DNA of 64,000 nt from Acetobacter conturbans (GTDB lineage: Bacteria; Pseudomonadota; Alphaproteobacteria; Acetobacterales; Acetobacteraceae): the NCBI RefSeq assembly GCF_011516755.1, contig NZ_WOSY01000006.1, positions 62,001 through 126,000 on the forward strand, in the 5' to 3' direction. Within the stretch, counting starts at the first letter, position 1, and the number at the start of each line of letters is the position of its first letter. Shown here piece by piece: positions 1-64,000 of this stretch. The translations under genes were made by a program, and so were the position numbers. The notes under the pieces were generated by a model. It searched no databases and had not been told where the DNA came from. It worked only from the letters and a program-made list of their open reading frames with translations.

Positions 1-81
1 TTTTCGAGAGGACAGGGGAGAGGGACAGCCATCCCGGTTTTGCCTGTCCACTCAGTTCTCTTCCATTGCAGGCAGTTTTCC

Positions 82-1167
82 ATGTCACAGGTCTTGCAGT
101 CCGCTTACGCATCTCCCGTTGCCCGCTGCATTACCATGCAGAAAAACGAGCGGACGTTGCTGGAGCCTTGGTTGCTGCATCATGCTTCCCTTTTCGGGTT
201 TTCTGCTCTGACGGTCATTGACAATGGCTCCGATGATCCTGTCGTGCGCAATATCCTCCGTCGCTACGAAAAGCGTGGTGTAACGGTCATATGGGATCGC
301 ACCTCAAGGGATGACTTTATTCATAAGGGAGACGTGATTGCGGACGTGATCCGCAGGTGGGATCGGGAAGGCGGATATGACTTTGCTTTCCCGCTCGATT
401 GCGACGAATTCATCGTGGCTCTCACCGATCATCTGGCGTGGGATCAGCGAACTGTGCTGTCAGCACTCGAGACAATGTCGGGGAGGCAGGCGACTTTCAT
501 AAATGACCGCATCCTGCTGAACGTGCCTTCCCGACCGGGTTATTTCCTGCCGCAGATCGTGACGCGTCCCGTTCTGGCAGCCGGTTCCATTGTTTCGCTG
601 GACCACGGCTTTCATTCTGCCAGGACCATTTATCCTTATCACTGGGTGCAGGCGCCGCTTGCCTGTCTGCATCTCCATAATCGTCCACACTTCAGTGATA
701 TTCAGGCCGCAGCCCTTGAAAAGCTACGTCATCTCATCGGTGATGCCGATCCGGCCACTGTCACCCCCACATTGGAGGGACAGCATCTCTATTCCTACTT
801 TCAATCAACGGAAGAAGAGTTCGTCCAGCAGTATCGCGATCACGCGGATGTCTATGTTCCGGGTATTCGGGAACATTTCGAACGCCTCGGCGTGGACTGG
901 CGATTGCTGCTTGGAGAAGGCGGCGTTCAGCTTCCGTTGCGACCGCCTGCCGGTTATCTCGTTCATTCTTCAGCAGATTGCGAAAGCGTCCATCGTTTCG
1001 AGCAATTCGATGCGGCATTTTACGCGCATGCGAACCCGGACGTTGCAACCGACAATTTTTACGGCCGATGGCCGTTGGTGCATTACGTCATGAACGGATG
1101 GAAGGAGGGGCGTTTGCCAAATGCCGTGTCTGCTGAACCCATCATCCTGAAACAGGCCGAGGCATAA
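82..1167 (+). CDS. Glycosyltransferase family 2 protein (Glyco_tranf_2_4-like)
   Basis: Predicted glycosyltransferase that would move a sugar from a nucleotide donor onto a surface polysaccharide or another acceptor. The N-terminus has the pattern of this GT2 subgroup: a TMQKNE segment near residue 18, 'NGSDD' after the second beta strand, and an acidic metal/nucleotide site LDCDEF with Asp106 and Asp108. The ATG at 82 is preferred over an in-frame TTG at 40 because the homology-like pattern begins right after it and AGGCAG lies upstream. About 361 residues, no signal peptide or membrane helix, so probably cytoplasmic. The C-terminal third (after about residue 300) looks like a separate small domain. 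No other polysaccharide genes are in view, so the acceptor is unknown. Confidence 0.8.
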   Translation: MSQVLQSAYASPVARCITMQKNERTLLEPWLLHHASLFGFSALTVIDNGSDDPVVRNILRRYEKRGVTVIWDRTSRDDFIHKGDVIADVIRRWDREGGYDFAFPLDCDEFIVALTDHLAWDQRTVLSALETMSGRQATFINDRILLNVPSRPGYFLPQIVTRPVLAAGSIVSLDHGFHSARTIYPYHWVQAPLACLHLHNRPHFSDIQAAALEKLRHLIGDADPATVTPTLEGQHLYSYFQSTEEEFVQQYRDHADVYVPGIREHFERLGVDWRLLLGEGGVQLPLRPPAGYLVHSSADCESVHRFEQFDAAFYAHANPDVATDNFYGRWPLVHYVMNGWKEGRLPNAVSAEPIILKQAEA

Positions 1168-1417
1168 GAACCGCAATCACAAAGTAAGGAGTGGAGATTC
1201 ATCCTTTTGGATGCTCTGCTCTCTTGGTATTTTCATGAAGAACAAGCTTTACCGGCCAGTGATGAGCAGAAGTAAAGCTTTACAATCACGTGTTTGCACT
1301 GGTCATCTCTTCAAGTGTCTACCAGATGCCACATGAAAACCTGCACCCCCAGCATGAGCTTCGCACAGGAAGAATCCTTCAATCGCGAAGCTCATGCTGG
1401 GGGTGTTGAAGGCGATG
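1168..1417. other. Intergenic region with palindromes
   Basis: No gene is seen between the glycosyltransferase and the convergent DUF4167 gene. The stretch contains a 12-bp perfect palindrome GTAAAGCTTTAC (1272-1283) and, next to the DUF4167 stop, the long hairpin listed separately. Confidence 0.6.
1344..1405 (-). terminator. 21-bp perfect inverted repeat after the DUF4167 gene
   Basis: Arms 1344-1364 and 1385-1405 are perfect reverse complements (21 bp, CACCCCCAGC... at the outer left), separated by a 20-nt loop that itself contains AGGA-agaa-TCCT. The hairpin starts 12 nt beyond the DUF4167 stop on the minus strand and only a short T-run (TTTT) follows. It most likely ends or stabilises the DUF4167 transcript. 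The arm length is unusual for an ordinary terminator. Confidence 0.65.
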
Positions 1418-1864
1418 CTAAAGAGAAGCTTCTTCAGCCTCGGCAGTATTGTCGGGCTGGCCGTTGTTGTTGCCACCTTCCTCTTCCGAAGGTGCTTCGG
1501 CGTCCTGCTGCTGCTGCTGGTAAGGGGTGCGTGGCCGGGCAGTGCGTTCCTGACGCTCTTGCTGCGCCTGCTGCGCCGCCTGATTCATAGCATTCAGAAT
1601 CCGGAAGTAATGTTCGGCGTGCTGGAAATATGCCTCTGCCGTGACGCGGTCACCACTGCTGGTCGCATCTCGTCCAAGCTGGAGATATTTCTCAAAAAGC
1701 TGCTGTGCCGTTCCGCGCACCCGCACTTCCGGTCCATTGCTGTCGAACACATGATTGCGGTTTAGCGGGATTTGACCATTAAAGCTGCGTCCGCTGCTGC
1801 TACCGCTGCTACTTCCGCTTCCGCTTGGACGATTATGACGGCTGCGCATGCGTTTTATATTCAT
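1418..1864 (-). CDS. DUF4167 domain-containing protein
   Basis: Small alphaproteobacterial protein of unknown molecular role (148 aa). It shows the family layout: a short basic start (KRMRSRHNR), a Ser/Gly-rich linker, then the conserved core around residues 35-95 with 'NGPEVRVRGTAQ', 'EKYLQLGRDA', 'SGDRVTAEAYFQHAEHYFRI'. The C-terminal 50 residues are a low-complexity Gln/Glu/Asn tail (QQQQQ), probably disordered. The basic N-terminus plus acidic tail suggests nucleic-acid or ribosome association, but that is inference. The start ATG overlaps the stop of an upstream 72-codon ORF (ATGA) that I do not believe is a gene. Confidence 0.9.
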   Translation of the reverse strand: MNIKRMRSRHNRPSGSGSSSGSSSGRSFNGQIPLNRNHVFDSNGPEVRVRGTAQQLFEKYLQLGRDATSSGDRVTAEAYFQHAEHYFRILNAMNQAAQQAQQERQERTARPRTPYQQQQQDAEAPSEEEGGNNNGQPDNTAEAEEASL

Positions 1865-2207
1865 GGCGTTACCACGAGACCTTCTTGCGTTTTGATCAGT
1901 TTGTTCCTTGAACGGCTGGTAGCAGCTTGAATCACGCCTCGATCAAGGAGTTTCAGGCTGCTCGCTTCGTAACCAAGATTACTCGGTTGTCGGAAGGCAA
2001 GAAAGTCACCTGCTACGCAGGAACGTTCGTATGGCTGCCCTCGCCAACGCTCCGTCAAGCCCGGTGGCACTTTGATCACAGGATTTGAGCAGATGCAAGA
2101 GCTAACTTACGCCGGACGGGGTCAAAGTGGGTTTGGTGGCAGGGTTGCGGCGCTTCGGGAACAGCATCGCTTGTCGGATGCGATGACGCAATGTCCGTTA
2201 CCAGCTT
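1865..2207. other. Stretch without a recognisable gene
   Basis: About 340 bases with no convincing coding region in any frame. Short ORFs on both strands have arbitrary composition. Gene remnants are possible (see the small ORF at 2208), but nothing was identified. Confidence 0.5.
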
Positions 2208-2354
2208 ATGATGGGCAACATTGCGCCAGCCGTGCTTCCGGTCACACTGACAATTCCGCTGCCAGCAGGAATTGAGGTGCGTCTGGAAAGAGGGGTGGCG
2301 ACATTTCTGGACTACAGAGCCGAGTTTGGTGCGGGAAAAACCGGAGAGACATGA
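2208..2354 (+). CDS. Possible small protein or 3' remnant of a gene (48 aa)
   Basis: A short ORF opening with ATGATG and encoding a product with regular amphipathic composition ('VTLTIPLPAGIEVRLERG', '...DYRAEFGAG'). It ends three bases before the ATG of the next small gene, as in a co-translated pair. It is too short for the usual gene-size cut-off. A different frame just upstream (about 2093-2190) also looks protein-like (RVAALREQHRLSDAMTQ), so this may be the distal half of a frameshifted gene. No family recognised. Confidence 0.35.
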   Translation: MMGNIAPAVLPVTLTIPLPAGIEVRLERGVATFLDYRAEFGAGKTGET

Positions 2355-2357
2355 CGG

Positions 2358-2579
2358 ATGGGGCATAATTACGCAAAACCAGCCACTCCGGCGCAGCGTC
2401 TTGAGCGTGTGCTGGGAAGAGTGCCGGAAGACTGGGAAGTGCAGATTGAACGCGGGGCCGGTAGTTGGCGCGCTCTGGTTCGACCTGCTGGTACCGAGGG
2501 GACCTGGAGCGAAACGTCGATGACGATGGTGGAGGCGCTGGAAAGCGCATGGCGCCTGAATCGACCGCCATCGTCCTGA
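2358..2579 (+). CDS. Small hypothetical protein (73 aa)
   Basis: Short protein with balanced composition and a compact fold-like pattern: 'QRLERVLGRVPEDWEVQIERG', 'WRALVRPAG', 'MVEALESAWR'. It converges with the TauE/SafE gene, 11 bp between the stops, and starts four bases after the preceding small ORF. Not recognised as a named family. The helix-strand-strand-helix pattern suggests a small alpha/beta domain. The regular composition supports it being real. Confidence 0.55.
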   Translation: MGHNYAKPATPAQRLERVLGRVPEDWEVQIERGAGSWRALVRPAGTEGTWSETSMTMVEALESAWRLNRPPSS

Positions 2580-2590
2580 CGTTTCAGGTG

Positions 2591-3373
2591 TCAGAACGCC
2601 TGGATGCTCCGCCAGATGACATAAAACGCCACGACAAATATGATTCCGGCAAAGATTGTCGTGAGTTGTCCGTTCTTACCGCCGACGATGCGACTGGCGC
2701 GGCTTCCTCCCCACACGCCGAGAAGTCCGCCAACAATGAACAGCGCCGCGAGATTCCAGTCGATATAGCCTGAGAGCATGTAGCTCAGTGCGGTGCTGAC
2801 ACCGAATGCGGCGACGGCAACGAGCGATGTGCCGACCGCATTCAGGATCGGCATATGGGTGGACGCCATCAGGCCGGGGACGATCAGGAAACCGCCGCCA
2901 ATCCCGAAGAACCCCGATAAAAGGCCAGTGCCGCCCCCGAAGAGGGCCACCTTGCCGACATTTTCCCGATTACAGCTGGCGCCCTCGCATCCCACATTGT
3001 GCCGCCCGCGCAACATGAGAATGCCGACGACGATCATGAGGAGTGCGAACAGGATGAGCAGTTTCTGCCCGTCCATGGCCTTGCCCAGACGCGCCCCGAG
3101 GAAAGCGCCCGCAATGCCGCAGGAGGCGAACACCCCCGCGCATCTCCATTTGACCGTTCCCTGCCGGGCATGCTGCGCCAGCCCCATGAGGGCGTTGGCG
3201 GCGACCGCAAGCGCACTGGTGCCAATCGCCACGTGTGGGTCACGCACACCAACGACATAGACCATCAGCGGGACGGCAAGGATCGACCCGCCACCGCCAA
3301 TGAGGCCCAGTGTGAAGCCGACGAGCACGCCGGATAGCAACTCCAGCGCTACATGCGCGGCATCGATCGGCAT
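2591..3373 (-). CDS. TauE/SafE family sulfite (TSUP) exporter
   Basis: Inner-membrane permease of about 260 aa, usual TSUP length, exporting sulfur oxyanions or organosulfonates. Two internally related halves of about four helices each are visible. Each half carries the Gly-rich signature: 'GFTLGLIGGGGSILAVPL' near residue 20 and 'GLLSGFFGIGGGFLIVPGL' near residue 155. The gene begins one base after the stop of the DUF442-SQR gene, so it is the last gene of the sulfide-oxidation operon and probably removes sulfite formed by the persulfide dioxygenase. Substrate assignment comes from context. Confidence 0.9.
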   Translation of the reverse strand: MPIDAAHVALELLSGVLVGFTLGLIGGGGSILAVPLMVYVVGVRDPHVAIGTSALAVAANALMGLAQHARQGTVKWRCAGVFASCGIAGAFLGARLGKAMDGQKLLILFALLMIVVGILMLRGRHNVGCEGASCNRENVGKVALFGGGTGLLSGFFGIGGGFLIVPGLMASTHMPILNAVGTSLVAVAAFGVSTALSYMLSGYIDWNLAALFIVGGLLGVWGGSRASRIVGGKNGQLTTIFAGIIFVVAFYVIWRSIQAF

Positions 3374-3374
3374 G

Positions 3375-5057
3375 TCAGCCTCGGGAGATTTTGGTCGGCT
3401 GGACCATGACTTCGCGGCCTTTCAGCATCTCCCAGTAGAGAAGCGGCATGACGTCCTTTTTCAGATACCACGCCAGACGCGAAGGATGAGTGCCATCGAG
3501 TAGCCATTTCGGCAGGGTCGGCAGCAGTTTTCCGCCGTAGCCGAATTCCGCCAGAACGATCTTGCCGTTTTCCACCGTCAGAGGGCAGCCGCCATAACCA
3601 TCATAGGTCGCGACTGGCGGCTTTCCATCCAGCGCGGCAATGGCGTTCAGCGCGACAACGGGAGCCTGCTTGCGAACTGCAGCCGCCGTCTTGGCGTTGC
3701 CTGTCCCTGCGCTGTCGCCGATCGCGAAGATGGTGGGATAGCTTTTGTGACGCAATGTTCCGGGATCGACTGCGACAAAACCGGAATCATCGCTCAGGCC
3801 GCTTTCCCGGATGAAGGACGGAGCGATTTGCGGCGGCACGACGTGCAGCATGTCAAAAGGACGCTCGACCTGCTCGATGCCAGCCTCGGTCTTGCGCTCG
3901 AATGTCGCCACCTTGCGGGTGCCATTGACGGCTGTGAGGCGCGATGAGAACTCCAGACCAATCCCATAAGTCCGGACATATTCCATTAGCGCCGGAACGA
4001 ACTCAGGCACGCCGAACAGCACGCCACCGGCATTGTCGAATTCCACATTGATCTGGTTCAGGATGCCTTTCCTGCGCCATGCGTCGCACGCCAGATACAT
4101 GGCTTTCTGAGGTGCACCCGCACATTTGATGGGCATGGGCGGCTGCGTGAAAATGGCGTTGCCGCCTTTCATCGACTGCACCAGCTCCCATGTGTAGGGC
4201 GCGAGATCGTAGCGATAGTTGGAGGTCACTCCGTTGCGGCCAAGCGTCTCGGAAAGTCCGTCGATGCCCGCCCAGTTCAGCGTGATGCCAGCGGCAACGA
4301 TTAAAATCTCGTAGAACAGGGTGGTGCCGTCCGACAGCAGAACCTGCCGGTCATCCGGAAAGACACGCTCGACCCGTGCTTTTACCCAGTCCGCGTCCTT
4401 TGGCATGACCGAGGCTTCGGCGCGGCGCGTCTGGGCTGAACGAAAAATGCCACCCCCGACCAGTGTCCAGCCAGGCTGATAAAAATGCTCTTCTGATGGC
4501 TCTACCACAGCAACAGACGTGCGCGGGCGGCGGCGCAGCATTCCGGAGGCTGCCGCCAGTCCGCCCGCACCACCGCCAATGACGACCACATCGAAGCGAC
4601 GCATGCTGCTTCCTGCCGCAGGAGCCCGGGTGGCCGAAGCATGTTGCTGATGCGTGGTGAGTGGAGAAAAATCCAGGCCTGCCTGACGGCCTGCCGCAAG
4701 GATCTGATCGGCGGCCAAAGAGTCTGCCATGGCAAGGGCCCAAAGCTGCCCGGCCCGGTTGCCGCTGCGACAATAGCCGAGCACAGGGCCGTCCACGCCT
4801 TTCAGTGTGACCCGCGCCCGGTCGATATCCGTTGATTCTGGAAGTGTGCCGGTCCTTACGGGGATCATTTCGAAAGTCAGGCCAGCCTCGACTGCAGCCA
4901 GTTCGAGGGCGGCTGCGGTCGGTTGCCCGGTTTCTTCCGCATCAGGCCGTGCGCAGATGATGCCACGAAATCCCTGCCGCCCGGCTTCGGCGATGTCCTC
5001 CACCGAAAGCTGGGAGGTCACGGCGAATGAGTTCGTAAGGTAACGCGGTGTCATCAT
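3375..5057 (-). CDS. DUF442 (rhodanese/phosphatase-like) - sulfide:quinone oxidoreductase fusion
   Basis: Two-domain enzyme of 560 aa. Residues 1-110 are a DUF442/TIGR01244-type domain with the active loop CRSGNR (Cys96), which has the rhodanese CRxGxR form. From about residue 155 comes a flavoprotein with a GGGAGG dinucleotide fold ('VVVIGGGAGGLAAA') resembling type II (SQOR-like) sulfide:quinone oxidoreductases, including the KCAGAPQK motif with one redox cysteine. Sulfide would be oxidised to a persulfide with electrons passed to quinone. Unusually, the second conserved cysteine of SQOR (GDC) reads GDS here ('IGDSAG'), so the disulfide mechanism may differ. It lies 41 bp after the MBL gene and 1 bp before TauE/SafE. 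Confidence 0.88.
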   Translation of the reverse strand: MMTPRYLTNSFAVTSQLSVEDIAEAGRQGFRGIICARPDAEETGQPTAAALELAAVEAGLTFEMIPVRTGTLPESTDIDRARVTLKGVDGPVLGYCRSGNRAGQLWALAMADSLAADQILAAGRQAGLDFSPLTTHQQHASATRAPAAGSSMRRFDVVVIGGGAGGLAAASGMLRRRPRTSVAVVEPSEEHFYQPGWTLVGGGIFRSAQTRRAEASVMPKDADWVKARVERVFPDDRQVLLSDGTTLFYEILIVAAGITLNWAGIDGLSETLGRNGVTSNYRYDLAPYTWELVQSMKGGNAIFTQPPMPIKCAGAPQKAMYLACDAWRRKGILNQINVEFDNAGGVLFGVPEFVPALMEYVRTYGIGLEFSSRLTAVNGTRKVATFERKTEAGIEQVERPFDMLHVVPPQIAPSFIRESGLSDDSGFVAVDPGTLRHKSYPTIFAIGDSAGTGNAKTAAAVRKQAPVVALNAIAALDGKPPVATYDGYGGCPLTVENGKIVLAEFGYGGKLLPTLPKWLLDGTHPSRLAWYLKKDVMPLLYWEMLKGREVMVQPTKISRG

Positions 5058-5098
5058 GGAGGCTTCCTGAGTCTGAAAAAATATTATGGATCAATAAA

Positions 5099-6025
5099 TT
5101 AAAGGCGATTTACCGGGATTTTTATATAACTGACGCCATTGTCTTCGGGTTCCGGCATATGTCCAGCCCGTATGTTGATCTGGACTGACGGCATGATCAG
5201 GTTTGGCAGGCCGAGCGTCTTGTCCCGGTTTGTCCGCATGGCGACAAACTCATCTTCCGGGACGCCTTCATGCACATGGATATTACCGCTGCGTTCGGCT
5301 GCGACTGTTGTCTCCCATGCGAACTGGTCACGTCCGGGCGCTTTGTAATCGTGGCAGAGAAAAAGACGTGTTTCCGGGGGAAGTGAAAGCAGCCGCCGGA
5401 TCGAGTGGTAGAGCTGGCGGGCGTCTCCTCCCGGAAAATCGGCGCGGGCAGTGCCATAGTCAGGCATGAAAAGCGTATCGCCGATAAAGGCCGCATCTCC
5501 GATGATATACGCCATATCTGCGGGGGTATGCCCGGGAACGGACAATGCTATCGCGGGCAGGGAGCCGACCGTGAACGTTTCTCCGTCATGGAAAAGCTGG
5601 TCGAACTGCGAACCGTCGCGCGCGAAGGCTGTGCCTGCATTGAAAATCTTGCCGAACACGTCCTGCACGCGCCGGATATCAGCGCCAATCGCCAATTTGC
5701 CGCCGATCTGCTCCTGTAGCCAGGGAGCGGCGGACAGGTGATCCGCGTGGGCATGCGTTTCAAGTTGCCAGCCTACCTCCAGCTTTTCCTGTCTTACATA
5801 ATCCACCACGGCCTGCGCCGAGCTGTTACGGGTGCGACCGGAGGCGGCTTCGTAATTCAGGACGCTGTCGATGACGGCCGCCTTGCGGGTCGTCGGGTCA
5901 TACGCCACGTGCGTCGCGGTGAAAGTTTCCTCATCGAAAAAAGTCCGGACAACGGGACGGAGCGCACTGTCCCGGCGGGCTTTCTCAATCTGAGCCGTGG
6001 CAGCGGCAAGAGCAGTATCTGACAT
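5099..6025 (-). CDS. MBL-fold persulfide dioxygenase-like hydrolase (ETHE1/Blh type)
   Basis: Metallo-beta-lactamase-fold protein of 308 aa from the ATG at 6025 (313 aa if the in-frame ATG at 6040 is used). The metal motif is THAHADHL (His91, His93, Asp95, His96 from 6025), followed by 'GHTPADMAY', 'GDTLFMPDYGTAR' and 'FLCHDY', the pattern of ETHE1-like persulfide dioxygenases. These oxidise glutathione persulfide to sulfite with one Fe. Being first in an operon with SQR and a sulfite exporter supports sulfide detoxification. A BigR/SqrR-type repressor gene, often adjacent, is not present here. Confidence 0.9.
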   Translation of the reverse strand: MSDTALAAATAQIEKARRDSALRPVVRTFFDEETFTATHVAYDPTTRKAAVIDSVLNYEAASGRTRNSSAQAVVDYVRQEKLEVGWQLETHAHADHLSAAPWLQEQIGGKLAIGADIRRVQDVFGKIFNAGTAFARDGSQFDQLFHDGETFTVGSLPAIALSVPGHTPADMAYIIGDAAFIGDTLFMPDYGTARADFPGGDARQLYHSIRRLLSLPPETRLFLCHDYKAPGRDQFAWETTVAAERSGNIHVHEGVPEDEFVAMRTNRDKTLGLPNLIMPSVQINIRAGHMPEPEDNGVSYIKIPVNRL

Positions 6026-6453
6026 GATTTTATCTTTCATAGTTTATGAAAGTTATTATGTAATGGATAGGAGTTGCGGCCGCAGGGAGTCAAGGAGAAA
6101 GTGGCGATGGGAAAGGGCGGGTGAGGCATGAATGGTAATTGTTTTAAGGAAATTAGCCAATACAGGCAAAAAATTACCTGATGCTTGGAGCGCGTGTATA
6201 GGCGCTCTTGTGAATGGTATAATTTAACTTTTAATGAAAATTATATCGATTTCCATTCGCATGCTTTGGAAGCGTGTTTTTGAATAAGGTGGAGGTGGAG
6301 TTTTTTACTACGGTTTTCAGCTTTTATTCGTGAGGCATTCTCTGTGTTTCCTTTGCAACAGAGTCACGGAAGATTGCTGAAAGAATAAGCCGGTATGTTG
6401 GATTTGTTTGGAAACCATTGTACGCGCTGAAGTCTCGAGGCGAGAAAGTGGTA
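6026..6453. other. AT-rich divergent promoter region
   Basis: About 430 bases between the divergently transcribed sulfide operon and the porin gene, with no gene seen and clearly richer in A+T than its surroundings. Promoters for both directions should lie here. Short AT-rich stretches near 6030-6065 (TTTATGAAAG, TTATTATGTAAT) could be an operator for the sulfide operon, but no clear palindrome was found. Confidence 0.5.
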
Positions 6454-8076
6454 ATGAAAAACAAAAAAACAACGCCGCACCTCGACAGCCATGAGTCTGT
6501 CTTGCGTTCATCCCGCAGCCCCCGCTGGCTGTCTTTTTGCCTGCTGGCAGCAGGTATTTTTTACGTATCGTGTTCATCCTCACGAGCGGAGGAGGGGCCT
6601 GCCGTGCAGCCCGTCATCACGCCTGCCGTGCAGCCCGTCATCACGCCTGTCGTGAATGTGGGCGGCGGAAAAGCGAAGGTCGGTCCTTACGATGCGCCCG
6701 CGCACAAGGCGCCTAAAAAAACGCCGATGACGCCAGCCGAGCGGCTGGAGGCCCTGTTTGATACGGAGAGTATTTCGTCTCTCCTGAACAGCAACGAGGA
6801 TGCTTTGCGCGAGCGCGATCTGTCGGCAGGTTACTACGTTCCGGCCCAGACCTTCGGCAATCTTGTTCCGCAATTGCAGCCCGGTCGTAAATGGTTGCAG
6901 GACCGGGGTTTCAGTTTTCAGTTTGCCTATAAGGAGGAATCGCTCGCGAATACGGGTGGCGGTCTGACGAAGGGCATGTCCTATGCTCACGAACTGACCC
7001 TGACGACCCGGTTCGATCTGGGAAAACTTATTGGCTGGAACGGGTGGATGCTGCATGCCGTGATGATGGAGCGTGCAGGCCGCGAGGTCAGCTACGACCA
7101 TGTGGGCGAACACCGCATCCTCCTCTCCGAGGTGTACAGCCTGTCCGGTCACATGGCCGCTCATCTGGCCGACATCTATCTGGAAAAGGCCCTTCTCCAG
7201 AATAAGGTCAACATCAATATCGGTCGCATCACGCTCACGCATACATATGCGACCTCCGTGCTGCTCTGCACCTTCATGATCCAGTGTTCCGCGCCTGTCG
7301 CGCTCAAATCGCAGGCCGGGTGGAGCGTTTATCCGAAGGCGTCATGGGGAGGCACGGTGCGCGTGCGTCCGACACGCGATCTTATTCTCACGACGGGCGT
7401 CTATGCCTCGGGACCTCTCACGTCTAATCCCTCGGGATGGGCGTGGGGCAGCGAACAGCATACAGGCGTCATGCTGCCGATCGAACTGGGGTGGGAGCCG
7501 TTTTTCGGTCGCGAAAAACTGCCGGGTCATTACAAGATCGGGTTTGGTCATGACACGACCCGTTATGATGATATCATAGGCTCAGTGCCCTCCGCCTACC
7601 GCAATGTGGCCTCCGTTCATGAAGATCGTCCTCGTGATACATTCTATTTCGAGGCCGATCAGATGGTTTACCGCAAGGGCGGAGATCATCAGATGGCGGG
7701 CGGATATCTGCTGGCTGGCTACATCCACAATACGCCGAGCGTGTCCATCTGGTCAGATCAGGTCTATTTCGGCGCTTCCCTGCTGGGTATTCTGCCCTAT
7801 CGGCCTTTTGATCGTTTCGGTGTGATGTATTCATACTATCAGATCAGTAACCGCATGACTGAAGGGCAACGCTTAAACCAGATGGCGGGATTGTCCCTCG
7901 GATCGTTCGTCAATGGGCCGCAGACGCACGCCGCGACACTGGAAGCCTATTACGGTATCCCGGTCGTGCCCGGGCTCGTGATCCAGCCGGTCTTTGAATA
8001 CATAATGCGTCCGGGCGAAACTTCGGTAATTCCGAATGCTATTCTGGGTGGCATCAAGGTTCTGGCGGCGCTGTAA
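6454..8076 (+). CDS. Carbohydrate porin, OprB family
   Basis: Predicted outer-membrane beta-barrel of about 540 aa for sugar uptake. The start at 6454 is chosen because GAGAAAG lies just upstream and a signal sequence follows ('LSFCLLAAGIFYVSCSSSRAEE'). A Pro/Val tandem repeat (QPVITPAV twice) then forms a short linker. The body alternates aromatic and polar residues, with OprB-like pieces such as 'GYYVPAQTF', 'WLQDRGFSF', 'NINIGRI' and 'PVVPGLVIQPVFEYIMRPG' near the end. Acetic acid bacteria carry many such porins feeding periplasmic sugar dehydrogenases, so a link with gcd in this window is plausible but not shown. Confidence 0.85.
   Translation: MKNKKTTPHLDSHESVLRSSRSPRWLSFCLLAAGIFYVSCSSSRAEEGPAVQPVITPAVQPVITPVVNVGGGKAKVGPYDAPAHKAPKKTPMTPAERLEALFDTESISSLLNSNEDALRERDLSAGYYVPAQTFGNLVPQLQPGRKWLQDRGFSFQFAYKEESLANTGGGLTKGMSYAHELTLTTRFDLGKLIGWNGWMLHAVMMERAGREVSYDHVGEHRILLSEVYSLSGHMAAHLADIYLEKALLQNKVNINIGRITLTHTYATSVLLCTFMIQCSAPVALKSQAGWSVYPKASWGGTVRVRPTRDLILTTGVYASGPLTSNPSGWAWGSEQHTGVMLPIELGWEPFFGREKLPGHYKIGFGHDTTRYDDIIGSVPSAYRNVASVHEDRPRDTFYFEADQMVYRKGGDHQMAGGYLLAGYIHNTPSVSIWSDQVYFGASLLGILPYRPFDRFGVMYSYYQISNRMTEGQRLNQMAGLSLGSFVNGPQTHAATLEAYYGIPVVPGLVIQPVFEYIMRPGETSVIPNAILGGIKVLAAL
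6601..6648 (+). repeat. 24-bp exact tandem duplication in the porin linker
   Basis: Two consecutive copies of a 24-base unit (GCCGTGCAGCCCGTCATCAC...) encode AVQPVITP-AVQPVITP just after the signal peptide. Copy number could vary between strains without disturbing the frame. Confidence 0.85.
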
Positions 8077-8244
8077 TCGACGTCCCGGCAGACGCCGAAA
8101 TTCCACGCGTCTGCTGGCATGTTTCCCCCTCGCATTCTCTGTCTTCCGACGGATGGGTGCGGGGGCACCGCTGCCTCGCGGTTTGAACTTCAGGGCAACA
8201 CCCGTTACGAACCGACCTTTCTGCTGCGACTGGTTGCTTTTTCT

Positions 8245-8748
8245 ATGGCCCTCCCTCTTTCTGCTCTTGCCTCTGATTCCGCAGGGGATGTCGCTCATCT
8301 GATCGAGACGGCCCTGACCCCGGTTTTCATGTTGTCAGGTGTTGGCACGTTGCTGAACCTGCTGAATACACGCTCCAGCCGTGTCGCCGATCAGATCGAA
8401 AAAGCATCGGATCTGCTGGACTCCGAGCAGGACAAGCATGCTCGCCGTAATCTTTCTCACCATCTCAATCGTCTGGCGCGACGGATGATGGTGCTGGATG
8501 TCGCTATCATGTTCGGCGGACTGGCTGGCGCCATGACCTGCGGAGCGGCGTTTGTTCTTTTTCTGGGCAGCGTTCGCGACGCTTCGATCGCGCTGTGGCT
8601 GGTCCTGCTGTTCGGCGCGGCCCTGCTCAGCACAGTGGCGGCACTGGCCACTTTTCTCTGCGATTGCTTCCTGTCATGGAACAATCTTCGCAGGGACGGT
8701 CCGTTGCCGAAAAACGTGAAGCAAAGCGTGAACGTGAAAACGAGCTGA
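8245..8748 (+). CDS. DUF2721 domain-containing membrane protein
   Basis: Small inner-membrane protein (about 167 aa) of unknown role. The family pattern is visible: 'LIETALTPVFMLSGVGTLLNLLNTRSSRVADQIE' (helix plus conserved Asn/Arg loop), a charged middle segment, then two hydrophobic helices ('MVLDVAIMFGGLAGAMTCGAAFVLFL', 'ALWLVLLFGAALLSTVAAL'). The ATG at 8245 is preferred over one at 8119, which would add an unrelated 42-residue leader. The stop lies inside the left arm of a hairpin shared with the convergent DUF3465 gene. Confidence 0.85.
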   Translation: MALPLSALASDSAGDVAHLIETALTPVFMLSGVGTLLNLLNTRSSRVADQIEKASDLLDSEQDKHARRNLSHHLNRLARRMMVLDVAIMFGGLAGAMTCGAAFVLFLGSVRDASIALWLVLLFGAALLSTVAALATFLCDCFLSWNNLRRDGPLPKNVKQSVNVKTS

Positions 8749-8771
8749 CGCAGGCGCGACCCGCGTCAGCT
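8743..8771. terminator. Bidirectional hairpin between convergent genes
   Basis: Perfect 9-bp stem AGCTGACGC / GCGTCAGCT with an 11-nt loop, between the stops of the DUF2721 and DUF3465 genes. There is no strong T-run on either side, so termination may be partial or factor dependent. Confidence 0.6.
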
Positions 8772-8781
8772 GGCAGGCGCT

Positions 8782-9252
8782 TCAGTCGAACCGTTTGCCA
8801 TTGACGATGACATAGCCGGGCACATCCCATGAGCGGCCAGTGCCGTGATGGGTCCAGTCGATCCCCTGACGACGGGGGGAATCATAATAGTAGCGGCCCA
8901 CAACGTCCGCCATGTCTCCATCACGGACCCAGGGCCAGTTCGCGCCGCTAATCTCATCCAGATTGGAAACAATGCGGATGGAGACCCCCTGACCCACATT
9001 CACATAGAAGTATCCATGCCATCCGCTGCGCGTATGTTTCGCTTTTTCTGAAACTGCGACAACCTGACCGCAGATATGAACGGGCACATTGCCCCGTCGC
9101 CCGCCATTTTCGTAATTCTTCTGGGCATCCAGAAAGCCGCTGTTGTCACATACGGAAGAAACAGTTCTGGCCCAGACGGGCGTGGTGGCCAGGGTCGTTA
9201 CACCAAGAAGGACGGCAAGCAGACGGGCAGGCGGTTGAGCGAACAAATTCAT
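8782..9252 (-). CDS. DUF3465 domain-containing exported protein
   Basis: Secreted or periplasmic protein of 156 aa with a clear signal peptide (LLAVLLGVTTLATTPVWA). The mature part has the DUF3465 features: 'VHICGQVVAVSEKAKHTRSGWHGYFYV', 'GDMADVVGRYYYD' and the characteristic 'IDWTHHGTG', resembling the family HWTHHDP motif. The fold may be OB-like, and the function is unknown. It is separated from the amidase gene upstream by about 46 bp and could share its transcript. Confidence 0.85.
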   Translation of the reverse strand: MNLFAQPPARLLAVLLGVTTLATTPVWARTVSSVCDNSGFLDAQKNYENGGRRGNVPVHICGQVVAVSEKAKHTRSGWHGYFYVNVGQGVSIRIVSNLDEISGANWPWVRDGDMADVVGRYYYDSPRRQGIDWTHHGTGRSWDVPGYVIVNGKRFD

Positions 9253-9298
9253 TAGTTTTCCTAAGCTTCGAAGCGGGTACAGATTATGGATGGGGCCA

Positions 9299-10255
9299 TC
9301 ACCCTATCCCGATGCGGGTTGTGGCGAAATAACGATCCACCGCGTCCCGCATCGCCCCCGCGACCATGGCGCGGTGCCCTGCCTGTCTCAGAGCTGCTTC
9401 ATCGTTCCGGTTGGACATGAAACCCATCTCCACGAGCACGGAAGGAATGTCCGCAGCTTTCAGAACGACAAACGCTGCGTGGCGTTGCGGATGGGGCAGC
9501 AGGGCAATCCGCGAGTGGAAGGACGAAACCACCGAATTTGCAATGTGAGCTGAACCGCGACGGGTTTCTTCGGTGACGAGGCTGGCCAGGATCTGTTGCA
9601 CGGCCGGAGAGGTCGCGTGAACATGCGGCCCACCGAACAGATCCGCACTATTCTCGCTCTGCGCGATCAGGGCGCTCTGTGAGTCAGAGGCGGCGCTCGC
9701 CAGTGTGTAAACACTTGCGCCACGGACGTCAGGATCGTGCAGGGCATCCGCATGCATGGAGATGAAAAGGGCAGCCTTATGCGCCTGCGCCATTTCCACC
9801 CGGCCTTCGAGAGGGATGAAGCGATCGCTGGAACGTGTGAGGGCGACACGGTAACGCCCCGTGGCAAGAAGCTGACGCTCCAGTTCCGCCGCCGCGGCTT
9901 CGGAGACATGTTTTTCGTAGGTGCCGGAATAGCCGATCGCGCCCGGGTCTTTGCCGCCGTGGCCGGGATCAAGCATCACCAGAGGCGGGGGCGGCCTGAC
10001 ATTTCGCAGGATCGCTGGAGCGTGGAGCGGCGTGTGAGGCTTCGTATGGGCTGCTGCTGCGGTGCGGGCGACGGCCGAAATGGGCAGTAGAGAAGACAGT
10101 CCGGCAAGCAGCAGGAGCTTGCGCCTGAAAGGTGAGTCGAGTGGGCTGGAGGATGCGTCGGGGGTCACACCCTGACGGAATGTCCCGCAAGGCAGCAGGG
10201 GGCTTTCAGACAAAATTTTCAGCTCGTTCTTTCCGTCGTGAACCATCAGCCGCAT
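9299..10255 (-). CDS. N-acetylmuramoyl-L-alanine amidase (Amidase_3)
   Basis: Zinc amidase that cleaves the bond between MurNAc and the peptide stem during cell separation. The catalytic domain (about residues 90-310 of 318) carries the zinc motif 'DPGHGGKDPGA', the second ligand region 'SMHADA' and the glutamate in 'VLVEMGFMSN'. A hydrophobic signal-like segment (LLLLAGLSSLLPISAVA) sits near residue 50 after a basic RRK, so the first 40 residues may be a leader or the true start may be downstream. It is divergent from rne, a common neighbour of this amidase in alphaproteobacteria. No AMIN domain is seen. Confidence 0.9.
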   Translation of the reverse strand: MRLMVHDGKNELKILSESPLLPCGTFRQGVTPDASSSPLDSPFRRKLLLLAGLSSLLPISAVARTAAAAHTKPHTPLHAPAILRNVRPPPPLVMLDPGHGGKDPGAIGYSGTYEKHVSEAAAAELERQLLATGRYRVALTRSSDRFIPLEGRVEMAQAHKAALFISMHADALHDPDVRGASVYTLASAASDSQSALIAQSENSADLFGGPHVHATSPAVQQILASLVTEETRRGSAHIANSVVSSFHSRIALLPHPQRHAAFVVLKAADIPSVLVEMGFMSNRNDEAALRQAGHRAMVAGAMRDAVDRYFATTRIGIG

Positions 10256-10785
10256 CCCGGGCGAAATTTAATGGATTTTGTCATGTCGGTGTTGGGAAGT
10301 CATTAATGAACGTCAATTATGTCAGGATGTTGTGGATTGTATGCTGCGGTGCGCAAAGGCGCTGTTGCACGGTGTCACAGCTGGTGTCTTGCGTCCTTTC
10401 TTTCTTTAGGTCATGTTTGGCAAGACGTGGACCATTTGTGACGATTGTCCGCGCCGCCCGGATCCGGGTCGATCGCACCGCATGATTAAGGTCGGTCTCG
10501 CTTTGGATCAGGGTTCACCTTACGCTGATCGACAGGGGCGGATGAGAGCAGGTCTGGACAGTACGATACGACGGGACACAAGCGGGAAACGAAAGTCTTC
10601 CATCGCTGGCCAGTTGTCGTTGCTGGGCCGTCAAGCCTGTATCGCAGTTTCCCGTGCGTCGCTCACGCCTCTTATCCCAGATCGTATAGTCGATTTACCC
10701 GCAGCGCTCCCGCGCGGCGCCCGGCCTGAAACTGGTCGGCTGCGCCCGCTTGGAAGAGCGCCGGGACACCGGAGTTTCTCTTTTT
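10256..10785 (+). promoter_or_regulatory. Long leader/promoter region of rne
   Basis: About 530 bases between the divergent amidase start and rne with no convincing gene; an ORF running through it has no protein-like pattern. rne leaders in other bacteria carry structured RNA used for RNase E autoregulation, so an extended 5' UTR is plausible. The last segment has GGAG (10771-10774) as ribosome-binding site, 11 nt from the ATG. Confidence 0.5.
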
Positions 10786-13623
10786 ATGACCAAGCGTATG
10801 CTGATAGATGCGACCCACGCGGAAGAAACCCGCGTCGTCGTGATGGACGGAAACCGTCTTGAAGATTATGACGTTGAAGCCGCCAACAGGAAGCAGCTCA
10901 AGGGTAATATCTATCTAGCCAAAGTTATTCGGGTCGAGCCGAGCCTTCAGGCGGCGTTCGTCGAATACGGTGGCAACCGGCATGGTTTTCTCGCGTTCAG
11001 CGAAATCCATCCTGACTATTACCAGATCCCTGTAGCGGATCGGGAAAAACTGCTCGCTATTCAGGAAGAAGAGGCCGCTCTCGAAGAAGAGCGCGCGGAG
11101 CAGGCTATCGAGGCTGATTCCACGGCGGACTCATCTGATGGCGGTGAAGGCGAGGCTCAGGCGGCCTCCGGCGGAGCGGATGAAGAGTCCGACGGCCAGA
11201 ACTCTCAGACGCCGGATTATGTCGGTGGAGAGACTGACACCGGCGAAGAAGATATGGTGCAGAAGCGCATGGCCCGCTTCCTGCGCAATTACAAGATTCA
11301 GGAAGTCATCCGCCGCCGCCAGATCCTACTGGTGCAGGTCGTCAAGGAAGAGCGTGGCAACAAAGGCGCCGCGCTGACCAGTTACATTTCACTGGCCGGT
11401 CGCTACTGTGTGCTGATGCCCAACGCCCTGCGTGGCGGTGGCGTGTCCCGCAAAATCACCTCCGTGGCCGATCGTAAGCGTCTGCGCGACATCATCGCAG
11501 ACCTGCAACTGCCTCGTGGCATGGCCATGATCGTCCGCACGGCCGGGGCCCAGCGCCCACGTCCGGAGGTGACGAAGGACTGCGAATATCTGCTTCATCT
11601 GTGGGACCAGATCCGCGAGCACACGATCAACTCCGTGGCTCCGGCGCTGATCTACGAAGAAGCCAGCCTCGTGAAGCGCGCCATCCGCGACGTCTATACC
11701 CGCGATATCGATGAAATTCTGGTCGACGGTGAGCCCGGCTGGCGCTCCGCGCGCGACTTCATGCGGATGCTGATGCCGCAGAGCGCACCTAAAGTGAAGC
11801 TGTGGCGCAAGGAGAACCAGCCTCTCTTCAGCCATTATCACGTTGAGGGTCAGCTTGACGGTATGCTGTCGCCGACCGTGCAGCTTCGCTCTGGCGGTTA
11901 TCTGGTGATCAACCAGACCGAGGCGCTGGTGGCCATCGATGTCAATTCCGGTCGTGCGACCCGGGAGCGCAACATCGAGGAAACCGCGGTCAAGACGAAC
12001 CTTGAGGCCGCCGATGAAGTGGCCCGACAGCTTCGTCTGCGTGACCTCGCGGGGCTGATCGTCATTGACTTCATCGACATGGAGGCCCGCCGCCATAATG
12101 CGCAGGTCGAGCGTCGTCTGAAGGATGCCCTGCGTCATGACCGGGCACGGATTCAGGTTGGTGGTATCTCGCATTTCGGCCTGCTGGAAATGTCCCGGCA
12201 GCGGCTGCGTCCGTCGGTGGCGGAATCAGCGTTCATGTCGTGCCCGCACTGTCAGGGCACCGGCATTGTGCGCGGCATCGAGAGTTCTGCCCTGCACGTT
12301 CTTCGGGCAATTGAGGACGAAGGCGGCCAGCGCCGCGCTGCGGAGATCGCTGTGTATGTGGCGGGTGAAATCGCCCTCTATATCCTCAACAACAAGCGTG
12401 ACTGGCTGACTGCCATCGAGACACGGCACAAGATGCATGTGGTCTTCGCGGCTGACGCCGGACTGCCAGCTCCGGAAATCCGGATCGAACGTCGACGTGC
12501 CCAGACTGCTGTCTTTGATACTCCTGCATCCGAGGGTGAGGATGCCTTGCTGCCGGTTGAAGAGGATCAGCAGGTATTGGTCGCAGATGAGCCAAGCGCA
12601 GAGCCAAAGCCGTCACGCAGCCGTTCTATCGCCATAAGCGATACGCCTCCCGTGGAGGCGGCGCCTGTTGGTCAGGTCAGTCATCCTGATGGAGCGGACG
12701 AAACTCCGGAAGAGGACCGCACTGAAGAGGAAACACCGACCCGTCGGCGTCGTCGGCGTCGTCGGCGTCGGGGTTCGCGTGAAGAGACCGCTGGAAATGC
12801 ACAGGTCGCAGCTTCCGACGATGCGGACGAAACGGTTGCTCCGAAAATCGAAGCGAGAGCGGAAGGGAAGCAGCAGGCAGTTGGCAAGGACGTCGCCGCT
12901 GACGGTGAGAACCTGGTGCCGGGACGCGCGCGGACTCGCTATTCACGCAAGAACGGGACAGGCGCTCCCCGCCAGAACCGTGCAGGCGAAGAGCGTGCTC
13001 CGGTTGCCCCTGTGGCTGCTCCAGTTCCAGCTCCTCCGAAATGGCGTGGCCCTACTCCGGCGGATCCGTTCGGAGGCAGTTTCGATATCTTCGACATGAT
13101 GGAGCAGGAAGAGTTCGCGTCTTCCGCTACGCCGCCGAAGGTTCCGGTTGTTGCCGAGAAGAAAGAAGAGCAGCAGCCTGTCGTGTCGGCAGAAGCGCAT
13201 GCTGAGGAGCAGGTCACTCACGACGTAGCGACGAAGGAACCGCGTGCGGGTCGCCGTCGCCGTAGCCGACGGGATGCGCCACGCACCGAAGCCGTGATGG
13301 AGACGCCTGAAGTCACTGTCGCTGCTGAGGAAATCGTAGCGGTGCCGGAAAGCGAGCCGGTCGCTGCCGTTGTGGATGAGGAAAAGAAAGCGCCTGCTCG
13401 TGGGCGTCGTCGTTCCCCGCGTCGTAAGCCTGCTGAGACGAATGACGGTGAGGTGGCTACAGTTACAGCTACTGAGGCCGAAGCCGAGGTGCCTGCTGCT
13501 GTCAAGGAAGCCGTTGCGGTGAAGCCCAAAAGCACCCGTAAGCCAGCAGTGGTCGTCAAGCCAACTGTGATTGATGACGAGACGCCTGCTGCAAAACCGC
13601 GCACAGGATGGTGGCGTAAGTAA
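10786..13623 (+). CDS. rne: Ribonuclease E/G (RNase E)
   Basis: Essential endoribonuclease and degradosome scaffold, about 945 aa. It begins MTKRMLIDATHAEE, the standard start. An S1 domain (about residues 35-190) is split by an acidic low-complexity insertion (EEEAALEEERAEQ). The catalytic core has AIDVNSG and IVIDFIDM, supplying the two Mg-binding aspartates, and the zinc-link CPHCQGTG. The C-terminal half is a long disordered acidic/basic tail with an Arg-rich block (RRRRRRRRRR) and ends GWWRK, a typical alphaproteobacterial RNase E terminus. The ATG at 10786 is chosen because the family sequence starts there. A strong hairpin follows the stop. Confidence 0.97.
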   Translation: MTKRMLIDATHAEETRVVVMDGNRLEDYDVEAANRKQLKGNIYLAKVIRVEPSLQAAFVEYGGNRHGFLAFSEIHPDYYQIPVADREKLLAIQEEEAALEEERAEQAIEADSTADSSDGGEGEAQAASGGADEESDGQNSQTPDYVGGETDTGEEDMVQKRMARFLRNYKIQEVIRRRQILLVQVVKEERGNKGAALTSYISLAGRYCVLMPNALRGGGVSRKITSVADRKRLRDIIADLQLPRGMAMIVRTAGAQRPRPEVTKDCEYLLHLWDQIREHTINSVAPALIYEEASLVKRAIRDVYTRDIDEILVDGEPGWRSARDFMRMLMPQSAPKVKLWRKENQPLFSHYHVEGQLDGMLSPTVQLRSGGYLVINQTEALVAIDVNSGRATRERNIEETAVKTNLEAADEVARQLRLRDLAGLIVIDFIDMEARRHNAQVERRLKDALRHDRARIQVGGISHFGLLEMSRQRLRPSVAESAFMSCPHCQGTGIVRGIESSALHVLRAIEDEGGQRRAAEIAVYVAGEIALYILNNKRDWLTAIETRHKMHVVFAADAGLPAPEIRIERRRAQTAVFDTPASEGEDALLPVEEDQQVLVADEPSAEPKPSRSRSIAISDTPPVEAAPVGQVSHPDGADETPEEDRTEEETPTRRRRRRRRRRGSREETAGNAQVAASDDADETVAPKIEARAEGKQQAVGKDVAADGENLVPGRARTRYSRKNGTGAPRQNRAGEERAPVAPVAAPVPAPPKWRGPTPADPFGGSFDIFDMMEQEEFASSATPPKVPVVAEKKEEQQPVVSAEAHAEEQVTHDVATKEPRAGRRRRSRRDAPRTEAVMETPEVTVAAEEIVAVPESEPVAAVVDEEKKAPARGRRRSPRRKPAETNDGEVATVTATEAEAEVPAAVKEAVAVKPKSTRKPAVVVKPTVIDDETPAAKPRTGWWRK
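12741..12771 (+). repeat. CGTCGG-type repeat encoding a poly-Arg block in RNase E
   Basis: A short direct repeat of CGTCGGCGT units encodes about ten consecutive arginines. Such arginine-rich segments in RNase E bind RNA. Confidence 0.8.
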
Positions 13624-13648
13624 ACGCCATCTTCTTCTGGTGAGTATG

Positions 13649-13679
13649 GGAAACGGGAACCTTCATGGTTCCCGTTTCC
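13649..13679 (+). terminator. Terminator hairpin after rne
   Basis: A perfect 13-bp stem (13649-13661 with 13667-13679, GGAAACGGGAACC) with a TTCAT loop, 25 bp after the rne stop. It is followed by a weak pyrimidine stretch (GTCTCTT), so some read-through into uvrB is possible. Confidence 0.75.
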
Positions 13680-13719
13680 GTCTCTTGCGGCCACTGGCTA
13701 GAAAGCCCATCTTCTAACA

Positions 13720-15921
13720 ATGGCTTCCCGCACCCGATCTTCCCTCGAAGGTAACCCCGCGCTCTTGTTTCAACCGGAACGCTTGCCTCCGAAAGAGAAG
13801 CGCTTTCGGATGGAGGTTGTCGCGGAATATGAGCCTGCGGGTGATCAGCCGACGGCGATCCGGGAGTTATCGGCGGGTGTGCAGGACGGACTGCGTGATC
13901 AGGTTCTGCTTGGGGTAACCGGTTCGGGCAAGACCTTCACAATGGCGAAGGTGATCGAGGCAACGCAGAAGCCCGCTCTCATTCTCGCACCCAACAAGAC
14001 ACTCGCTGCACAGTTATATAGCGAGATGAAGCAGTTCTTTCCGAACAATGCGGTCGAATATTTCGTCAGTTATTATGATTATTACCAACCCGAGGCTTAT
14101 GTCGCGCGTTCGGACACATACATAGAAAAAGACAGCCAGATTAACGAGCAGATTGACCGGATGCGGCACGCCGCCACACAGGCGCTGCTGGAACGCAATG
14201 ATGTGATCATCGTCGCATCCGTCTCCTGTATTTACGGTATCGGCTCTGTTGAAACCTACTCCCGCATGGTCGTGCGGCTGGAGGTTGGGGGAGAAATCGA
14301 TCGCGACAGACTGATCAAGGCGCTGGTGGAGTTGCAGTATCGTCGTAACGATGCGGCGTTCGTGCGTGGTGCGTTTCGTGTGCGCGGCGAAAGTATCGAT
14401 ATTTTTCCTCCTCAGAACGAAGATCGTGCCTGGCGTGTTTCACTGTTTGGCGACGAAATTGATCAGATCATCGAGTTCGATCCCCTTACGGGGGAGAAGA
14501 CGGCCGACCTGCAGGAAGTCAGCCTCTACGCCAACAGCCATTATGTGACACCGCGTCCCACGCTCAATCAGGCGATCGTCAGCATCAAGCAGGAATTGAA
14601 ACAGCAACTGGCGAAATTTATCGAGGAAGGAAAACTGCTGGAAGCCGAGCGGCTCCAACAGCGGACGACCTTCGATCTCGAGATGATGGAAACGACCGGT
14701 GTCTGCAAAGGCATCGAGAACTACTCCCGCTATCTTTCGGGGCGCCAGGCGGGTGAGCCGCCTCCGACACTCTTCGAATATCTGCCCGAAGATGCATTGC
14801 TGATCGTGGATGAGAGCCATGTGACGGTGCCGCAGATCGGCGGAATGGAACGGGGAGATCATGCCCGCAAATCAGTTCTGGCCGAGTTCGGTTTCCGCCT
14901 GCCGTCCTGTCTCGATAACCGGCCACTGAAATTCGGGGAGTGGGAGGCTTATCGTCCGCAGACTCTCTTTGTCAGTGCGACGCCTGGGCCGTGGGAAGTG
15001 GCGCGTACGGAAGGTGTTTTCAGCGAGCAGGTGATCCGTCCAACAGGACTGATCGATCCGGTGACCGAAGTGCGGCCCGTGGATCGTCAGGTTGACGATC
15101 TTCTGGCTGAGTGTCGGGATACGATAGGGAAGGGAGGCCGTATTCTTGTCACGGTACTGACCAAGCGGATGGCCGAGGATCTGTCCGAGTATCTTGATGA
15201 AGCTGGCCTCAAGGTGCGCTACCTCCATTCTGATATCGACACCTTGGAGCGTATCGAGATCATTCGTGATCTGAGGCTGGGTGTCTTCGACGTGCTGATC
15301 GGGATCAATCTTCTTCGTGAAGGACTGGATATTCCGGAATGTTCGCTTGTCGCCATTCTTGATGCCGACAAGGAGGGTTTCCTTCGTTCACGAACGTCGC
15401 TGGTCCAGACCATTGGTCGTGCGGCCCGTAATGTGGACGGCCGTGTCCTTCTGTATGCCGACAAAATGACAGAGAGTCTGCGCTATGCCATCGAGGAGAC
15501 AGCGCGCCGACGCGAGAAGCAGGCGGCATGGAATGAAGAACACGGCATTACCCCTCAGAGCGTGCGCAAGCACATTGGTAAGATCGTCAATTCAGTCTTT
15601 GAACAGGATTACGTAACGGTTACGCCGACAGAAGGCGCTGAGGCGGATGAGTTTGTCGGCAAGAATCTCGATGAAACCATAGCGGATCTGGAGAAGCGGA
15701 TGCGGGCTGCGGCTGCCGATCTGGAGTTCGAGACGGCAGCGCGGTTGCGAGATGAGGTCAAACGACTGGAAGCGCTACAGCTTGGCATCGAACCACCATC
15801 ATCTTCAGTTCCAAGACCAGGTGCCGTCCGGAAAAAGGCGACGGCCCCTGTGCCGCTTGGGCCGGGAGGTGGTGGGTATGATCCTTCGAAAGTGAAAAAA
15901 CGATCTGGCAAGCGCAAGTAA
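13720..15921 (+). CDS. uvrB: Excinuclease ABC subunit UvrB
   Basis: DNA damage-recognition helicase of nucleotide excision repair, 733 aa, slightly longer than usual because of a 30-residue leader. Walker A is GVTGSGKT. The damage-probing beta-hairpin appears as '[11 protein letters not shown]'. Further helicase motifs include '[10 protein letters not shown]', '[13 protein letters not shown]' and 'QTIGRAARN'. The C-terminal UVR domain (UvrA/UvrC contact) is '[25 protein letters not shown]'. It ends in a Gly/Lys-rich tail. The ATG at 13720 has no strong ribosome-binding site; an internal ATG at 13810 (MEVVAEYEP) is an alternative. It converges on the hydrolase gene with 13 bp between stops. 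Confidence 0.97.
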
Positions 15922-15934
15922 GGATAGATCGTTT

Positions 15935-17281
15935 TTAATCTGGTATGCAGGTGTAGCTTTCCCATTCGAGTGAATTGGGAGAGTCCAGAGATACTGTATA
16001 ATCAGGGGAGGAGCAGAGGTAGCCCTCTCTGGTGCGGATACAGTAACCGGGATGATGTGAATATAAAAATTTGTCATGTGTTTGTGCAGGATCGAATATT
16101 GTTAGGGCAAGAATGTCCCTGTCCTGCATCTCTGATGTTAGAAGTAGGCCATCTTCTGTTTCTCTGATGTAAAATATCTGGCCATGCAAAGAAATGCAGA
16201 GAACATTTCTCTCGCTGCCTGGATCTCTTAAAACTGGAATTGCACTGTTGTCCGCTAGGAAGCTGTTCTGACAGGTGAAGTGGTGGTTTTCAGCGTCGTA
16301 AGCCAGAAGATTGCCGTGATATGTCAGGATTTTTTCTACATTCGCCCTGATCTGCGAAGAACGTGATGCAGGAACGGGAAAGCTGCCTGTCACCCGAAAA
16401 TACGTAACAGTCCTAAGATAGTCAGACGCTTCCTGCATGTATCCATGCCAGCACAGCGCCGCAAGAATGCGATTGCTGAGTTCCCTGTCATTATCAATAG
16501 TTTTTAGGGAAGGGCCTTCATCCTGAAGGCATCTTTCATACAAATCCTTGCAAAGGCATGGATGTGATGATGTTGCCTTTCGTAGCCGCTGCTTGATATT
16601 GGTCGGATGCTGACGGCGGATTTTCGAGACGGTTCCGGGCAGTTCCGTAACGCCCTGCGGACTACGCAATACCTCAAGTAAAGACCGAAAATTCTCTGAG
16701 CCACAGATATGGTCGAAAATGAGGTGCCCCGTATGGAACGTGGGGACGAGATGAATCGCTTCTATTGCGTCCGCTATCTTGTGGGCATGGTAATAATCAA
16801 CCGTTTCAGCAGGATCGTAGGCGACGAATATCTCACCCTGAACCTGAGATTGTCTGAGACCCATCCTTTCCATGCCAGACCGGAAATTTCGTTCCACATA
16901 TTCCCCGGGAATATCACATTCATCAGGGTCCAGAGACCATTTGGGTGCGGCGGCAAAAACTGCCGTGGCATTAAGCTGTTTTGAAAAGGAAATCGCAGCA
17001 TGGCCACCCATGGAGAGGCCGATCAGAATGATTGTTTTATAATTCCGCGCAATTTGATTGATTTTATCAAGTATTATTTCAGTTTCAGGAGAGATATACC
17101 AATGGTCCACTTTTGCCGTGACGCCGATAGCATTGATCCGGTTTTTTTTAATGGGTGTAGCACCCAGAAAAGAAGTCGTGGCTATATGTGTTTTCCACGC
17201 ACCTTCAAAGGTTACCAGCAGATAATCACTGTCACCAGTGACATGGTGAAGAACCAGTTCCTGACCTTCGAAGATCACCAT
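15935..17281 (-). CDS. Orphan alpha/beta-hydrolase-like protein with extra C-terminal domain
   Basis: Protein of 448 aa not assigned to a named family. The first 200 residues resemble an alpha/beta hydrolase: a core strand 'YLLVTFEGAW', a nucleophile elbow GLSMGG (Ser90), an acid candidate in 'FVAYDPAET' (Asp156) and a histidine in 'FHTGHLIFDH' (His183 or His186). After a helical linker, residues 320-448 form a beta-rich segment with repeated hydrophobic/aromatic strands, perhaps beta-trefoil-like. No signal peptide. The gene uses more A/T-rich codons than its neighbours, suggesting acquisition. It could be a polysaccharide or ester hydrolase or acyltransferase; the substrate is unknown. Confidence 0.75.
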   Translation of the reverse strand: MVIFEGQELVLHHVTGDSDYLLVTFEGAWKTHIATTSFLGATPIKKNRINAIGVTAKVDHWYISPETEIILDKINQIARNYKTIILIGLSMGGHAAISFSKQLNATAVFAAAPKWSLDPDECDIPGEYVERNFRSGMERMGLRQSQVQGEIFVAYDPAETVDYYHAHKIADAIEAIHLVPTFHTGHLIFDHICGSENFRSLLEVLRSPQGVTELPGTVSKIRRQHPTNIKQRLRKATSSHPCLCKDLYERCLQDEGPSLKTIDNDRELSNRILAALCWHGYMQEASDYLRTVTYFRVTGSFPVPASRSSQIRANVEKILTYHGNLLAYDAENHHFTCQNSFLADNSAIPVLRDPGSERNVLCISLHGQIFYIRETEDGLLLTSEMQDRDILALTIFDPAQTHDKFLYSHHPGYCIRTREGYLCSSPDYTVSLDSPNSLEWESYTCIPD

Positions 17282-17377
17282 AATGCACCAACGCTTTAAA
17301 ATTAATACTGGCGTATGTATTCATTAGGATGAGTTTTATATTTTAAACAATTCACGAGACGTTAAATACATAGGAAA

Positions 17378-17411
17378 TAAAAAAATAGAAACATTTTGAG
17401 ATGTTTCTATT
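17378..17411 (-). terminator. Rho-independent terminator of the small membrane protein gene
   Basis: On the minus strand an 11-bp perfect stem (17384-17394 with 17401-17411, AATAGAAACAT) is followed directly by a run of seven T. It lies about 90 bp beyond the stop of the 55-aa gene and upstream of the hydrolase gene. Confidence 0.85.
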
Positions 17412-17499
17412 GCTGAGAGAGATTAAGCGTGATGGGAAAAGAAAAATCCTGTTTTAGCAGAAGGCCGTGAGAGGGCTGGCTCGATAAAGCACGGCGCAG

Positions 17500-17667
17500 T
17501 TAGACCAGTTCAATCAGCACAACCAGAACTGGGACGGCCGCCAGCATAATCCATGCACCCATCGCGCATGTGGCAAAGATATGACCGGCTTTCCGCCTGA
17601 TGCTGGTGGAAAGGGAGCGTTGTGCCGAGGCGGAGATTTTTTGCTCGACAGATGTTGTCTGGCTCAT
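17500..17667 (-). CDS. Small single-pass membrane protein (55 aa)
   Basis: Short protein with a polar N-terminus (MSQTTSVEQK), a basic patch RRK and one C-terminal helix ('CAMGAWIMLAAVPVLVVLIELV'), so probably inserted with the N-terminus in the cytoplasm. The ATG at 17667 is chosen because AGAAGGA lies 7-8 nt upstream; an ORF extension to 17769 lacks a site. A clean terminator follows, which supports it being an independent gene. No family recognised. Confidence 0.65.
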   Translation of the reverse strand: MSQTTSVEQKISASAQRSLSTSIRRKAGHIFATCAMGAWIMLAAVPVLVVLIELV

Positions 17668-17838
17668 GGGGATTTTCCTTCTCCCAGACTTATTTTGGTT
17701 ATGGCGGATACAGGCAGGATTGACCCGCTGAGAAAAGGCCTCCATTGCGGTAAAATAAAGGCGTTTCACGTAAAAAGCTTTTTTAATAAATCTCGGAATG
17801 TTACCTGAGTGGATCGCCGAAATCGGAGAGGCCCCGCG

Positions 17839-18594
17839 TCATTTTTCGCGTGCGAGTTCCATAAAGCGGGCTGCATCAGCCACATCCCCGGCGACTAAAG
17901 CGATACGATCCAATATCGTCGGATCTTCGCCCCAGCGTTGCATCTGCGCCTGTTCGTCAAGAGTGGCGAGATCAACGGCGCGTTCGGCTTCCAGTGCATC
18001 CTCCGCGACAGCCATGCCGAGCGTGAGACTGCCCAGCGCCGGAACGGCGACGCCGAGCCCTGCAAGCTCTGCATCAGTGTAACGCGACAGCGCATGCTGG
18101 AGTTTCGCCAGAGCGTCCGGAGACTGCGTGATCGGCATCATGCCGTTTGTGACGGCTAGGTTCACGCCATGTCGTGACCGCAGCCAGTCCAGCCAAGGCT
18201 GCCAGAGTTCAGTCTGGCGCGCATGAACCGGTTCCTGAGCTTCGGCGCGGTAGCACAGGAGGTCATGCTCGCCATAACCGGCCAGCGTGGTTACGGAGTG
18301 CTGACGGTCTGTCATCACACGCTCGATCATCGTGCCGGCAATGCGTGTAAGCGGCAGTGAATCAGGTCCAAAACGCTTCTGCGGATCATCTGCGCCCGCC
18401 GCCTGCCATTCCGCAGCCAGCGCATCGGCCAGAGCTCGGGAATGGACTTCGAGAGGAGAGCGGTCCGGCAACATGACGGGCTTGCCATCCAGTGTGACGG
18501 CAAATCCGCGCTGCGTCATCTCGACTGCGGCGTGAGTCCAGAACCGACGGCGGGGGGCCGGACCATCCGCCGAAAACCGTTTCTGTCCGCTCAT
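17839..18594 (-). CDS. ATP12 family F1-ATPase assembly chaperone
   Basis: Chaperone of 251 aa related to mitochondrial Atp12, which binds the F1 alpha subunit before assembly. Typical segments are 'RRRFWTHAAVEMTQRGFAVTLDGKPVMLP', 'ALADALAAEWQAAG', 'DLLCYRAEAQEPVHARQ' and 'VDLATLDEQAQMQRWGED'. The ATG overlaps the stop of the upstream asmA gene (ATGA), so it is translated last in the rarA-rluC-asmA-atp12 operon. Alphaproteobacteria commonly keep rluC next to atp12. Confidence 0.93.
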   Translation of the reverse strand: MSGQKRFSADGPAPRRRFWTHAAVEMTQRGFAVTLDGKPVMLPDRSPLEVHSRALADALAAEWQAAGADDPQKRFGPDSLPLTRIAGTMIERVMTDRQHSVTTLAGYGEHDLLCYRAEAQEPVHARQTELWQPWLDWLRSRHGVNLAVTNGMMPITQSPDALAKLQHALSRYTDAELAGLGVAVPALGSLTLGMAVAEDALEAERAVDLATLDEQAQMQRWGEDPTILDRIALVAGDVADAARFMELAREK

Positions 18595-20762
18595 CGCAGC
18601 AGTCCCTTCAGCATGTTCATCAGGCCGCCTGCCTTACTGGTCGAAGCAGGGGCGGCCGCAGGTCCGGGAGCACCTTCGCGGGCCGTGGCTAGCAGGTCCG
18701 GACACTGATCGCTCTCGCTTCCTGCGCCGCCGATCGAGATTGCAAACCGTCCGTCAGAACCTGGCTCAAGGCGCGGCTGGGGGGTATCCACCGTGCCGCT
18801 CACCGCTACTGGTGAGGAGGCTGCTGCCCCTCCAACGCCAATACGCGGTGCAAGATGCAGGTCGAGAGCGCCATTCGTCAGATTCACCGTGCCGTGCCCG
18901 GTCAGGGACAGCAGGTCGGCCTCAAGACCAAGACGTCCGATGTTCGCCGTTCCTCCGGCAAGCTGGAGGTGCGTGCCGAAGCAGCGCAAGGCCAGAGTTC
19001 CCCGAACGGGGACATTGCGTCCCAGTATGCTTTCGAGCGCTTTGCCGTTAACCCGGCCGCCCACCATGGAAAGACCGACATGGCCGACGGCGGTCTGCTC
19101 CCAGCTATCAAGATTGGACCCGTCTGCCGTGATGCTGCCGACAACCTGAATGGAGCCGTTCACCAGTTCAGGCATGCCGCTCCAGGACTGAATCACCTGT
19201 GTGGGCAGCACAAACGGGGCTGCTGTGATGCTCAGATGGGGGACGGCGCCGGATGCGTCATAAGTCACACGTCCCGACTGGGCCATGCCCTGCGCATTGC
19301 CTGTGGCCGTGCCATGAAGCGGGTCTGCGACCAGCTTGCCGTCATTCAGAGTGATATGAGCTGAAACGGCATCCCATGCGACGGATTGCCAGGTCATTCT
19401 CTGGGCGTTGACGTCCAGTGTGGCCTGAGACGTGCGCAGAAGGGATGACGGTTCGCCTTTTTCCAGAACGGCAAGGGGGGCAGTGCTGGTCATGTGACCA
19501 TCTACCTTGAGCCCCTGAAGGGCTGGCTTGCCTGCGCCGAAAGTAAGCTCCGGAAGCGCGCCGTGGATATCCAGAGAGGTTTTACCGCCGCCCGCCGTGC
19601 CGTCGAGCGTGATGGAGGACGGCCCGTTGATGAGGGATAGGGTGACGGGCAGGGAAGCCGCGTCAGGCGCTTTTGCCGCAAGCAGAGTCTGGCCCAGTGT
19701 GCCGAGCTTGCCGCGCACGGACAGCGACTGCCCGTTCAACTGTCCGTCGAGGGCCACGGCGACGCGATCGTCAGGACTGTCCGCATCGAGCGAGAAGCTG
19801 CTGGCACGCAGGCCGGTCATCACCCGGTCAAGATTGGCAGCACCGGTCCGCAGATGCAGCATCCGTAAAGCGGGGTCTCGTCCGCTGCCGGTGATCCCCG
19901 CCTGAAGCGAGATCGCTGCTGCGTCGGGCAATCCTGCGTGAGGGAACAGCGCTTCCAGATCATGTAGCTGGTCGAGCGTGCCGTTAATCTGGAGATCGTA
20001 ACCTGCATCATTGACCGGATCGGCCACGACACCGCCGATCTGGAGCTGTCCGGCCTTGTGCTTGTTGGCCGCAAATGTAGCTGTCAGATTGAGAGGCCAG
20101 GGCTGCCCCGTCACAGGTGGGAGAGGGCCGGTGGTGCCGGTCACGGTGAAACCGCCAACTCCATGATGGCCACGAATATCGAGTTTGGTCAGCGTCCCGT
20201 CGAGACCAGTCAGATCGGCGCGATCGAGGTCGACCGTGCCGGTGACATGGTTGCGGGCATCGTTCCATGAGGTTGCACCGTCACGCAGATGCAGCGATGC
20301 GACGGCAAGATTCCAGTGCTGACCCGGCCCCGAGGATGTTCCGTCACCACTGCCGGAAGACGGCGGCGGCGTCATGATCCAGTTGGCTATCCCGTCAGGC
20401 GTGCGTTCCAGCGTCAGGCGCGGGTTGGAAACACTCACATCCTCCAGCACGACGCGGTGATGGAACAGGGGTGAAAGCGCCAGTCGGGCTCGCACTTCGT
20501 TCGCCACGAACATTTCACGGCTGGAGCCGCCGGGAATGTTGGTCAGGCCGACGCCCTGCGCGCTGATCCACGGATAGGGAAGCAGCCATACATGCAGCGA
20601 GTCGATCCGCAAGCCGCGACCCGTCTGGTGCTCCACGGCTTCGATCAGCCGGGTCCGCATCCAGTTCGCGTCCATAAGGGCAGAAGCGAGGCCCGTGCCG
20701 CCGAGCAGCACGGCAATGCCCCCGACACCAAGACCGAGCTTTGTCTTGAATTTCATGCTCAT
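18591..20762 (-). CDS. AsmA family protein
   Basis: Large envelope protein (about 723 aa) anchored by one N-terminal helix ('LGLGVGGIAVLLGGTGLASALM') with a periplasmic beta-rich body. The AsmA start 'TRLIEAVEHQTGRGLRIDSLHV' and C-terminal 'GTVNLTNGALDLHLAPRIG' are visible. AsmA-like proteins are thought to move phospholipids between membranes or influence outer-membrane assembly. The ATG at 20762 overlaps the rluC stop (ATGA); MKFKTK at 20756 is an alternative. The next gene (atp12) also overlaps by four bases. Confidence 0.88.
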   Translation of the reverse strand: MSMKFKTKLGLGVGGIAVLLGGTGLASALMDANWMRTRLIEAVEHQTGRGLRIDSLHVWLLPYPWISAQGVGLTNIPGGSSREMFVANEVRARLALSPLFHHRVVLEDVSVSNPRLTLERTPDGIANWIMTPPPSSGSGDGTSSGPGQHWNLAVASLHLRDGATSWNDARNHVTGTVDLDRADLTGLDGTLTKLDIRGHHGVGGFTVTGTTGPLPPVTGQPWPLNLTATFAANKHKAGQLQIGGVVADPVNDAGYDLQINGTLDQLHDLEALFPHAGLPDAAAISLQAGITGSGRDPALRMLHLRTGAANLDRVMTGLRASSFSLDADSPDDRVAVALDGQLNGQSLSVRGKLGTLGQTLLAAKAPDAASLPVTLSLINGPSSITLDGTAGGGKTSLDIHGALPELTFGAGKPALQGLKVDGHMTSTAPLAVLEKGEPSSLLRTSQATLDVNAQRMTWQSVAWDAVSAHITLNDGKLVADPLHGTATGNAQGMAQSGRVTYDASGAVPHLSITAAPFVLPTQVIQSWSGMPELVNGSIQVVGSITADGSNLDSWEQTAVGHVGLSMVGGRVNGKALESILGRNVPVRGTLALRCFGTHLQLAGGTANIGRLGLEADLLSLTGHGTVNLTNGALDLHLAPRIGVGGAAASSPVAVSGTVDTPQPRLEPGSDGRFAISIGGAGSESDQCPDLLATAREGAPGPAAAPASTSKAGGLMNMLKGLLR

Positions 20763-21733
20763 TTCCTGCGTGGCGCCGGGGTTGAGCCGGCGATGAAGCC
20801 GAGTGCTTTGAACGTCTCTTTCATGTGCGGCGGCAGTTCGGCGCTGACTTCGAGCCATCCCCCAGCCGGATGAGGCAGGACGAGGCTGCGGGCATGCAGA
20901 TGCAGACGGTCGGCGAAACTGTCCACATGCACCTTGTCGCCACCATATTTCGGGTCGCCGAGGATCGGGGTGCCGATCGACTCACAATGCACGCGAAGCT
21001 GGTGGGTGCGGCCTGTCAGGGGGGAAAGGCCGAGCCATGAGAATTTACGGGCCGCCGAGTCCAGTACTTCATAATCCGTGCGGGCCGACTGCGCATCCTC
21101 ATCGTCACGATCCGCCGCAATGGTGATCGAACCGGGCCCTGCACCGAGGCGGGCGAGAGGCTGGTCGATCTCGCCGGACATCGGGTCCGGGCGCCCCACC
21201 ACGACGGCCCAGTAGGTCTTTTTCACGTCACGACCCCGGAAGGCGGCGGCCAGCTTGGCGGCCACGCCCGGCGTGCGTGCGAGCAGCAGAAGGCCGGACG
21301 TGTCGCGGTCGATACGGTGCACCAGACGCGGGCGCGGGTCGTCGCCTTCGCGCAGACCCTCAAGCATCATGTCGATATGACGGGTGATGCCGGGGCCGCC
21401 CTGCGTGGCGAGTCCGGAAGGTTTGTTCAGCACGATAAGCTGCTGGTCCGAATAAACCACCATCTTGCGAATCTCGTTCGCCAGCTTCACGTCCAGCGGG
21501 CGCGGAACATCGCGGGAGGCTTTCGCGGCCATGGGCAGGGGCGGCACGCGGATGGACTGACCAGGCACGAGACGTGTGCTGGCCTCGACGCGCTTGCCAT
21601 CCGCGCGGATCTGTCCTGTCCGGCAGAGTTTCTGCAACGCGCCCTGCGTCAGATGGGGGTAATGACGGCGGAAATACCGGTCGAGACGAATCTCCGCCTC
21701 ATCCTCGCTGACCGTCAGCATGGTCACACTCAT
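20759..21733 (-). CDS. rluC: RluA-family 23S rRNA pseudouridine synthase (RluC type)
   Basis: Pseudouridine synthase of 324 aa. An N-terminal S4 RNA-binding domain ('IRLDRYFRRHYPHLTQGALQKLCRTG') precedes the catalytic domain, with 'VLNKPSGLATQGG' and the catalytic motif 'LVHRIDRDTSGLLLLA' containing the essential aspartate. 'LTGRTHQLRVHCESIG' follows. It starts 10 bp after the rarA stop and overlaps asmA, so it sits inside a tight four-gene operon. RluC versus RluD specificity cannot be settled by eye. Confidence 0.9.
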   Translation of the reverse strand: MSVTMLTVSEDEAEIRLDRYFRRHYPHLTQGALQKLCRTGQIRADGKRVEASTRLVPGQSIRVPPLPMAAKASRDVPRPLDVKLANEIRKMVVYSDQQLIVLNKPSGLATQGGPGITRHIDMMLEGLREGDDPRPRLVHRIDRDTSGLLLLARTPGVAAKLAAAFRGRDVKKTYWAVVVGRPDPMSGEIDQPLARLGAGPGSITIAADRDDEDAQSARTDYEVLDSAARKFSWLGLSPLTGRTHQLRVHCESIGTPILGDPKYGGDKVHVDSFADRLHLHARSLVLPHPAGGWLEVSAELPPHMKETFKALGFIAGSTPAPRRK

Positions 21734-21743
21734 AATCCGCGCC

Positions 21744-23141
21744 TCACATTTCCTTGCCCTGTACTGCGCGGCTTGCCCTTATTCCGCCCCATGTGTCCAG
21801 TCTGCGACGCACTTCGCGCTCAAATCCGAGGCCTTTCGGATTGTAGAATGTCTGTCGTTCCATGCCGTCGGGGAAGTAATTCTGGCCGGAGAAGCCTTCT
21901 TCCGTGTCGTGATCATACTGGTAGCCATCGCCGTAGCCGATGTCCTTCATCAGCTTCGTGGGTGCGTTGAGGATGTGGGCTGGCGGCATCAGGCTGCCGG
22001 TCGCCTTTGCGGCGCGTCGGGCCGCGCCATAGGCTTTGTACACCGCGTTTGATTTCGGTGCGGTGCCGAGATGCACCACAAGCTGCGCCAGCGCCAGTTC
22101 ACCCTCTGGCGAACCAAGCCGCTCGTAGGTTTCCCATGCGGCGATGGCCAGTGGCAGCGCGGAGGGGTCGGCCATGCCCACATCCTCGGCGGCGAAGCGG
22201 GTCAGGCGACGGGCGATGTAGCGGGGGTCTTCGCCGCCTTCCAGCATGCGGGCGAACCAGTAGAGCGCAGCGTCGGGGTCCGAGCCACGCAGCGATTTAT
22301 GCAATGCCGAGATGAGGTTGTAATGCTCTTCCCGGTCCTTGTCGTAGAGCACGGCGCGTCTTGCCAGAACGCGTGCCAGTTCCTGCGGGTCGAGCGGCTT
22401 TTCGGTTTTCAGGCTCAGGACCTGCTCGACCATGTTCAGCAGATAACGACCGTCGCCGTCCGCCATGGCGCGGAGCGTGGCGCGTCCGGACTCGGTCAGC
22501 GGCAGCGTGCGGCCTGTTTCCTCCTCGGCGCGCGCCAGCAGGGCTTCCAGAGCCGGGTCGTCCAGACGACGCAGCACCATGACCTGACAGCGCGACAGCA
22601 GAGCCGAGTTCAGCGCGAAGGACGGGTTCTCGGTCGTGGCGCCGACCAGAACCACCGTCCCGTTTTCCACCACGGGCAGGAAACCGTCCTGCTGGGCGCG
22701 GTTGAAACGATGGATTTCGTCCACGAACAGCAGCGTGCCGCGTCCTGCCTCTGCAAAGCGACGGGCTTCCTCAAAGGCTTTCTTGAGGTCAGCCACACCG
22801 GAAAACACGGCGGAAAGCTGTACGAAGCGCAGGTTGGCGGCCTTGGCCAGCAGGCGGGCGATGGTGGTCTTGCCGACGCCCGGACCGCCCCAGAGGATCA
22901 GACTCGCCAGCGTGCCGCGTTCCAGCATGAGGGTGAGAGCACCTGTCGGGCCGAGAAGCTGATCCTGACCGACTACGTCTTCAAGCTTTGTGGGGCGTAG
23001 CCGGTCGGCCAGAGGCTGGGTCGCGCCCGCATGTCCTGACGCACCACCATTTTTCGGCAGGTCATCCTGAAGCGTCGGGTCCGCACCGCCGCCGAACAGA
23101 TCGCTGCCCGTGCCGGGCGGGGTCTCACGCTGCGCTGCCAT
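21744..23141 (-). CDS. rarA: Replication-associated recombination protein A (AAA+ ATPase)
   Basis: Homologue of RarA/MgsA/WRNIP1, 465 aa, acting at stalled replication forks and related to clamp-loader ATPases. After a Gly/Asp-rich leader come 'PLADRLRPTKLEDVVGQDQLLG', Walker A GGPGVGKTT, Walker B LLFVDEIHRF, sensor 1 'LVGATTENPSF', and a C-terminal tetramerisation region ('LHKSLRGSDPDAALYWFARMLEGGEDPRYIARRL'). First gene of the rarA-rluC-asmA-atp12 operon. Confidence 0.95.
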   Translation of the reverse strand: MAAQRETPPGTGSDLFGGGADPTLQDDLPKNGGASGHAGATQPLADRLRPTKLEDVVGQDQLLGPTGALTLMLERGTLASLILWGGPGVGKTTIARLLAKAANLRFVQLSAVFSGVADLKKAFEEARRFAEAGRGTLLFVDEIHRFNRAQQDGFLPVVENGTVVLVGATTENPSFALNSALLSRCQVMVLRRLDDPALEALLARAEEETGRTLPLTESGRATLRAMADGDGRYLLNMVEQVLSLKTEKPLDPQELARVLARRAVLYDKDREEHYNLISALHKSLRGSDPDAALYWFARMLEGGEDPRYIARRLTRFAAEDVGMADPSALPLAIAAWETYERLGSPEGELALAQLVVHLGTAPKSNAVYKAYGAARRAAKATGSLMPPAHILNAPTKLMKDIGYGDGYQYDHDTEEGFSGQNYFPDGMERQTFYNPKGLGFEREVRRRLDTWGGIRASRAVQGKEM

Positions 23142-23771
23142 GACCGCTTTCCTTCCCGTTCATCCTTCGTTCATAGCGCGGCTGCCAGTTACAGGCGAGT
23201 TCTGCAACCGCTGTGTCCGATATGTGCCCGGTCGGTTCCATATGGAAGGACATGGTTTCCTTTTCGATGTCAGGGGCCGCACAACGGCCTTATGTGGTCC
23301 TGATCTTCGTTCGATCATTGCGATCTGAGGCGAAGAGTTCTTTCCCCTGAAGCCGGAAAGTCCCGGATCGATTTTATTATATCCCGTTACTGCGGTGGGG
23401 TATGTCCGGACATACTGTTTTGTATCTCGCGCATTTCAGTCGATCCCGACAGACACCAGCGGGTTGGTGGGCATCGGCATTGGTTCCGGTCACGATCGGC
23501 GCAAGGAGCCTCTGCCGGATGCCGCCGACCATGACCGGAATGGCGGCGGGGGTATGGTAGCGATTGAGAAGCTTGGAAAAGCTCTATGCTGGCGATCCGT
23601 AGCGCGTTGTCGGCGCTCAGATGGTCGCGGGCCCCCGCGCTTCAGTGCTTCAAAAACACACATCGGTCGCACCCCATCAGTGGGCTTCACTCCGCAGAGA
23701 TATTGTGAAGCAGACCTTAAGAATACTCTCGACACGCTCACCACTGAACTCAACGAACCGGAAAGAAAGCG
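23142..23771. other. Non-coding stretch upstream of rarA and downstream of the sugar porter
   Basis: About 630 bases with no recognised gene on either strand. It must contain the rarA promoter and the end of the sugar porter transcript. ORFs that cross it show no protein-like pattern. It may contain decayed sequence, but I could not identify a source. Confidence 0.5.
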
Positions 23772-25181
23772 TCAGTGCTGTCCGGCATCCCTGAGTCGCA
23801 CGCCGGAATTGATCCGGTCTGCGATCTCTTCAAGCGTGCAGCCCTTGGTTTCAGGCACGAAAAGGCGACCGACGATGAAGAACAGCATATTGAAGCCAGC
23901 AAGGCACCAGAACACGCCGTAATCGCCGATCACAGCCATGCTGGACAGGAAGACATTGCTGATCAGCCAGTTGGCGATCCAGCTTGAAAGCGTCGAGCAG
24001 GAAACGGCGAATGTCCGTCCCCGGAGCGGCTGGATTTCCGAGCCGACGATCCACGGCAACGGGCCCTGACCGAGGGCGAAGGACGCGATGAAGAGAATGA
24101 GGAAACCGATCGCGATGGTGCTGGCCAGCATGGATTGCGAGCCTGTCCAGAGCAGCGTTCCGAAGCCGAGCATGGCTACTGCGGAGAAAAACGTGCTCAG
24201 GCTCAGCAGGATACGGCGACCCCAGCGATCCATAAGCCCCACGGCCACCAGAGTCGCCAGCGTGTTCACCAGACCGATCGCCGTGGTGCACCAGACAGAG
24301 GCCGACGGAGTGAGGCCCATGTGGGAAAGCACGATCGGCGCGTAATACATCAGCACGTTGATGCCCGAGAACTGCTGCAGCATCTGCAAGGCGATCCCGA
24401 GGGTGAAGGTGCGGCGGAAGCTGGGACTGGAAATCAGCAGCGCCGCCCCGGCCGACTCCTCCCGGCCGAGTTGCGCGTCGATCCGGGAGAGTTCCTCATC
24501 CGCGTCTTCAGCGGACTCGCGCAGCGTCATCAGAACGGTGCGCGCTTCTTCGCGGCGTCCCTTGGTCAGCAGCCAGCGCGGGGAATAGGGCAGCAGCAGC
24601 GTCGCCATCATGAACAGCACGGTGGGGATGGCGAGGACACCGAACATGATGCGCCAGTGACCACCGGGCGTCAGCAGACTGTCGGACGTGTACGCCAGCA
24701 GAATGCCGATGGTGATCATCAGCTGGTAGGAGGCGATCATCCCGCCACGACGGTCTTTTGAAGCAATTTCAGCGATGTAGAGGGGAGCCGCGAAGGCGGC
24801 GAGGCCGACACCCAGCCCGAGGCAGGCGCGACCGACGATCATGGCCGTCACACTGCCGGCGAGCGCGCAGAGGGCCGTGCCGAGCAGGAACAGCATCCCG
24901 GCGATCAGCAGTGTGCCTTTCCGTCCCCATTTATCGGCGATGAATACGGCAAAGACAGACCCGAAGGCTGCGGCCAGCATGAGAGAGGAGACGATCCACT
25001 CGGTGGTCCGGTCGTTCGTTGCGAACTCTTCCCGGATGAAGCCCAGCGCACCAGCGATCACGCCCGTGTCGAGCCCGAACATGAGGCCAGCCAGTCCTGC
25101 CGCGAGGGCCAGCATGTAGGTCTTGCGGCGCACCCGCGCGGAAGCATCCATCGTGACGGATGTCGAGGCTTGGAAAGGCAT
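23772..25181 (-). CDS. MFS sugar porter family transporter
   Basis: Twelve-helix inner-membrane sugar:H+ symporter of 469 aa, usual for GalP/XylE/GLUT relatives. Family signatures: 'FGLDTGVIAGAL' in helix 1, 'DKWGRKGTLL' and 'DRWGRRILLSL' at the two equivalent loops, 'PYSPRWLLTKGR' after helix 6, 'QQFSGINVLMYYAPI' in helix 7 and 'VPETKG' at the C-terminus. The QQ-GIN motif points to a hexose or pentose substrate. It may supply sugars left in the periplasm by the oxidative dehydrogenases. Likely monocistronic. Confidence 0.93.
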   Translation of the reverse strand: MPFQASTSVTMDASARVRRKTYMLALAAGLAGLMFGLDTGVIAGALGFIREEFATNDRTTEWIVSSLMLAAAFGSVFAVFIADKWGRKGTLLIAGMLFLLGTALCALAGSVTAMIVGRACLGLGVGLAAFAAPLYIAEIASKDRRGGMIASYQLMITIGILLAYTSDSLLTPGGHWRIMFGVLAIPTVLFMMATLLLPYSPRWLLTKGRREEARTVLMTLRESAEDADEELSRIDAQLGREESAGAALLISSPSFRRTFTLGIALQMLQQFSGINVLMYYAPIVLSHMGLTPSASVWCTTAIGLVNTLATLVAVGLMDRWGRRILLSLSTFFSAVAMLGFGTLLWTGSQSMLASTIAIGFLILFIASFALGQGPLPWIVGSEIQPLRGRTFAVSCSTLSSWIANWLISNVFLSSMAVIGDYGVFWCLAGFNMLFFIVGRLFVPETKGCTLEEIADRINSGVRLRDAGQH

Positions 25182-25270
25182 CAGGGTGTTCTGACCTCTT
25201 TTGACGCACCGGATTATTTCACAACCGTGTCAGACCTTTCGGCGCGCCGTCCTGACAAGTCAATACTTTC

Positions 25271-27331
25271 TCAATGTTTGCGCTTTTTCTTCCATGCCGC
25301 GCGTACCTCGGCGGCCGTCATCCGATGGGCGGATTTCCCGGTCTGGCCAGCGTCGGTTCCGCCAGGCGCATGGCCGGAAGCGGGGTGTGCATTCACTTCC
25401 TGCAACGCCTGTTCGCACATGGAACCTTTGCCGACACCGAGCTGTATGGTGGGCAGCAACGCCAGCGGCGGGAAGACAAATCCAAGCCCCGTTGCCGCCG
25501 CCGCCCGGGCAATGATTTCAGCCCCCGGCAAGACGCTTGGCGATTTCAGGGGGCCTGTGATGTTGAACGCGCCGGGGAAAGACAGGATCGTCGGGCCGAT
25601 CGAGCGCGTGGTCAGGGAATAATCGATTCGATTCGTACGGAAATTCACGTCCCCCCGGCCCAGCGTGCGAGTGTCGCCCGTGCGCAGCAGGAGCGAGTTC
25701 GTCGTCGCCACACCTTCATGCAGCGGCATGTCCGCTACAAAACATTCGACCTTTGTGTGCGAGGGCAGACCAAGCGCCGACAGCACCGCATCGCCCAGTT
25801 CCAGTCCCAGCGCGGCGGGCAGAAGCGCCGAGATCTCGCCACCCTGCACCAGAACCAGCGTCAGGCCGCCATTTCCGTTCGCCATCAGGGACGCTATCGA
25901 ATTTCCGGTTGCATTCAGACTGAACCGACCGCCGATAATGCCGCCCTGCGCCTGCGTGCCGGTTGTCGTTCGCATGATGTGCGCCAGATCGATGCGTGAG
26001 AAATCGACCTTCGCCTTCACGGCAAAATTTTTGTCGTTCACCGGGGTGAGGGTGGCGGTGCTGGCGAGTGTGCCCTTGCCGATGCCGAAATTGAGTTTTT
26101 TCAGATCAATGGCACCGTCCTGGACCGCGAATTCGGCATCAATATCGTCAAGCGGAAGCTCTTTGTTCTCGATGTGATCGCCCTTGTAGGTGACGTGGGC
26201 GTTGATGGCGCGCAGCTTCGGCACATTGATGGGCGTGTCGGGCAGAATGTTCGGGTCTTTCGCATCGACCTTCTTGTCTGACGTGGTTTCCTTGCCGGGC
26301 TTCGCGCCGATAAAGCCGCCGAGATCCTTGATATCAACGCGATGTGAATGCAGTGTCGCCTCGACAAACGGCACCTGCTGGTGCGGATCGACGGTTATCG
26401 TGCCGCTGAGATCGCTTGATCCCATCTGGCCGGTGAAGTTCTCGAAGCTGATGTGCCGCTGGTCATAATCCAGCTTGCCGGTGATGTGATAGGCCGGGGT
26501 CTGCGGGATGGGCACGCCGGTCAGCGGATAGAGCAACGACATGTCCGGGCCGGAGAAGTGCAGGACAAGGCGCGTTCCCCTGAAGGCCAGCGGATCATCC
26601 ACGCTGCCTTTCAGGGTGGCGCGGGTCAGTCCGTTGCGGATATCCAGATCGACCGGGTAGGGCGTTTTAGAATCCGAAAGCGACAGCAGGGCGCCTCCGG
26701 TAAAATGGCTGATGATAGGCTGACCGGCATATCGTCCCGTCGTATTGACCACGATGGTGCCACGGTCCTGAGCAGATGTGGGCGGCGTCGTGTGGACCTG
26801 CGACGTCATATCCCCGCGCAGTTTGGCGTCTCGCACACGCACCAGCCCGTCCCTGATTTCCAGCTCCCTCACCGAGGAGAGCGAGAACCCTGAGTCCGCT
26901 GAAGTATTCTTCTTTTTGTCGCTGTCAGACGTAAACGTATAGTTGTTGGTGCCGTCTGCCCGGCGCTGGATATCGGCATGTGGCGTATCGACGGCGATGC
27001 GGGGCAGTTCCGTTCTTCCGTGGAGCAGCGGCAGCAGGCGCAGTCTGACCAGAAGATGGTCCGCGGTGAAAAAAGCCTTCTTTTCCGAACTGAACGCCTC
27101 GGGCTGTTCGATCAGGACATCATCGACGATGATTTTGGGGACGAACCCTACATGCACATGCAGGTGCTGGATTGTCGTCTTGCGTCCCAGCGCCGCCGTC
27201 GCCTGCTGGTTCACCAGCGGCACGAACCAGTCCCACGACCAGAACATGATCAGCAGGATGATGAATATGACAGGCGTAGTCACGCCGATCAGGAGTTTAC
27301 GATGTCGCTGGGGAAAGGAAGTGCCGGTCAT
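25271..27331 (-). CDS. AsmA family protein (second copy)
   Basis: Envelope protein of about 686 aa with one N-terminal transmembrane helix ('LLIGVTTPVIFIILLIMFW') and a long beta-rich periplasmic body. AsmA features include 'VNQQATAALGRKTTIQHLHV' at the start and a C-terminal 'ISALLPAALGLELGDAVLSALG', 'VECFVADMPLHEGVATTNSLLLRTGDT' segment. The ATG at 27331 is preferred over 27370 because the helix follows directly. It differs from the AsmA at 18591-20762 and is probably not a recent duplicate. Confidence 0.85.
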   Translation of the reverse strand: MTGTSFPQRHRKLLIGVTTPVIFIILLIMFWSWDWFVPLVNQQATAALGRKTTIQHLHVHVGFVPKIIVDDVLIEQPEAFSSEKKAFFTADHLLVRLRLLPLLHGRTELPRIAVDTPHADIQRRADGTNNYTFTSDSDKKKNTSADSGFSLSSVRELEIRDGLVRVRDAKLRGDMTSQVHTTPPTSAQDRGTIVVNTTGRYAGQPIISHFTGGALLSLSDSKTPYPVDLDIRNGLTRATLKGSVDDPLAFRGTRLVLHFSGPDMSLLYPLTGVPIPQTPAYHITGKLDYDQRHISFENFTGQMGSSDLSGTITVDPHQQVPFVEATLHSHRVDIKDLGGFIGAKPGKETTSDKKVDAKDPNILPDTPINVPKLRAINAHVTYKGDHIENKELPLDDIDAEFAVQDGAIDLKKLNFGIGKGTLASTATLTPVNDKNFAVKAKVDFSRIDLAHIMRTTTGTQAQGGIIGGRFSLNATGNSIASLMANGNGGLTLVLVQGGEISALLPAALGLELGDAVLSALGLPSHTKVECFVADMPLHEGVATTNSLLLRTGDTRTLGRGDVNFRTNRIDYSLTTRSIGPTILSFPGAFNITGPLKSPSVLPGAEIIARAAAATGLGFVFPPLALLPTIQLGVGKGSMCEQALQEVNAHPASGHAPGGTDAGQTGKSAHRMTAAEVRAAWKKKRKH

Positions 27332-27537
27332 GAGGTCCACGGATACAGGTGAAAGGCCAGATGCCGTCAAGGTCGTAAAGTTTGGCCATGTCCAACATGA
27401 ACGACGGAGGGAAGAGCAGGTTTCATCATTCCCTGCGGGATATGCCTGACAAGGAGATCGTGGATTGCGTCAATAAATTTGAAGTAATAAAAGTGCATTG
27501 ATGAAGGTTATGAATGTATTCGTAAGCGCTCTTCCAG

Positions 27538-28227
27538 TTACATCACGTCGCACCATTGCCGCATCAGGTTGTGATAGACGTTCACAAGGCCGAGAATGGC
27601 GGAATCGTCGTCTGGCAGGCGGGTGCGCAGGTCCATGATCTGCTGATCGAGATTGAACAGAACCTGTCGCTGGCCGTCATTGCGCACCATCGACTGCGTC
27701 CAGAAGAAAGACGCCCACCGACTGCCGCATGTCACCGGCTGGACGGAATGCAGGACGGTCGTGTCGTAAAGGATCATGTCCCCGGCAGGGAGTTTGACGT
27801 CTCGTGAGCCGGATTCATCATAGATGATCAGTTCACCGCCCTCATACTCATCAGGATCTGTGAGAAACAGCGTGGACGACACATCGGTGCGGATGCGCAT
27901 TCCGCCGGATTTAGGAATGGGGCGGACGGCGTTGTCCACATGCGCCCGGAATTCCATCCCCACATCATAGCGGTTGAAGAGGGGAGGAACGACCCGCAAC
28001 GGGATAGCAGCACTGTTGAACAGCTTGTTGCGGCCCAGCGCGCGCAGAACGAGCTCCGCGAGGGCGCGATGTTCCGGGTGATTGAGCGGAAGCTGGAGGT
28101 TGTTCTTCGCCTTCGCCGACTGCTGGCCTGCAGTCACTTTCCCGTCGCCCCACTGGGCGGCGGTGAGCACCGCCCGGCAATGCGCCAGTTCCTCGGCGGT
28201 CAGGACGGCTGGAATATGCAGCAACAT
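27538..28227 (-). CDS. piuC: PKHD-type Fe(II)/2-oxoglutarate hydroxylase (PiuC-like)
   Basis: Iron- and 2-oxoglutarate-dependent dioxygenase of 229 aa, the usual PiuC/YbiX length. It begins 'MLLHIPAVLTAEELAHCR', has the HxD iron motif in 'FRAHVDNAVRP', the distal histidine in 'LHSVQPVTCGSR' with the 2-oxoglutarate arginine just after, and 'GGELIIYDE'. These proteins usually sit beside TonB siderophore receptors and are iron-repressed. Here a receptor lies 12 kb away. A TGCGAAT-type Fur-like box is found about 70 bp upstream. The physiological substrate is unknown. Confidence 0.92.
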   Translation of the reverse strand: MLLHIPAVLTAEELAHCRAVLTAAQWGDGKVTAGQQSAKAKNNLQLPLNHPEHRALAELVLRALGRNKLFNSAAIPLRVVPPLFNRYDVGMEFRAHVDNAVRPIPKSGGMRIRTDVSSTLFLTDPDEYEGGELIIYDESGSRDVKLPAGDMILYDTTVLHSVQPVTCGSRWASFFWTQSMVRNDGQRQVLFNLDQQIMDLRTRLPDDDSAILGLVNVYHNLMRQWCDVM

Positions 28228-28295
28228 GGAGAAAGACCCTGCTGGAAAAGTCTCTGCATATCACCAGCGGGATGAGCGGACAAACAAACCGCATA

Positions 28296-28310
28296 TGCGG
28301 CTCATTCGCA
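28296..28310 (-). promoter_or_regulatory. Candidate Fur box upstream of piuC
   Basis: On the minus strand TGCGAATGAGCCGCA, which matches a palindromic TGCGAATGATTCGCA form at 13 of 15 positions, about 70 bp upstream of the piuC start. It overlaps the perfect 12-bp palindrome CCGCATATGCGG (28289-28300). It shares TGCGAAT with the box before the TonB receptor at 39886. Assignment to Fur is by similarity only. Confidence 0.5.
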
Positions 28311-28321
28311 TCTTTCTGCCT

Positions 28322-29620
28322 TCAGCCCTTTCGTTCCGGTGAGACCCACAGCGCGACGCAGCCCGCCACCGCCGCCACAGTGACATAGATCGCCGGAGCC
28401 AGCGGCGTGTAGGGCGTCAGGGACGAGATGGCCGCCGGCGTCAATCCGCCGAAGATCGCATAGGCGATGTTGTAGGAAAGCGAGACGCCCGAAAAACGCA
28501 CCATCGGTGGAAAGGCCCGCAGCATCCCCACAGGTACCACTCCGACAAAACCGCAGCATAATCCTGCCAGCCCTGCCCACAGTTCGAGCCTGCCCGGAAA
28601 GAGCGGTGACAGTCCGTAGAGCGCGAAGGCGCCGGCTGCCAGCATGGGACCGCAGATCAGTCCCAGCACGCGCGGCTGCATGCTGTCGGTCAGGGTGCTG
28701 ACCGTCACCACGGACAGAGTAAGGCACACCGTCGCTACCAGACTGGCCATCATGGTTTCCGATGGCGACACATGGTGCAGGGTCTGCATCAGGGGCGGCA
28801 TCATCAGGATCAGGACGACGATGGCGGCGGTCAGAGTCCACGTTGTCAGGACGGAGCAGAGGATCGAGCCGCGATAATCCCGCAGGAGGATTCCGGCGGG
28901 GAGTGTCGTTGCCGTTTCGGCGCGCTCATGCATTTCCCGAAAGACCGGCGTTTCATCGAGCCAGCGGCGCAGTACCATAGCGCCCAGCCCGAAGATGCCG
29001 CCGAGCAGGAAGGGAATACGCCAGCCCCACGCGTTCACATCATCCGGAGAGAGCGTGCCGTTCAGGGCCAGAATAACCAGTGAGCCGAGAAGAATGCCAC
29101 CCGTGAGGCCGCCGGTGAGCAGTCCGGTCGCCAGTCCGGTGCGTCCCGGTGGGGCATGTTCCGCCACGAAGACCCATCCACCGGGAGCTTCACCGCCGAT
29201 CGCAGCACCCTGAGCCATGCGCAGCAGCAGAAGGATAAGCGGTGCGGCGGCTCCCAGCGTGTCGTAGCCGGGCAGAAGCCCCATCATCAGGGTGGGAAGC
29301 GCCATGAGCAGCACGCTGAAGGTAAAGACCTTTTTCCGGCCAGCGATATCGCCGAAATGCGCCATGACGATGCCACCGAGGGGCCGTGCCAGATAGCCCG
29401 CTCCGAACAGGCCGAACGTCTCCGTCTGACGCAGCCATGCCGCCTGACTTGCGGGAAAGAAATGGGCTGCGATCAGCTTCGCGAGGAAGGCGAAGATCAC
29501 GAAGTCATAGAACTCGAGCGCTCCGCCCAGCGAGGCGAGGGCGAGCGTGCGGAGTTGCGAGAGCGGGAGGGCGGCAGGCGACGGCATCGTCGCGGAAGAC
29601 GAGGACATTAAGCGATCCAT
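28322..29620 (-). CDS. MFS transporter, metabolite:H+ symporter (MHS) type
   Basis: Twelve-helix transporter of about 432 aa resembling alpha-ketoglutarate, citrate or proline/betaine permeases. Characteristic is 'GLFGAGYLARPLGGIVMAHFGDIAGRKKVF' between helices 2 and 3, preceded by 'LGGALEFYDFVIFAFLAKLIAAHFFP', the MHS helix-1 pattern. The substrate is probably a carboxylate, by family only. Starts at 29620 (MDRLMS) or 29608 (MSSSSA) are both possible; an upstream ATG would add an unlikely leader. It is divergent from gcd. Confidence 0.88.
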   Translation of the reverse strand: MDRLMSSSSATMPSPAALPLSQLRTLALASLGGALEFYDFVIFAFLAKLIAAHFFPASQAAWLRQTETFGLFGAGYLARPLGGIVMAHFGDIAGRKKVFTFSVLLMALPTLMMGLLPGYDTLGAAAPLILLLLRMAQGAAIGGEAPGGWVFVAEHAPPGRTGLATGLLTGGLTGGILLGSLVILALNGTLSPDDVNAWGWRIPFLLGGIFGLGAMVLRRWLDETPVFREMHERAETATTLPAGILLRDYRGSILCSVLTTWTLTAAIVVLILMMPPLMQTLHHVSPSETMMASLVATVCLTLSVVTVSTLTDSMQPRVLGLICGPMLAAGAFALYGLSPLFPGRLELWAGLAGLCCGFVGVVPVGMLRAFPPMVRFSGVSLSYNIAYAIFGGLTPAAISSLTPYTPLAPAIYVTVAAVAGCVALWVSPERKG

Positions 29621-29780
29621 GAAAGTGGGCGCGAAACCGCACGTGGTGTCGGGCAGACGGCGCTTATAGGGGAGGGCGGAGAACGAACCCAATAATTTTT
29701 CTTTCGCGTGTTTTGTTGACAACCAATGCCCTTCTCATCTGTTTCTGTAGGGTCACGTATGCATAGACAGGGCCCAAGCT

Positions 29781-32165
29781 TTGACGACACACCGAGCGGA
29801 CAAGTCCGGAATCATTCTCTCCCTCACCATATTCGCGCTGGCTTTGCTGGGCGTGATCCTTGCGGCTGGCGGAGGCTGGCTCGCCATTCTTGGCGGCTCT
29901 GTCTACTACGTTGTGTGCGGCTTTGCCCTGCTGCTGACAGCGGCGCTGCTCTGGAAACGTCAGGCAGCGGCCCTCTGGCTTTACGCCGTGATCGTGTTCG
30001 CGACGCTGATCTGGGCCGTTGCCGAGGCCGGATTCGATTTCTGGACCCTCGCGCCGCGTGGCGATCTCATCCTTCCACTGGGTCTGTGGCTGCTGCTGCC
30101 CTTCATCACGACGCATCTGGGCCGTGGCGCGAAAGCTGCACGCACGCCTCTGGCCGCCGGTATTTTCGCGAGCCTTGTCGTTTACGGTTATGCCCTGACC
30201 CAGGATCCTCAGGATCTCGCCGGAACTATCCCGGAGGCCTCCAGCGGTGTCCCCATCATTCCCGGCGATGCGGAGCAGGAGGCCGATAGCGACTGGAGCG
30301 CCTACGGACGCACGCAGTTCGGCGACCGCTATTCTCCGCTGAAGCAGGTCACGCCCGCCAATGTGAAAAACCTGAAAGTCGCGTGGACCTTCCGCACCCA
30401 TGATCTGAAAGGGCCGAACGATCCGGGTGAGATCACCGACGAAGTGACGCCCATCAAGATCAACGACACGGTCTATCTCTGCTCGCCGCACCAGAAACTG
30501 TTCGCTCTCGATGCCGCGACCGGCAAGCAGCGCTGGATGTTCGATCCGCAGCTCAAATATAATTCCAGCTTCCAGCATATGACCTGCCGTGGCGTTTCCT
30601 ACGGCGAGACGGCCGATGCCACCGACGACTGCGCCAGCCGCATCTTCCTGCCGACCAATGATGGCCGCCTGTTCGCGATCAACGCGAAGACCGGTGCGCG
30701 TTGCCCTGCATTTGGCAAGGACGGCGAGATCAACCTGACCGATGGCATGCCGATGAAGGAGCTGGGCTTCTATGAGCCGACATCTCCGCCGATCGTGACC
30801 AGCAAGGTGGTGATCATTTCCGGTGCCGTGACCGATAACTATTCCACCCATGAGCCGTCCGGCGTGACACGGGGCTTCGATCTTCGCACAGGCGAGCTTG
30901 TCTGGGCGTTCGATACGGGCAACCCCAATCCGAACGAGCTTCCGTCGGACACGCATCAGTATGTGGCGAATTCGCCCAACTCATGGATCACTTCAGCCTA
31001 TGATGCGAAGCTGAACCTGATCTACATCCCGACAGGCGTCGCGACCCCGGACATCTGGGGCGGTCATCGCACGCCGGATCAGGAACGGTATGCGTCCGGC
31101 ATTCTGGCGCTGAACGGCGACACAGGCGAGAAGGTCTGGTTCTACCAGACGGTCCACCACGATCTGTGGGACATGGATATTCCGTCGCAGCCCAGCCTTG
31201 TGGACATCCATCAGGCGGACGGCACGGTCGTTCCGGCGATCTATGCTCCGGCCAAGACCGGCAACATCTTCGTGCTGGACCGCCGGAACGGACAGCTTGT
31301 CGTGCCTGCCCCGGAAACGCCTGTGCCGCAGGGTGCTGCGCCCGGCGATCATCTCTCCCCCACACAGCCTTTTTCCGAACTGACTTTCCGTCCGAAGAAG
31401 AACCTGACGGATGCGGACATGTGGGGCGCCACGATGGTGGACCAGCTTGTCTGTCGCATCATGTTCAAGTCGCTGCGTTATGAGGGACCGTTTACACCGC
31501 CTTCGACGCAGGGAACACTCGTCTTTCCCGGCAACCTCGGCATGTTCGAGTGGGGCGGTCTGGCGGTCGATCCGGTGCGGCAGATTGCTTTTGCCAATCC
31601 GATCGCCATTCCGTTTGTTTCAAAGCTGATTCCGCGCGGTCCGACCAACCCGGCGCAACCTGCTGCGAATGGCACTGCATCTGGATCGGAACTGGGCGTT
31701 CAGCCGCAATATGGCACGCCATTCGGTGTTGAACTGAATCCTTTCCTCTCGCCGTTCGGCGTGCCCTGCAAGCAGCCGGGCTGGGGCTATGTCGCGGGTA
31801 TCGACCTTAAGACGAACAAAATCGTGTGGATGCATCGCAATGGCACGACCCGCGACAGCTCTCCGCTGCCCTTCGGCTTTAAGGTCGGCATTCCTTCTCT
31901 GGGTGGTCCGATCACGACGGGTGGTGGTGTGGCATTCCTGACCTCCACGGCGGATTATTATATTCGTGCCTACGACGTGATGACGGGCCAGCAGATCTGG
32001 GAAGATCGTCTCCCCGCTGGCGGCCAGTCCACGCCGATGACGTATGAGCAGAATGGAAGGCAGTATATTGTCACTGCCGCAGGCGGACATGGCTCTTTCG
32101 GCACAAAACTGGGCGATTACGTGATCGCTTATACGTTGCCGGATCAGACTGAAGCCACGCCCTGA
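29781..32165 (+). CDS. gcd: Membrane-bound PQQ-dependent glucose dehydrogenase
   Basis: Quinoprotein oxidising glucose to gluconolactone at the periplasmic face and passing electrons to ubiquinone. 794 aa, matching E. coli Gcd (796). Five N-terminal helices (residues 10-145) lead into an eight-bladed propeller. Conserved pieces include 'RYSPLKQVTPANVKNLKVAW', 'DPGEITDEVTPIKINDTVYLCSPHQ', 'CRGVSYGE', 'TVHHDLWDMD', 'GNIFVLDRRNG', 'FPGNLGMFEWGG' and 'AGGHGSFGTKLGDY'. The only in-frame start is a TTG at 29781 because a stop lies at 29748. A strong terminator follows. It is a key enzyme of acetic acid bacterial oxidative metabolism. Confidence 0.95.
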   Translation: MTTHRADKSGIILSLTIFALALLGVILAAGGGWLAILGGSVYYVVCGFALLLTAALLWKRQAAALWLYAVIVFATLIWAVAEAGFDFWTLAPRGDLILPLGLWLLLPFITTHLGRGAKAARTPLAAGIFASLVVYGYALTQDPQDLAGTIPEASSGVPIIPGDAEQEADSDWSAYGRTQFGDRYSPLKQVTPANVKNLKVAWTFRTHDLKGPNDPGEITDEVTPIKINDTVYLCSPHQKLFALDAATGKQRWMFDPQLKYNSSFQHMTCRGVSYGETADATDDCASRIFLPTNDGRLFAINAKTGARCPAFGKDGEINLTDGMPMKELGFYEPTSPPIVTSKVVIISGAVTDNYSTHEPSGVTRGFDLRTGELVWAFDTGNPNPNELPSDTHQYVANSPNSWITSAYDAKLNLIYIPTGVATPDIWGGHRTPDQERYASGILALNGDTGEKVWFYQTVHHDLWDMDIPSQPSLVDIHQADGTVVPAIYAPAKTGNIFVLDRRNGQLVVPAPETPVPQGAAPGDHLSPTQPFSELTFRPKKNLTDADMWGATMVDQLVCRIMFKSLRYEGPFTPPSTQGTLVFPGNLGMFEWGGLAVDPVRQIAFANPIAIPFVSKLIPRGPTNPAQPAANGTASGSELGVQPQYGTPFGVELNPFLSPFGVPCKQPGWGYVAGIDLKTNKIVWMHRNGTTRDSSPLPFGFKVGIPSLGGPITTGGGVAFLTSTADYYIRAYDVMTGQQIWEDRLPAGGQSTPMTYEQNGRQYIVTAAGGHGSFGTKLGDYVIAYTLPDQTEATP

Positions 32166-32189
32166 TTTCGTTCTGAGAGGAACGCTCGG

Positions 32190-32232
32190 AAAGCCCGCTG
32201 CGCCCCGATAATGGGGGACAGCGGGCTTTTTC
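32190..32232 (+). terminator. Terminator of gcd
   Basis: An 11-bp stem (AAAGCCCGCTG with CAGCGGGCTTT) with a CCCC/GGGG inner pairing in the loop and a T-run (TTTTT) after, 25 bp past the gcd stop. Confidence 0.9.
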
Positions 32233-32439
32233 TATGGGGAAAAATGTTTGATTTATAAAAGTATTTTTCGGACGCATCGTGGTGCTGCCACTGTTAGTGG
32301 CCTGAAAATGTAACCCTTTATTAAGTTTGTATATTTAACCATCGGAGAGGTCAGGAAAGAAAAAATTAATCCTGCGGGAGCGGGTTTCTCAACGTGACAT
32401 GTATTGAGGAAATCCGGCTGTAGGGAGGAGTCGGTAAAC

Positions 32440-34680
32440 GTGACAACCATCAGCAGCGGTGTTTCTTCCAGTAATGTCTCCGCGACATCTTCGGATCCAC
32501 TGGTTGTTGCGTCAGGCGGCAGCGTTACGACTGTCACAATAGGGCAGGGCGCGTCGGCTACGATTTCGGGAACCGCCAGTGACGTCACCGTTTCCAACGG
32601 CGGCTCCATCACGGTCGCTTCATCCGGCGTCGTCAGCACTATCACGCTCCAGCCGAAATCCACCGAATATGTCAGTAAAGGTGGAAAGACGGTCTCGAGT
32701 TATGTCGATTCCGGGTCGACGCTGACTGTCTATACCGGCGGCTCGGCTGTCAGCACGACTGTCACAGGTCAGGGGCTTGTCAATATCTCGGCAGGCGGCG
32801 CGGCAAGCGGCGTCGTTCTGAACGACGGGTGGCTGGCGATCTACCCGACCGGATCAGCGGCGGATATCACCGTCAATTCCGGTAATCCCAATGCGACAAT
32901 GACATATGCCAGTGTGCAGATCACGGGCGTGGGGCTGTACGTTGCGGGCACCGTCAGCAATGTCATCATCAATTCCGGCGGTGTGGCCAATTACGTCTAT
33001 TATCAGAGTCAGGGCGTCGGTAAAAACACGATCGTCAATTCCGGCGGCATACTTCGCGAACAGGGTGGCGTGTCCATCGATGCCGTTCTCGAAGGCGGCG
33101 CTGAAGAAATCGTCTATTATAGTTACTATACCGGTTCCAGTATTTCGACCACGATCAGTAGTGGCGCACACCAGTATGTCTCTTTGGGAGTGGCGTCGGG
33201 GGCGATTGTTTCTGCGGGCGGCTATCAGATTGTCAGTGGCAAGGGTGGACGTGCCGTCGGCACGGAGGTGCTCTCCGGTGGAACCGCCACGGTATCGACC
33301 AGCGGCGTTGTCAGTGGCGCCTCGGTTGCGAGTGGAGGCATGCTTGCCGTATCGGCCACAGGCGTGGCGAGTGGCGGTGTTGTAGCCAGTGGAGGTAAGC
33401 TCGCGGTTGCTGCGGGAGGCACAGTCTCGGCAGTCGATATTGATGGCGGCACGCTGGTTCTGGCAGGCAGCGGCGCTCTCGCAACAGGCACTCTTCTGGA
33501 AAATCAGGGCCGGATTTCTGTCGCCAACAGCGCAATTCTTTCGGGTGGGACTTACACCAGCGGAACGATCATCGTTTCGAGTGGCGGTCATCTGAGCAAT
33601 ACCAGTCTCGGCGCGGGGGCCAGCGCCGTGATCGGGTCTGGCGGTCAGGCCGGGGGCATGAACCTTGCGTCCGGGGCGAGCCTGAGCGTCGGGTCAGGCG
33701 GCACGGTAAGCAGCACAACCGTGAGCAGTGGTGCAGTTGTCGAAGCCGCTTCCGGGGCTATCGTCAGCAGCACCCTTCTCAGCAGCGGTGGCCTTCTCCA
33801 GATCGACAGTGGTGCCACCACGACTGATACGACCCTTGTTTCCGGCGGGGCCATCGAGCTTGTCGGCACGACATGGTCGGACACGGATGCCCTGGAGTTC
33901 GATAGTGCGACCAACACGCTCTACATCACCGATAATGGCGTTACTCTGGCGGTAATCGATCTGGCATCCGCTGACGACATTTACAGTAGTGCCGATTTCA
34001 CGATTTCAGAAACATCGGCCGATGCTCTGTATGCCTCTCCTAACGACGTTCTTGTGACGCTGACCGTTGCGGCCTGTTTCTGCCGGGGAACGCTGATCGA
34101 AACGGAATTCGGTCCGATGGCGATTGAAACCATCGAAGCAGGGACGCGCGTTCTCACGGTGGGGGGACGTTTCATGCCTGTGCGATGGCGTGGCGTACGC
34201 CGGTACACGCACAAACAGATGGTGCTGGACAGATCGCTTTGCCCGGTGCGACTGCGGGCACATGCGCTTGCAGATGATGTACCGCGTCGGGATCTGCGCC
34301 TTTCACAGCTCCATGCGCTGTATTTGCTGGAATTACTGCTGCCCGCCAACGCGCTGGTGAACGGAAGTTCCATATTTCTCGAGCCTCCTTCCCGATATGT
34401 CGAATATCACCATATCGATCTGGGCGTGCATGCCGTTATTCTGGCTGAAAACACTCCTGCTGAAACATTGCTGGATGATGATGCCGCACGGCGCAGTTTT
34501 GATAATTATGCCAGCAGGTGCCCGAAGGACTGTGAAACATGTGTTGCGCCTGTTTACTGCGCACCATTGATCGAAAGAGGGGAAGTCGTGCGGCGCCTGC
34601 AAAAATTATACGCACAAAGGGCGAAGATTCTCGATTTTCCCGAAGTTCGGCTTGAGGTCGAGGACTTTTATCTTGTCTGA
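32440..34680 (+). CDS. AIDA-like strand-loop-strand repeat protein with C-terminal Hint domain
   Basis: Secreted-type protein of about 746 aa. Residues 1-510 are Gly/Ser/Thr/Val-rich AIDA/strand-loop-strand repeats ('VVSGASVASGGMLAVSATG', 'VSSTTVSSGAVVEAASGAIV'), probably a beta-helix. From about residue 545 a Hint (Hedgehog/intein, Hint_2-like) domain begins with CFCRGTLIE, nucleophile candidate Cys546, then 'GTRVLTVGGRFMPVRWRGVRRYTH' and 'LSQLHALYL' (usually SPDHAL). The end holds a Cys-rich stretch (CPKDCETC). GTG at 32440 has GGGAGGAG nine bases upstream, which decides the start over the TTG at 32404. No Sec signal is seen, so export may be by type I or another route. Substrate and processing are unknown. 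Confidence 0.85.
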   Translation: MTTISSGVSSSNVSATSSDPLVVASGGSVTTVTIGQGASATISGTASDVTVSNGGSITVASSGVVSTITLQPKSTEYVSKGGKTVSSYVDSGSTLTVYTGGSAVSTTVTGQGLVNISAGGAASGVVLNDGWLAIYPTGSAADITVNSGNPNATMTYASVQITGVGLYVAGTVSNVIINSGGVANYVYYQSQGVGKNTIVNSGGILREQGGVSIDAVLEGGAEEIVYYSYYTGSSISTTISSGAHQYVSLGVASGAIVSAGGYQIVSGKGGRAVGTEVLSGGTATVSTSGVVSGASVASGGMLAVSATGVASGGVVASGGKLAVAAGGTVSAVDIDGGTLVLAGSGALATGTLLENQGRISVANSAILSGGTYTSGTIIVSSGGHLSNTSLGAGASAVIGSGGQAGGMNLASGASLSVGSGGTVSSTTVSSGAVVEAASGAIVSSTLLSSGGLLQIDSGATTTDTTLVSGGAIELVGTTWSDTDALEFDSATNTLYITDNGVTLAVIDLASADDIYSSADFTISETSADALYASPNDVLVTLTVAACFCRGTLIETEFGPMAIETIEAGTRVLTVGGRFMPVRWRGVRRYTHKQMVLDRSLCPVRLRAHALADDVPRRDLRLSQLHALYLLELLLPANALVNGSSIFLEPPSRYVEYHHIDLGVHAVILAENTPAETLLDDDAARRSFDNYASRCPKDCETCVAPVYCAPLIERGEVVRRLQKLYAQRAKILDFPEVRLEVEDFYLV

Positions 34681-34710
34681 GTTGCAGAAATTGGCGAAAT
34701 CTCTCCAGCC

Positions 34711-34872
34711 TTAAGCTGTTTCAAAAGTTCTCTGCTGAGCGAGAACGCCCCAGAGGGCGACGGCGATCGGTGTGTTTTAGTAATGAAGCGAAGCGGGCAT
34801 GGGGGTCGAGAGCATCTGAGCCGGAAAACGCGTATCGGATCACCAGCGGAGAAATATTGAAACAGTCTCTTA
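34711..34872. mobile_element. MITE-like element with near-perfect terminal inverted repeats
   Basis: A 156-bp segment (34714-34869) bounded by inverted ends. Left CTGTTTCAA starts at 34716 and the right end reads TTGAAACAG at 34857-34865. Over 22 bp the ends match at 19 positions. A TTA triplet directly flanks both sides (34711-34713 and 34870-34872), a likely target duplication of the TNA type seen with IS5/IS1031-group elements. The left outer end has lost two bases (AG-CTG versus GAGACTG). No transposase fits inside. It lies between the Hint protein gene and fumC. Confidence 0.7.
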
Positions 34873-34953
34873 GGCCATTCTAAGGAAATGGCAGCCGTAA
34901 CCATTCAGTTTCATCTTGGGAAAATAAGAAAAACTGGAGTTCGGGCAGATGGT

Positions 34954-34978
34954 GGCGAGGGGATACTCCGCCCTCGCC
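34954..34978 (-). terminator. Hairpin after fumC
   Basis: An 8-bp stem GGCGAGGG/CCCTCGCC with a 9-nt loop, 16 bp beyond the fumC stop on the minus strand. No strong T-run, so confidence is moderate. Confidence 0.55.
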
Positions 34979-34993
34979 ATGCCAGCCGTCGGT

Positions 34994-36439
<1,446 letters not shown>

Positions 36440-36512
36440 TCCTGCCTCCCGTGCGGGTGTGCCCCATCGTAGCGGCAGAGGCGGGGGCGTGTGCGTGGTC
36501 TCGCGCAAGCGT

Positions 36513-36537
36513 GACCACAACGCAGCTTTGTGTGGTC
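36513..36537 (-). terminator. Hairpin after the HdeD-like gene
   Basis: A 7-bp perfect stem GACCACA/TGTGGTC with an 11-nt loop, four bases after the HdeD-family stop on the minus strand. No T-run. Confidence 0.4.
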
Positions 36538-36540
36538 GTG

Positions 36541-37092
36541 TCAGAAATTACGCTCGATCACGACCGTTCCACGGCGAAGAGCCAGACCGAATTGCACCCA
36601 TCCGATCCCGGCGAAGATCAGTTCGCAGGCAATCAGTGTGCCGACCAGCCACAGCCCGGACCAGGGCAGCGTCGCATAGAGCATCACGCCGATAGCGATC
36701 GTGACAAGTCCGCCCAGCATCATCATCCACCAGCCGGACAGGGCCCGGTTCTGGAAGGCGATCATGGAGCGGACCGCTCCTCCGATAACCATGCTGATGG
36801 CGATGAAGGCCGTGATGAAGGCCGAGCCCGTCGCGGGTTCTTCAATCAGAAGCATGCCTCCCAGAATGTAGAGGCAGCCAAGAAGAGCCGAAAGCAGCCG
36901 GCTGCTCCACTCACGGCATGAAAACGCATGGGCGAGCTGGAAGGCCCCGGCGATGATGAAGATAACCCCGAACAGAACCGTACTGGCCAGTGTTACGGAA
37001 ATGGCGTCGATCCAGGCAAAGGCCCCGAGGGCAATGCTGGCGATACCCAGCAGGACGAACCGGAGCCAGCGGTTTCCGACGTGTGTGTTCAT
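36541..37092 (-). CDS. HdeD family acid-resistance membrane protein (DUF308)
   Basis: Six-helix inner-membrane protein of 183 aa. The DUF308 pattern is visible in 'LGIASIALGAFAWIDAISVTLASTVLFGVIFIIAGAFQLAHAF' and again in the second half ('MLGGLVTIAIGVMLYATLP', 'ELIFAGIGWVQFGLALRRG'), suggesting an internal duplication. HdeD in E. coli is linked to acid resistance, plausible for an acid-producing bacterium, but its biochemical role is unknown. ATG at 37092 is preceded by AGGA at good spacing. It lies just upstream of fumC on the same strand but is probably separately terminated. Confidence 0.9.
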   Translation of the reverse strand: MNTHVGNRWLRFVLLGIASIALGAFAWIDAISVTLASTVLFGVIFIIAGAFQLAHAFSCREWSSRLLSALLGCLYILGGMLLIEEPATGSAFITAFIAISMVIGGAVRSMIAFQNRALSGWWMMMLGGLVTIAIGVMLYATLPWSGLWLVGTLIACELIFAGIGWVQFGLALRRGTVVIERNF

Positions 37093-37207
37093 GATGGTAA
37101 ATCCTGCTTCCGGGCGACGAGAAAGACGAAGCATACAACAATTCGCTCGTATCCTTCTTGTTTTCTGTCAATTGAGATCGGGACGAAAGTATTCCGCCGC
37201 TCGCAGT

Positions 37208-38245
37208 TCAGTTTCCCGACGGTTCTTCCTGTTTCCGTCGTATCGCCATCAGTGCGAGTGCCCGCGCATAGACAATCTTTTTCGGCAGCCCGTTGGCGGT
37301 GGCCACCAACGCTGCCGCGTCCTTGACCGACTGCGTGGTGAGCGCCGTCTCAAGCTGGTCGTCCAGATTGTCGGTTTTATGCTCTGTCTCGTCGAAGGGG
37401 CCGATCAGGACGGTAATCTCGCCTCGGGGTGCCGTTTCGGCATAAAAGGCGGCAAGAGAGCCGATGGTTCCGCGTCTGGCCTCCTCAAACCGTTTCGTCA
37501 GTTCCCGTGCGACCACGGCAGGTCGCTCTTCTCCGAAAATCACACCGAGATCCGCCAGCATCTCGGCCAGCCGATGCGGTGCTTCGTGCCAGATCAGCGT
37601 GGCTTTCAGTCCGGCGCGCTCCGCAGCGTGCAGGGTGGCGAAACTTTCCCGGCGTGCGGCGCTACGAGGAGGCGCAAAACCGACAAAGAGAAACGGATGG
37701 GGCGGCAGGCCGGACAGCACCAGCCCGGTCAGTGCGGCATTCGGTCCTGGCACGGCGGTGACGCATATTCCGGCATCAATGGCGGCGCGGACAAGCCGAT
37801 AACCGGGATCGGACAGCAGCGGCATACCGGCGTCCGAGACGAGGGCGATTCGTTGTCCCTGTAAAAGGCGGTCGATCAGCCCCGGCACTCTCTGACGTTC
37901 ATTATGTTCATGCAGAGGTTCCGCCCTCGTGCCGATGCCGTGCTCGGTAAACAGCCGCGCCGTGACCCTCGTGTCTTCACACAGCACAAGGTCCGCCGTG
38001 CGCATGGCGGCGACCGCACGCGGGGAAAGATCTCCCAGATTGCCTATGGGTGTCGCGACGAGAGTCAGCAGTCCCTCATGCTGCGGGTGTGGGGGAGGAT
38101 CATCTTCTGTGGGGACCGTTTCATCATCCCGGACATGACGTGGCCGCATTCCTTCGCTATGGGAGGAAGCATCATCGGGGTAACCCTCCGCCTGTGGCCC
38201 GGCAGGTAACCGTTCAGAAGAAGAGGCGGAAGATGGATCTGACAT
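37208..38245 (-). CDS. rsmI: 16S rRNA (cytidine(1402)-2'-O)-methyltransferase
   Basis: RsmI methylates C1402 in the ribosomal decoding centre. The catalytic domain begins 'LTLVATPIGNLGDLSPRAVAAM' near residue 60 and includes 'VLCEDTRVTARLF', 'ALVSDAGMPLLSDPGYRLV' and 'VPGPNAALTGLVLSGLP', all typical of the TP-methylase fold. An additional Pro/Ser/Glu-rich N-terminus of about 55 residues is odd for the family. With the ATG at 38245 the gene starts 13 bp inside the divergent LpoA-like gene. A later ATG at 38152 is possible but its AAGGA is too close. Confidence 0.93.
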   Translation of the reverse strand: MSDPSSASSSERLPAGPQAEGYPDDASSHSEGMRPRHVRDDETVPTEDDPPPHPQHEGLLTLVATPIGNLGDLSPRAVAAMRTADLVLCEDTRVTARLFTEHGIGTRAEPLHEHNERQRVPGLIDRLLQGQRIALVSDAGMPLLSDPGYRLVRAAIDAGICVTAVPGPNAALTGLVLSGLPPHPFLFVGFAPPRSAARRESFATLHAAERAGLKATLIWHEAPHRLAEMLADLGVIFGEERPAVVARELTKRFEEARRGTIGSLAAFYAETAPRGEITVLIGPFDETEHKTDNLDDQLETALTTQSVKDAAALVATANGLPKKIVYARALALMAIRRKQEEPSGN

Positions 38246-39657
38246 GCAGGTTCCTGTCGCGAGAGGCGGCTCACAAGACGCGGGGTGCTTTGCGCCATAC
38301 CAGCCGACGCGCGGCCCGTCACCTTTCCGGTGTGGCGCTTCTGGCGCTTGCGGCCTGTAGTTCGGGGGGCACGGGCGCTCCGGGGACGGCCGCGAATGGC
38401 GGCCCGGCGACGGGCGCACGCAATGTGGGTCTGCTTCTGCCGCTCAGTGGGGCGAACGGCGCGCTTGGTAATGAAATGGTGGTGGCGGCAAAGCTGGCGC
38501 TGGCAAAGCAGAGTGGCACCGTTGCTCCTCCTCAGGTGGATGTGCATGACACAAGCGGTGCCACGGGCACGACGGGTGCCATGCAGGCCGCAATAGCAGC
38601 AGGGGACGGCATTGTTCTGGGGCCGCTGACCAGTGCCGACACGGGCCTGATTGCACCACAGGCCATTCAGGCAGGCGTGCCTGTGGTGGCGTTCACCAGT
38701 GATCTGGCGCAGGCCCGCTCCGGTGTCTGGGTCTTCGGCATCACGCCGCAGCAGCAGGTCGCACGTCTGGTGGAGGCGGCCCGGATCGAGGGGCGTCGGC
38801 AGTTCGCGGCGTTTCTTCCCGATACGCCTCTCGGCAGGGCGATGGGAGACGCGCTGATCCGTTCCTGTCAGAACATGGGGCTCGCTACCCCGCAGGTCGT
38901 CTACCATCAGACCAGTTCGGAAGCGATCAGGAGCGAACTGGCAACACTCAGCGCCTATGACAGCCGGTCGGCGACGGCCTCCGGTCAGGCGACCGGCCCA
39001 GCTCCCGATCTGCCTGCTGATCTCGCGGCGGCTCTCTCCTCGGCATCGAAGGCCAGCACTGCGGCGGATGCGCAGTCACCGACCGATCCCAAGGCTGTGC
39101 CGCCACCGTCCACCAGTGCTGCTTCTCCGGCCTCGACGTCCACCACCACCACACCGACATTGTCTGCGCCGCCATTCGATGCCCTGCTGCTGGGCGACAC
39201 GGGACTTGCCCTGAAGGATGTGATTGACGCTCTCAAAGCCAATCAGGTGCGCAGCACTCAGGTCCGCCTGATGGGACCGGGCCTGTGGGCCGCGTTCGCA
39301 GGCAAGCTCGGCGGTATTGCCGGTGCGTGGTACGCAGCGCCGGATCCGGCGGCGCGCACCGCGTTCGTGCAACAGTTCGCCGCACAGAATCATCGTGTGC
39401 CCAAACCGCTTGCCGATCTTGCTTACGATGCCGGAACGCTTGCTGGATCAGTCTATGCCGCCAGCGGTGGGAATGGTTATCCGACGGACATCATGACCCG
39501 TAAGGAAGGGTTTTCGGGCGTCGATGGGGCCTTCACCTTGTCGGAGGATGGCCGGACAATTCGCAAGCTCGGTATTTTCGAAATTCAGAGTGGTGGGGGA
39601 ACGCGCATTATCACCACGCCTGTTCCAAAAAATCCGTTGGTGCCGGGTTCTTCCTGA
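38233..39657 (+). CDS. LpoA-like penicillin-binding protein activator (lipoprotein)
   Basis: Outer-membrane lipoprotein of about 474 aa, similar in architecture to LpoA, which activates the peptidoglycan synthase PBP1a from outside. The leader has basic RR/RH residues and a lipobox 'LLALAAC' (Cys42). Next comes a periplasmic-binding-type fold: 'RNVGLLLPLSGANGALGNEM', 'GIVLGPLTSADTG', 'AGVPVVAFTSDLAQARSGVWVFGITPQQQ'. A Ser/Thr/Pro-rich insert (about 250-310) interrupts the second lobe. The ATG at 38233 follows AAGAGGCGGA. It is divergent from rsmI, the arrangement also known in E. coli (yraL/lpoA). A terminator follows. Confidence 0.88.
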   Translation: MDLTCRFLSREAAHKTRGALRHTSRRAARHLSGVALLALAACSSGGTGAPGTAANGGPATGARNVGLLLPLSGANGALGNEMVVAAKLALAKQSGTVAPPQVDVHDTSGATGTTGAMQAAIAAGDGIVLGPLTSADTGLIAPQAIQAGVPVVAFTSDLAQARSGVWVFGITPQQQVARLVEAARIEGRRQFAAFLPDTPLGRAMGDALIRSCQNMGLATPQVVYHQTSSEAIRSELATLSAYDSRSATASGQATGPAPDLPADLAAALSSASKASTAADAQSPTDPKAVPPPSTSAASPASTSTTTTPTLSAPPFDALLLGDTGLALKDVIDALKANQVRSTQVRLMGPGLWAAFAGKLGGIAGAWYAAPDPAARTAFVQQFAAQNHRVPKPLADLAYDAGTLAGSVYAASGGNGYPTDIMTRKEGFSGVDGAFTLSEDGRTIRKLGIFEIQSGGGTRIITTPVPKNPLVPGSS

Positions 39658-39691
39658 CCCCAGTAATTCTGACCGTTTTCGCTTTGTCGCG

Positions 39692-39737
39692 GCCCGTTTC
39701 CCCTGTCTGTTTCAGATAGAGGAAACGGGCTTTTTTT
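39692..39737 (+). terminator. Rho-independent terminator after the LpoA-like gene
   Basis: A 10-bp stem GCCCGTTTCC/GGAAACGGGC with a 19-nt loop, followed directly by seven T (39731-39737). Confidence 0.9.
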
Positions 39738-39885
39738 GTAACAATATCCGTAAGTCAGCCTGTTTCGTGAAGTGGATCGATGTTGCCGGTCAGGCATTTT
39801 TTGGCTGATGAAGTGCATTATTGATGACACTGGGTGCCATGTTTGGATATTTTGTGACAAACAATTTCTGTTTTCTGGAAGATAT

Positions 39886-39900
39886 TGCGAATTAATCTCA
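39886..39900 (+). promoter_or_regulatory. Candidate Fur box before the TonB receptor
   Basis: TGCGAATTAATCTCA, with 10 of 14 positions matching the 7-1-7 Fur consensus TGATAATxATTATCA. It lies 46 bp upstream of the receptor ATG and shares TGCGAAT with the piuC-side box at 28296-28310. Iron regulation is inferred. Confidence 0.55.
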
Positions 39901-39946
39901 ATTGCGTCATAGGATCATCAAAAGCTGACTGCGAGATGTAAATACC

Positions 39947-42385
39947 ATGACGAATCGTTTCATCCGCCATACCTTCCGGCCTGCACCGCTGACAACCGGC
40001 CTCACTCTGGCCTGCTCGGCATTACATCCGCAGGCAGCCGACGCGGCCACGACGGCAAAATCCCGTCATCATCGGCCGGTCGTGCATAAAACGGTGGTGG
40101 CTGCTCAAACGCCGAAAACACCAGCCGTTTCTGCGGCGGGAGCCCAGACCCCGGTTACTGCAACTGGAACGGGTGCCCGCTCCATCAATACCGGGTCGGA
40201 GGTTCGCAAGACTTCCATTGCTTCGGAAGATGTTGTCGTGCGCGGCCGTGGAATGAATGTTCTTAATGAGGACATGGGTTTCGGACGCATGCCGCAGGAC
40301 GTTCTGCACACGCCGCAGACGGTGAATGTGGTGCCAAAGCTGCTGATGGAGCAGCAGAATGTGAAATCCCTTGAGGAAGCACTTCGCAACGTGCCGGGCA
40401 TTACTGCCTCCGTTGGTGAAGGCGAGGGCGGCATGAGCGGGGATCAGTTCCTGATCCGCGGCTTTCAGGCACAGAACGACATTTACGAAAACGGTCTGCG
40501 CGATTTCGGCGTCTATACGCGTGACAGTTTCGATTATGACCATGTTGCTGTGATCAAGGGACCGTCATCGGAAGTATTCGGTAACGGCACGACAGGCGGC
40601 GCGATCAATATCTCGACGAAGGTGGCGCGTCTGGGCAATAGCTATGGCGGCACTTTTTCCGGTGGTTCGGGCAGCTATTATCGCGGCACTCTGGATGTGA
40701 ATCAGCAGATCGGCGAGCACACCGCCGTCCGCATCACAGGAATGGGGAATGAGAACGACGTTGTCGGTCGCGACGATGTTTATTCCCATCGCTGGGGTAT
40801 CGCTCCTTCGATCGGGTTTGGGCTCGGAACAAAGACGACCTTCACGCTCGAATATTTCCATCAGAGCGACAACCGCATTCCGGACTACGGTGTGCCCGTC
40901 GTGACGAAGCCAGGTGCCACAGTGGGGAAACCCGCTACGGAATACGGGCTGAATCGCAATAACTGGTACGGCACCACCTACGATCAGGATGATTCGGCGG
41001 TTGATATGCTGACGGCCCGTTTCAAGCATCAGATGAACGAGCACATCACGTTTTTCGATGATCTGAGAGGGGGAATGTACAGCCGGTATTTCTCTGCTTC
41101 CCAGCCGGGATGTAGTGCAACCTGCCAGTTGGATTTCTTTACCGATCCGTCCGCCGCAACAGTTGACAGACGTGGTCCGCTGGGAGGTCCAGAACCTTAC
41201 CAGCAGAATGACTGGTCAGTTCAGAACGTATTTTCAACGATGGCCAACTTCAATACCGGCTCCATCAGGCACCAGATTCTGGCCGGTATCGATATCATGC
41301 ATGTCTATGATCGCCGCAAAAACTACGCCTATAATTACAACGGCGTGAACGGCACGCAGACGGACACGACCAGCCTGATCAATCCATCGGCTTCTGAGCC
41401 GGGTCTGGTTCTTGGTAAGCTGGGTCAGTATCAATACGATCTGGTAAACATCAAGAACGGGGTGGGCCAGAAACTCTACAAGACCGGAGAGGCCACCGAT
41501 GTCGGCGCCTTCTTCTCCGATCAGGCGTGGCTTACGCCGTGGTTTTCGATCAAGGCCGGGTTCCGCTGGGATCACTGGAACAGCCATTATTCGGCGACCG
41601 ACGGTGTGGGAACAACCAACACCTATCTGGGCCAGCAGCAGAATACGTTCAATCCAAACGTCAGCCTTATGTATACGCCCACGGATGATGCCATGTTGTA
41701 CTTCACCTGGTCTGAGTCCACGACACCCCTTGGATTGTATGTCACCAACAGCAGCGAGCCGTTGACTTCGACCACGTCGAAGATGCATCCGGAGCGCAGC
41801 AATCTTTATGAAGTTGGCGGTAAATACAACGCTTTTCATGGTCGGATGGGCTTCACCCTTTCCGCGTTCCGACTTGAGAAATCGAACGCGATCCTCGGGA
41901 GTGATGGTGACAGCTCGGTCGTCGCGTCCAGTGACCGACAGCGCAATCAGGGTATCGAGATGAGCGTATCGGGCGAGATCATGAAAAACTGGCAGGTGAT
42001 CGGCACATATGCCTATTACGATGCAACAACCACATGGTCGGCAACCCCATCCAACGTCGGAAATCGTGTCATCTATGTCCCTAAGAATTCTGCGACATTG
42101 TGGTCGACCTATACTGTTGCGCCCGGCAGTGCATGGAACCTGACATTCGGCGGCGGCCTGACATGGCGGCAAAGTGTGTGGCTCAATGCCGCCAACACAG
42201 CGCGTGTTCCAGCCAATTTTGACTGGAGCGCTGTCATTTCTCATTCCTTCCTGAACAATCACTGGCGTGTGGCGATGAACGGCTACAACCTTGCCAATCG
42301 TCTCAACTACACCAGTCTGTTCAGCGATCGTGCTGTGCCAGCACCGGGACGTTCATTCCTGTTCGCCCTTTCCACTCACTACTGA
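39947..42385 (+). CDS. TonB-dependent siderophore receptor
   Basis: Outer-membrane ferric-siderophore receptor of 812 aa. A signal peptide ('LTTGLTLACSALHPQAADA') is followed by a Thr/Ala-rich spacer, then a TonB-box-like 'EDVVVRGRGMN', the plug domain ('QDVLHTPQTVNVVPKLLMEQQ', 'LEEALRNVPGITASVGEG', 'FLIRGFQAQNDIYENGLRD', 'DHVAVIKGPSSEVFGNGTTGGAINI') and a 22-strand barrel. The plug pattern resembles the Fiu/catecholate group. It ends with aromatic-terminated 'FLFALSTHY' rather than the usual Phe. A Fur-like box lies 46 bp upstream, and an 18-bp hairpin follows the gene. Confidence 0.95.
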   Translation: MTNRFIRHTFRPAPLTTGLTLACSALHPQAADAATTAKSRHHRPVVHKTVVAAQTPKTPAVSAAGAQTPVTATGTGARSINTGSEVRKTSIASEDVVVRGRGMNVLNEDMGFGRMPQDVLHTPQTVNVVPKLLMEQQNVKSLEEALRNVPGITASVGEGEGGMSGDQFLIRGFQAQNDIYENGLRDFGVYTRDSFDYDHVAVIKGPSSEVFGNGTTGGAINISTKVARLGNSYGGTFSGGSGSYYRGTLDVNQQIGEHTAVRITGMGNENDVVGRDDVYSHRWGIAPSIGFGLGTKTTFTLEYFHQSDNRIPDYGVPVVTKPGATVGKPATEYGLNRNNWYGTTYDQDDSAVDMLTARFKHQMNEHITFFDDLRGGMYSRYFSASQPGCSATCQLDFFTDPSAATVDRRGPLGGPEPYQQNDWSVQNVFSTMANFNTGSIRHQILAGIDIMHVYDRRKNYAYNYNGVNGTQTDTTSLINPSASEPGLVLGKLGQYQYDLVNIKNGVGQKLYKTGEATDVGAFFSDQAWLTPWFSIKAGFRWDHWNSHYSATDGVGTTNTYLGQQQNTFNPNVSLMYTPTDDAMLYFTWSESTTPLGLYVTNSSEPLTSTTSKMHPERSNLYEVGGKYNAFHGRMGFTLSAFRLEKSNAILGSDGDSSVVASSDRQRNQGIEMSVSGEIMKNWQVIGTYAYYDATTTWSATPSNVGNRVIYVPKNSATLWSTYTVAPGSAWNLTFGGGLTWRQSVWLNAANTARVPANFDWSAVISHSFLNNHWRVAMNGYNLANRLNYTSLFSDRAVPAPGRSFLFALSTHY

Positions 42386-42488
42386 GGAAAAGGCGGGTCC
42401 GGGCAGGTGCTGCAACCTGTTCGGACACAGAAGGCACGGCAACCAGCCGTTCCCATTGCGACGCGGTGGTTTATAGAGCAGATACAAG

Positions 42489-42529
42489 AACGGGGCTCAG
42501 AATACGTTATCCGTATTCTGAGCCCCGTT
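42489..42529. terminator. 18-bp perfect hairpin, bidirectional terminator
   Basis: Arms 42489-42506 and 42512-42529 (AACGGGGCTCAG... outside) pair perfectly over 18 bp around a TTATC loop, about 100 bp past the TonB receptor stop and before the convergent small gene. ATCATTTTATC follows on the plus strand. Confidence 0.85.
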
Positions 42530-42589
42530 ATCATTTTATCGGGGGAGCCGAAGGGGAGGGCAGTCTTGCTTTCCTCGGAAACGCGCAGT

Positions 42590-42952
42590 TCAGGCTGCGG
42601 CGACGCTACCCTGAACCGGCAGGGCCGGGCGGATGAAATCCAGAGCCAGTTCGAAGGAGTGTTCGACGCTCAGCACGTTATCGCGCAGTGCATCAACAAC
42701 GACCCAGCGATTGCCTTCCGGATGAATGAGATAGGCCGGGCTGGCGTTCTCACGGACCCACACCAGAACCTGCTCGGCATCGGCATAGCTTGCCTCATCA
42801 TCGATGCAGATCTCGGCATCACAAAGGCCCATCCGCATTCCGGCTTCAAGCCACCGGCCCAGATATTCCTTGTGGCGCGGCAGGATGGCCATCCGGAAAG
42901 GGATGACATTCGAAGGAAATACTGACAGTCCGGTCTGCATTGCCTGGGACAT
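42590..42952 (-). CDS. Hypothetical protein (120 aa)
   Basis: Protein of unknown function with a compact, regular pattern: 'FPSNVIPFRMAILPRHKEYLGRWLEAGMRMGLCDAEICIDDEASYADAEQVLVWV', 'YLIHPEGNRWVVVDAL', 'LSVEHSFELALDFIRP'. Start ATG 42952 has AAAGGG just upstream; an earlier ATG at 43015 would add a basic leader. No family recognised. The composition and the shared terminator with the receptor gene support a real gene. Confidence 0.7.
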   Translation of the reverse strand: MSQAMQTGLSVFPSNVIPFRMAILPRHKEYLGRWLEAGMRMGLCDAEICIDDEASYADAEQVLVWVRENASPAYLIHPEGNRWVVVDALRDNVLSVEHSFELALDFIRPALPVQGSVAAA

Positions 42953-43216
42953 CCCTTTAAAACTCCTCATTCGTATCTTGAGCCAACGGTATGTCCTTCC
43001 CGGCTGGCCTGCCACATCGAAATGGAGAGATACGCCTTCTGGAGAGGCAGGTCCCTAAAGGTGTGGTGGAAATGCTACAAACAGAGAGAGGTTTGATAAG
43101 AAACCGCACAAAAATTAACCGGTCTGGTAAGTTTTTGAGCCTAAAAAATAGGCATTGACGCCTGAAAAAGATCGTTTTGTAGGCGAAAAGACTATTTTCC
43201 GGACAGAATCGTCTTC

Positions 43217-44155
43217 TCAGTAGCCGCGATGCGACGTCGGCATGACCTTTTTCGGCCAGCGCCGATGTAACCAGAGCCAGCTTTCCGGGCAGGCCCGGAT
43301 CCATTTTTCCAGCTGGTCATTGATCGCCTGCGTGAGTGTCGCGATATCCGCCTGCCGATCACCGCTGTCAGGCAGTGTCATGGGTGGTTCCACCACAATG
43401 CGCAGTCGGGCCGGTCCCAGACGCTGCACATGACCTGGAATGACAGGACAGCGAAAACGCAGGGCCATCGCGGCAAGAGCGGGGGCTGTCATGGCTGGGT
43501 GTCCGAAGAAGCGCGCCTCAATGCCGTCGTTCATTTTCTGGTCCACCAGCATCCCGAGCCGATGACCTCCTCCGACCCAACGCAAGGCTTCCTTCGCGCC
43601 CTTTGCCCCTTTTGCGAACAGCGGCAGAGGCACGGCCATGGCGGCATCACGCAGGTCGCGGATCATGCGGTCCACCAGTGGGTTGCCAGCCGCCCGATAG
43701 AACGACGCGAAACCGACACCGTATTTTGCGACGCCCGGCGGCAGCATTTCCCAGTTGCCGATATGACCCGACACGAACAGGACCGGTCCTCCCCGTTTCG
43801 CCTGAGCGACCAGATGCTCCACTCCGGCCACCTCGAAACCCGGACCTGCTGCGGTGTTTTCCTGAAGAGAGGAGATGTGAGGAAACTCTCCGACCGTACG
43901 GCCGAGATTTTCCCACACCCCTTTGATGACGCCTTTTCTGGCAGGCGCATCCAGTTCCGGCATGGCAAGCTGGAGATTGGCATCTGCAATTTTCGAAACC
44001 GGCAGAAGTGGGCCGACCGCGCGGCACAGGCGACCGCCGAGATTGGAGGCGGCTTCGGCTTTCAGTCGCTGCAGCACCCATAATGATATGTGCGCGGCGG
44101 CAGCCTCCAGTTTCATGGGCCATCGGACGGAGCCCATGTCTGGCGTTACATTCAT
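43217..44155 (-). CDS. lpxL: Lipid A late acyltransferase (LpxL/HtrB family)
   Basis: Inner-membrane acyltransferase of 312 aa that adds a secondary acyl chain to Kdo-lipid A. One N-terminal helix-like segment, then the catalytic 'VLFVSGHIGNWEMLPPGVA' with the HX4E motif (GHIGNWE), 'GMLVDQKMNDGIEARFFG' and 'WLWLHRRWPKK' near the end. It begins two bases after the lpxK stop and is the third gene of the Kdo/lipid A operon. LpxL versus LpxM chain specificity is not decided by sequence reading. Confidence 0.9.
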   Translation of the reverse strand: MNVTPDMGSVRWPMKLEAAAAHISLWVLQRLKAEAASNLGGRLCRAVGPLLPVSKIADANLQLAMPELDAPARKGVIKGVWENLGRTVGEFPHISSLQENTAAGPGFEVAGVEHLVAQAKRGGPVLFVSGHIGNWEMLPPGVAKYGVGFASFYRAAGNPLVDRMIRDLRDAAMAVPLPLFAKGAKGAKEALRWVGGGHRLGMLVDQKMNDGIEARFFGHPAMTAPALAAMALRFRCPVIPGHVQRLGPARLRIVVEPPMTLPDSGDRQADIATLTQAINDQLEKWIRACPESWLWLHRRWPKKVMPTSHRGY

Positions 44156-44157
44156 GC

Positions 44158-45168
44158 CTACTGCTCCTTTTCCATCAGAAGATGGTCGAGGAGGCTCTCT
44201 ATCATTTCAGGCGAGGTCCAATGAAGACCGACCCCGACGACCTGCACTTTTCGGCGGAATGCAGGCGGCAAACGCGCCGCATCCTTGGGGGTGGTGACCA
44301 GTAACGCCTCAGCTTGCAGTGCCAGATGAGTCAGTTGGCTGAGATCAAGGTCGCTGAACGGATGATGATCAGGAAAGGGAATGCAGTTCAGGGGATGAAC
44401 GCCGTTTTCCCGTAGTCCCTCAAAAAATTTGTCAGGGCGCGCCAGTCCGGCAAATGCGATCACCGCTTTGTCGCGGAGATCCGTGACCGTCTCATCCATC
44501 TGCAAGTCTGCGTTCAGGATGGGGTGCTGCCATTGACGAAGCGTTTGTTTCACCCCGGCTTTGTCCTTGCCCGTGATGACAACGGCGTTGGCCGCATTCA
44601 GTCCAACCGCCAGATTTTCCCGCAATGGACCTGCGGGCAGCACGCAGCCGTTGCCAAACCCGACCGCCCCATCGACGAGCACCAGTGACAGATCCTTGTA
44701 GAGGCCGGGATTTTGAAATCCGTCGTCCATGATCAGACAGTCCGCCCCAGCACCGATAGCGGCACCGGCGGAAGCGACACGGTCCGGACTGACCCAGCAT
44801 GGCGCCACGGCCGCGAGCAGCAGCGCCTCATCGCCGACATCTTTCGCTGTGTGCCGTGAGAGATCCACCCGCACGGGATCGCCCGGACGCATATTTTCCG
44901 CGCGGTAGCCCCGTGTGAGGCAATGCACATTCATGCCCCGGTCCTGCAGGCGTTGGGCAAGGTCAAGAACCGCCGTGGTTTTGCCGGTTCCACCAACTGT
45001 CAGATTGCCGATGCACAGAACAGGCACGGGTGCATGCCATCCTGCTTTGCGTCGCCGCCGCGTCGCCTCATAAGCCACCATTGAGGCGACAGGCCGCAGA
45101 AGGCTGCTTGCAAGTCCCGGTGGACGGAACCAGAAGGATGGAGCGTGAAGCCGCAGTTTTTCAGGCAT
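44158..45168 (-). CDS. lpxK: Tetraacyldisaccharide 4'-kinase
   Basis: Kinase of 336 aa that phosphorylates the 4' position of the lipid A disaccharide before Kdo transfer. One N-terminal hydrophobic segment, then the P-loop 'CIGNLTVGGTGKTTAVLDLAQRL', 'LTRGYRA', 'DEALLLAAVAPCWVS', 'LIMDDGFQNPGLYKDLSLVLVD' and 'GLARPDKFFEGLRENG'. The start overlaps the end of the DUF374-KdtA gene by 8 bp and the stop touches lpxL, so the three are co-transcribed. Confidence 0.96.
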   Translation of the reverse strand: MPEKLRLHAPSFWFRPPGLASSLLRPVASMVAYEATRRRRKAGWHAPVPVLCIGNLTVGGTGKTTAVLDLAQRLQDRGMNVHCLTRGYRAENMRPGDPVRVDLSRHTAKDVGDEALLLAAVAPCWVSPDRVASAGAAIGAGADCLIMDDGFQNPGLYKDLSLVLVDGAVGFGNGCVLPAGPLRENLAVGLNAANAVVITGKDKAGVKQTLRQWQHPILNADLQMDETVTDLRDKAVIAFAGLARPDKFFEGLRENGVHPLNCIPFPDHHPFSDLDLSQLTHLALQAEALLVTTPKDAARLPPAFRRKVQVVGVGLHWTSPEMIESLLDHLLMEKEQ

Positions 45169-47278
45169 TGGACATCGTGCGGTGAATCAACCGGGCCAGA
45201 CGAAGCGGAAGCATTTGATCCCGCGTGGCCACCTTCCTGCCAGCTTCACCCCGCGAGGTGGCCAGCGCCGTGTTATCCAGCATGGTCTCGACCCATTTGG
45301 CCAGCTCCTGTGGCGTGTGGACGACCGTTACCGCATCGGCCAGCGCCACAAAGGCTTCCTCGAAATTGCCTGTAGCTGGTCCGGTCGCCACGACACAGCC
45401 CAAGCGTGCGGGTTCGAACGGATTATGGCCACCTCCCGGTGTCGGTCCACCCGAAACGACAAGACTGTTGCCCATGAAGATGACGGGCGACAAGCGAAAC
45501 AATGTGCCCAGTTCACCAAGTGTATCGACCACCCAGACCGGATCCTGTGCTTTTGGCCATGCTGCCTGCGCGCGACGGGGGACGGTGCCAACGGAGGGAA
45601 AAGCGCTTAACACCTCGTCAGCAACCATTTTGCCGCGCTCGGGATGGCGGGGGGCAATGATGGTCAGCAGGTCGGGATGAGTGGCCGCAACGATTTTCGC
45701 CGCTTCCAGCACCCGTGCTTCCTCACCGGAATGTGTAGAAGCAGCAATCCAGACAGGCCGCGTTCCGATGGCCTTGCGAGCATCGTCGAGGACGTCGGGA
45801 TCGGCAGTGAGGGGAGCCGCCGCTGTTTTCAGATCGCCATCACAGAACACGTTCGCAGCCCCCAGCATCCGGAAGCGTGCCGCATCTTCCGGTGATCGCG
45901 CCGCGACCCATGAAAGCCCACTCATCATGGCTTTCGCCATGCGGGGCACCCGTCGCCACCCGTTCAGCGCCGAGCGGGACAGGCGTCCGTTGACTACGGT
46001 GACTGGCACGTCTGCCGCATTGCAGGCGGCAATCATGTTCGGCCAGAGTTCACTTTCCGTAAGAACAAGACATGTTGGCTGCCAGTGGCGAAGAAAGCGT
46101 TTCACCCAGCGGGGCACGTCAAGCGGCACGAAACGATGCAGAACCTGACCTGCTTTTATCTCATCAGGTAATTCCCGCGCCAGTATTCCCGCTGCGGTCA
46201 CTGTGCCGGTAGTGACCAGAATATGGAGAGAAGGCTCATCGTTCAGAAGAACCCGTATGACGGGAAGAATGGAGATGGTTTCTCCAACACTGGCGGCATG
46301 CAGCCAGATAAGAGGTCCCGGAGGTCGTTGACTTTTATCCAGCCCCAGCCTTTCGCGCAGCCGTTCGGCAATTTCCTTGCCTCGACGCAGACGTATGCGG
46401 AGCATGACGATCAGCGCCGGCGCAAGGAGAGAGGCGCACAGGTTCCATAATAAGGGAGCGCTGGCCCTGAAGGGCCGGGCGGGCGTGTGCGGCGCTTTCA
46501 TCGGCCCTTCGGCTACGGCGGCCGAGGGCATGGTCGCGAGGCTGTCCGGATAGCTGGCGGCTACCCGTCCGGCTTCGTCCTGCGCTGCTGTCAGGCGTTC
46601 CCCGAGGAGGACGCGGGCGGTTTCACGAGCATCTCCTTTTTCAATGTGGAGAGGCGTTCCGCAGACGATGCGCCCACGTCCGAACGGGAGGGGCAAAATC
46701 ATGCGGTCCCACGAGCGGACCCGGATACATCGGCACTGTACGCCAACGGGGATGATGGGAATGCCGGTTTTTTCCGCCAAAGCGATGATCCCGGCCTGCA
46801 CTTCACGGCGTGGGCCTTTCGGTCCATCCGGCATGACGGCGACGGTATGGCCTTCCGCCAGCGCCGTGCGGATCTGACGCAGCGCCGCAGCGCCACCCTT
46901 GTTCTTTCCTTTCTTGTCGGAAGAACCGTGGATGGGAGGGATGCGCCAAGGCGCGACAATATTGGCGATCAGCCGTCCGTCCCGGTTGCGGCTGATGAGG
47001 ACATGCAGCCGCATTGCAGGATTGCGAGGCTCCGTCCACCACCAGAGGGCAGGGGAGAGAGCCAGTGCTTCATGCCAGAACGCGACGAGAAGGCCGCTGC
47101 TCTGGCTCCCGGACGTGCGTTCCTGAAGAAGAAGTGCCCGGGCTTCCGGTGTCGCCTCGAAACGCCAGCGCGTGGTGCGGAGGGCGAGGCTCAGCCAGCC
47201 ACGAATGGCGGTTTCCAGGAGGCGCTGACGCCGGCTGTGGCTCTCGATGGGCTGCAACTGATCAGAACTGGCCTGCAT
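45161..47278 (-). CDS. waaA: DUF374 acyltransferase-like - Kdo transferase (KdtA/WaaA) fusion
   Basis: A 705-aa protein joining two normally separate proteins. Residues 1-235 are a DUF374 lysophospholipid-acyltransferase-like domain ('LVAFWHEALALSP', 'AVMPDGPKGPRREVQ', 'IPIIPVGVQC'). From about residue 275 comes a complete Kdo transferase: membrane anchor and 'RRGKEIAERLRERLGL', 'WLHAASVGE', 'PLDVPRWVKRFL', 'LTESELWPN', 'VNGRLS', 'GDLKTA', 'APRHPER', 'MGNSLV' and 'GGHNPFEPA'. An internal ATG at 46501 (residue 260, preceded by GAAGGGCCG) could start a separate KdtA. Kdo transferase adds Kdo to lipid IVA. First gene of the lipid A operon. Confidence 0.93.
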   Translation of the reverse strand: MQASSDQLQPIESHSRRQRLLETAIRGWLSLALRTTRWRFEATPEARALLLQERTSGSQSSGLLVAFWHEALALSPALWWWTEPRNPAMRLHVLISRNRDGRLIANIVAPWRIPPIHGSSDKKGKNKGGAAALRQIRTALAEGHTVAVMPDGPKGPRREVQAGIIALAEKTGIPIIPVGVQCRCIRVRSWDRMILPLPFGRGRIVCGTPLHIEKGDARETARVLLGERLTAAQDEAGRVAASYPDSLATMPSAAVAEGPMKAPHTPARPFRASAPLLWNLCASLLAPALIVMLRIRLRRGKEIAERLRERLGLDKSQRPPGPLIWLHAASVGETISILPVIRVLLNDEPSLHILVTTGTVTAAGILARELPDEIKAGQVLHRFVPLDVPRWVKRFLRHWQPTCLVLTESELWPNMIAACNAADVPVTVVNGRLSRSALNGWRRVPRMAKAMMSGLSWVAARSPEDAARFRMLGAANVFCDGDLKTAAAPLTADPDVLDDARKAIGTRPVWIAASTHSGEEARVLEAAKIVAATHPDLLTIIAPRHPERGKMVADEVLSAFPSVGTVPRRAQAAWPKAQDPVWVVDTLGELGTLFRLSPVIFMGNSLVVSGGPTPGGGHNPFEPARLGCVVATGPATGNFEEAFVALADAVTVVHTPQELAKWVETMLDNTALATSRGEAGRKVATRDQMLPLRLARLIHRTMSNA

Positions 47279-47470
47279 GATGTAAGGCGGTTAGCATGGG
47301 CAGTCGGGAGCGCAAAGACACGCCGTAAAAGTTGGTAACAGTATTGTGTTGATTGACAGCTATGCTAATAACGCAAGGTTTAATTGCAGTTGTCGCGCCA
47401 ATGCCTCTAGGGTCCGGGCGTAACCTGAATATGGACTGAGTTCAGGAGCATTTGATGCTATACGGATTAT

Positions 47471-48052
47471 ATGCAGGCTTATGACACTTTTCGGGAGCAT
47501 CTCAGGTCTGCGACGCGCTCACGGCATGCGGCGCTCGACCAGCTGATTGGTCCTATTACCACTGAACAGGCCTACCACCGTTATTTATGCGGCATTGCCG
47601 CATTTCGGATCTCCGTTGAGCCGCGTCTGTCGGACATCGTCGTCTGGCCGGATATTCTGGGAACATGGCGCCCAACGAGGCTCGCTGAATATCTTCATAC
47701 CGATCTCGATGTCCTGGGGCTTGCGATCGACAGTCCGCTCTCCCGGCTTGATGTCTCCAATACCAGTAGCCTGCTGGGTATTCTTTACGTGCTGGAAGGC
47801 TCAGTGCTGGGGGCGCGGTTTCTCGTCAGGCAGGTTGCGGCAGCAGGAGTGGAAGAACATTCCGGTGCCCGGCATCTTTCACTTCAGGCTTCTTCCGTCG
47901 ACAACTGGAAGCATTTTCTGACCTGTCTGGAAAAAGCTGAGGACTTCGATCGGGTTCTGGCGGCGCAAGCGGCTTGCGACACCTTTGATGAAGCAACGGA
48001 CGCGATGAGACTGACGGATCTGAAGGGTCCGTTTCATGATGTTCGCCCATGA
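47471..48052 (+). CDS. bphO: Biliverdin-producing heme oxygenase
   Basis: Heme oxygenase of 193 aa converting heme to biliverdin, the chromophore of bacteriophytochromes. The proximal heme histidine is in 'RSRHAALDQL' (His19), and 'LLGILYVLEGSVLGARFL' is the distal helix with its Gly-rich kink. The gene overlaps the following bacteriophytochrome start (ATGA), so the two are translationally coupled. This is the classic BphO-BphP pairing. Product isomer is presumed IX-alpha. Confidence 0.93.
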   Translation: MQAYDTFREHLRSATRSRHAALDQLIGPITTEQAYHRYLCGIAAFRISVEPRLSDIVVWPDILGTWRPTRLAEYLHTDLDVLGLAIDSPLSRLDVSNTSSLLGILYVLEGSVLGARFLVRQVAAAGVEEHSGARHLSLQASSVDNWKHFLTCLEKAEDFDRVLAAQAACDTFDEATDAMRLTDLKGPFHDVRP

Positions 48053-50616
48053 ATATGGAATTTGAGAACGTTCTGTTCGGACAGGCTGACCTGCTGTCGT
48101 GCGATCGCGAACCCATCCATATTCCGCAAAGCATTCAGCCCGCCGGCTGTGTGCTGGTGTTCTCCCCGCAGGAGTGCCGCCTCACACGATATTCGGCCAA
48201 TACGCAGGCATATCTCAGTCTGCCCGAAATCCGATTTGGCCTGTCGCTGAATGAGTGTTTCGGGGAGGCGATTACGGCGGAGATTCTCGCCAGCGCAGCT
48301 CAAAGCGCTTCTGGAAAACCGTCTATTCTGTTTGACCTGGAACTGATGACGGGTTTTCGCCGGGATATCGTGGTCCATTATTCCGGTGATGAGCTGATTG
48401 TCGAGTGCGAGGATGCCATGCCGTCGGCGCTTCACACGAGCGTTCTGGCAAATCAGCGCCGGATCGTGGAGACCATCCGCAATCCTGCCGACATCCTCGG
48501 ATTGCTCCGCGCCACTGCGCCAGTCATGCGGCAGGCCTTCGGTTACGACCGGGTGATGATCTACCGTTTTTCGCCGGACTGGTCGGGGAAAGTCATCGTC
48601 GAAGACCGACGCGAAGGGCTGGAGAGCTTTCTGGGGCAGCATTTTCCAAGTGGTGATATTCCAAGTCAGGCGCGGGAACTTTACAAAAGATCCCTGATTC
48701 GCGTGATCACCGACGCGACTTTCGCTCCCGTGCCGCTGGTTCAGCAGGATGGCCTGCTTCCCCTGGACATGACGTTCATGCATCTCCGGGCGGTTTCGCC
48801 CATTCATTGCGAGTATCTGACGAATATGGGCGTGCGGGCCTCCATGTCTCTCTCTCTGGTCGTCGATGGGGAGTTGTGGGGGCTGATCGCTTTTCATCAT
48901 TATGAGGTCAAGAAACCCGCCATGGCTGAACGCGTCATGGCGAAGATGGTGGGAGAGATGCTTGCCCTCCAGCTTGTCGCGCTCATACGATCACGACGGC
49001 TGCATCTCACACAGAATACGCATCTGTTTCTGTCCCATTTTCTGCGAAAGGCCACCGAAGAGAACGGCCCGTCTTACATTCAGGAGAGGGTGCAGGAACT
49101 TCTGACCGTCATTGAATGCGACGGAGGCGGTGTCTGGATGGAAGGCCACTGGACGCCCAAAGGCCAGACTTTAAACGAAGCGGCTGTTGTCGATCTGCTG
49201 TCGGTAGTGAAGAAAAACGGTAACGATGACATGTGGTGCAGCGACCATCTGCTGAAGGACTGTCCTGTCCTGGCGGGGCGGATGTCGGGGATCGCCGGAG
49301 CGCTGGTCGTTCCCATGTGGCCTCAGGGCAACGATTATCTGGTCATTTTCCGTCAGGAAGTCATCCAGACTGTTCTGTGGGGAGGGGATCCCAAAAAGAC
49401 CTACAGTACGGGACCGCATGGCGTTCGCCTTACACCACGCCGCAGCTTTGATCTGTGGAAGGAAGAGGTGCGCAACCACTGCCTTGAGTGGACCCCGGAA
49501 GATCTGGAACTGGCCGGACAGATTCGATCGACCCTGATGGAAATCATGGCCGTGACCCATCAGCGCATCCTGCGGGAACGGACACGATCGGAAGAGCTTC
49601 AGCGTATTCTGAATGACGAGCTCAATCATCGGGTCAAGAATATTCTTGCGATTGTGCAGACGCTTGTGGCGCGGGAACCGACCGCGTGTGACAGCGCGGT
49701 TGAGTACAGCCGCTCCCTGCAGGGGCGCATCAGTTCGCTTGCCACCGCCCATGACGTGGCTCTGGTCGCGAAAGCTGAAACGACACTGAAGGATCTGTTG
49801 CAGGCTGAACTGGCCCCCTATGAGACGAGCGCCAACAGCATCGTGCTGGAAGGACCGTCGTTTATCCTCTCCCGGCGCGCCCTGACGTTTCTGGCATTGC
49901 TGTTTCATGAACTGGCAACCAACGCGGCCAAATATGGGGCGCTCTCCACAAGTCACGGGTGCCTTACGGTGAAGTGGGCCTATGAATCCCAGAGTGCGTC
50001 GTGGAATATTCTCTGGGAAGAAAAAGGTGGCCCTGAAGTGGTGGTTCCAAAGCAGGCGGGATTTGGTAGCCTCCTGCTCGACAGAGCGGTCACTCACAAT
50101 CTTGGCGGCAAGGCTGTAAGGCACTTTCTACCTGAGGGAATCAGGCTTGAAATCACCCTGCCGGAGCAGCCGGCTGGCGCGACGTTTTCAGAGTTTTCTG
50201 ATGCGGGGTCCAGAAAGGGCATCACTGCCATCGGCATGGAGGCTGAAAAGACTTTAGCCGGGAAGACAGTTCTTCTTCTGGAAGATGAATTCCTGATCGC
50301 TCTCGACGTTGAGCAGGCTTTGTCCGAGAAAAAGGCGGCACATGTTTATACGGCCTCTTCAATCGCACAGGCATGTGAAATCCTCGAACGATATCTTGTG
50401 GATGTTGCCATTCTCGACATTGATATCGGTGGCGAGACATCTGCGCCTGTTGCCCGTCTGCTTGCGGATCGCGGTGTGCCATTCGTTTTTACAACGGGAT
50501 ATGACAACGACCCGGAAATAAATCAGTCATTCCCTGAGGCTGAAATCATCAAAAAGCCTTATGAAATAAAAGATATTCTAAAGGCACTTGCGATCTCTTC
50601 GGGCTGCGGCAATTAA
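48049..50616 (+). CDS. bphP: Bacteriophytochrome with HWE histidine kinase and C-terminal receiver
   Basis: Red/far-red light sensor of 855 aa. PAS (about 20-125) with bilin-attachment Cys18 in 'LLSCDREPIHIPQSIQPAG'; GAF (140-310) with 'PSGDIP' (conserved Asp) and 'SPIHCEYLTNMGV'; PHY (320-500) with the tongue motif PRRSF; an HWE-type kinase with 'ELNHRVKNILAIVQTL' (His near 526), 'LFHELATNAAKYGALS' and 'WNILWEEKGG'; then a receiver domain with 'LLEDEFLIALD', 'VAILDIDIG' (Asp near 790) and the conserved Lys in 'IIKKPYE'. The sensor and its receiver are fused, so it may signal to a separate partner. Coupled to bphO. Confidence 0.95.
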   Translation: MNMEFENVLFGQADLLSCDREPIHIPQSIQPAGCVLVFSPQECRLTRYSANTQAYLSLPEIRFGLSLNECFGEAITAEILASAAQSASGKPSILFDLELMTGFRRDIVVHYSGDELIVECEDAMPSALHTSVLANQRRIVETIRNPADILGLLRATAPVMRQAFGYDRVMIYRFSPDWSGKVIVEDRREGLESFLGQHFPSGDIPSQARELYKRSLIRVITDATFAPVPLVQQDGLLPLDMTFMHLRAVSPIHCEYLTNMGVRASMSLSLVVDGELWGLIAFHHYEVKKPAMAERVMAKMVGEMLALQLVALIRSRRLHLTQNTHLFLSHFLRKATEENGPSYIQERVQELLTVIECDGGGVWMEGHWTPKGQTLNEAAVVDLLSVVKKNGNDDMWCSDHLLKDCPVLAGRMSGIAGALVVPMWPQGNDYLVIFRQEVIQTVLWGGDPKKTYSTGPHGVRLTPRRSFDLWKEEVRNHCLEWTPEDLELAGQIRSTLMEIMAVTHQRILRERTRSEELQRILNDELNHRVKNILAIVQTLVAREPTACDSAVEYSRSLQGRISSLATAHDVALVAKAETTLKDLLQAELAPYETSANSIVLEGPSFILSRRALTFLALLFHELATNAAKYGALSTSHGCLTVKWAYESQSASWNILWEEKGGPEVVVPKQAGFGSLLLDRAVTHNLGGKAVRHFLPEGIRLEITLPEQPAGATFSEFSDAGSRKGITAIGMEAEKTLAGKTVLLLEDEFLIALDVEQALSEKKAAHVYTASSIAQACEILERYLVDVAILDIDIGGETSAPVARLLADRGVPFVFTTGYDNDPEINQSFPEAEIIKKPYEIKDILKALAISSGCGN

Positions 50617-50824
50617 AGTCCGCTGCGGCTTTCAAAAGCCGGTGTATTTTTCCAAGCGGACAGAGCGAGCGGCTTCTTTCCCCCCTCTGCAACAAGAGCA
50701 TGCAGATGTCGTCGCACAATTTTTAATGAACAGAGATCAAAAAGACCCAGCTTCCCCGATGAGATGGGGTCGCGAGCCGTTTTCATGTGGTGCCGTTTGT
50801 AAAGAATACAGGCCACCAAAAGAA

Positions 50825-50860
50825 AAAGTCCGGTCTTCCCTTCAAGGAAAACCGGACTTT
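50825..50860 (-). terminator. Terminator of the pnt-adhP-aldehyde dehydrogenase operon
   Basis: On the minus strand a 15-bp stem with one G-T pair (AAAGTCCGG...CCGGACTTT) and a short loop, followed by TTTTTCT, about 48 bp beyond the aldehyde dehydrogenase stop. Confidence 0.85.
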
Positions 50861-50907
50861 AGCCCGAGACGGGCAGGGAGCATTCTCCCCACCCTTCGAG
50901 ACGATCC

Positions 50908-52299
50908 TTAGAACGGTGCGTCGATATCCACGACGTCGATCAGCTTGTGATTGACGAATTCCTTGATACCGAGGCCGATCAGTTCACGACCGAAGCCGGA
51001 ACGGAGGACGCCACCGAACGGCAGGTCAGCCTTCACCATCGTCGGATGGTTGATGTAGACCATGCCGGTCTCGATCTTCTCAGCCACGCGGACACCACGG
51101 GCCTCGTCCTTCGTGAAGACGGAACCACCGAGGCCATACGGGCTGTCGTTAGCAGCGCGGATCGCGTCAGCTTCGTCTTTCACGCGGAACAGCAGCGTGA
51201 CCGGGCCGAAGAACTCTTCGCGCATCGCCGGGTTGTTGTCTTTCAGTTCAGTCAGGATGACCGGACGGAAGAACGCACCGTTGTTCGGCATTTCAAGCGG
51301 GATCTCTTCCGCTTTCGCACCGGCTGCCACAGCGCCTTCGACCTGCTTCTTGAGGTCGTCGGCAGCCTTCTGGGAAGACAGGGGAGCCAGCGTCGTGGCG
51401 GCATCCATCGGATCGCCCATCTTCAGCTTGGCAACGCCTTCACGGTAGCGCTTCACGAACTCCTCATAGACGGCGTCCACGACGATCATGCGCTTGGAGG
51501 ACACACAGACCTGACCGGCATTCCAGTGACGACCGAACACGGCCCACTTTACTGCCTTTTCGAGGTCGGCATCTTCCAGAACGATGAACGCATCCGCGCC
51601 ACCCAGTTCCATCGTGCACTTCTTCAGAGCCTGACCGGCTTCGGATGCCAGACGGGCGCCTGCGCCTTCGGAACCTGTCAGCGCGAGGCCACGCACGCGG
51701 TGATCGGCAAGGATGCGCGAGACCTGATCGTGGGACGGATACAGGTTCTGGAAGCCTCCCTTCGGGAGCCCGGCATCCGTCATCAGCTTGTCCATGGCGG
51801 CGGCACACTGCGGCACGTTGGAGGCGTGCTTCAGGACAACCGTGTTGCCGGCGGAAATCTGCGGGGCAACGATACGGGCGACCTGATAGAACGGGAAGTT
51901 CCACGGCTCGACGGCAAGGAGAACACCCAGCGGCTGGTGGATGATCTTCGCGCGGCCTTCATCCTTGCTGGCGACCGGCAGGTCTTCCGCCTTCAGAAGC
52001 CCCTCGGCGTTCTTCGCGTAATATTCGAAGATCGCGGCAGACAGCTCCGTCTCGGCTTTCGCCTCGGAGAACAGCTTGCCCATCTCAAGGGTGAGCAGCT
52101 TCGAGTATTCGTCCAGATTGGCGCGCAGGAGGTCAGCGGCCTTCTGCATCACTTTGGCGCGTTCAGCGAAGGACGTGGTGCGCCATGACAGGAACGCGGA
52201 ATGCGCGGTGTCGAGTGCTGTGTCGATTTCGGCGTCCGTCGTGTTCGGGAACACCTTTATCTGTTCATTGTTGAACGGATTTACCGTTGCATAAGCCAT
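50908..52299 (-). CDS. Aldehyde dehydrogenase (succinate-semialdehyde dehydrogenase-like)
   Basis: NAD(P)-dependent aldehyde dehydrogenase of 463 aa. Motifs: 'PWNFPFYQVARIVAPQISAGNTVVLKHAS', catalytic Glu in 'MELGGADAF', catalytic Cys in 'NAGQVCVSSKR', and 'REEFFGPVTLLFRV'. The family is closest to succinate-semialdehyde dehydrogenases by eye. Last gene of the pntA1-pntA2-pntB-adhP operon, 66 bp after adhP. Together with AdhP it could oxidise alcohols to acids in the cytoplasm while transhydrogenase balances NADPH. Confidence 0.93.
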   Translation of the reverse strand: MAYATVNPFNNEQIKVFPNTTDAEIDTALDTAHSAFLSWRTTSFAERAKVMQKAADLLRANLDEYSKLLTLEMGKLFSEAKAETELSAAIFEYYAKNAEGLLKAEDLPVASKDEGRAKIIHQPLGVLLAVEPWNFPFYQVARIVAPQISAGNTVVLKHASNVPQCAAAMDKLMTDAGLPKGGFQNLYPSHDQVSRILADHRVRGLALTGSEGAGARLASEAGQALKKCTMELGGADAFIVLEDADLEKAVKWAVFGRHWNAGQVCVSSKRMIVVDAVYEEFVKRYREGVAKLKMGDPMDAATTLAPLSSQKAADDLKKQVEGAVAAGAKAEEIPLEMPNNGAFFRPVILTELKDNNPAMREEFFGPVTLLFRVKDEADAIRAANDSPYGLGGSVFTKDEARGVRVAEKIETGMVYINHPTMVKADLPFGGVLRSGFGRELIGLGIKEFVNHKLIDVVDIDAPF

Positions 52300-52365
52300 G
52301 TCCAGATTCCTTTTCTTTTAATGCCGGGCAACGAGGGTGCCGCGCCCCGGAAGGCGCGGCAGGTC

Positions 52366-53394
52366 TCACTTCCGGAAATCGAGAACGACGCGACCGTCGA
52401 TGCGACCGTTCTCCAGATCGTCGAAAATGCGGTTGATATTTTCCAGCTTGTCCGCCTTCACAACCGACCTCACCTTTCCCTCAGCAAAGAAGGACAACGC
52501 CTCGATCATGTCGAGCCGTGTGCCCACGATTGATCCTCGGATTGTCGTTCCATTCATGACCATGTCGAAGATCGACACAGGGAAATCTCCCGGTGGCAGG
52601 CCATTGAGAACGATTGTTCCGCCGCGTCGTGCATAGCCCATAGCCTGTGAAAAGGCGATACGGGAAACAGCAGTGACAACCACACCCTGAGCGCCTCCCA
52701 CTTCTTTCTGCACGAAAGCAGCCGGGTCCGTGTTCCTGGCATTAACGGTCAGCGCCGCGCCCAGTTCCTTGGCCGTGGCCAGTTTCGCGTCGTCAATATC
52801 CACGGCAATCATGTTCTTGCCCATGGCGACACCATATTGCATCGCCATCTGGCCAAGCCCACCGACACCGGAGACCGCCACCCAGTCACCCGGCTTCGTG
52901 TTGGTCATTTTCAGGGCCTTGTAGACCGTGAGGCCAGCGCAGAGCACCGGCGCGATCTGAAGCGGATCGGCGCCTTTGGGGATATGGGCGATGTAGTTCG
53001 GGTCCGCCACTACATACTCGGCAAAGCAGCCATTGACGGAATAACCCGTGTCTTCCTGCTTCTCACACAGCGTTTCCCAGCCACCAAGACAATGCTCACA
53101 GTGACCGCAGGCAGAGTAAAGGAACGGCACGCCAACATAGTCGCCTTCCTTGACCCAGTTCACGTTGCTGCCGACCTGCACCACATGTCCGACACCTTCA
53201 TGGCCGGGGATGAAGGGGAGCGTCGGCTTGGTCGGCCAGTCACCGCGCACGGCGTGCAGGTCGGTGTGGCACACGCCACAGGCATCCATCTTCACCAGAA
53301 TCTGATTCTGGTTGATGGTGGGGATATCGAGTTCCTCAATCGTCAGAGGTTTGTTGAACTCGCGGGCGACTGCCGCTTGCATCTTGCCTGCCAT
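52366..53394 (-). CDS. adhP: Zinc-dependent alcohol dehydrogenase AdhP
   Basis: Medium-chain NAD-dependent alcohol dehydrogenase of 342 aa. Catalytic zinc ligands in 'ACGVCHTDLHAVRGD', 'GHEGVG' and 'CAGLTVYKAL'; structural zinc Cys cluster 'CGHCEHCLGGWETLC'; Rossmann fold 'GVGGLGQMAMQYG'. It resembles AdhP of E. coli and related ethanol dehydrogenases. 31 bp after pntB in the same operon. Confidence 0.96.
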   Translation of the reverse strand: MAGKMQAAVAREFNKPLTIEELDIPTINQNQILVKMDACGVCHTDLHAVRGDWPTKPTLPFIPGHEGVGHVVQVGSNVNWVKEGDYVGVPFLYSACGHCEHCLGGWETLCEKQEDTGYSVNGCFAEYVVADPNYIAHIPKGADPLQIAPVLCAGLTVYKALKMTNTKPGDWVAVSGVGGLGQMAMQYGVAMGKNMIAVDIDDAKLATAKELGAALTVNARNTDPAAFVQKEVGGAQGVVVTAVSRIAFSQAMGYARRGGTIVLNGLPPGDFPVSIFDMVMNGTTIRGSIVGTRLDMIEALSFFAEGKVRSVVKADKLENINRIFDDLENGRIDGRVVLDFRK

Positions 53395-53425
53395 GCTTCA
53401 GGTATCCTTTTTCTTTCTCAGATCG

Positions 53426-54853
53426 TCAGTTGGTTCCGAGGGCCTTGAGCGCCTCAACCATCTTGCTCAGGACTGCCTGGGCATCACCAAAAACCATGGC
53501 GGTATTCGGTAGGAAGAACAGGGGGTTCTGCACGCCGGAATAGCCGGTGCCCTGACCGCGCTTGATGACGAAGACCTGCTTCGCCTGATCGGCATTGAGG
53601 ATAGGCATGCCATAGATCGGCGAGGATTTATCGGTACGGGCCGAAGGATTGACTACGTCGTTCGCACCAATCACCAGCGCCACATCAGTAGTTTTGAAGC
53701 TGTCGTTGATGTCGTCCATGTCGTAGATCATGTCGTAAGGAACGCCTGCTTCAGCCAGCAACACATTCATGTGACCGGGCATACGACCCGCGACCGGATG
53801 GATTGCGAATTTCACGTCCACACCTGCCGCCTGAAGCATCTTCACGAGCTCGTAAAGCTTCTGCTGCGCCTGAGCGACCGCCAGACCATAGCCGGGGATG
53901 ATGATGACGCTGGAGTCATAACGCATCGTGGTGGCTGCATCAGCCGGATCGACAGACTTCATCTGACCCTGTGGACCAGCCGCAGCCGCGCCGGAGGACG
54001 CTCCGAAGTTGCTGAACAGCACGTTTGCAATGGAGCGGTTCATCGCCTTTGCCATGAGCACCGTCAGCAGCGTGCCGGCTGAACCCACGACCATACCGGC
54101 GATCATCAACGCCGGATCGGCCATGACATAGCCCTCAAGACCCACGGCCAGACCGGTAAAGGCGTTGTAGAGCGAAATCACGACCGGCATGTCGGCGCCA
54201 CCGATCGGCACGGTCATGCACAGACCGAAGAACAGTGCGCCCGCAAAGAACAGCAGCGAGAACAGCCCGGCGTCAGGCGAGCCCTGCATCTGTGTCATCA
54301 CGGCCATCAGGCCGAGGCCCACTGTCCCGACGAACACCACGAGGTTGAAGATCTGCTGACCGCTAAACCGGATGGGGTTCCGCATGCGACCGTCAAGTTT
54401 GGCCCACGCGATGAGCGAACCCGTGAAGGAGATACAGCCGATGAGGCCGCCAGCCATGGTCACGCCCAGATGGAGGGCATCCACCTCGGTATGGCGCAGC
54501 ATGGCCACAGCCGAGATGGCCGCCGCCGAGCCACCGCCCATGCCGTTGAACAGTGCGACCATTTGCGGCATGGCCGTCATTTCGACGGTTTTGCCTTTCC
54601 AACCCGCCCAGAGGCCTCCGAGCAGCAGGGCAAGCACGGCAAGGCCGAGATTGACCGGCAGATGAGGCAATACCTCATCAGAGACATTGAACGCCTGGAG
54701 GAAAGCGACAGCCACCACGAAGGCCATGCCCCAGCCCGCGATGACGATGCCGCGAACAGCCGTGACCGGCGAGGACATGCCCTTCAGGCCGTAGATGAAC
54801 AGCCCGGAGGCGAGGAGACCGCTCAGGCCGATGATATAATCGATCACGTTCAT
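53426..54853 (-). CDS. pntB: NAD(P) transhydrogenase subunit beta
   Basis: Integral-membrane, NADP(H)-binding subunit of the proton-pumping transhydrogenase, 475 aa. Nine N-terminal helices, then the domain III motif 'IIPGYGLAVAQAQ', 'FAIHPVAGRMPGHMNVLLAEAGVPYD' and 'DVALVIGANDVVNP'. It transfers hydride from NADH to NADP+ using proton motive force. Two bases separate it from the small alpha subunit upstream. Confidence 0.97.
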   Translation of the reverse strand: MNVIDYIIGLSGLLASGLFIYGLKGMSSPVTAVRGIVIAGWGMAFVVAVAFLQAFNVSDEVLPHLPVNLGLAVLALLLGGLWAGWKGKTVEMTAMPQMVALFNGMGGGSAAAISAVAMLRHTEVDALHLGVTMAGGLIGCISFTGSLIAWAKLDGRMRNPIRFSGQQIFNLVVFVGTVGLGLMAVMTQMQGSPDAGLFSLLFFAGALFFGLCMTVPIGGADMPVVISLYNAFTGLAVGLEGYVMADPALMIAGMVVGSAGTLLTVLMAKAMNRSIANVLFSNFGASSGAAAAGPQGQMKSVDPADAATTMRYDSSVIIIPGYGLAVAQAQQKLYELVKMLQAAGVDVKFAIHPVAGRMPGHMNVLLAEAGVPYDMIYDMDDINDSFKTTDVALVIGANDVVNPSARTDKSSPIYGMPILNADQAKQVFVIKRGQGTGYSGVQNPLFFLPNTAMVFGDAQAVLSKMVEALKALGTN

Positions 54854-54855
54854 GA

Positions 54856-55185
54856 TCAGGCCTTCCCATCCTGTGCTTTCTGGGCCGGCTTTTTAGTGCT
54901 CGGTCGGAACATGGCCAGCATCCGGTCAGTCACCACGTAACCACCCATCACGTTGCCCGCGCCGAACAGGACGCCGAAAAACCCGATGACCTGTTCAGGA
55001 ATGGTCGTGGCGGAGATCAGGACGCTGAGAGCGCCTACCACCACGATGCCGTGAATGAAGTTGGAGCCGGACATGAGCGGTGTGTGCAGGATCGACGGCA
55101 CACGGCTGATGACGACATAGCCGGTGAAAGCCGCCAGCATGAAGATGTAGAGTGCGATGACGAATGTCATGGAGGTGATAAGCAT
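54856..55185 (-). CDS. pntA2: NAD(P) transhydrogenase subunit alpha 2 (membrane part)
   Basis: Small membrane subunit of 109 aa with about three helices ('FVIALYIFMLAAFTGYVVISRVP', 'HGIVVVGALSVLISATTIPEQVIGFFGVLFGAGNVMGGYVVTDRML'). It corresponds to the C-terminal part of E. coli PntA, split into a separate gene as in many alphaproteobacteria. ATG at 55185 is chosen for its AAAGGA site, four bases after the pntA1 stop; an upstream extension would read through the end of pntA1 in another frame. Confidence 0.95.
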   Translation of the reverse strand: MLITSMTFVIALYIFMLAAFTGYVVISRVPSILHTPLMSGSNFIHGIVVVGALSVLISATTIPEQVIGFFGVLFGAGNVMGGYVVTDRMLAMFRPSTKKPAQKAQDGKA

Positions 55186-55189
55186 CGGC

Positions 55190-56401
55190 TTATCCTTTCG
55201 CTGCCGGTGTTTCCGGAGCCGGTGGGGTGGTCGGGGCGGCAGGAGGCGCAACAGCAGGCGCGGCTGATGCCGGTGCCGGACCCTCGACAACGGCGCGCAC
55301 CGCATCGTTGGTGATCTTGCCGTCATGCGTCACGAGCGTCTTGGCGATCACCTCGTCCGTCATGTCGAGCGAGAGCTTGCCGTCCTTGATGATCTGCTGA
55401 AGCAGATTAAGAATGTTCTTGGCGTAAAGCTCACTAGCCTGCTCGGAGAGGCAGGAAGGCAGGTTGACGGGTCCGACGATCGTGGCCGGTCCGACCTGAA
55501 CGATCTCACCCGCCTTCGTGCCTTCACAGTTTCCGCCGCCTTCCGCCGCCATGTCGATGATGACGGAACCAACCTTCATCCCTGCGATCTGGTCGGCATC
55601 GATGAGGCGAGGGGCCTTTCGTCCGGGGACGGCCGCCGTGGTGATGATAAGATCGGAGCGGGCGATGTGGTCGCTCAGAACCGATTTCACCTTCGCCTTT
55701 TCTTCGGCGGTCAGTTCGCGGGCATAGCCACCCTGACCGGTGGCATCCACGCCGGTGTCGACGAACTTCGCACCAAGGGAATGGGCTTCGTCTTTCGTCT
55801 CGGGACGGACGTCATAGCCTTCCGTCACAGCACCAAGACGACCCGCCGTTGCCAGCGCCTGCAAACCGGCAACGCCGAGGCCCATGACCAGAACCTGCGC
55901 AGCCCGCAGAGAGCCGACGGCTGTTGTCATCATGGGCAGGATTTTCGGCATATGTACCGAGCCGAGCAGTGCGGCGTAATAACCCGCAAGTGTCGCCTGA
56001 CTGGACAGCGCATCCATCGCCTGAGCACGGCTGATACGGGGGATCTGCTCCATGGCGAAGCAACTGATCTTGTGATCCCGAAGGGCTTTCACCAGTTCAG
56101 GATTGTTCCGACCATAAATGAAGGAGATGAGAATGGTGCCCGGCTTCATGGCTGACACCAGATCCGGGGACGGAGGATTCACCGCGAGGACGATATCCGC
56201 GGAGCCAACGAGGGCTTTTTCATCCTCAACAATGGAGGTGTTTTTATAGGTGGCGTCAGGGAAATAGGAAGAAAGACCGGCTCCGGCTTCAAGTGCCACG
56301 GAACATCCAAGCTTCTGGATGCGTTCCGCAACGACAGGCACAAGTGCTACGCGCCGTTCTCCCGCGTCTTTCTCCCTGATCGCAGCGATTATGAGGCTCA
56401 T
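55190..56401 (-). CDS. pntA1: NAD(P) transhydrogenase subunit alpha 1 (NAD-binding)
   Basis: Soluble NAD(H)-binding subunit of 403 aa. It starts 'IAAIREKDAGERRVALVP', has 'GYYAALLGSVHMPKILPMMTTAVGSLRAAQVLVMGLGVAGLQALATAGRLGA' (Rossmann site) and 'DMAAEGGGNCEGTKAGE'. A Pro/Ala-rich tail leads to the membrane subunit. First gene of pntA1-pntA2-pntB-adhP-aldehyde dehydrogenase. An FNR/FixK-like palindrome lies 120 bp upstream. Confidence 0.97.
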   Translation of the reverse strand: MSLIIAAIREKDAGERRVALVPVVAERIQKLGCSVALEAGAGLSSYFPDATYKNTSIVEDEKALVGSADIVLAVNPPSPDLVSAMKPGTILISFIYGRNNPELVKALRDHKISCFAMEQIPRISRAQAMDALSSQATLAGYYAALLGSVHMPKILPMMTTAVGSLRAAQVLVMGLGVAGLQALATAGRLGAVTEGYDVRPETKDEAHSLGAKFVDTGVDATGQGGYARELTAEEKAKVKSVLSDHIARSDLIITTAAVPGRKAPRLIDADQIAGMKVGSVIIDMAAEGGGNCEGTKAGEIVQVGPATIVGPVNLPSCLSEQASELYAKNILNLLQQIIKDGKLSLDMTDEVIAKTLVTHDGKITNDAVRAVVEGPAPASAAPAVAPPAAPTTPPAPETPAAKG

Positions 56402-57187
56402 GATCAGTTATCCGTGCTGAAAGATGGTTTGGCGCGGGTCCCGACGCTGGTTCTCCCTGTGCTCCTACACCGAACACCCGCAGACATTGGCCATGACTAT
56501 CAAAGTGGGGGGAAGTTCTCCTTGACGTGTGTCAAGAACGAAGGCGACTTTAGGAATGATAACTGAAAAATATATGACAGTTGAAAGAATTTTCTTTATT
56601 TTCCAGTGAAATACTCTTTGTCGCACACGAAGATGCACAAGATGACCAACACCATTGGATGCCCCGGTCCAGCAGGATTTTTGACTGCAGGAAGCCCGAC
56701 GGACGGCCCGGCACAGTAGCTCGCTCGCAGTGGGCCAATTTCAGCATTCTTCCTTCCTGCATCCGGGTCACCGGTGCTGAAGCGTAGCTTCTGATTGCAG
56801 GGCAGGCTTTGCAGGAATGATTGCGATGCATGTCAAAAGATCTGGCTCTGTAAGGCCGCCCGTTTCACGCTAGGGCGCGTCCTGCAAAATGAGATGATTT
56901 TCCTGCATATTATTCGTAGCAAAATCTGTCGGATGACTATGATGGACTGGCGACTTAGTTGACCGCGTCCATCTATCGAATAGGGGTGGCTATTCTGTAG
57001 ATGAGCGGAGAGCCCGTGTGAAATTAAGAATAGTTGCCGATATACTTTGGGCGCAATGATAATTTACAGCCGTTTTACCGCCCGCAGGGTAGAGGGAATG
57101 GGGTGACGGCATTTGCACGCCCGCAAATCTCGGCCCTTCTGACACGCATCCGGCCTGTAAGGCTTTCTGTATTTTGAAACGCAGAAA
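56402..57187. other. Long intergenic region upstream of pntA1
   Basis: About 790 bases without a recognised gene. It contains the pnt operon promoter with the palindrome at 56521-56536. The far side holds no obvious gene; minor ORFs lack protein-like patterns. A small RNA cannot be excluded. Confidence 0.5.
56521..56536 (-). promoter_or_regulatory. Candidate FNR/FixK-type box upstream of pntA1
   Basis: A perfect CTTGAC-GTGT-GTCAAG inverted repeat, containing the TTGAC-N4-GTCAA core recognised by CRP/FNR-family regulators such as FixK, 120 bp upstream of the pntA1 start. Distance suggests it acts on the operon promoter. Confidence 0.55.
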
Positions 57188-57212
57188 GCCACCCTCTGCT
57201 TGAGAGGGCGGC
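57188..57212 (-). terminator. Terminator of the sulfate-assimilation operon
   Basis: On the minus strand a 10-bp stem with one G-T pair (GCCGCCCTCT...AGAGGGTGGC), a 5-nt loop and then TTTCT, about 57 bp past the DUF934 stop. Confidence 0.7.
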
Positions 57213-57268
57213 AAACTCAGGCGGTCTCCGTCACACGACGGGACGTGCCTGAAACTCAGTCCGAGAGT

Positions 57269-57766
57269 TTATCCCGCCCGGTTGAGCAGACGTCGTAATG
57301 CAAACCCGGTCGGCTTTTCGTCCAGAACGGGAGAGGGCTGCATGGCAACATCGAACTGCTTCAAATTCCGCGTCCAGACAGAGAGGTCGGCATTCTCAGC
57401 CACCTCGACCGTGTTCACGCCGCAGCGGATCAGGAATTCATACTGATCAGGCAGCACATGCCCCGCAGCGCGAATCTGGCCAGTGAAATGCAGATGCTCT
57501 CGCAGCGCCCGGGCCTGACTGAAAGCGCGACCGTCACGAAAGATCGGGAAGGTCACCACCACCAGCGACAGCTTCGGGAGCGCCGCCTTGAGTGATGAGG
57601 CGGGTTCGCCGTTCGGAAGTGCCACGCCGAGCCGTCCCGCCGTCCTGCCGAGCCCTTCGCTCAGCCGCTCCGGCGGCACGATCACATCCCCATTCCCCAG
57701 AGGTTCGCCTTCGATGGCGTAATGCCAGGTGTCCTCGACCAGACGGCCATTCTCAAGCAGGGGCAT
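57269..57766 (-). CDS. DUF934 domain-containing protein
   Basis: Small protein (165 aa) that normally accompanies sulfite reductase and phosphoadenylyl-sulfate reductase genes. Conserved pieces are 'VVTFPIFRDGRAFSQARALRE' and 'GQIRAAGHVLPDQYEFLIRCGVNTVEV'. The biochemical role is not known; a redox or assembly function for CysI/CysH is suggested by context. It overlaps the cysI end by 14 bp. CysH, often the next gene, is absent here. Confidence 0.92.
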   Translation of the reverse strand: MPLLENGRLVEDTWHYAIEGEPLGNGDVIVPPERLSEGLGRTAGRLGVALPNGEPASSLKAALPKLSLVVVTFPIFRDGRAFSQARALREHLHFTGQIRAAGHVLPDQYEFLIRCGVNTVEVAENADLSVWTRNLKQFDVAMQPSPVLDEKPTGFALRRLLNRAG

Positions 57767-59465
57767 AGACTACATCCTTGAAAGCAGCGGTGCCGACGCG
57801 ACGATAGGTGTCGAGGAACCGTTCACCATTTTCCCGGCGCACAAGATAGAAATCGATCAGGCGCGCCACGGCGTTGACGGTATCGTCCTCGCTCATGGCC
57901 GGACCGAGGATCTGTCCGATGGAAGCGTCTTTCTCGCCCGAACCGCCGAGGGTGATCTGGAAGGCTTCCTCGCCGCGTTTGTCGACACCAAGGATGCCGA
58001 GATGGGCGGCATGGTGATGCCCGCAGGCATTGATGCAGCCGGAGATGTTGATGCGCATCTCCCCGACTTCGCGCTGAAGCTCCAGATCTGCAAAGCGGGA
58101 ACTCAGTTTCTGCGCGATGGGGATCGAGCGGGCATTGGCCAGCGCGCAGTAATCGAGGCCGGGGCAGGCGACGATATCCGTGATGAAGTTCACGTTCGCC
58201 GTGCCGAGACCAGCCTGCGAAAGACGCTGCCAGACGGTATGAAGCTGATCCTGCCGGACATGACCGAGCACGACATTCTGGAGATGCGTGACGCGCAGTT
58301 CGCCAAAGCTGAACTCCTCCGCCAGATCGGCCAGCAGGTCGAGCTGTTCCGCCGTTGCGTCGCCAGGGATGCCCCCCGCCGGTTTCAGCGATACGACAAC
58401 AGAGATGTAGCCCGGTACCTTGTGCTCATGCGTGTTGGTGCGGACCCATGCGTCGAACGCTGCATCCCGGCTGCGGTCCTGCGCCAGAACATCAGCGGCG
58501 TTGCTTTCCGGTGCGAAGTCCGGCGTGCCGAAGCGGGCCTTGATGGCCTCCACGATGGCGGGCTCCAGCCGGTAGCGCGCCCGGTCCATGGCGACGAACT
58601 CTTCCTCGACACGCCTGCGGAACTCGTCCGCGCCCAGCGCCTGCACGAGGATCTTGATGCGGGCCTTGTAGATGTTATCGCGGCGTCCGAATTCGTTATA
58701 GACACGCAGCACCGCTTCCACATAGGCGATCAGGTCTTCTTCCGGCAGGTCGTCGCGCAGGCTGACGCCGACGATGGGCGTGCGGCCGAGGCCACCACCC
58801 ACGAACACCTCGAACACCGGGCGGCCATGCGGGCCGGGGCGGGCGATCAGGCCGACATCGTGAAAACGCGCGACCACGCGGTCATGCGGGCTACCGGAAA
58901 TGGCGAACTTGAATTTGCGCGGCAGGAAGGTGAATTCCGGGTGCAGCGTGGACCACTGGCGCAGGATTTCGGCATGAACGCGCGGGTCGAGCAGCTCGTC
59001 TTTCGCAGCGCCAGCGAACTCGTCCGATGTGACATTGCGGATGCAGTTGCCACTTGTCTGGATGGCGTGCATGTCGGCTTCAGCCAGCACTTCCAGAGCA
59101 GCAACCGTGTCTTCCAGCCTGATCCAGTTGAACTGGATGTTCTGGCGGGTTGTGAAGTGGCCGTATCCCTTGTCGAACTCACGCGCGATGCGGGCGAGGG
59201 CGCGCACCTGCCGGGAGTCCAGCGTGCCGTAAGGAACCGCCACGCGCAGCATGTAGGCATGAAGCTGGAGATACAGCCCGTTCATCAGGCGCAGCGGCTT
59301 GAATTCTTCCTCGGTCAGTTCGCCGGAAATGCGGCGATTGACCTGATCGCGGAACTGCTCGATGCGCTCGCGAAGGAAGGCGCGATCCACTGCATCATAG
59401 CCGTAATGACCGACGGGAAGCGTTGCGGGAGCGGCTTCAGCGCGTGTCATGGTTTCGGTTGACAT
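57753..59465 (-). CDS. cysI: Assimilatory sulfite reductase (siroheme/[4Fe-4S])
   Basis: Reduces sulfite to sulfide, about 570 aa. Two repeated siroheme-binding halves are visible: 'RQNIQFNWIRLEDTVAALEVLAEADMHAIQTSGNCIRNVTSD' and 'LRVTHLQNVVLGHV'. The cluster ligands are CPGLDYC and SGCINACG (Cys-x5-Cys and Cys-x3-Cys). Start ATG at 59465 (MSTETMTR) has GAGAGGTGC upstream; an extension to 59693 has no family similarity. The neighbouring sulfate transporter genes argue for sulfite rather than nitrite as the substrate. Confidence 0.93.
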   Translation of the reverse strand: MSTETMTRAEAAPATLPVGHYGYDAVDRAFLRERIEQFRDQVNRRISGELTEEEFKPLRLMNGLYLQLHAYMLRVAVPYGTLDSRQVRALARIAREFDKGYGHFTTRQNIQFNWIRLEDTVAALEVLAEADMHAIQTSGNCIRNVTSDEFAGAAKDELLDPRVHAEILRQWSTLHPEFTFLPRKFKFAISGSPHDRVVARFHDVGLIARPGPHGRPVFEVFVGGGLGRTPIVGVSLRDDLPEEDLIAYVEAVLRVYNEFGRRDNIYKARIKILVQALGADEFRRRVEEEFVAMDRARYRLEPAIVEAIKARFGTPDFAPESNAADVLAQDRSRDAAFDAWVRTNTHEHKVPGYISVVVSLKPAGGIPGDATAEQLDLLADLAEEFSFGELRVTHLQNVVLGHVRQDQLHTVWQRLSQAGLGTANVNFITDIVACPGLDYCALANARSIPIAQKLSSRFADLELQREVGEMRINISGCINACGHHHAAHLGILGVDKRGEEAFQITLGGSGEKDASIGQILGPAMSEDDTVNAVARLIDFYLVRRENGERFLDTYRRVGTAAFKDVVYAPA

Positions 59466-59476
59466 TGCTGCACCTC

Positions 59477-59824
59477 TCAAAGCGGCGAGAATTGGGGATG
59501 GACGGAGGGTCCGAAGGCGCGGATACGCTCGCGGGACGTCACGGGAACGATCTTCCCGCCAGTATCGTCCTGCACCTGAACGCCATAGACACCGACAAGG
59601 CCAAGTTTCTGCGCGTTGCCCTGAAGCGTGGAGAGCAGACCTTCGACCTCTGTGTTCGGGATCGGAGCGGCGTCGGTGATGCGCTCTTTCCATGAGCCGT
59701 CAGCAGCCCGCCAGACAACGATACCATCCAGCAACCGGTTGGCGGTGATGACGCTCTGTCCTTCCGCGTCACGTCTGTTGCTTCTTATGTCCACCACGTC
59801 GAAATCAATCCCCTGCGCTGGCAT
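59477..59824 (-). CDS. DUF2849 domain-containing protein
   Basis: Protein of about 115 aa found in sulfur-assimilation operons next to cysI. The family core 'QSVITANRLLDGIVVWRAADGSWKERITDA' is clear. ATG at 59824 is preferred; a TTG at 59845 is also in frame. It is 11 bp upstream of cysI on the same strand. Function unknown; the cysG that often precedes it is not here. Confidence 0.85.
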   Translation of the reverse strand: MPAQGIDFDVVDIRSNRRDAEGQSVITANRLLDGIVVWRAADGSWKERITDAAPIPNTEVEGLLSTLQGNAQKLGLVGVYGVQVQDDTGGKIVPVTSRERIRAFGPSVHPQFSPL

Positions 59825-59913
59825 TCCGGCTGGAGCCGGGGCCAATCAACTACGCTGTTGCGTCTGTAATGACAACAGGAAAGCTACAAATCACGCTTCC
59901 ATGTTGTTGAATG

Positions 59914-60990
59914 TCATGCGGCTGCAACCCGCGCTTCATGCGTCGGCTCAAGCAGCCGGTCATCACGGAACAGGCGGGCGGCTGCGATGTGCAGCTTCAC
60001 ACCCGAAGCCGGGACGGCCTCACTCGCGGGCACCAGAATGTCCACAATCCGGTCGCCCAGATCAACGGCAAGCTTCGAGAGACCATAACGCGAACCGGCC
60101 CGCTGGACAGGTGCGCCGCCAGCTTCCGGGGTCAGGCGGATCTCATGGGGGCGGATCAGCGCCGCCGCCGGACCGTCGGCGATCCCGGCAACCGGGAAGG
60201 GGGCGACGTGGGGCAGTTCCGGCAGGAACATGCCGCCTGTGATACGTCCCGGAAAGCTGAGCGTCTCGCCAAGAAACTCCATTACGAACGGGGTCGCAGG
60301 CCGGTTCTCCAGCGCTTCTGCGCCGTCATCCTGAACAATGCGTCCGTCCTGCATGACCACCAGCCGGTCCGCGACGTCTAGCGCTTCTTCCTGATCGTGG
60401 GTCACCAGAATGGTCGTCAGGCCAAGCTGGTCATGCAGCGAGCGGAGCCACTGGCGCACGGTGCGTCGCACGACCGGATCGAGCGCCCCGAAAGGCTCGT
60501 CCAGAAGCAGGTGCTTCGGACGGGTGGCCAGGGCACGGGCGAGCGCCACCCGCTGACGCTGGCCGCCGGACAGGCGTTGCGGATAGGAGCTACCCAGATC
60601 CGGCAACTGGATGAGATCCAGAAGTTCCTTCACGCGGCGGTCGATTTCACTCTTCGCGGGGCGCTGGGAACCGGGCAGCACATCCAGCCCGAAGGAGATG
60701 TTCTTCGCGACGGTCATGTGACGGAAGAGGGCGTAATTCTGAAAGACAAACCCGACATTTCGCTCGCGCGCCGACAGATCGTTCGTATTGCGGTCGTCGA
60801 TCACGATGCGGCCTGTATCGAACGGATCAAGTCCGGCAATCGCCCGGAGCAGCGTGGTCTTGCCCGCCCCGGATGGCCCGACAAGCGCCACGAAGGCACC
60901 GTCGGGGATATCGACCGTAACCTGATCGAGAAGAATCCGGTCGTGGTTGCCGGGTGCGCGACGGACAAGATCCTCAATGCGTACGCTCAT
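59914..60990 (-). CDS. cysA: Sulfate/thiosulfate ABC transporter ATP-binding protein
   Basis: ATPase of 358 aa. Walker A 'GPSGAGKTTLL', Q-loop 'VFQNYALF', signature 'LSGGQRQRVALARALA', Walker B 'LLLDEPFGALD', H-loop 'LVTHDQEEA'. The C-terminal extension is the regulatory TOBE-like domain found in CysA. ATG overlaps the cysW stop (ATGA). Energises import of sulfate. Confidence 0.96.
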   Translation of the reverse strand: MSVRIEDLVRRAPGNHDRILLDQVTVDIPDGAFVALVGPSGAGKTTLLRAIAGLDPFDTGRIVIDDRNTNDLSARERNVGFVFQNYALFRHMTVAKNISFGLDVLPGSQRPAKSEIDRRVKELLDLIQLPDLGSSYPQRLSGGQRQRVALARALATRPKHLLLDEPFGALDPVVRRTVRQWLRSLHDQLGLTTILVTHDQEEALDVADRLVVMQDGRIVQDDGAEALENRPATPFVMEFLGETLSFPGRITGGMFLPELPHVAPFPVAGIADGPAAALIRPHEIRLTPEAGGAPVQRAGSRYGLSKLAVDLGDRIVDILVPASEAVPASGVKLHIAAARLFRDDRLLEPTHEARVAAA

Positions 60991-61811
60991 GCTTCCATCC
61001 CTCCGGCTTTCGCCATGCGCCGCGCGCGGTTTTCAAACATCGCTCTGAATCCGACCGTCAGCATGGCCATGAGTGCGAGTAGGGCCGCCATGGTGAAGGC
61101 TGCCACTGACTGGTAGCCATTATAAAGTGTTTCGATGTGCAGCGGCATGGTTTCCGTCATGCCGGGAATATGGCCCGACACCACCGAGACCGCGCCAAAT
61201 TCCCCCATGGCGCGGGCCGTGGTCAGCAGAACGCCCGACAGGAGGGCCCAGCGTGCGTCCGGCAGCGTGACCCGCCAGAGGATCTGCCAGAAGGACGCGC
61301 CCAGAAGCATGGCGGCATCTTCCGCGTCACGCCCCTGCTGCTCCATGAGTGGCAACACGGTGCGCGCCACATAAGGAAAGGTCACGAACAGCGTCGCCAG
61401 CAGGATGCCGGGGGACGCAAAGGCGATATGGATGTTGTACCGATCCAGCGCCGCGCCCCACCAGCCTTGTGAGCCGAACAGCAGCAGCCAGACCAGACCC
61501 GCCACGACAGGGGAGACGCTGATGGGAATCTCGATCAGGGCAACCAGAACGCCTCTGAACGGAAAACGGTATTTCGAGATCGTCCATGCCGCCAGCACGC
61601 CGAAGACCGTGTTGATGGCGACCGAAAGAATCGTCATCTCGACCGTCAGTTGGATGGCGGAGAGGGCATCCGGATCGGCCAGTGTTTGCAGTGCTGTCAG
61701 CAATCCGTCGCGGAGGGCTTCCGACAGCACCAGAAGCGGCGGCAGGATCAGCACGATAAGGATGATCAGCCATGTGGCACCGACCAGCGACCAGCGTGTG
61801 AGTGCGCTCAT
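60987..61811 (-). CDS. cysW: Sulfate ABC transporter permease
   Basis: Inner-membrane permease of 274 aa with six helices and the EAA loop 'DAAMLLGASFWQILWRVTLP' contacting CysA. Pattern 'FGVLAAWTISKYRFPFRGVLVALIEIPISVSPVVAGL' is typical of CysW. Overlaps cysT by 1 bp and cysA by 4 bp. Confidence 0.95.
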   Translation of the reverse strand: MSALTRWSLVGATWLIILIVLILPPLLVLSEALRDGLLTALQTLADPDALSAIQLTVEMTILSVAINTVFGVLAAWTISKYRFPFRGVLVALIEIPISVSPVVAGLVWLLLFGSQGWWGAALDRYNIHIAFASPGILLATLFVTFPYVARTVLPLMEQQGRDAEDAAMLLGASFWQILWRVTLPDARWALLSGVLLTTARAMGEFGAVSVVSGHIPGMTETMPLHIETLYNGYQSVAAFTMAALLALMAMLTVGFRAMFENRARRMAKAGGMEA

Positions 61812-62668
61812 CAGTCGATCCCCGTGATCAGGCCGCGCGCCACGCGTCGCCGAAGCAGCGCCACACCGGCGAGGCAGAGCGAAGACGCGGCCAGCAGCAC
61901 GAAGGCGATGGAAGTGGCTCCGGCATAATCGAACTCCTGAAGCCGCACCACGACGAGCAGCGGCGCGATTTCAGTGCGAAAAGGCTGATTGCCCGCGATG
62001 AAGATCACCGAGCCGTATTCGCCGATGCCGCGTGCGAAAGCGAGGCCGAACCCCGTCACTGTGGCAGGCAACATGGTCGGGAGTACCACGCGGCGCACCG
62101 TCTGCCAGGATGTTGCACCGAGCAGACCGGCGGCTTCCTCCAGTTCCGGCGGCAGGTCGCGCAGCACCGGTTCGACGCTGCGGACAATGAAAGGCAGCCC
62201 GACGAAGATCAGCGCCACGACGATGCCCGCCGTCGAATAGGCGACCGTGATGCCGAGATGCGCCAGCGGTTTGCCGAGCCAGCCCTGCGGGCCGTAGAGC
62301 GTCGCCAGCGTGATGCCGGTCACTGCCGTGGGAATGGCGAAGGGCAGGTCGATCAGTGCATCGACGATGCGGCGACCGGGCAGTTTCACCCGCACGAGCG
62401 TCCATGTCAGCAGCAGCCCGATCGGCACGTTGATCAGCGCGGCGAGGAAGGCGGTGAGGAAGCTGACTTCCAGTGCCGCGAACATGCGCCCGTCATGCAG
62501 GGCTGCCGTCATCGCCCCCAGACCTTCCTGCCAGGGGCGGACGACAAGTGCTGTGATCGGCAGGACGACGATCAGCCCGATCCACAGCAGGGTGGAGAAC
62601 AGGGCGAGCCGGAAGCCGGGAAGCGGATCGCTCTTGCGGCGCAGGGAAGAAAAAATCGCTTCAGCCAT
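61811..62668 (-). CDS. cysT: Sulfate ABC transporter permease
   Basis: Second inner-membrane permease, about 285 aa, six helices, EAA loop 'EAAGLLGATSWQTVRRVVLP'. CysT pattern: 'LVRVKLPGRRIVDALIDLPFAIPTAVTGITLATLYGPQGW'. The ATG at 62668 overlaps the cysP end (ATGGCTGA, 8 bp); a nearby ATG at 62677 is less likely. Confidence 0.95.
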   Translation of the reverse strand: MAEAIFSSLRRKSDPLPGFRLALFSTLLWIGLIVVLPITALVVRPWQEGLGAMTAALHDGRMFAALEVSFLTAFLAALINVPIGLLLTWTLVRVKLPGRRIVDALIDLPFAIPTAVTGITLATLYGPQGWLGKPLAHLGITVAYSTAGIVVALIFVGLPFIVRSVEPVLRDLPPELEEAAGLLGATSWQTVRRVVLPTMLPATVTGFGLAFARGIGEYGSVIFIAGNQPFRTEIAPLLVVVRLQEFDYAGATSIAFVLLAASSLCLAGVALLRRRVARGLITGID

Positions 62669-63701
62669 GAGGCGCATACATCTGGTCGAAGATCCCTCCC
62701 GGTGCAAAATGCTTTTTCTGAACGTCCGCCCATCCGCCGAGACTGGCGATGTCGAAGGTCTTCACGGCTGGAAACAGATGCGTCCCGGCGCCTGCGACGG
62801 CAGCATCCGTGGGACGGAAATAATGCTTCGTCGCGATCGTCTGCGCCTCCGGCGTATAGAGAAATTCGAGATAGCGCTGTGCCACGGCGGTCGTGCCGTG
62901 CGTCCTCGCGTTGTGGTCCACGAGTGCGACGGGTGGTTCGGCGAGAATGGACAGTGACGGGACGACGATATCGAACTGGTCTGGCCCGAGGTCCCGTGCT
63001 GCCAGAAGCGTCTCGTTTTCCCATGCGATCAGCACGTCGCCCATGCCACGCTGCACGAAACTGGTGGTTGCCCCCCGTGCTCCCGTATCAAGGACCGGAA
63101 CATGACGGAAGAGCGCGTCGAGATACTGCCGTGCATTCGCTTCCGTCCCGCCCTGACGATGAAGTGCCCATCCCCACGCAGCCAGATAGTTCCAGCGTGC
63201 GCCGCCGGACGTTTTCGGATTGGGCGTGACGACCTTCACGGTGTCACGCACGAGATCCGGCCAGTCGTGGATTGCCTTCGGGTTCCCCTTGCGGACGAGG
63301 AATACGATTGTGCTGTTGAAAGGCGTGGAATTGTGCGGCAGGCGCTTCTGCCAGTCGGGGGCGATCAGTCCCTTGAGGGCCAGCATGTCGATGTCGCGGG
63401 CCAGACCGAGTGACACGATATCGGCCGGGGCACCTTCCAGAACGGCGCGGGCCTGAGCACCAGAGCCGCCGTTGGATGTTCGTACGACGACCGAGCCGCC
63501 ATTCCTTCCGGGGTTCCAGTGGCTGGAAAAGGCAGGATTGATCTCGTGGTAAAGCTCGCGCGTCGGGTCGTAGGAGAGGTTCAGGAGAGCCGTTGCGGCA
63601 TGCGCGGGGTGGGATGACCCGATGACGGCCGCGCCTGCGCAGGCCAGACCGCTGCCAAGAAAGGCACGGCGAGACAGGGGGCGAAGTGAAGGTGATGGCA
63701 T
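62661..63701 (-). CDS. cysP: Sulfate ABC transporter substrate-binding protein
   Basis: Periplasmic sulfate-binding protein of 346 aa. A leader with 'SRRAFLGSGLACAGAAVIG' suggests Tat export. The mature protein has 'LLNLSYDPTRELYHEINPAFSSHW', 'VRTSNGGSGAQARAVLEG', 'VVTPNPKTSGGARWNYLAAWG' and 'GDVLIAWENE', as in CysP/Sbp. First gene of the cysPTWA-DUF2849-cysI-DUF934 operon. A 7-6-7 palindrome lies upstream. Confidence 0.95.
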   Translation of the reverse strand: MPSPSLRPLSRRAFLGSGLACAGAAVIGSSHPAHAATALLNLSYDPTRELYHEINPAFSSHWNPGRNGGSVVVRTSNGGSGAQARAVLEGAPADIVSLGLARDIDMLALKGLIAPDWQKRLPHNSTPFNSTIVFLVRKGNPKAIHDWPDLVRDTVKVVTPNPKTSGGARWNYLAAWGWALHRQGGTEANARQYLDALFRHVPVLDTGARGATTSFVQRGMGDVLIAWENETLLAARDLGPDQFDIVVPSLSILAEPPVALVDHNARTHGTTAVAQRYLEFLYTPEAQTIATKHYFRPTDAAVAGAGTHLFPAVKTFDIASLGGWADVQKKHFAPGGIFDQMYAPHG

Positions 63702-63795
63702 GCCAGAACGCTCGATAAAGTTAAATCACGACGAGAGATCGTTGTAATTCTTCTTATACACATAAGCTGCTCGGATAATTTCAGCAAGCTAGTCA

Positions 63796-63815
63796 GTGAA
63801 ATTATTCCATTTCAC
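63796..63815. promoter_or_regulatory. Palindromic site upstream of the cys operon
   Basis: GTGAAAT-N6-ATTTCAC, a perfect 7-bp inverted repeat with a 6-bp spacer, about 95 bp upstream of the cysP ATG. Possible operator for a dimeric regulator of sulfur genes; the regulator is unknown. Confidence 0.45.
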
Positions 63816-63836
63816 TTGTTTTTGTTGTTAAAATGG

Positions 63837-63866
63837 GCCTCGTGACCCATCATTCGTTCACGAGGC
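63837..63866 (-). terminator. Hairpin after the partial gene at the window edge
   Basis: GCCTCGTGA pairs with TCACGAGGC around a short loop, 30 bp beyond the partial gene's stop on the minus strand, followed by CCCATTTT. Confidence 0.6.
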
Positions 63867-63896
63867 TGCATCATACGCGCTCAGGGGATCGAGACA

Positions 63897-64000
63897 TTAT
63901 TGAATCACGAACGAATAGCTGAGTGTCTGCGGCGGATCTTTCGGGTCGGCGCTGACCTGCTTTGTGAGAACCACACTGTCTGTCCCGTGAAAATTGGGGT
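63897..64000 (-). CDS. 3' end of an unidentified gene (partial)
   Basis: Only the last 33 codons are inside the window, the reading frame 'GTDSVVLTKQVSADPKDPPQTLSYSFVIQ' ending at TAA. Composition is protein-like, beta-strand rich, and a hairpin follows. Too short to assign. Confidence 0.5.
   Translation of the reverse strand, partial: PNFHGTDSVVLTKQVSADPKDPPQTLSYSFVIQ

Follow-up and report, generated by a model that had tools for sequence, protein, structure and literature searches.

A probable light-sensing gene pair of the Agp2 type in Acetobacter conturbans and its candidate link to the general stress response

In a 64,000-nucleotide stretch of the Acetobacter conturbans genome (assembly GCF_011516755.1, contig NZ_WOSY01000006.1, positions 62,001 to 126,000; hereafter, the window), two open reading frames of the forward strand encode a bphO-like heme oxygenase of 193 amino acids (positions 47471..48052) and a bacteriophytochrome histidine kinase with a receiver, of 855 amino acids (48049..50616). 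The stop codon of the former and the start codon of the latter share an ATGA (48049..48052, forward strand), an overlap that suggests translational coupling. Given their homology and domain matches, the identity of both proteins is close to certain, and the pair very probably forms an Agp2-type operon for light sensing, a further case of a known kind. On one flank lie open reading frames that we take to be lpxL, lpxK, and waaA, and on the other, genes for an aldehyde dehydrogenase and an alcohol dehydrogenase; in agreement with a preliminary description of this DNA, the open reading frames inspected on both sides include no response regulator gene adjoining the pair. A PQQ dehydrogenase gene is also present within the window. 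A foreign origin of the cassette was considered from base composition and set aside, the GC content of its genes (55.6–56.4% vs 58.9% for the window) being undiagnostic.

Searched against Pfam as a single sequence, the oxygenase scored 18.1 bits, below the cut-off of 23; PF01126 had no match in the whole genome at an E-value of 0.001, no NCBIfam model matched the protein, and an AlphaFold2 model of the single sequence reached a mean pLDDT of 33.5. A profile of 16 oxygenases of the genus, the window's included, matched the solved heme oxygenases HemO (1j77) at 2.1e-23 and pa-HO (1sk7) at 2.2e-22, and 14 of these 16 sequences match PF01126 at an E-value of 0.01. Alignment and profile cover 16 of the 17 sequences in the genus, with that of genome G017 omitted because it is split over two frames, and some rows begin a few residues upstream of their own start codon. 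The proximal His19 (codon 47525–47527) is invariant in all 16 aligned oxygenases. The window oxygenase shares this histidine and the distal EGxxLGA motif with pa-HO and HemO, from both of which it is distant (46 and 23 bits as a single sequence, 83 and 86 by profile). By homology, the protein is a member of the heme oxygenase (BphO) family, and the coupling of a heme oxygenase to the phytochrome, as first described, is borne out.

The phytochrome matches the Pfam models PAS_2, GAF, PHY, HWE_HK, HisKA_2, and Response_reg, each above its own cut-off, the last narrowly (32.4 vs 30.2 bits). The PAS_2 domain (residues 18–121; 48100..48411, forward strand, as are all that follow) opens with the bilin cysteine, Cys18 (codon 48100–48102), within SCDREPIHIP, and is followed by the GAF domain (residues 150–308; 48496..48972) and by the PHY domain with its tongue (residues 334–501; 49048..49551; WGGDP, PRRSF). 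Photosensory motifs comprise Asp203 in PSGDIP, His253 in SPIHCEY, and PRRSF at residues 463–467. The H-box region of the kinase (residues 524–603; 49618..49857) contains His527 (codon 49627–49629) in ELNHRVKN, and the receiver domain (residues 741–847; 50269..50589) contains Asp746, Asp790 (codon 50416–50418) in AILDIDIG, and Lys836. The HWE class is defined by the HWE_HK domain, with an N-box histidine and a WxE motif; here, HWE_HK (PF07536) scores 65.5 bits, and the signature is present as His620 in LFHELATNAAKYGAL and Trp656-Glu-Glu658. The NCBIfam BphP equivalog model gives 264.7 bits, below its cut-off of 1040. The closest solved relative is 6g1y (E-value 1.3e-106 over residues 13–500), which we take to be Agp2, and the bilin cysteine and all 17 positions compared with Agp2 are kept. 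The complete photosensory module and the HWE-class kinase with a fused receiver that had been described from the sequence are thus upheld, and the phytochrome very probably binds biliverdin.

The photosensory region also shows five traits reported for known bathy phytochromes, namely, a tongue of 37 residues (DrBphP +5), Arg at PRXSF−3, Gly at PRXSF−8, Gln at PASDIP−3, and His at both candidate LWGL+5 positions; these traits are described as non-exclusive (PMC12362586). In addition, its linker of 47 (DrBphP −3) has the same value as in most known bathy phytochromes. The other 16 apparently sighted proteins of the genus have these traits too (the linker was measured in all but that of G007), except that 10 of them have Asn at one candidate LWGL+5 position. 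A reading of this Asn as loss of the equivalent of DrBphP His290 from clade-A proteins was rejected: Agp2 His278, presumably that equivalent, is kept in 17 of 17, and the Asn of those 10 proteins occupies the position directly after it. A resting state of the bathy type, with Pfr in the dark, is moderately probable from these traits.

Elsewhere in the same genome is another phytochrome-HWE kinase gene, whose product lacks the bilin cysteine. Across the genus, the 34 rows of the PHY search correspond to 33 proteins (one is listed in two pieces), all of which were classified: 17 are sighted and 16 look 'blind'. An oxygenase adjoins each of the 17 sighted proteins (in G017, the one split over two frames) and none of the 16 blind ones in the fetched flanks. 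The preliminary description had turned to close relatives for a possible loss of the pairing, which is kept wherever the protein is sighted; the 16 of 33 homologues with no oxygenase in the fetched flanks are those that have lost residues required for light sensing. Outside the genus, 15 phytochrome loci were retrieved, and 12 of them have an oxygenase match alongside. With PHY matches in 26 of the 49 genus genomes and 188 of the 397 family genomes searched, and with the Agp2 architecture, the view that red/far-red sensing would be unusual in such an organism was overstated; the remark that no photosynthetic apparatus is visible agrees with a genome-wide search for PufL/M (PF00124), which gave no match.

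The distribution of the sighted operon is patchy, and in sister species the corresponding site can be free of the cassette (waaA neighbours were compared at 17 of 30 loci). A gyrB tree was built from 46 of the 49 genomes (G027, G035, and G042 are without a full gyrB), and each of its 15 clade-B genomes has a blind copy. The sighted copy of G020 has lost its ATP-binding motifs. HWE kinases of ~1150 amino acids in G027, G044, and G048 were considered as decayed phytochromes and dismissed, their architecture by eye being CheB-CheR-PAS-HWE and unrelated. A shared single loss of sight was also considered and not adopted as a reading of the trees, of which one included 7 outgroup proteins and another 14 of the 15 fetched ones: full-length trees need at least 2 changes and the kinase-plus-receiver tree 4. 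A single clade of all 16 blind proteins was not rejected in two tree tests (p-AU 0.136 and 0.238), and because of this and of the long branches in play, no count of sight losses is claimed.

All 16 blind copies keep the kinase and receiver motifs with much of the light pocket gone, several of the 17 Agp2-compared positions included, which suggests that selection on them acts to preserve kinase output; dN/dS is 0.08–0.12 in 8 pairs of blind proteins. A precedent for such a paralogue is RpBphP4 of R. palustris, reportedly a phytochrome that lost its bilin and turned redox sensor; unlike RpBphP4, the blind proteins of this genus have retained their HWE kinase and receiver and occur throughout the clade-B genomes of the gyrB tree. 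This precedent would also favour a reading in which the operon has nothing to do with light, the oxygenase recycling heme iron and the phytochrome sensing biliverdin or redox state, but retention in the window protein of every position compared with Agp2, several of which are lost in the blind relatives, makes such a pair very improbable.

The output, called unknown in the preliminary description, can be narrowed, although not solved, by the PhyR-like receiver and by genes for PhyR, NepR, ECF sigma factors, and a HisKA_2 protein. In the window's genome, the scope of the PhyR search, one PhyR exceeds the cut-off (278 vs 240 bits), its gene adjoining that of an ECF sigma factor, and nepR lies between genes for a HisKA_2 kinase, which has an HATPase_c match, and a second ECF sigma factor; phytochromes, phyR, and nepR are on separate contigs. 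NepR matches occur in 45 of the 49 genus genomes (above the cut-off in 40) and HWE-model matches in 46; the window's genome has only 4 of the latter, two of them the phytochromes. The phytochrome receiver resembles PhyR-related, SdrG-like models, scoring 53.9 bits with NF009971, far below the curated cut-off of 151, which is reached in none of the 49 genus genomes. Among the 9 NF009971 matches of the window's genome, the two phytochromes (70.6 and 57.8 bits) and PhyR (62.3) stand together, the next match listed scoring 31.9. These further receivers could accommodate another arrangement, in which the main output is an orphan response regulator encoded at some other locus and the fused receiver a brake; PaBphP hands phosphate to AlgB (PMC11021371), and a partner of the AlgB kind is described as undeducible from gene arrangement (PMC1552090). 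However, only PhyR shares the score range of the phytochromes, and we consider an orphan regulator quite unlikely. A crude pattern for EcfG-type promoters found none upstream of bphO or of the blind gene, a result that is weak either way because the pattern missed the nepR region too. HWE kinases described as acting on PhyR include LOV-HK (PMC8092228) and the Paks (PMC5898713); the latter source describes the ATPase of PhyT as degenerated, and the HATPase_c match of the HisKA_2 protein therefore counts against its equation with PhyT. Output into the PhyR-NepR-ECF sigma general stress response is a tentative prediction from these similarities, plausible but short of probable.

On balance, we lean slightly towards a model in which an Agp2-type light operon with a far-red switch is relayed into the general stress response. 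The heme oxygenase would make biliverdin, to be bound at Cys18 of the phytochrome (the homology is demonstrated, the chemistry deduced); the photosensor, probably bathy, would rest as Pfr, with far-red light as the switch, which would alter autophosphorylation of His527. The phosphoryl group would pass first to the protein's own Asp790 and from the receiver, most likely, via the HisKA_2 protein encoded beside nepR to PhyR, which would then pull NepR off an ECF sigma factor, a relay modelled on Pak-SdrG-PhyT-PhyR of Sphingomonas. The apparently bilin-blind kinase copy may act on this pathway too, in response to a different signal.

Even in the best relative, control of kinase activity by light is unassured because receiver-Asp mutants of Agp2 are reported to be phosphorylated regardless of Pr or Pfr (PMC8117939); the title of another paper makes the opposite statement for bathy phytochromes, that darkness inhibits (PMC11021371). 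In the former account, wild-type Agp2 shows no autophosphorylation, which appears only once the receiver Asp is replaced (PMC8117939), as would be expected were the receiver solely an intramolecular phosphate sink, with the phytochrome acting by protein contact, as considered for Agp2, and not through PhyR. The lack of an adjoining regulator gene fits such a sink, but the kinase and receiver motifs persist in all blind copies despite the loss of much of their light pocket, and we regard it as rather unlikely. Returning to the relay into PhyR, a more speculative joint reading, less likely still, would make the blind kinase a clade-fixed input to the stress response through a repurposed PAS-GAF-PHY module responding to a non-light cue, and the sighted operon an exchangeable red/far-red add-on to the same relay, acting perhaps by heterodimers with its blind sister; the G020 copy could then be a phospho-donor only with a partner.

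The literature searched yielded no study of phytochromes in acetic acid bacteria. The operon is surrounded by a natural experiment, related species having both sighted and blind copies, only one, or a cassette-free site, in which the contribution of a phytochrome kinase could be compared directly in the presence and absence of its pigment, as could any input of red/far-red light into the alphaproteobacterial general stress response.

Compared with known systems, the window protein has the PAS-GAF-PHY module, HWE kinase, and C-terminal receiver of Agp2 (AtBphP2) of Agrobacterium fabrum and of AvBphP2 (PMC11021371, PMC8117939), whose receiver aspartates are given as Asp783 in AtBphP2 and Asp793 in AvBphP2 (PMC11021371); an HWE kinase with a response regulator is also listed for R. 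palustris (PMC9587094). Unlike in Agp2 and AvBphP2, the reading frames of oxygenase and kinase overlap, IQPHG is replaced by IQPAG, and an apparently bilin-blind paralogue shares the genome. Tongue length and other sequence traits are common to the window protein and the bathy phytochromes PaBphP, RtBphP2, XccBphP, and others; PaBphP and RtBphP2 carry HisKA kinases (PMC12362586), whereas the window phytochrome is of the HWE class and its bathy state a prediction. With LOV-HK of Brucella and the Paks of Sphingomonas, it has in common the HWE class, an SdrG/PhyR-like receiver, and a genome encoding PhyR, NepR, and ECF sigma factors, but in it the kinase and the SdrG-like receiver form one polypeptide, and its phosphotransfer is predicted only.

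The preliminary description had reported a heme oxygenase gene (47471-48052, +, 193 aa) beside a gene for a phytochrome with fused HWE kinase and receiver (48049-50616, +, 855 aa). We confirm this pair, which is of a known kind: both reading frames are intact and adjoin as described, with the oxygenase stop and the phytochrome start sharing an ATGA overlap. In the phytochrome, Pfam recognises PAS_2, GAF, PHY, HWE_HK, and receiver domains, each above its cut-off (the receiver narrowly), and Cys18, Asp203, His253, Trp444, PRRSF, His527, and Asp790 occupy the expected positions. Its closest solved structure is 6g1y (E 1.3e-106, residues 13-500), which we take to be Agp2 from Agrobacterium fabrum; the architecture of the locus is that of the Agp2 type. 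As a single sequence, the oxygenase gave a weak Pfam match (18.1 bits vs a cut-off of 23) and matched pa-HO at 5.7e-11; PF01126, searched against the whole genome, had no match at E 0.001. HemO (2.1e-23) and pa-HO (2.2e-22) were matched by a profile built from 16 relatives, and across the oxygenase alignment neither His19 nor, within the EGSxLGA motif, E, G, and LGA vary (16/16), with Ser in 12/16. A nine-codon ORF, MLYGLYAGL (47455-47484, +), follows AGGAG and overlaps the oxygenase start in another frame; it may be due to chance.

Light sensing had been considered surprising in such an organism, a view that is not supported because PHY matches occur in 26 of the 49 genus genomes and, across the family, in 188 of 397 sampled genomes (56 of 102 genera). 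Outside the genus, 15 more phytochrome loci were fetched: the bilin cysteine motif is conserved in 14, and 12 adjoin an oxygenase match, including g27_G074, the one locus lacking the motif. Neither PufL nor PufM was matched in the whole A. conturbans genome. It has been proposed that the Acetobacteraceae descend from a phototroph (PMC12654162; see also PMC10715153); if so, an inherited light sensor would be unsurprising. The word phytochrome is absent from the main text of PMC10715153, and our literature search found, among its best matches, no title on phytochromes of acetic acid bacteria, Acetobacter, or Acetobacteraceae.

The same genome encodes a second phytochrome-HWE-receiver kinase of the same build (locus L041:4922-7507, G000:C2, -, 861 aa), with PAS_2, GAF, PHY, HWE_HK, and Response_reg all above the Pfam cut-offs and without the bilin cysteine, SPTGRAY standing in place of SPIHCEY. 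We extracted and aligned every phytochrome-like protein of the genus, 33 in all; 17 are "sighted", with the cysteine and pocket residues, and 16 "blind". The 17 Agp2 positions compared are all conserved in 17/17 sighted proteins. In the blind proteins, Cys13, Trp440, and Arg460 are never kept (0/16) and His248 (1/16), Ile197 (2/16), and Ser262 (3/16) rarely, with Arg211 (15/16), Arg242 and Pro198 (12/16 each), Tyr251 (10/16), Asp196 (9/16), and Gln190 (8/16) retained more often. Blindness is thus inferred from sequence, and loose bilin binding may still occur. An oxygenase ORF adjoins 17/17 sighted proteins (the window's own included) and, within the fetched flanks, 0/16 blind ones, counts that do not represent 33 independent events, the proteins being related. 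In one genome, G017, the oxygenase is split over two overlapping frames (L088:3045-3639, +) beside an open sighted phytochrome, through a frameshift or a sequencing error.

The blind proteins retain the H-box, N-box, and G-box and the receiver Asp and Lys. By a counting method, with dS saturated in some pairs, dN/dS was 0.081-0.120 in eight blind pairs (sensor part, 0.066-0.152) and 0.055-0.199 in five sighted pairs. Purifying selection acts on the blind sensor module, which is therefore not a decaying pseudogene. Separately, the sighted phytochrome of G020 (L082:3892-6483, -) has lost the kinase N-box and G-box and kept the H-box and receiver; the blind copy of that genome has both boxes intact.

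In a gyrB tree covering 46 of the 49 genomes, the phytochrome carriers form two sister clades (support 99 jointly, 86 for A, 100 for B). Clade A (12 genomes) has only the sighted form, in nine, and no phytochrome in three; clade B (15 genomes), which contains the window, has the blind form throughout and the sighted operon as well in seven. An alcohol-dehydrogenase-like neighbour lies downstream of 10 of the 16 blind loci and a common upstream ORF family accompanies nine, the pattern to be expected if the gene has kept its position. The history of the sighted operon is unlike that of such a gene. GyrB is 99.1% identical between G034 and G036 and 95.1% between G018 and G020, vs 50.6% and 47.2% for their sighted proteins. 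In the window and in G034, the operon has waaA on one side and an aldehyde dehydrogenase gene on the other, and of 17 waaA loci examined only these two have the operon; in four others (G002, G019, G032, G035) the two flanking genes adjoin without it, with gaps of 200-264 bases between aligned ends, and the remaining 11 have other or unidentified neighbours, uninformative on operon presence. The G036 operon is absent from the matching site in G034, G040, and G002 (986-1028 bases vs about 4.1 kb); the corresponding region of G001 is rearranged and does not match the operon. Repeated loss, transfer, or a combination of the two would account for this patchiness, and base composition did not decide the matter. 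The window ORF at 45161-47278 (-, 705 aa), which we take to be waaA-like, is matched in G012, G022, and G043 only from about residues 252-277 on, by frames of 450-471 aa, which suggests a putative fusion of two genes. Elsewhere in the window, 32404-34680 (+) encodes a protein of 758 aa that has a Hint_2 domain and a match to an AIDA stalk.

The window phytochrome has traits described as more strictly conserved in known bathy (Pfr-resting) phytochromes, and as not exclusive to them (PMC12362586): a 37-residue tongue, Arg and Gly ahead of PRXSF, Gln ahead of the DIP motif, two His residues following LWGL, and a 47-residue linker. A Pfr resting state is a fair prediction for this protein.

The genome encodes one PhyR above the cut-off (278 bits), whose gene adjoins one for an ECF sigma factor. 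The NepR ORF is flanked by another ECF sigma gene and the gene for a HisKA_2 kinase, membrane-bound as judged by eye; NepR matches occur in 45 of the 49 genomes. Four proteins matched the HWE model: the two phytochromes, a PAS-PAS-HWE protein, and the HisKA_2 kinase beside nepR. Three other genomes (G048, G044, G027; loci L185, L186, L187) encode proteins of about 1150 aa, CheB-CheR-PAS-HWE by eye, with a short receiver frame nearby. In the NF009971 search of this genome, the score of PhyR (62.3 bits) fell between those of the blind (70.6) and window (57.8) phytochromes; the highest of the other matches listed was 31.9, and none reached the curated cut-off of 151. The FTTGY/FATGY of these receivers is presumably the FAT GUY motif. 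SdrG, placed in the FAT GUY family and with the PhyR receiver as the best structural homologue of its own, relays signals from HWE kinases through the histidine-kinase-derived PhyT to PhyR (PMC5898713). Since a fused receiver of the SdrG/PhyR kind fits such a relay, we tentatively favour the reading that the window phytochrome may signal into one of the Pak-SdrG-PhyT-PhyR kind. Against this PhyR relay, the phytochrome genes are unlinked to phyR or nepR, a search for an EcfG-type promoter found none, the HisKA_2 protein has a HATPase_c match, and light control of the Agp2 kinase is in doubt (PMC8117939).

The unexpected blind sister makes the window locus testable. As a blind paralogue, it has a precedent in RpBphP4, reportedly a phytochrome without bilin.
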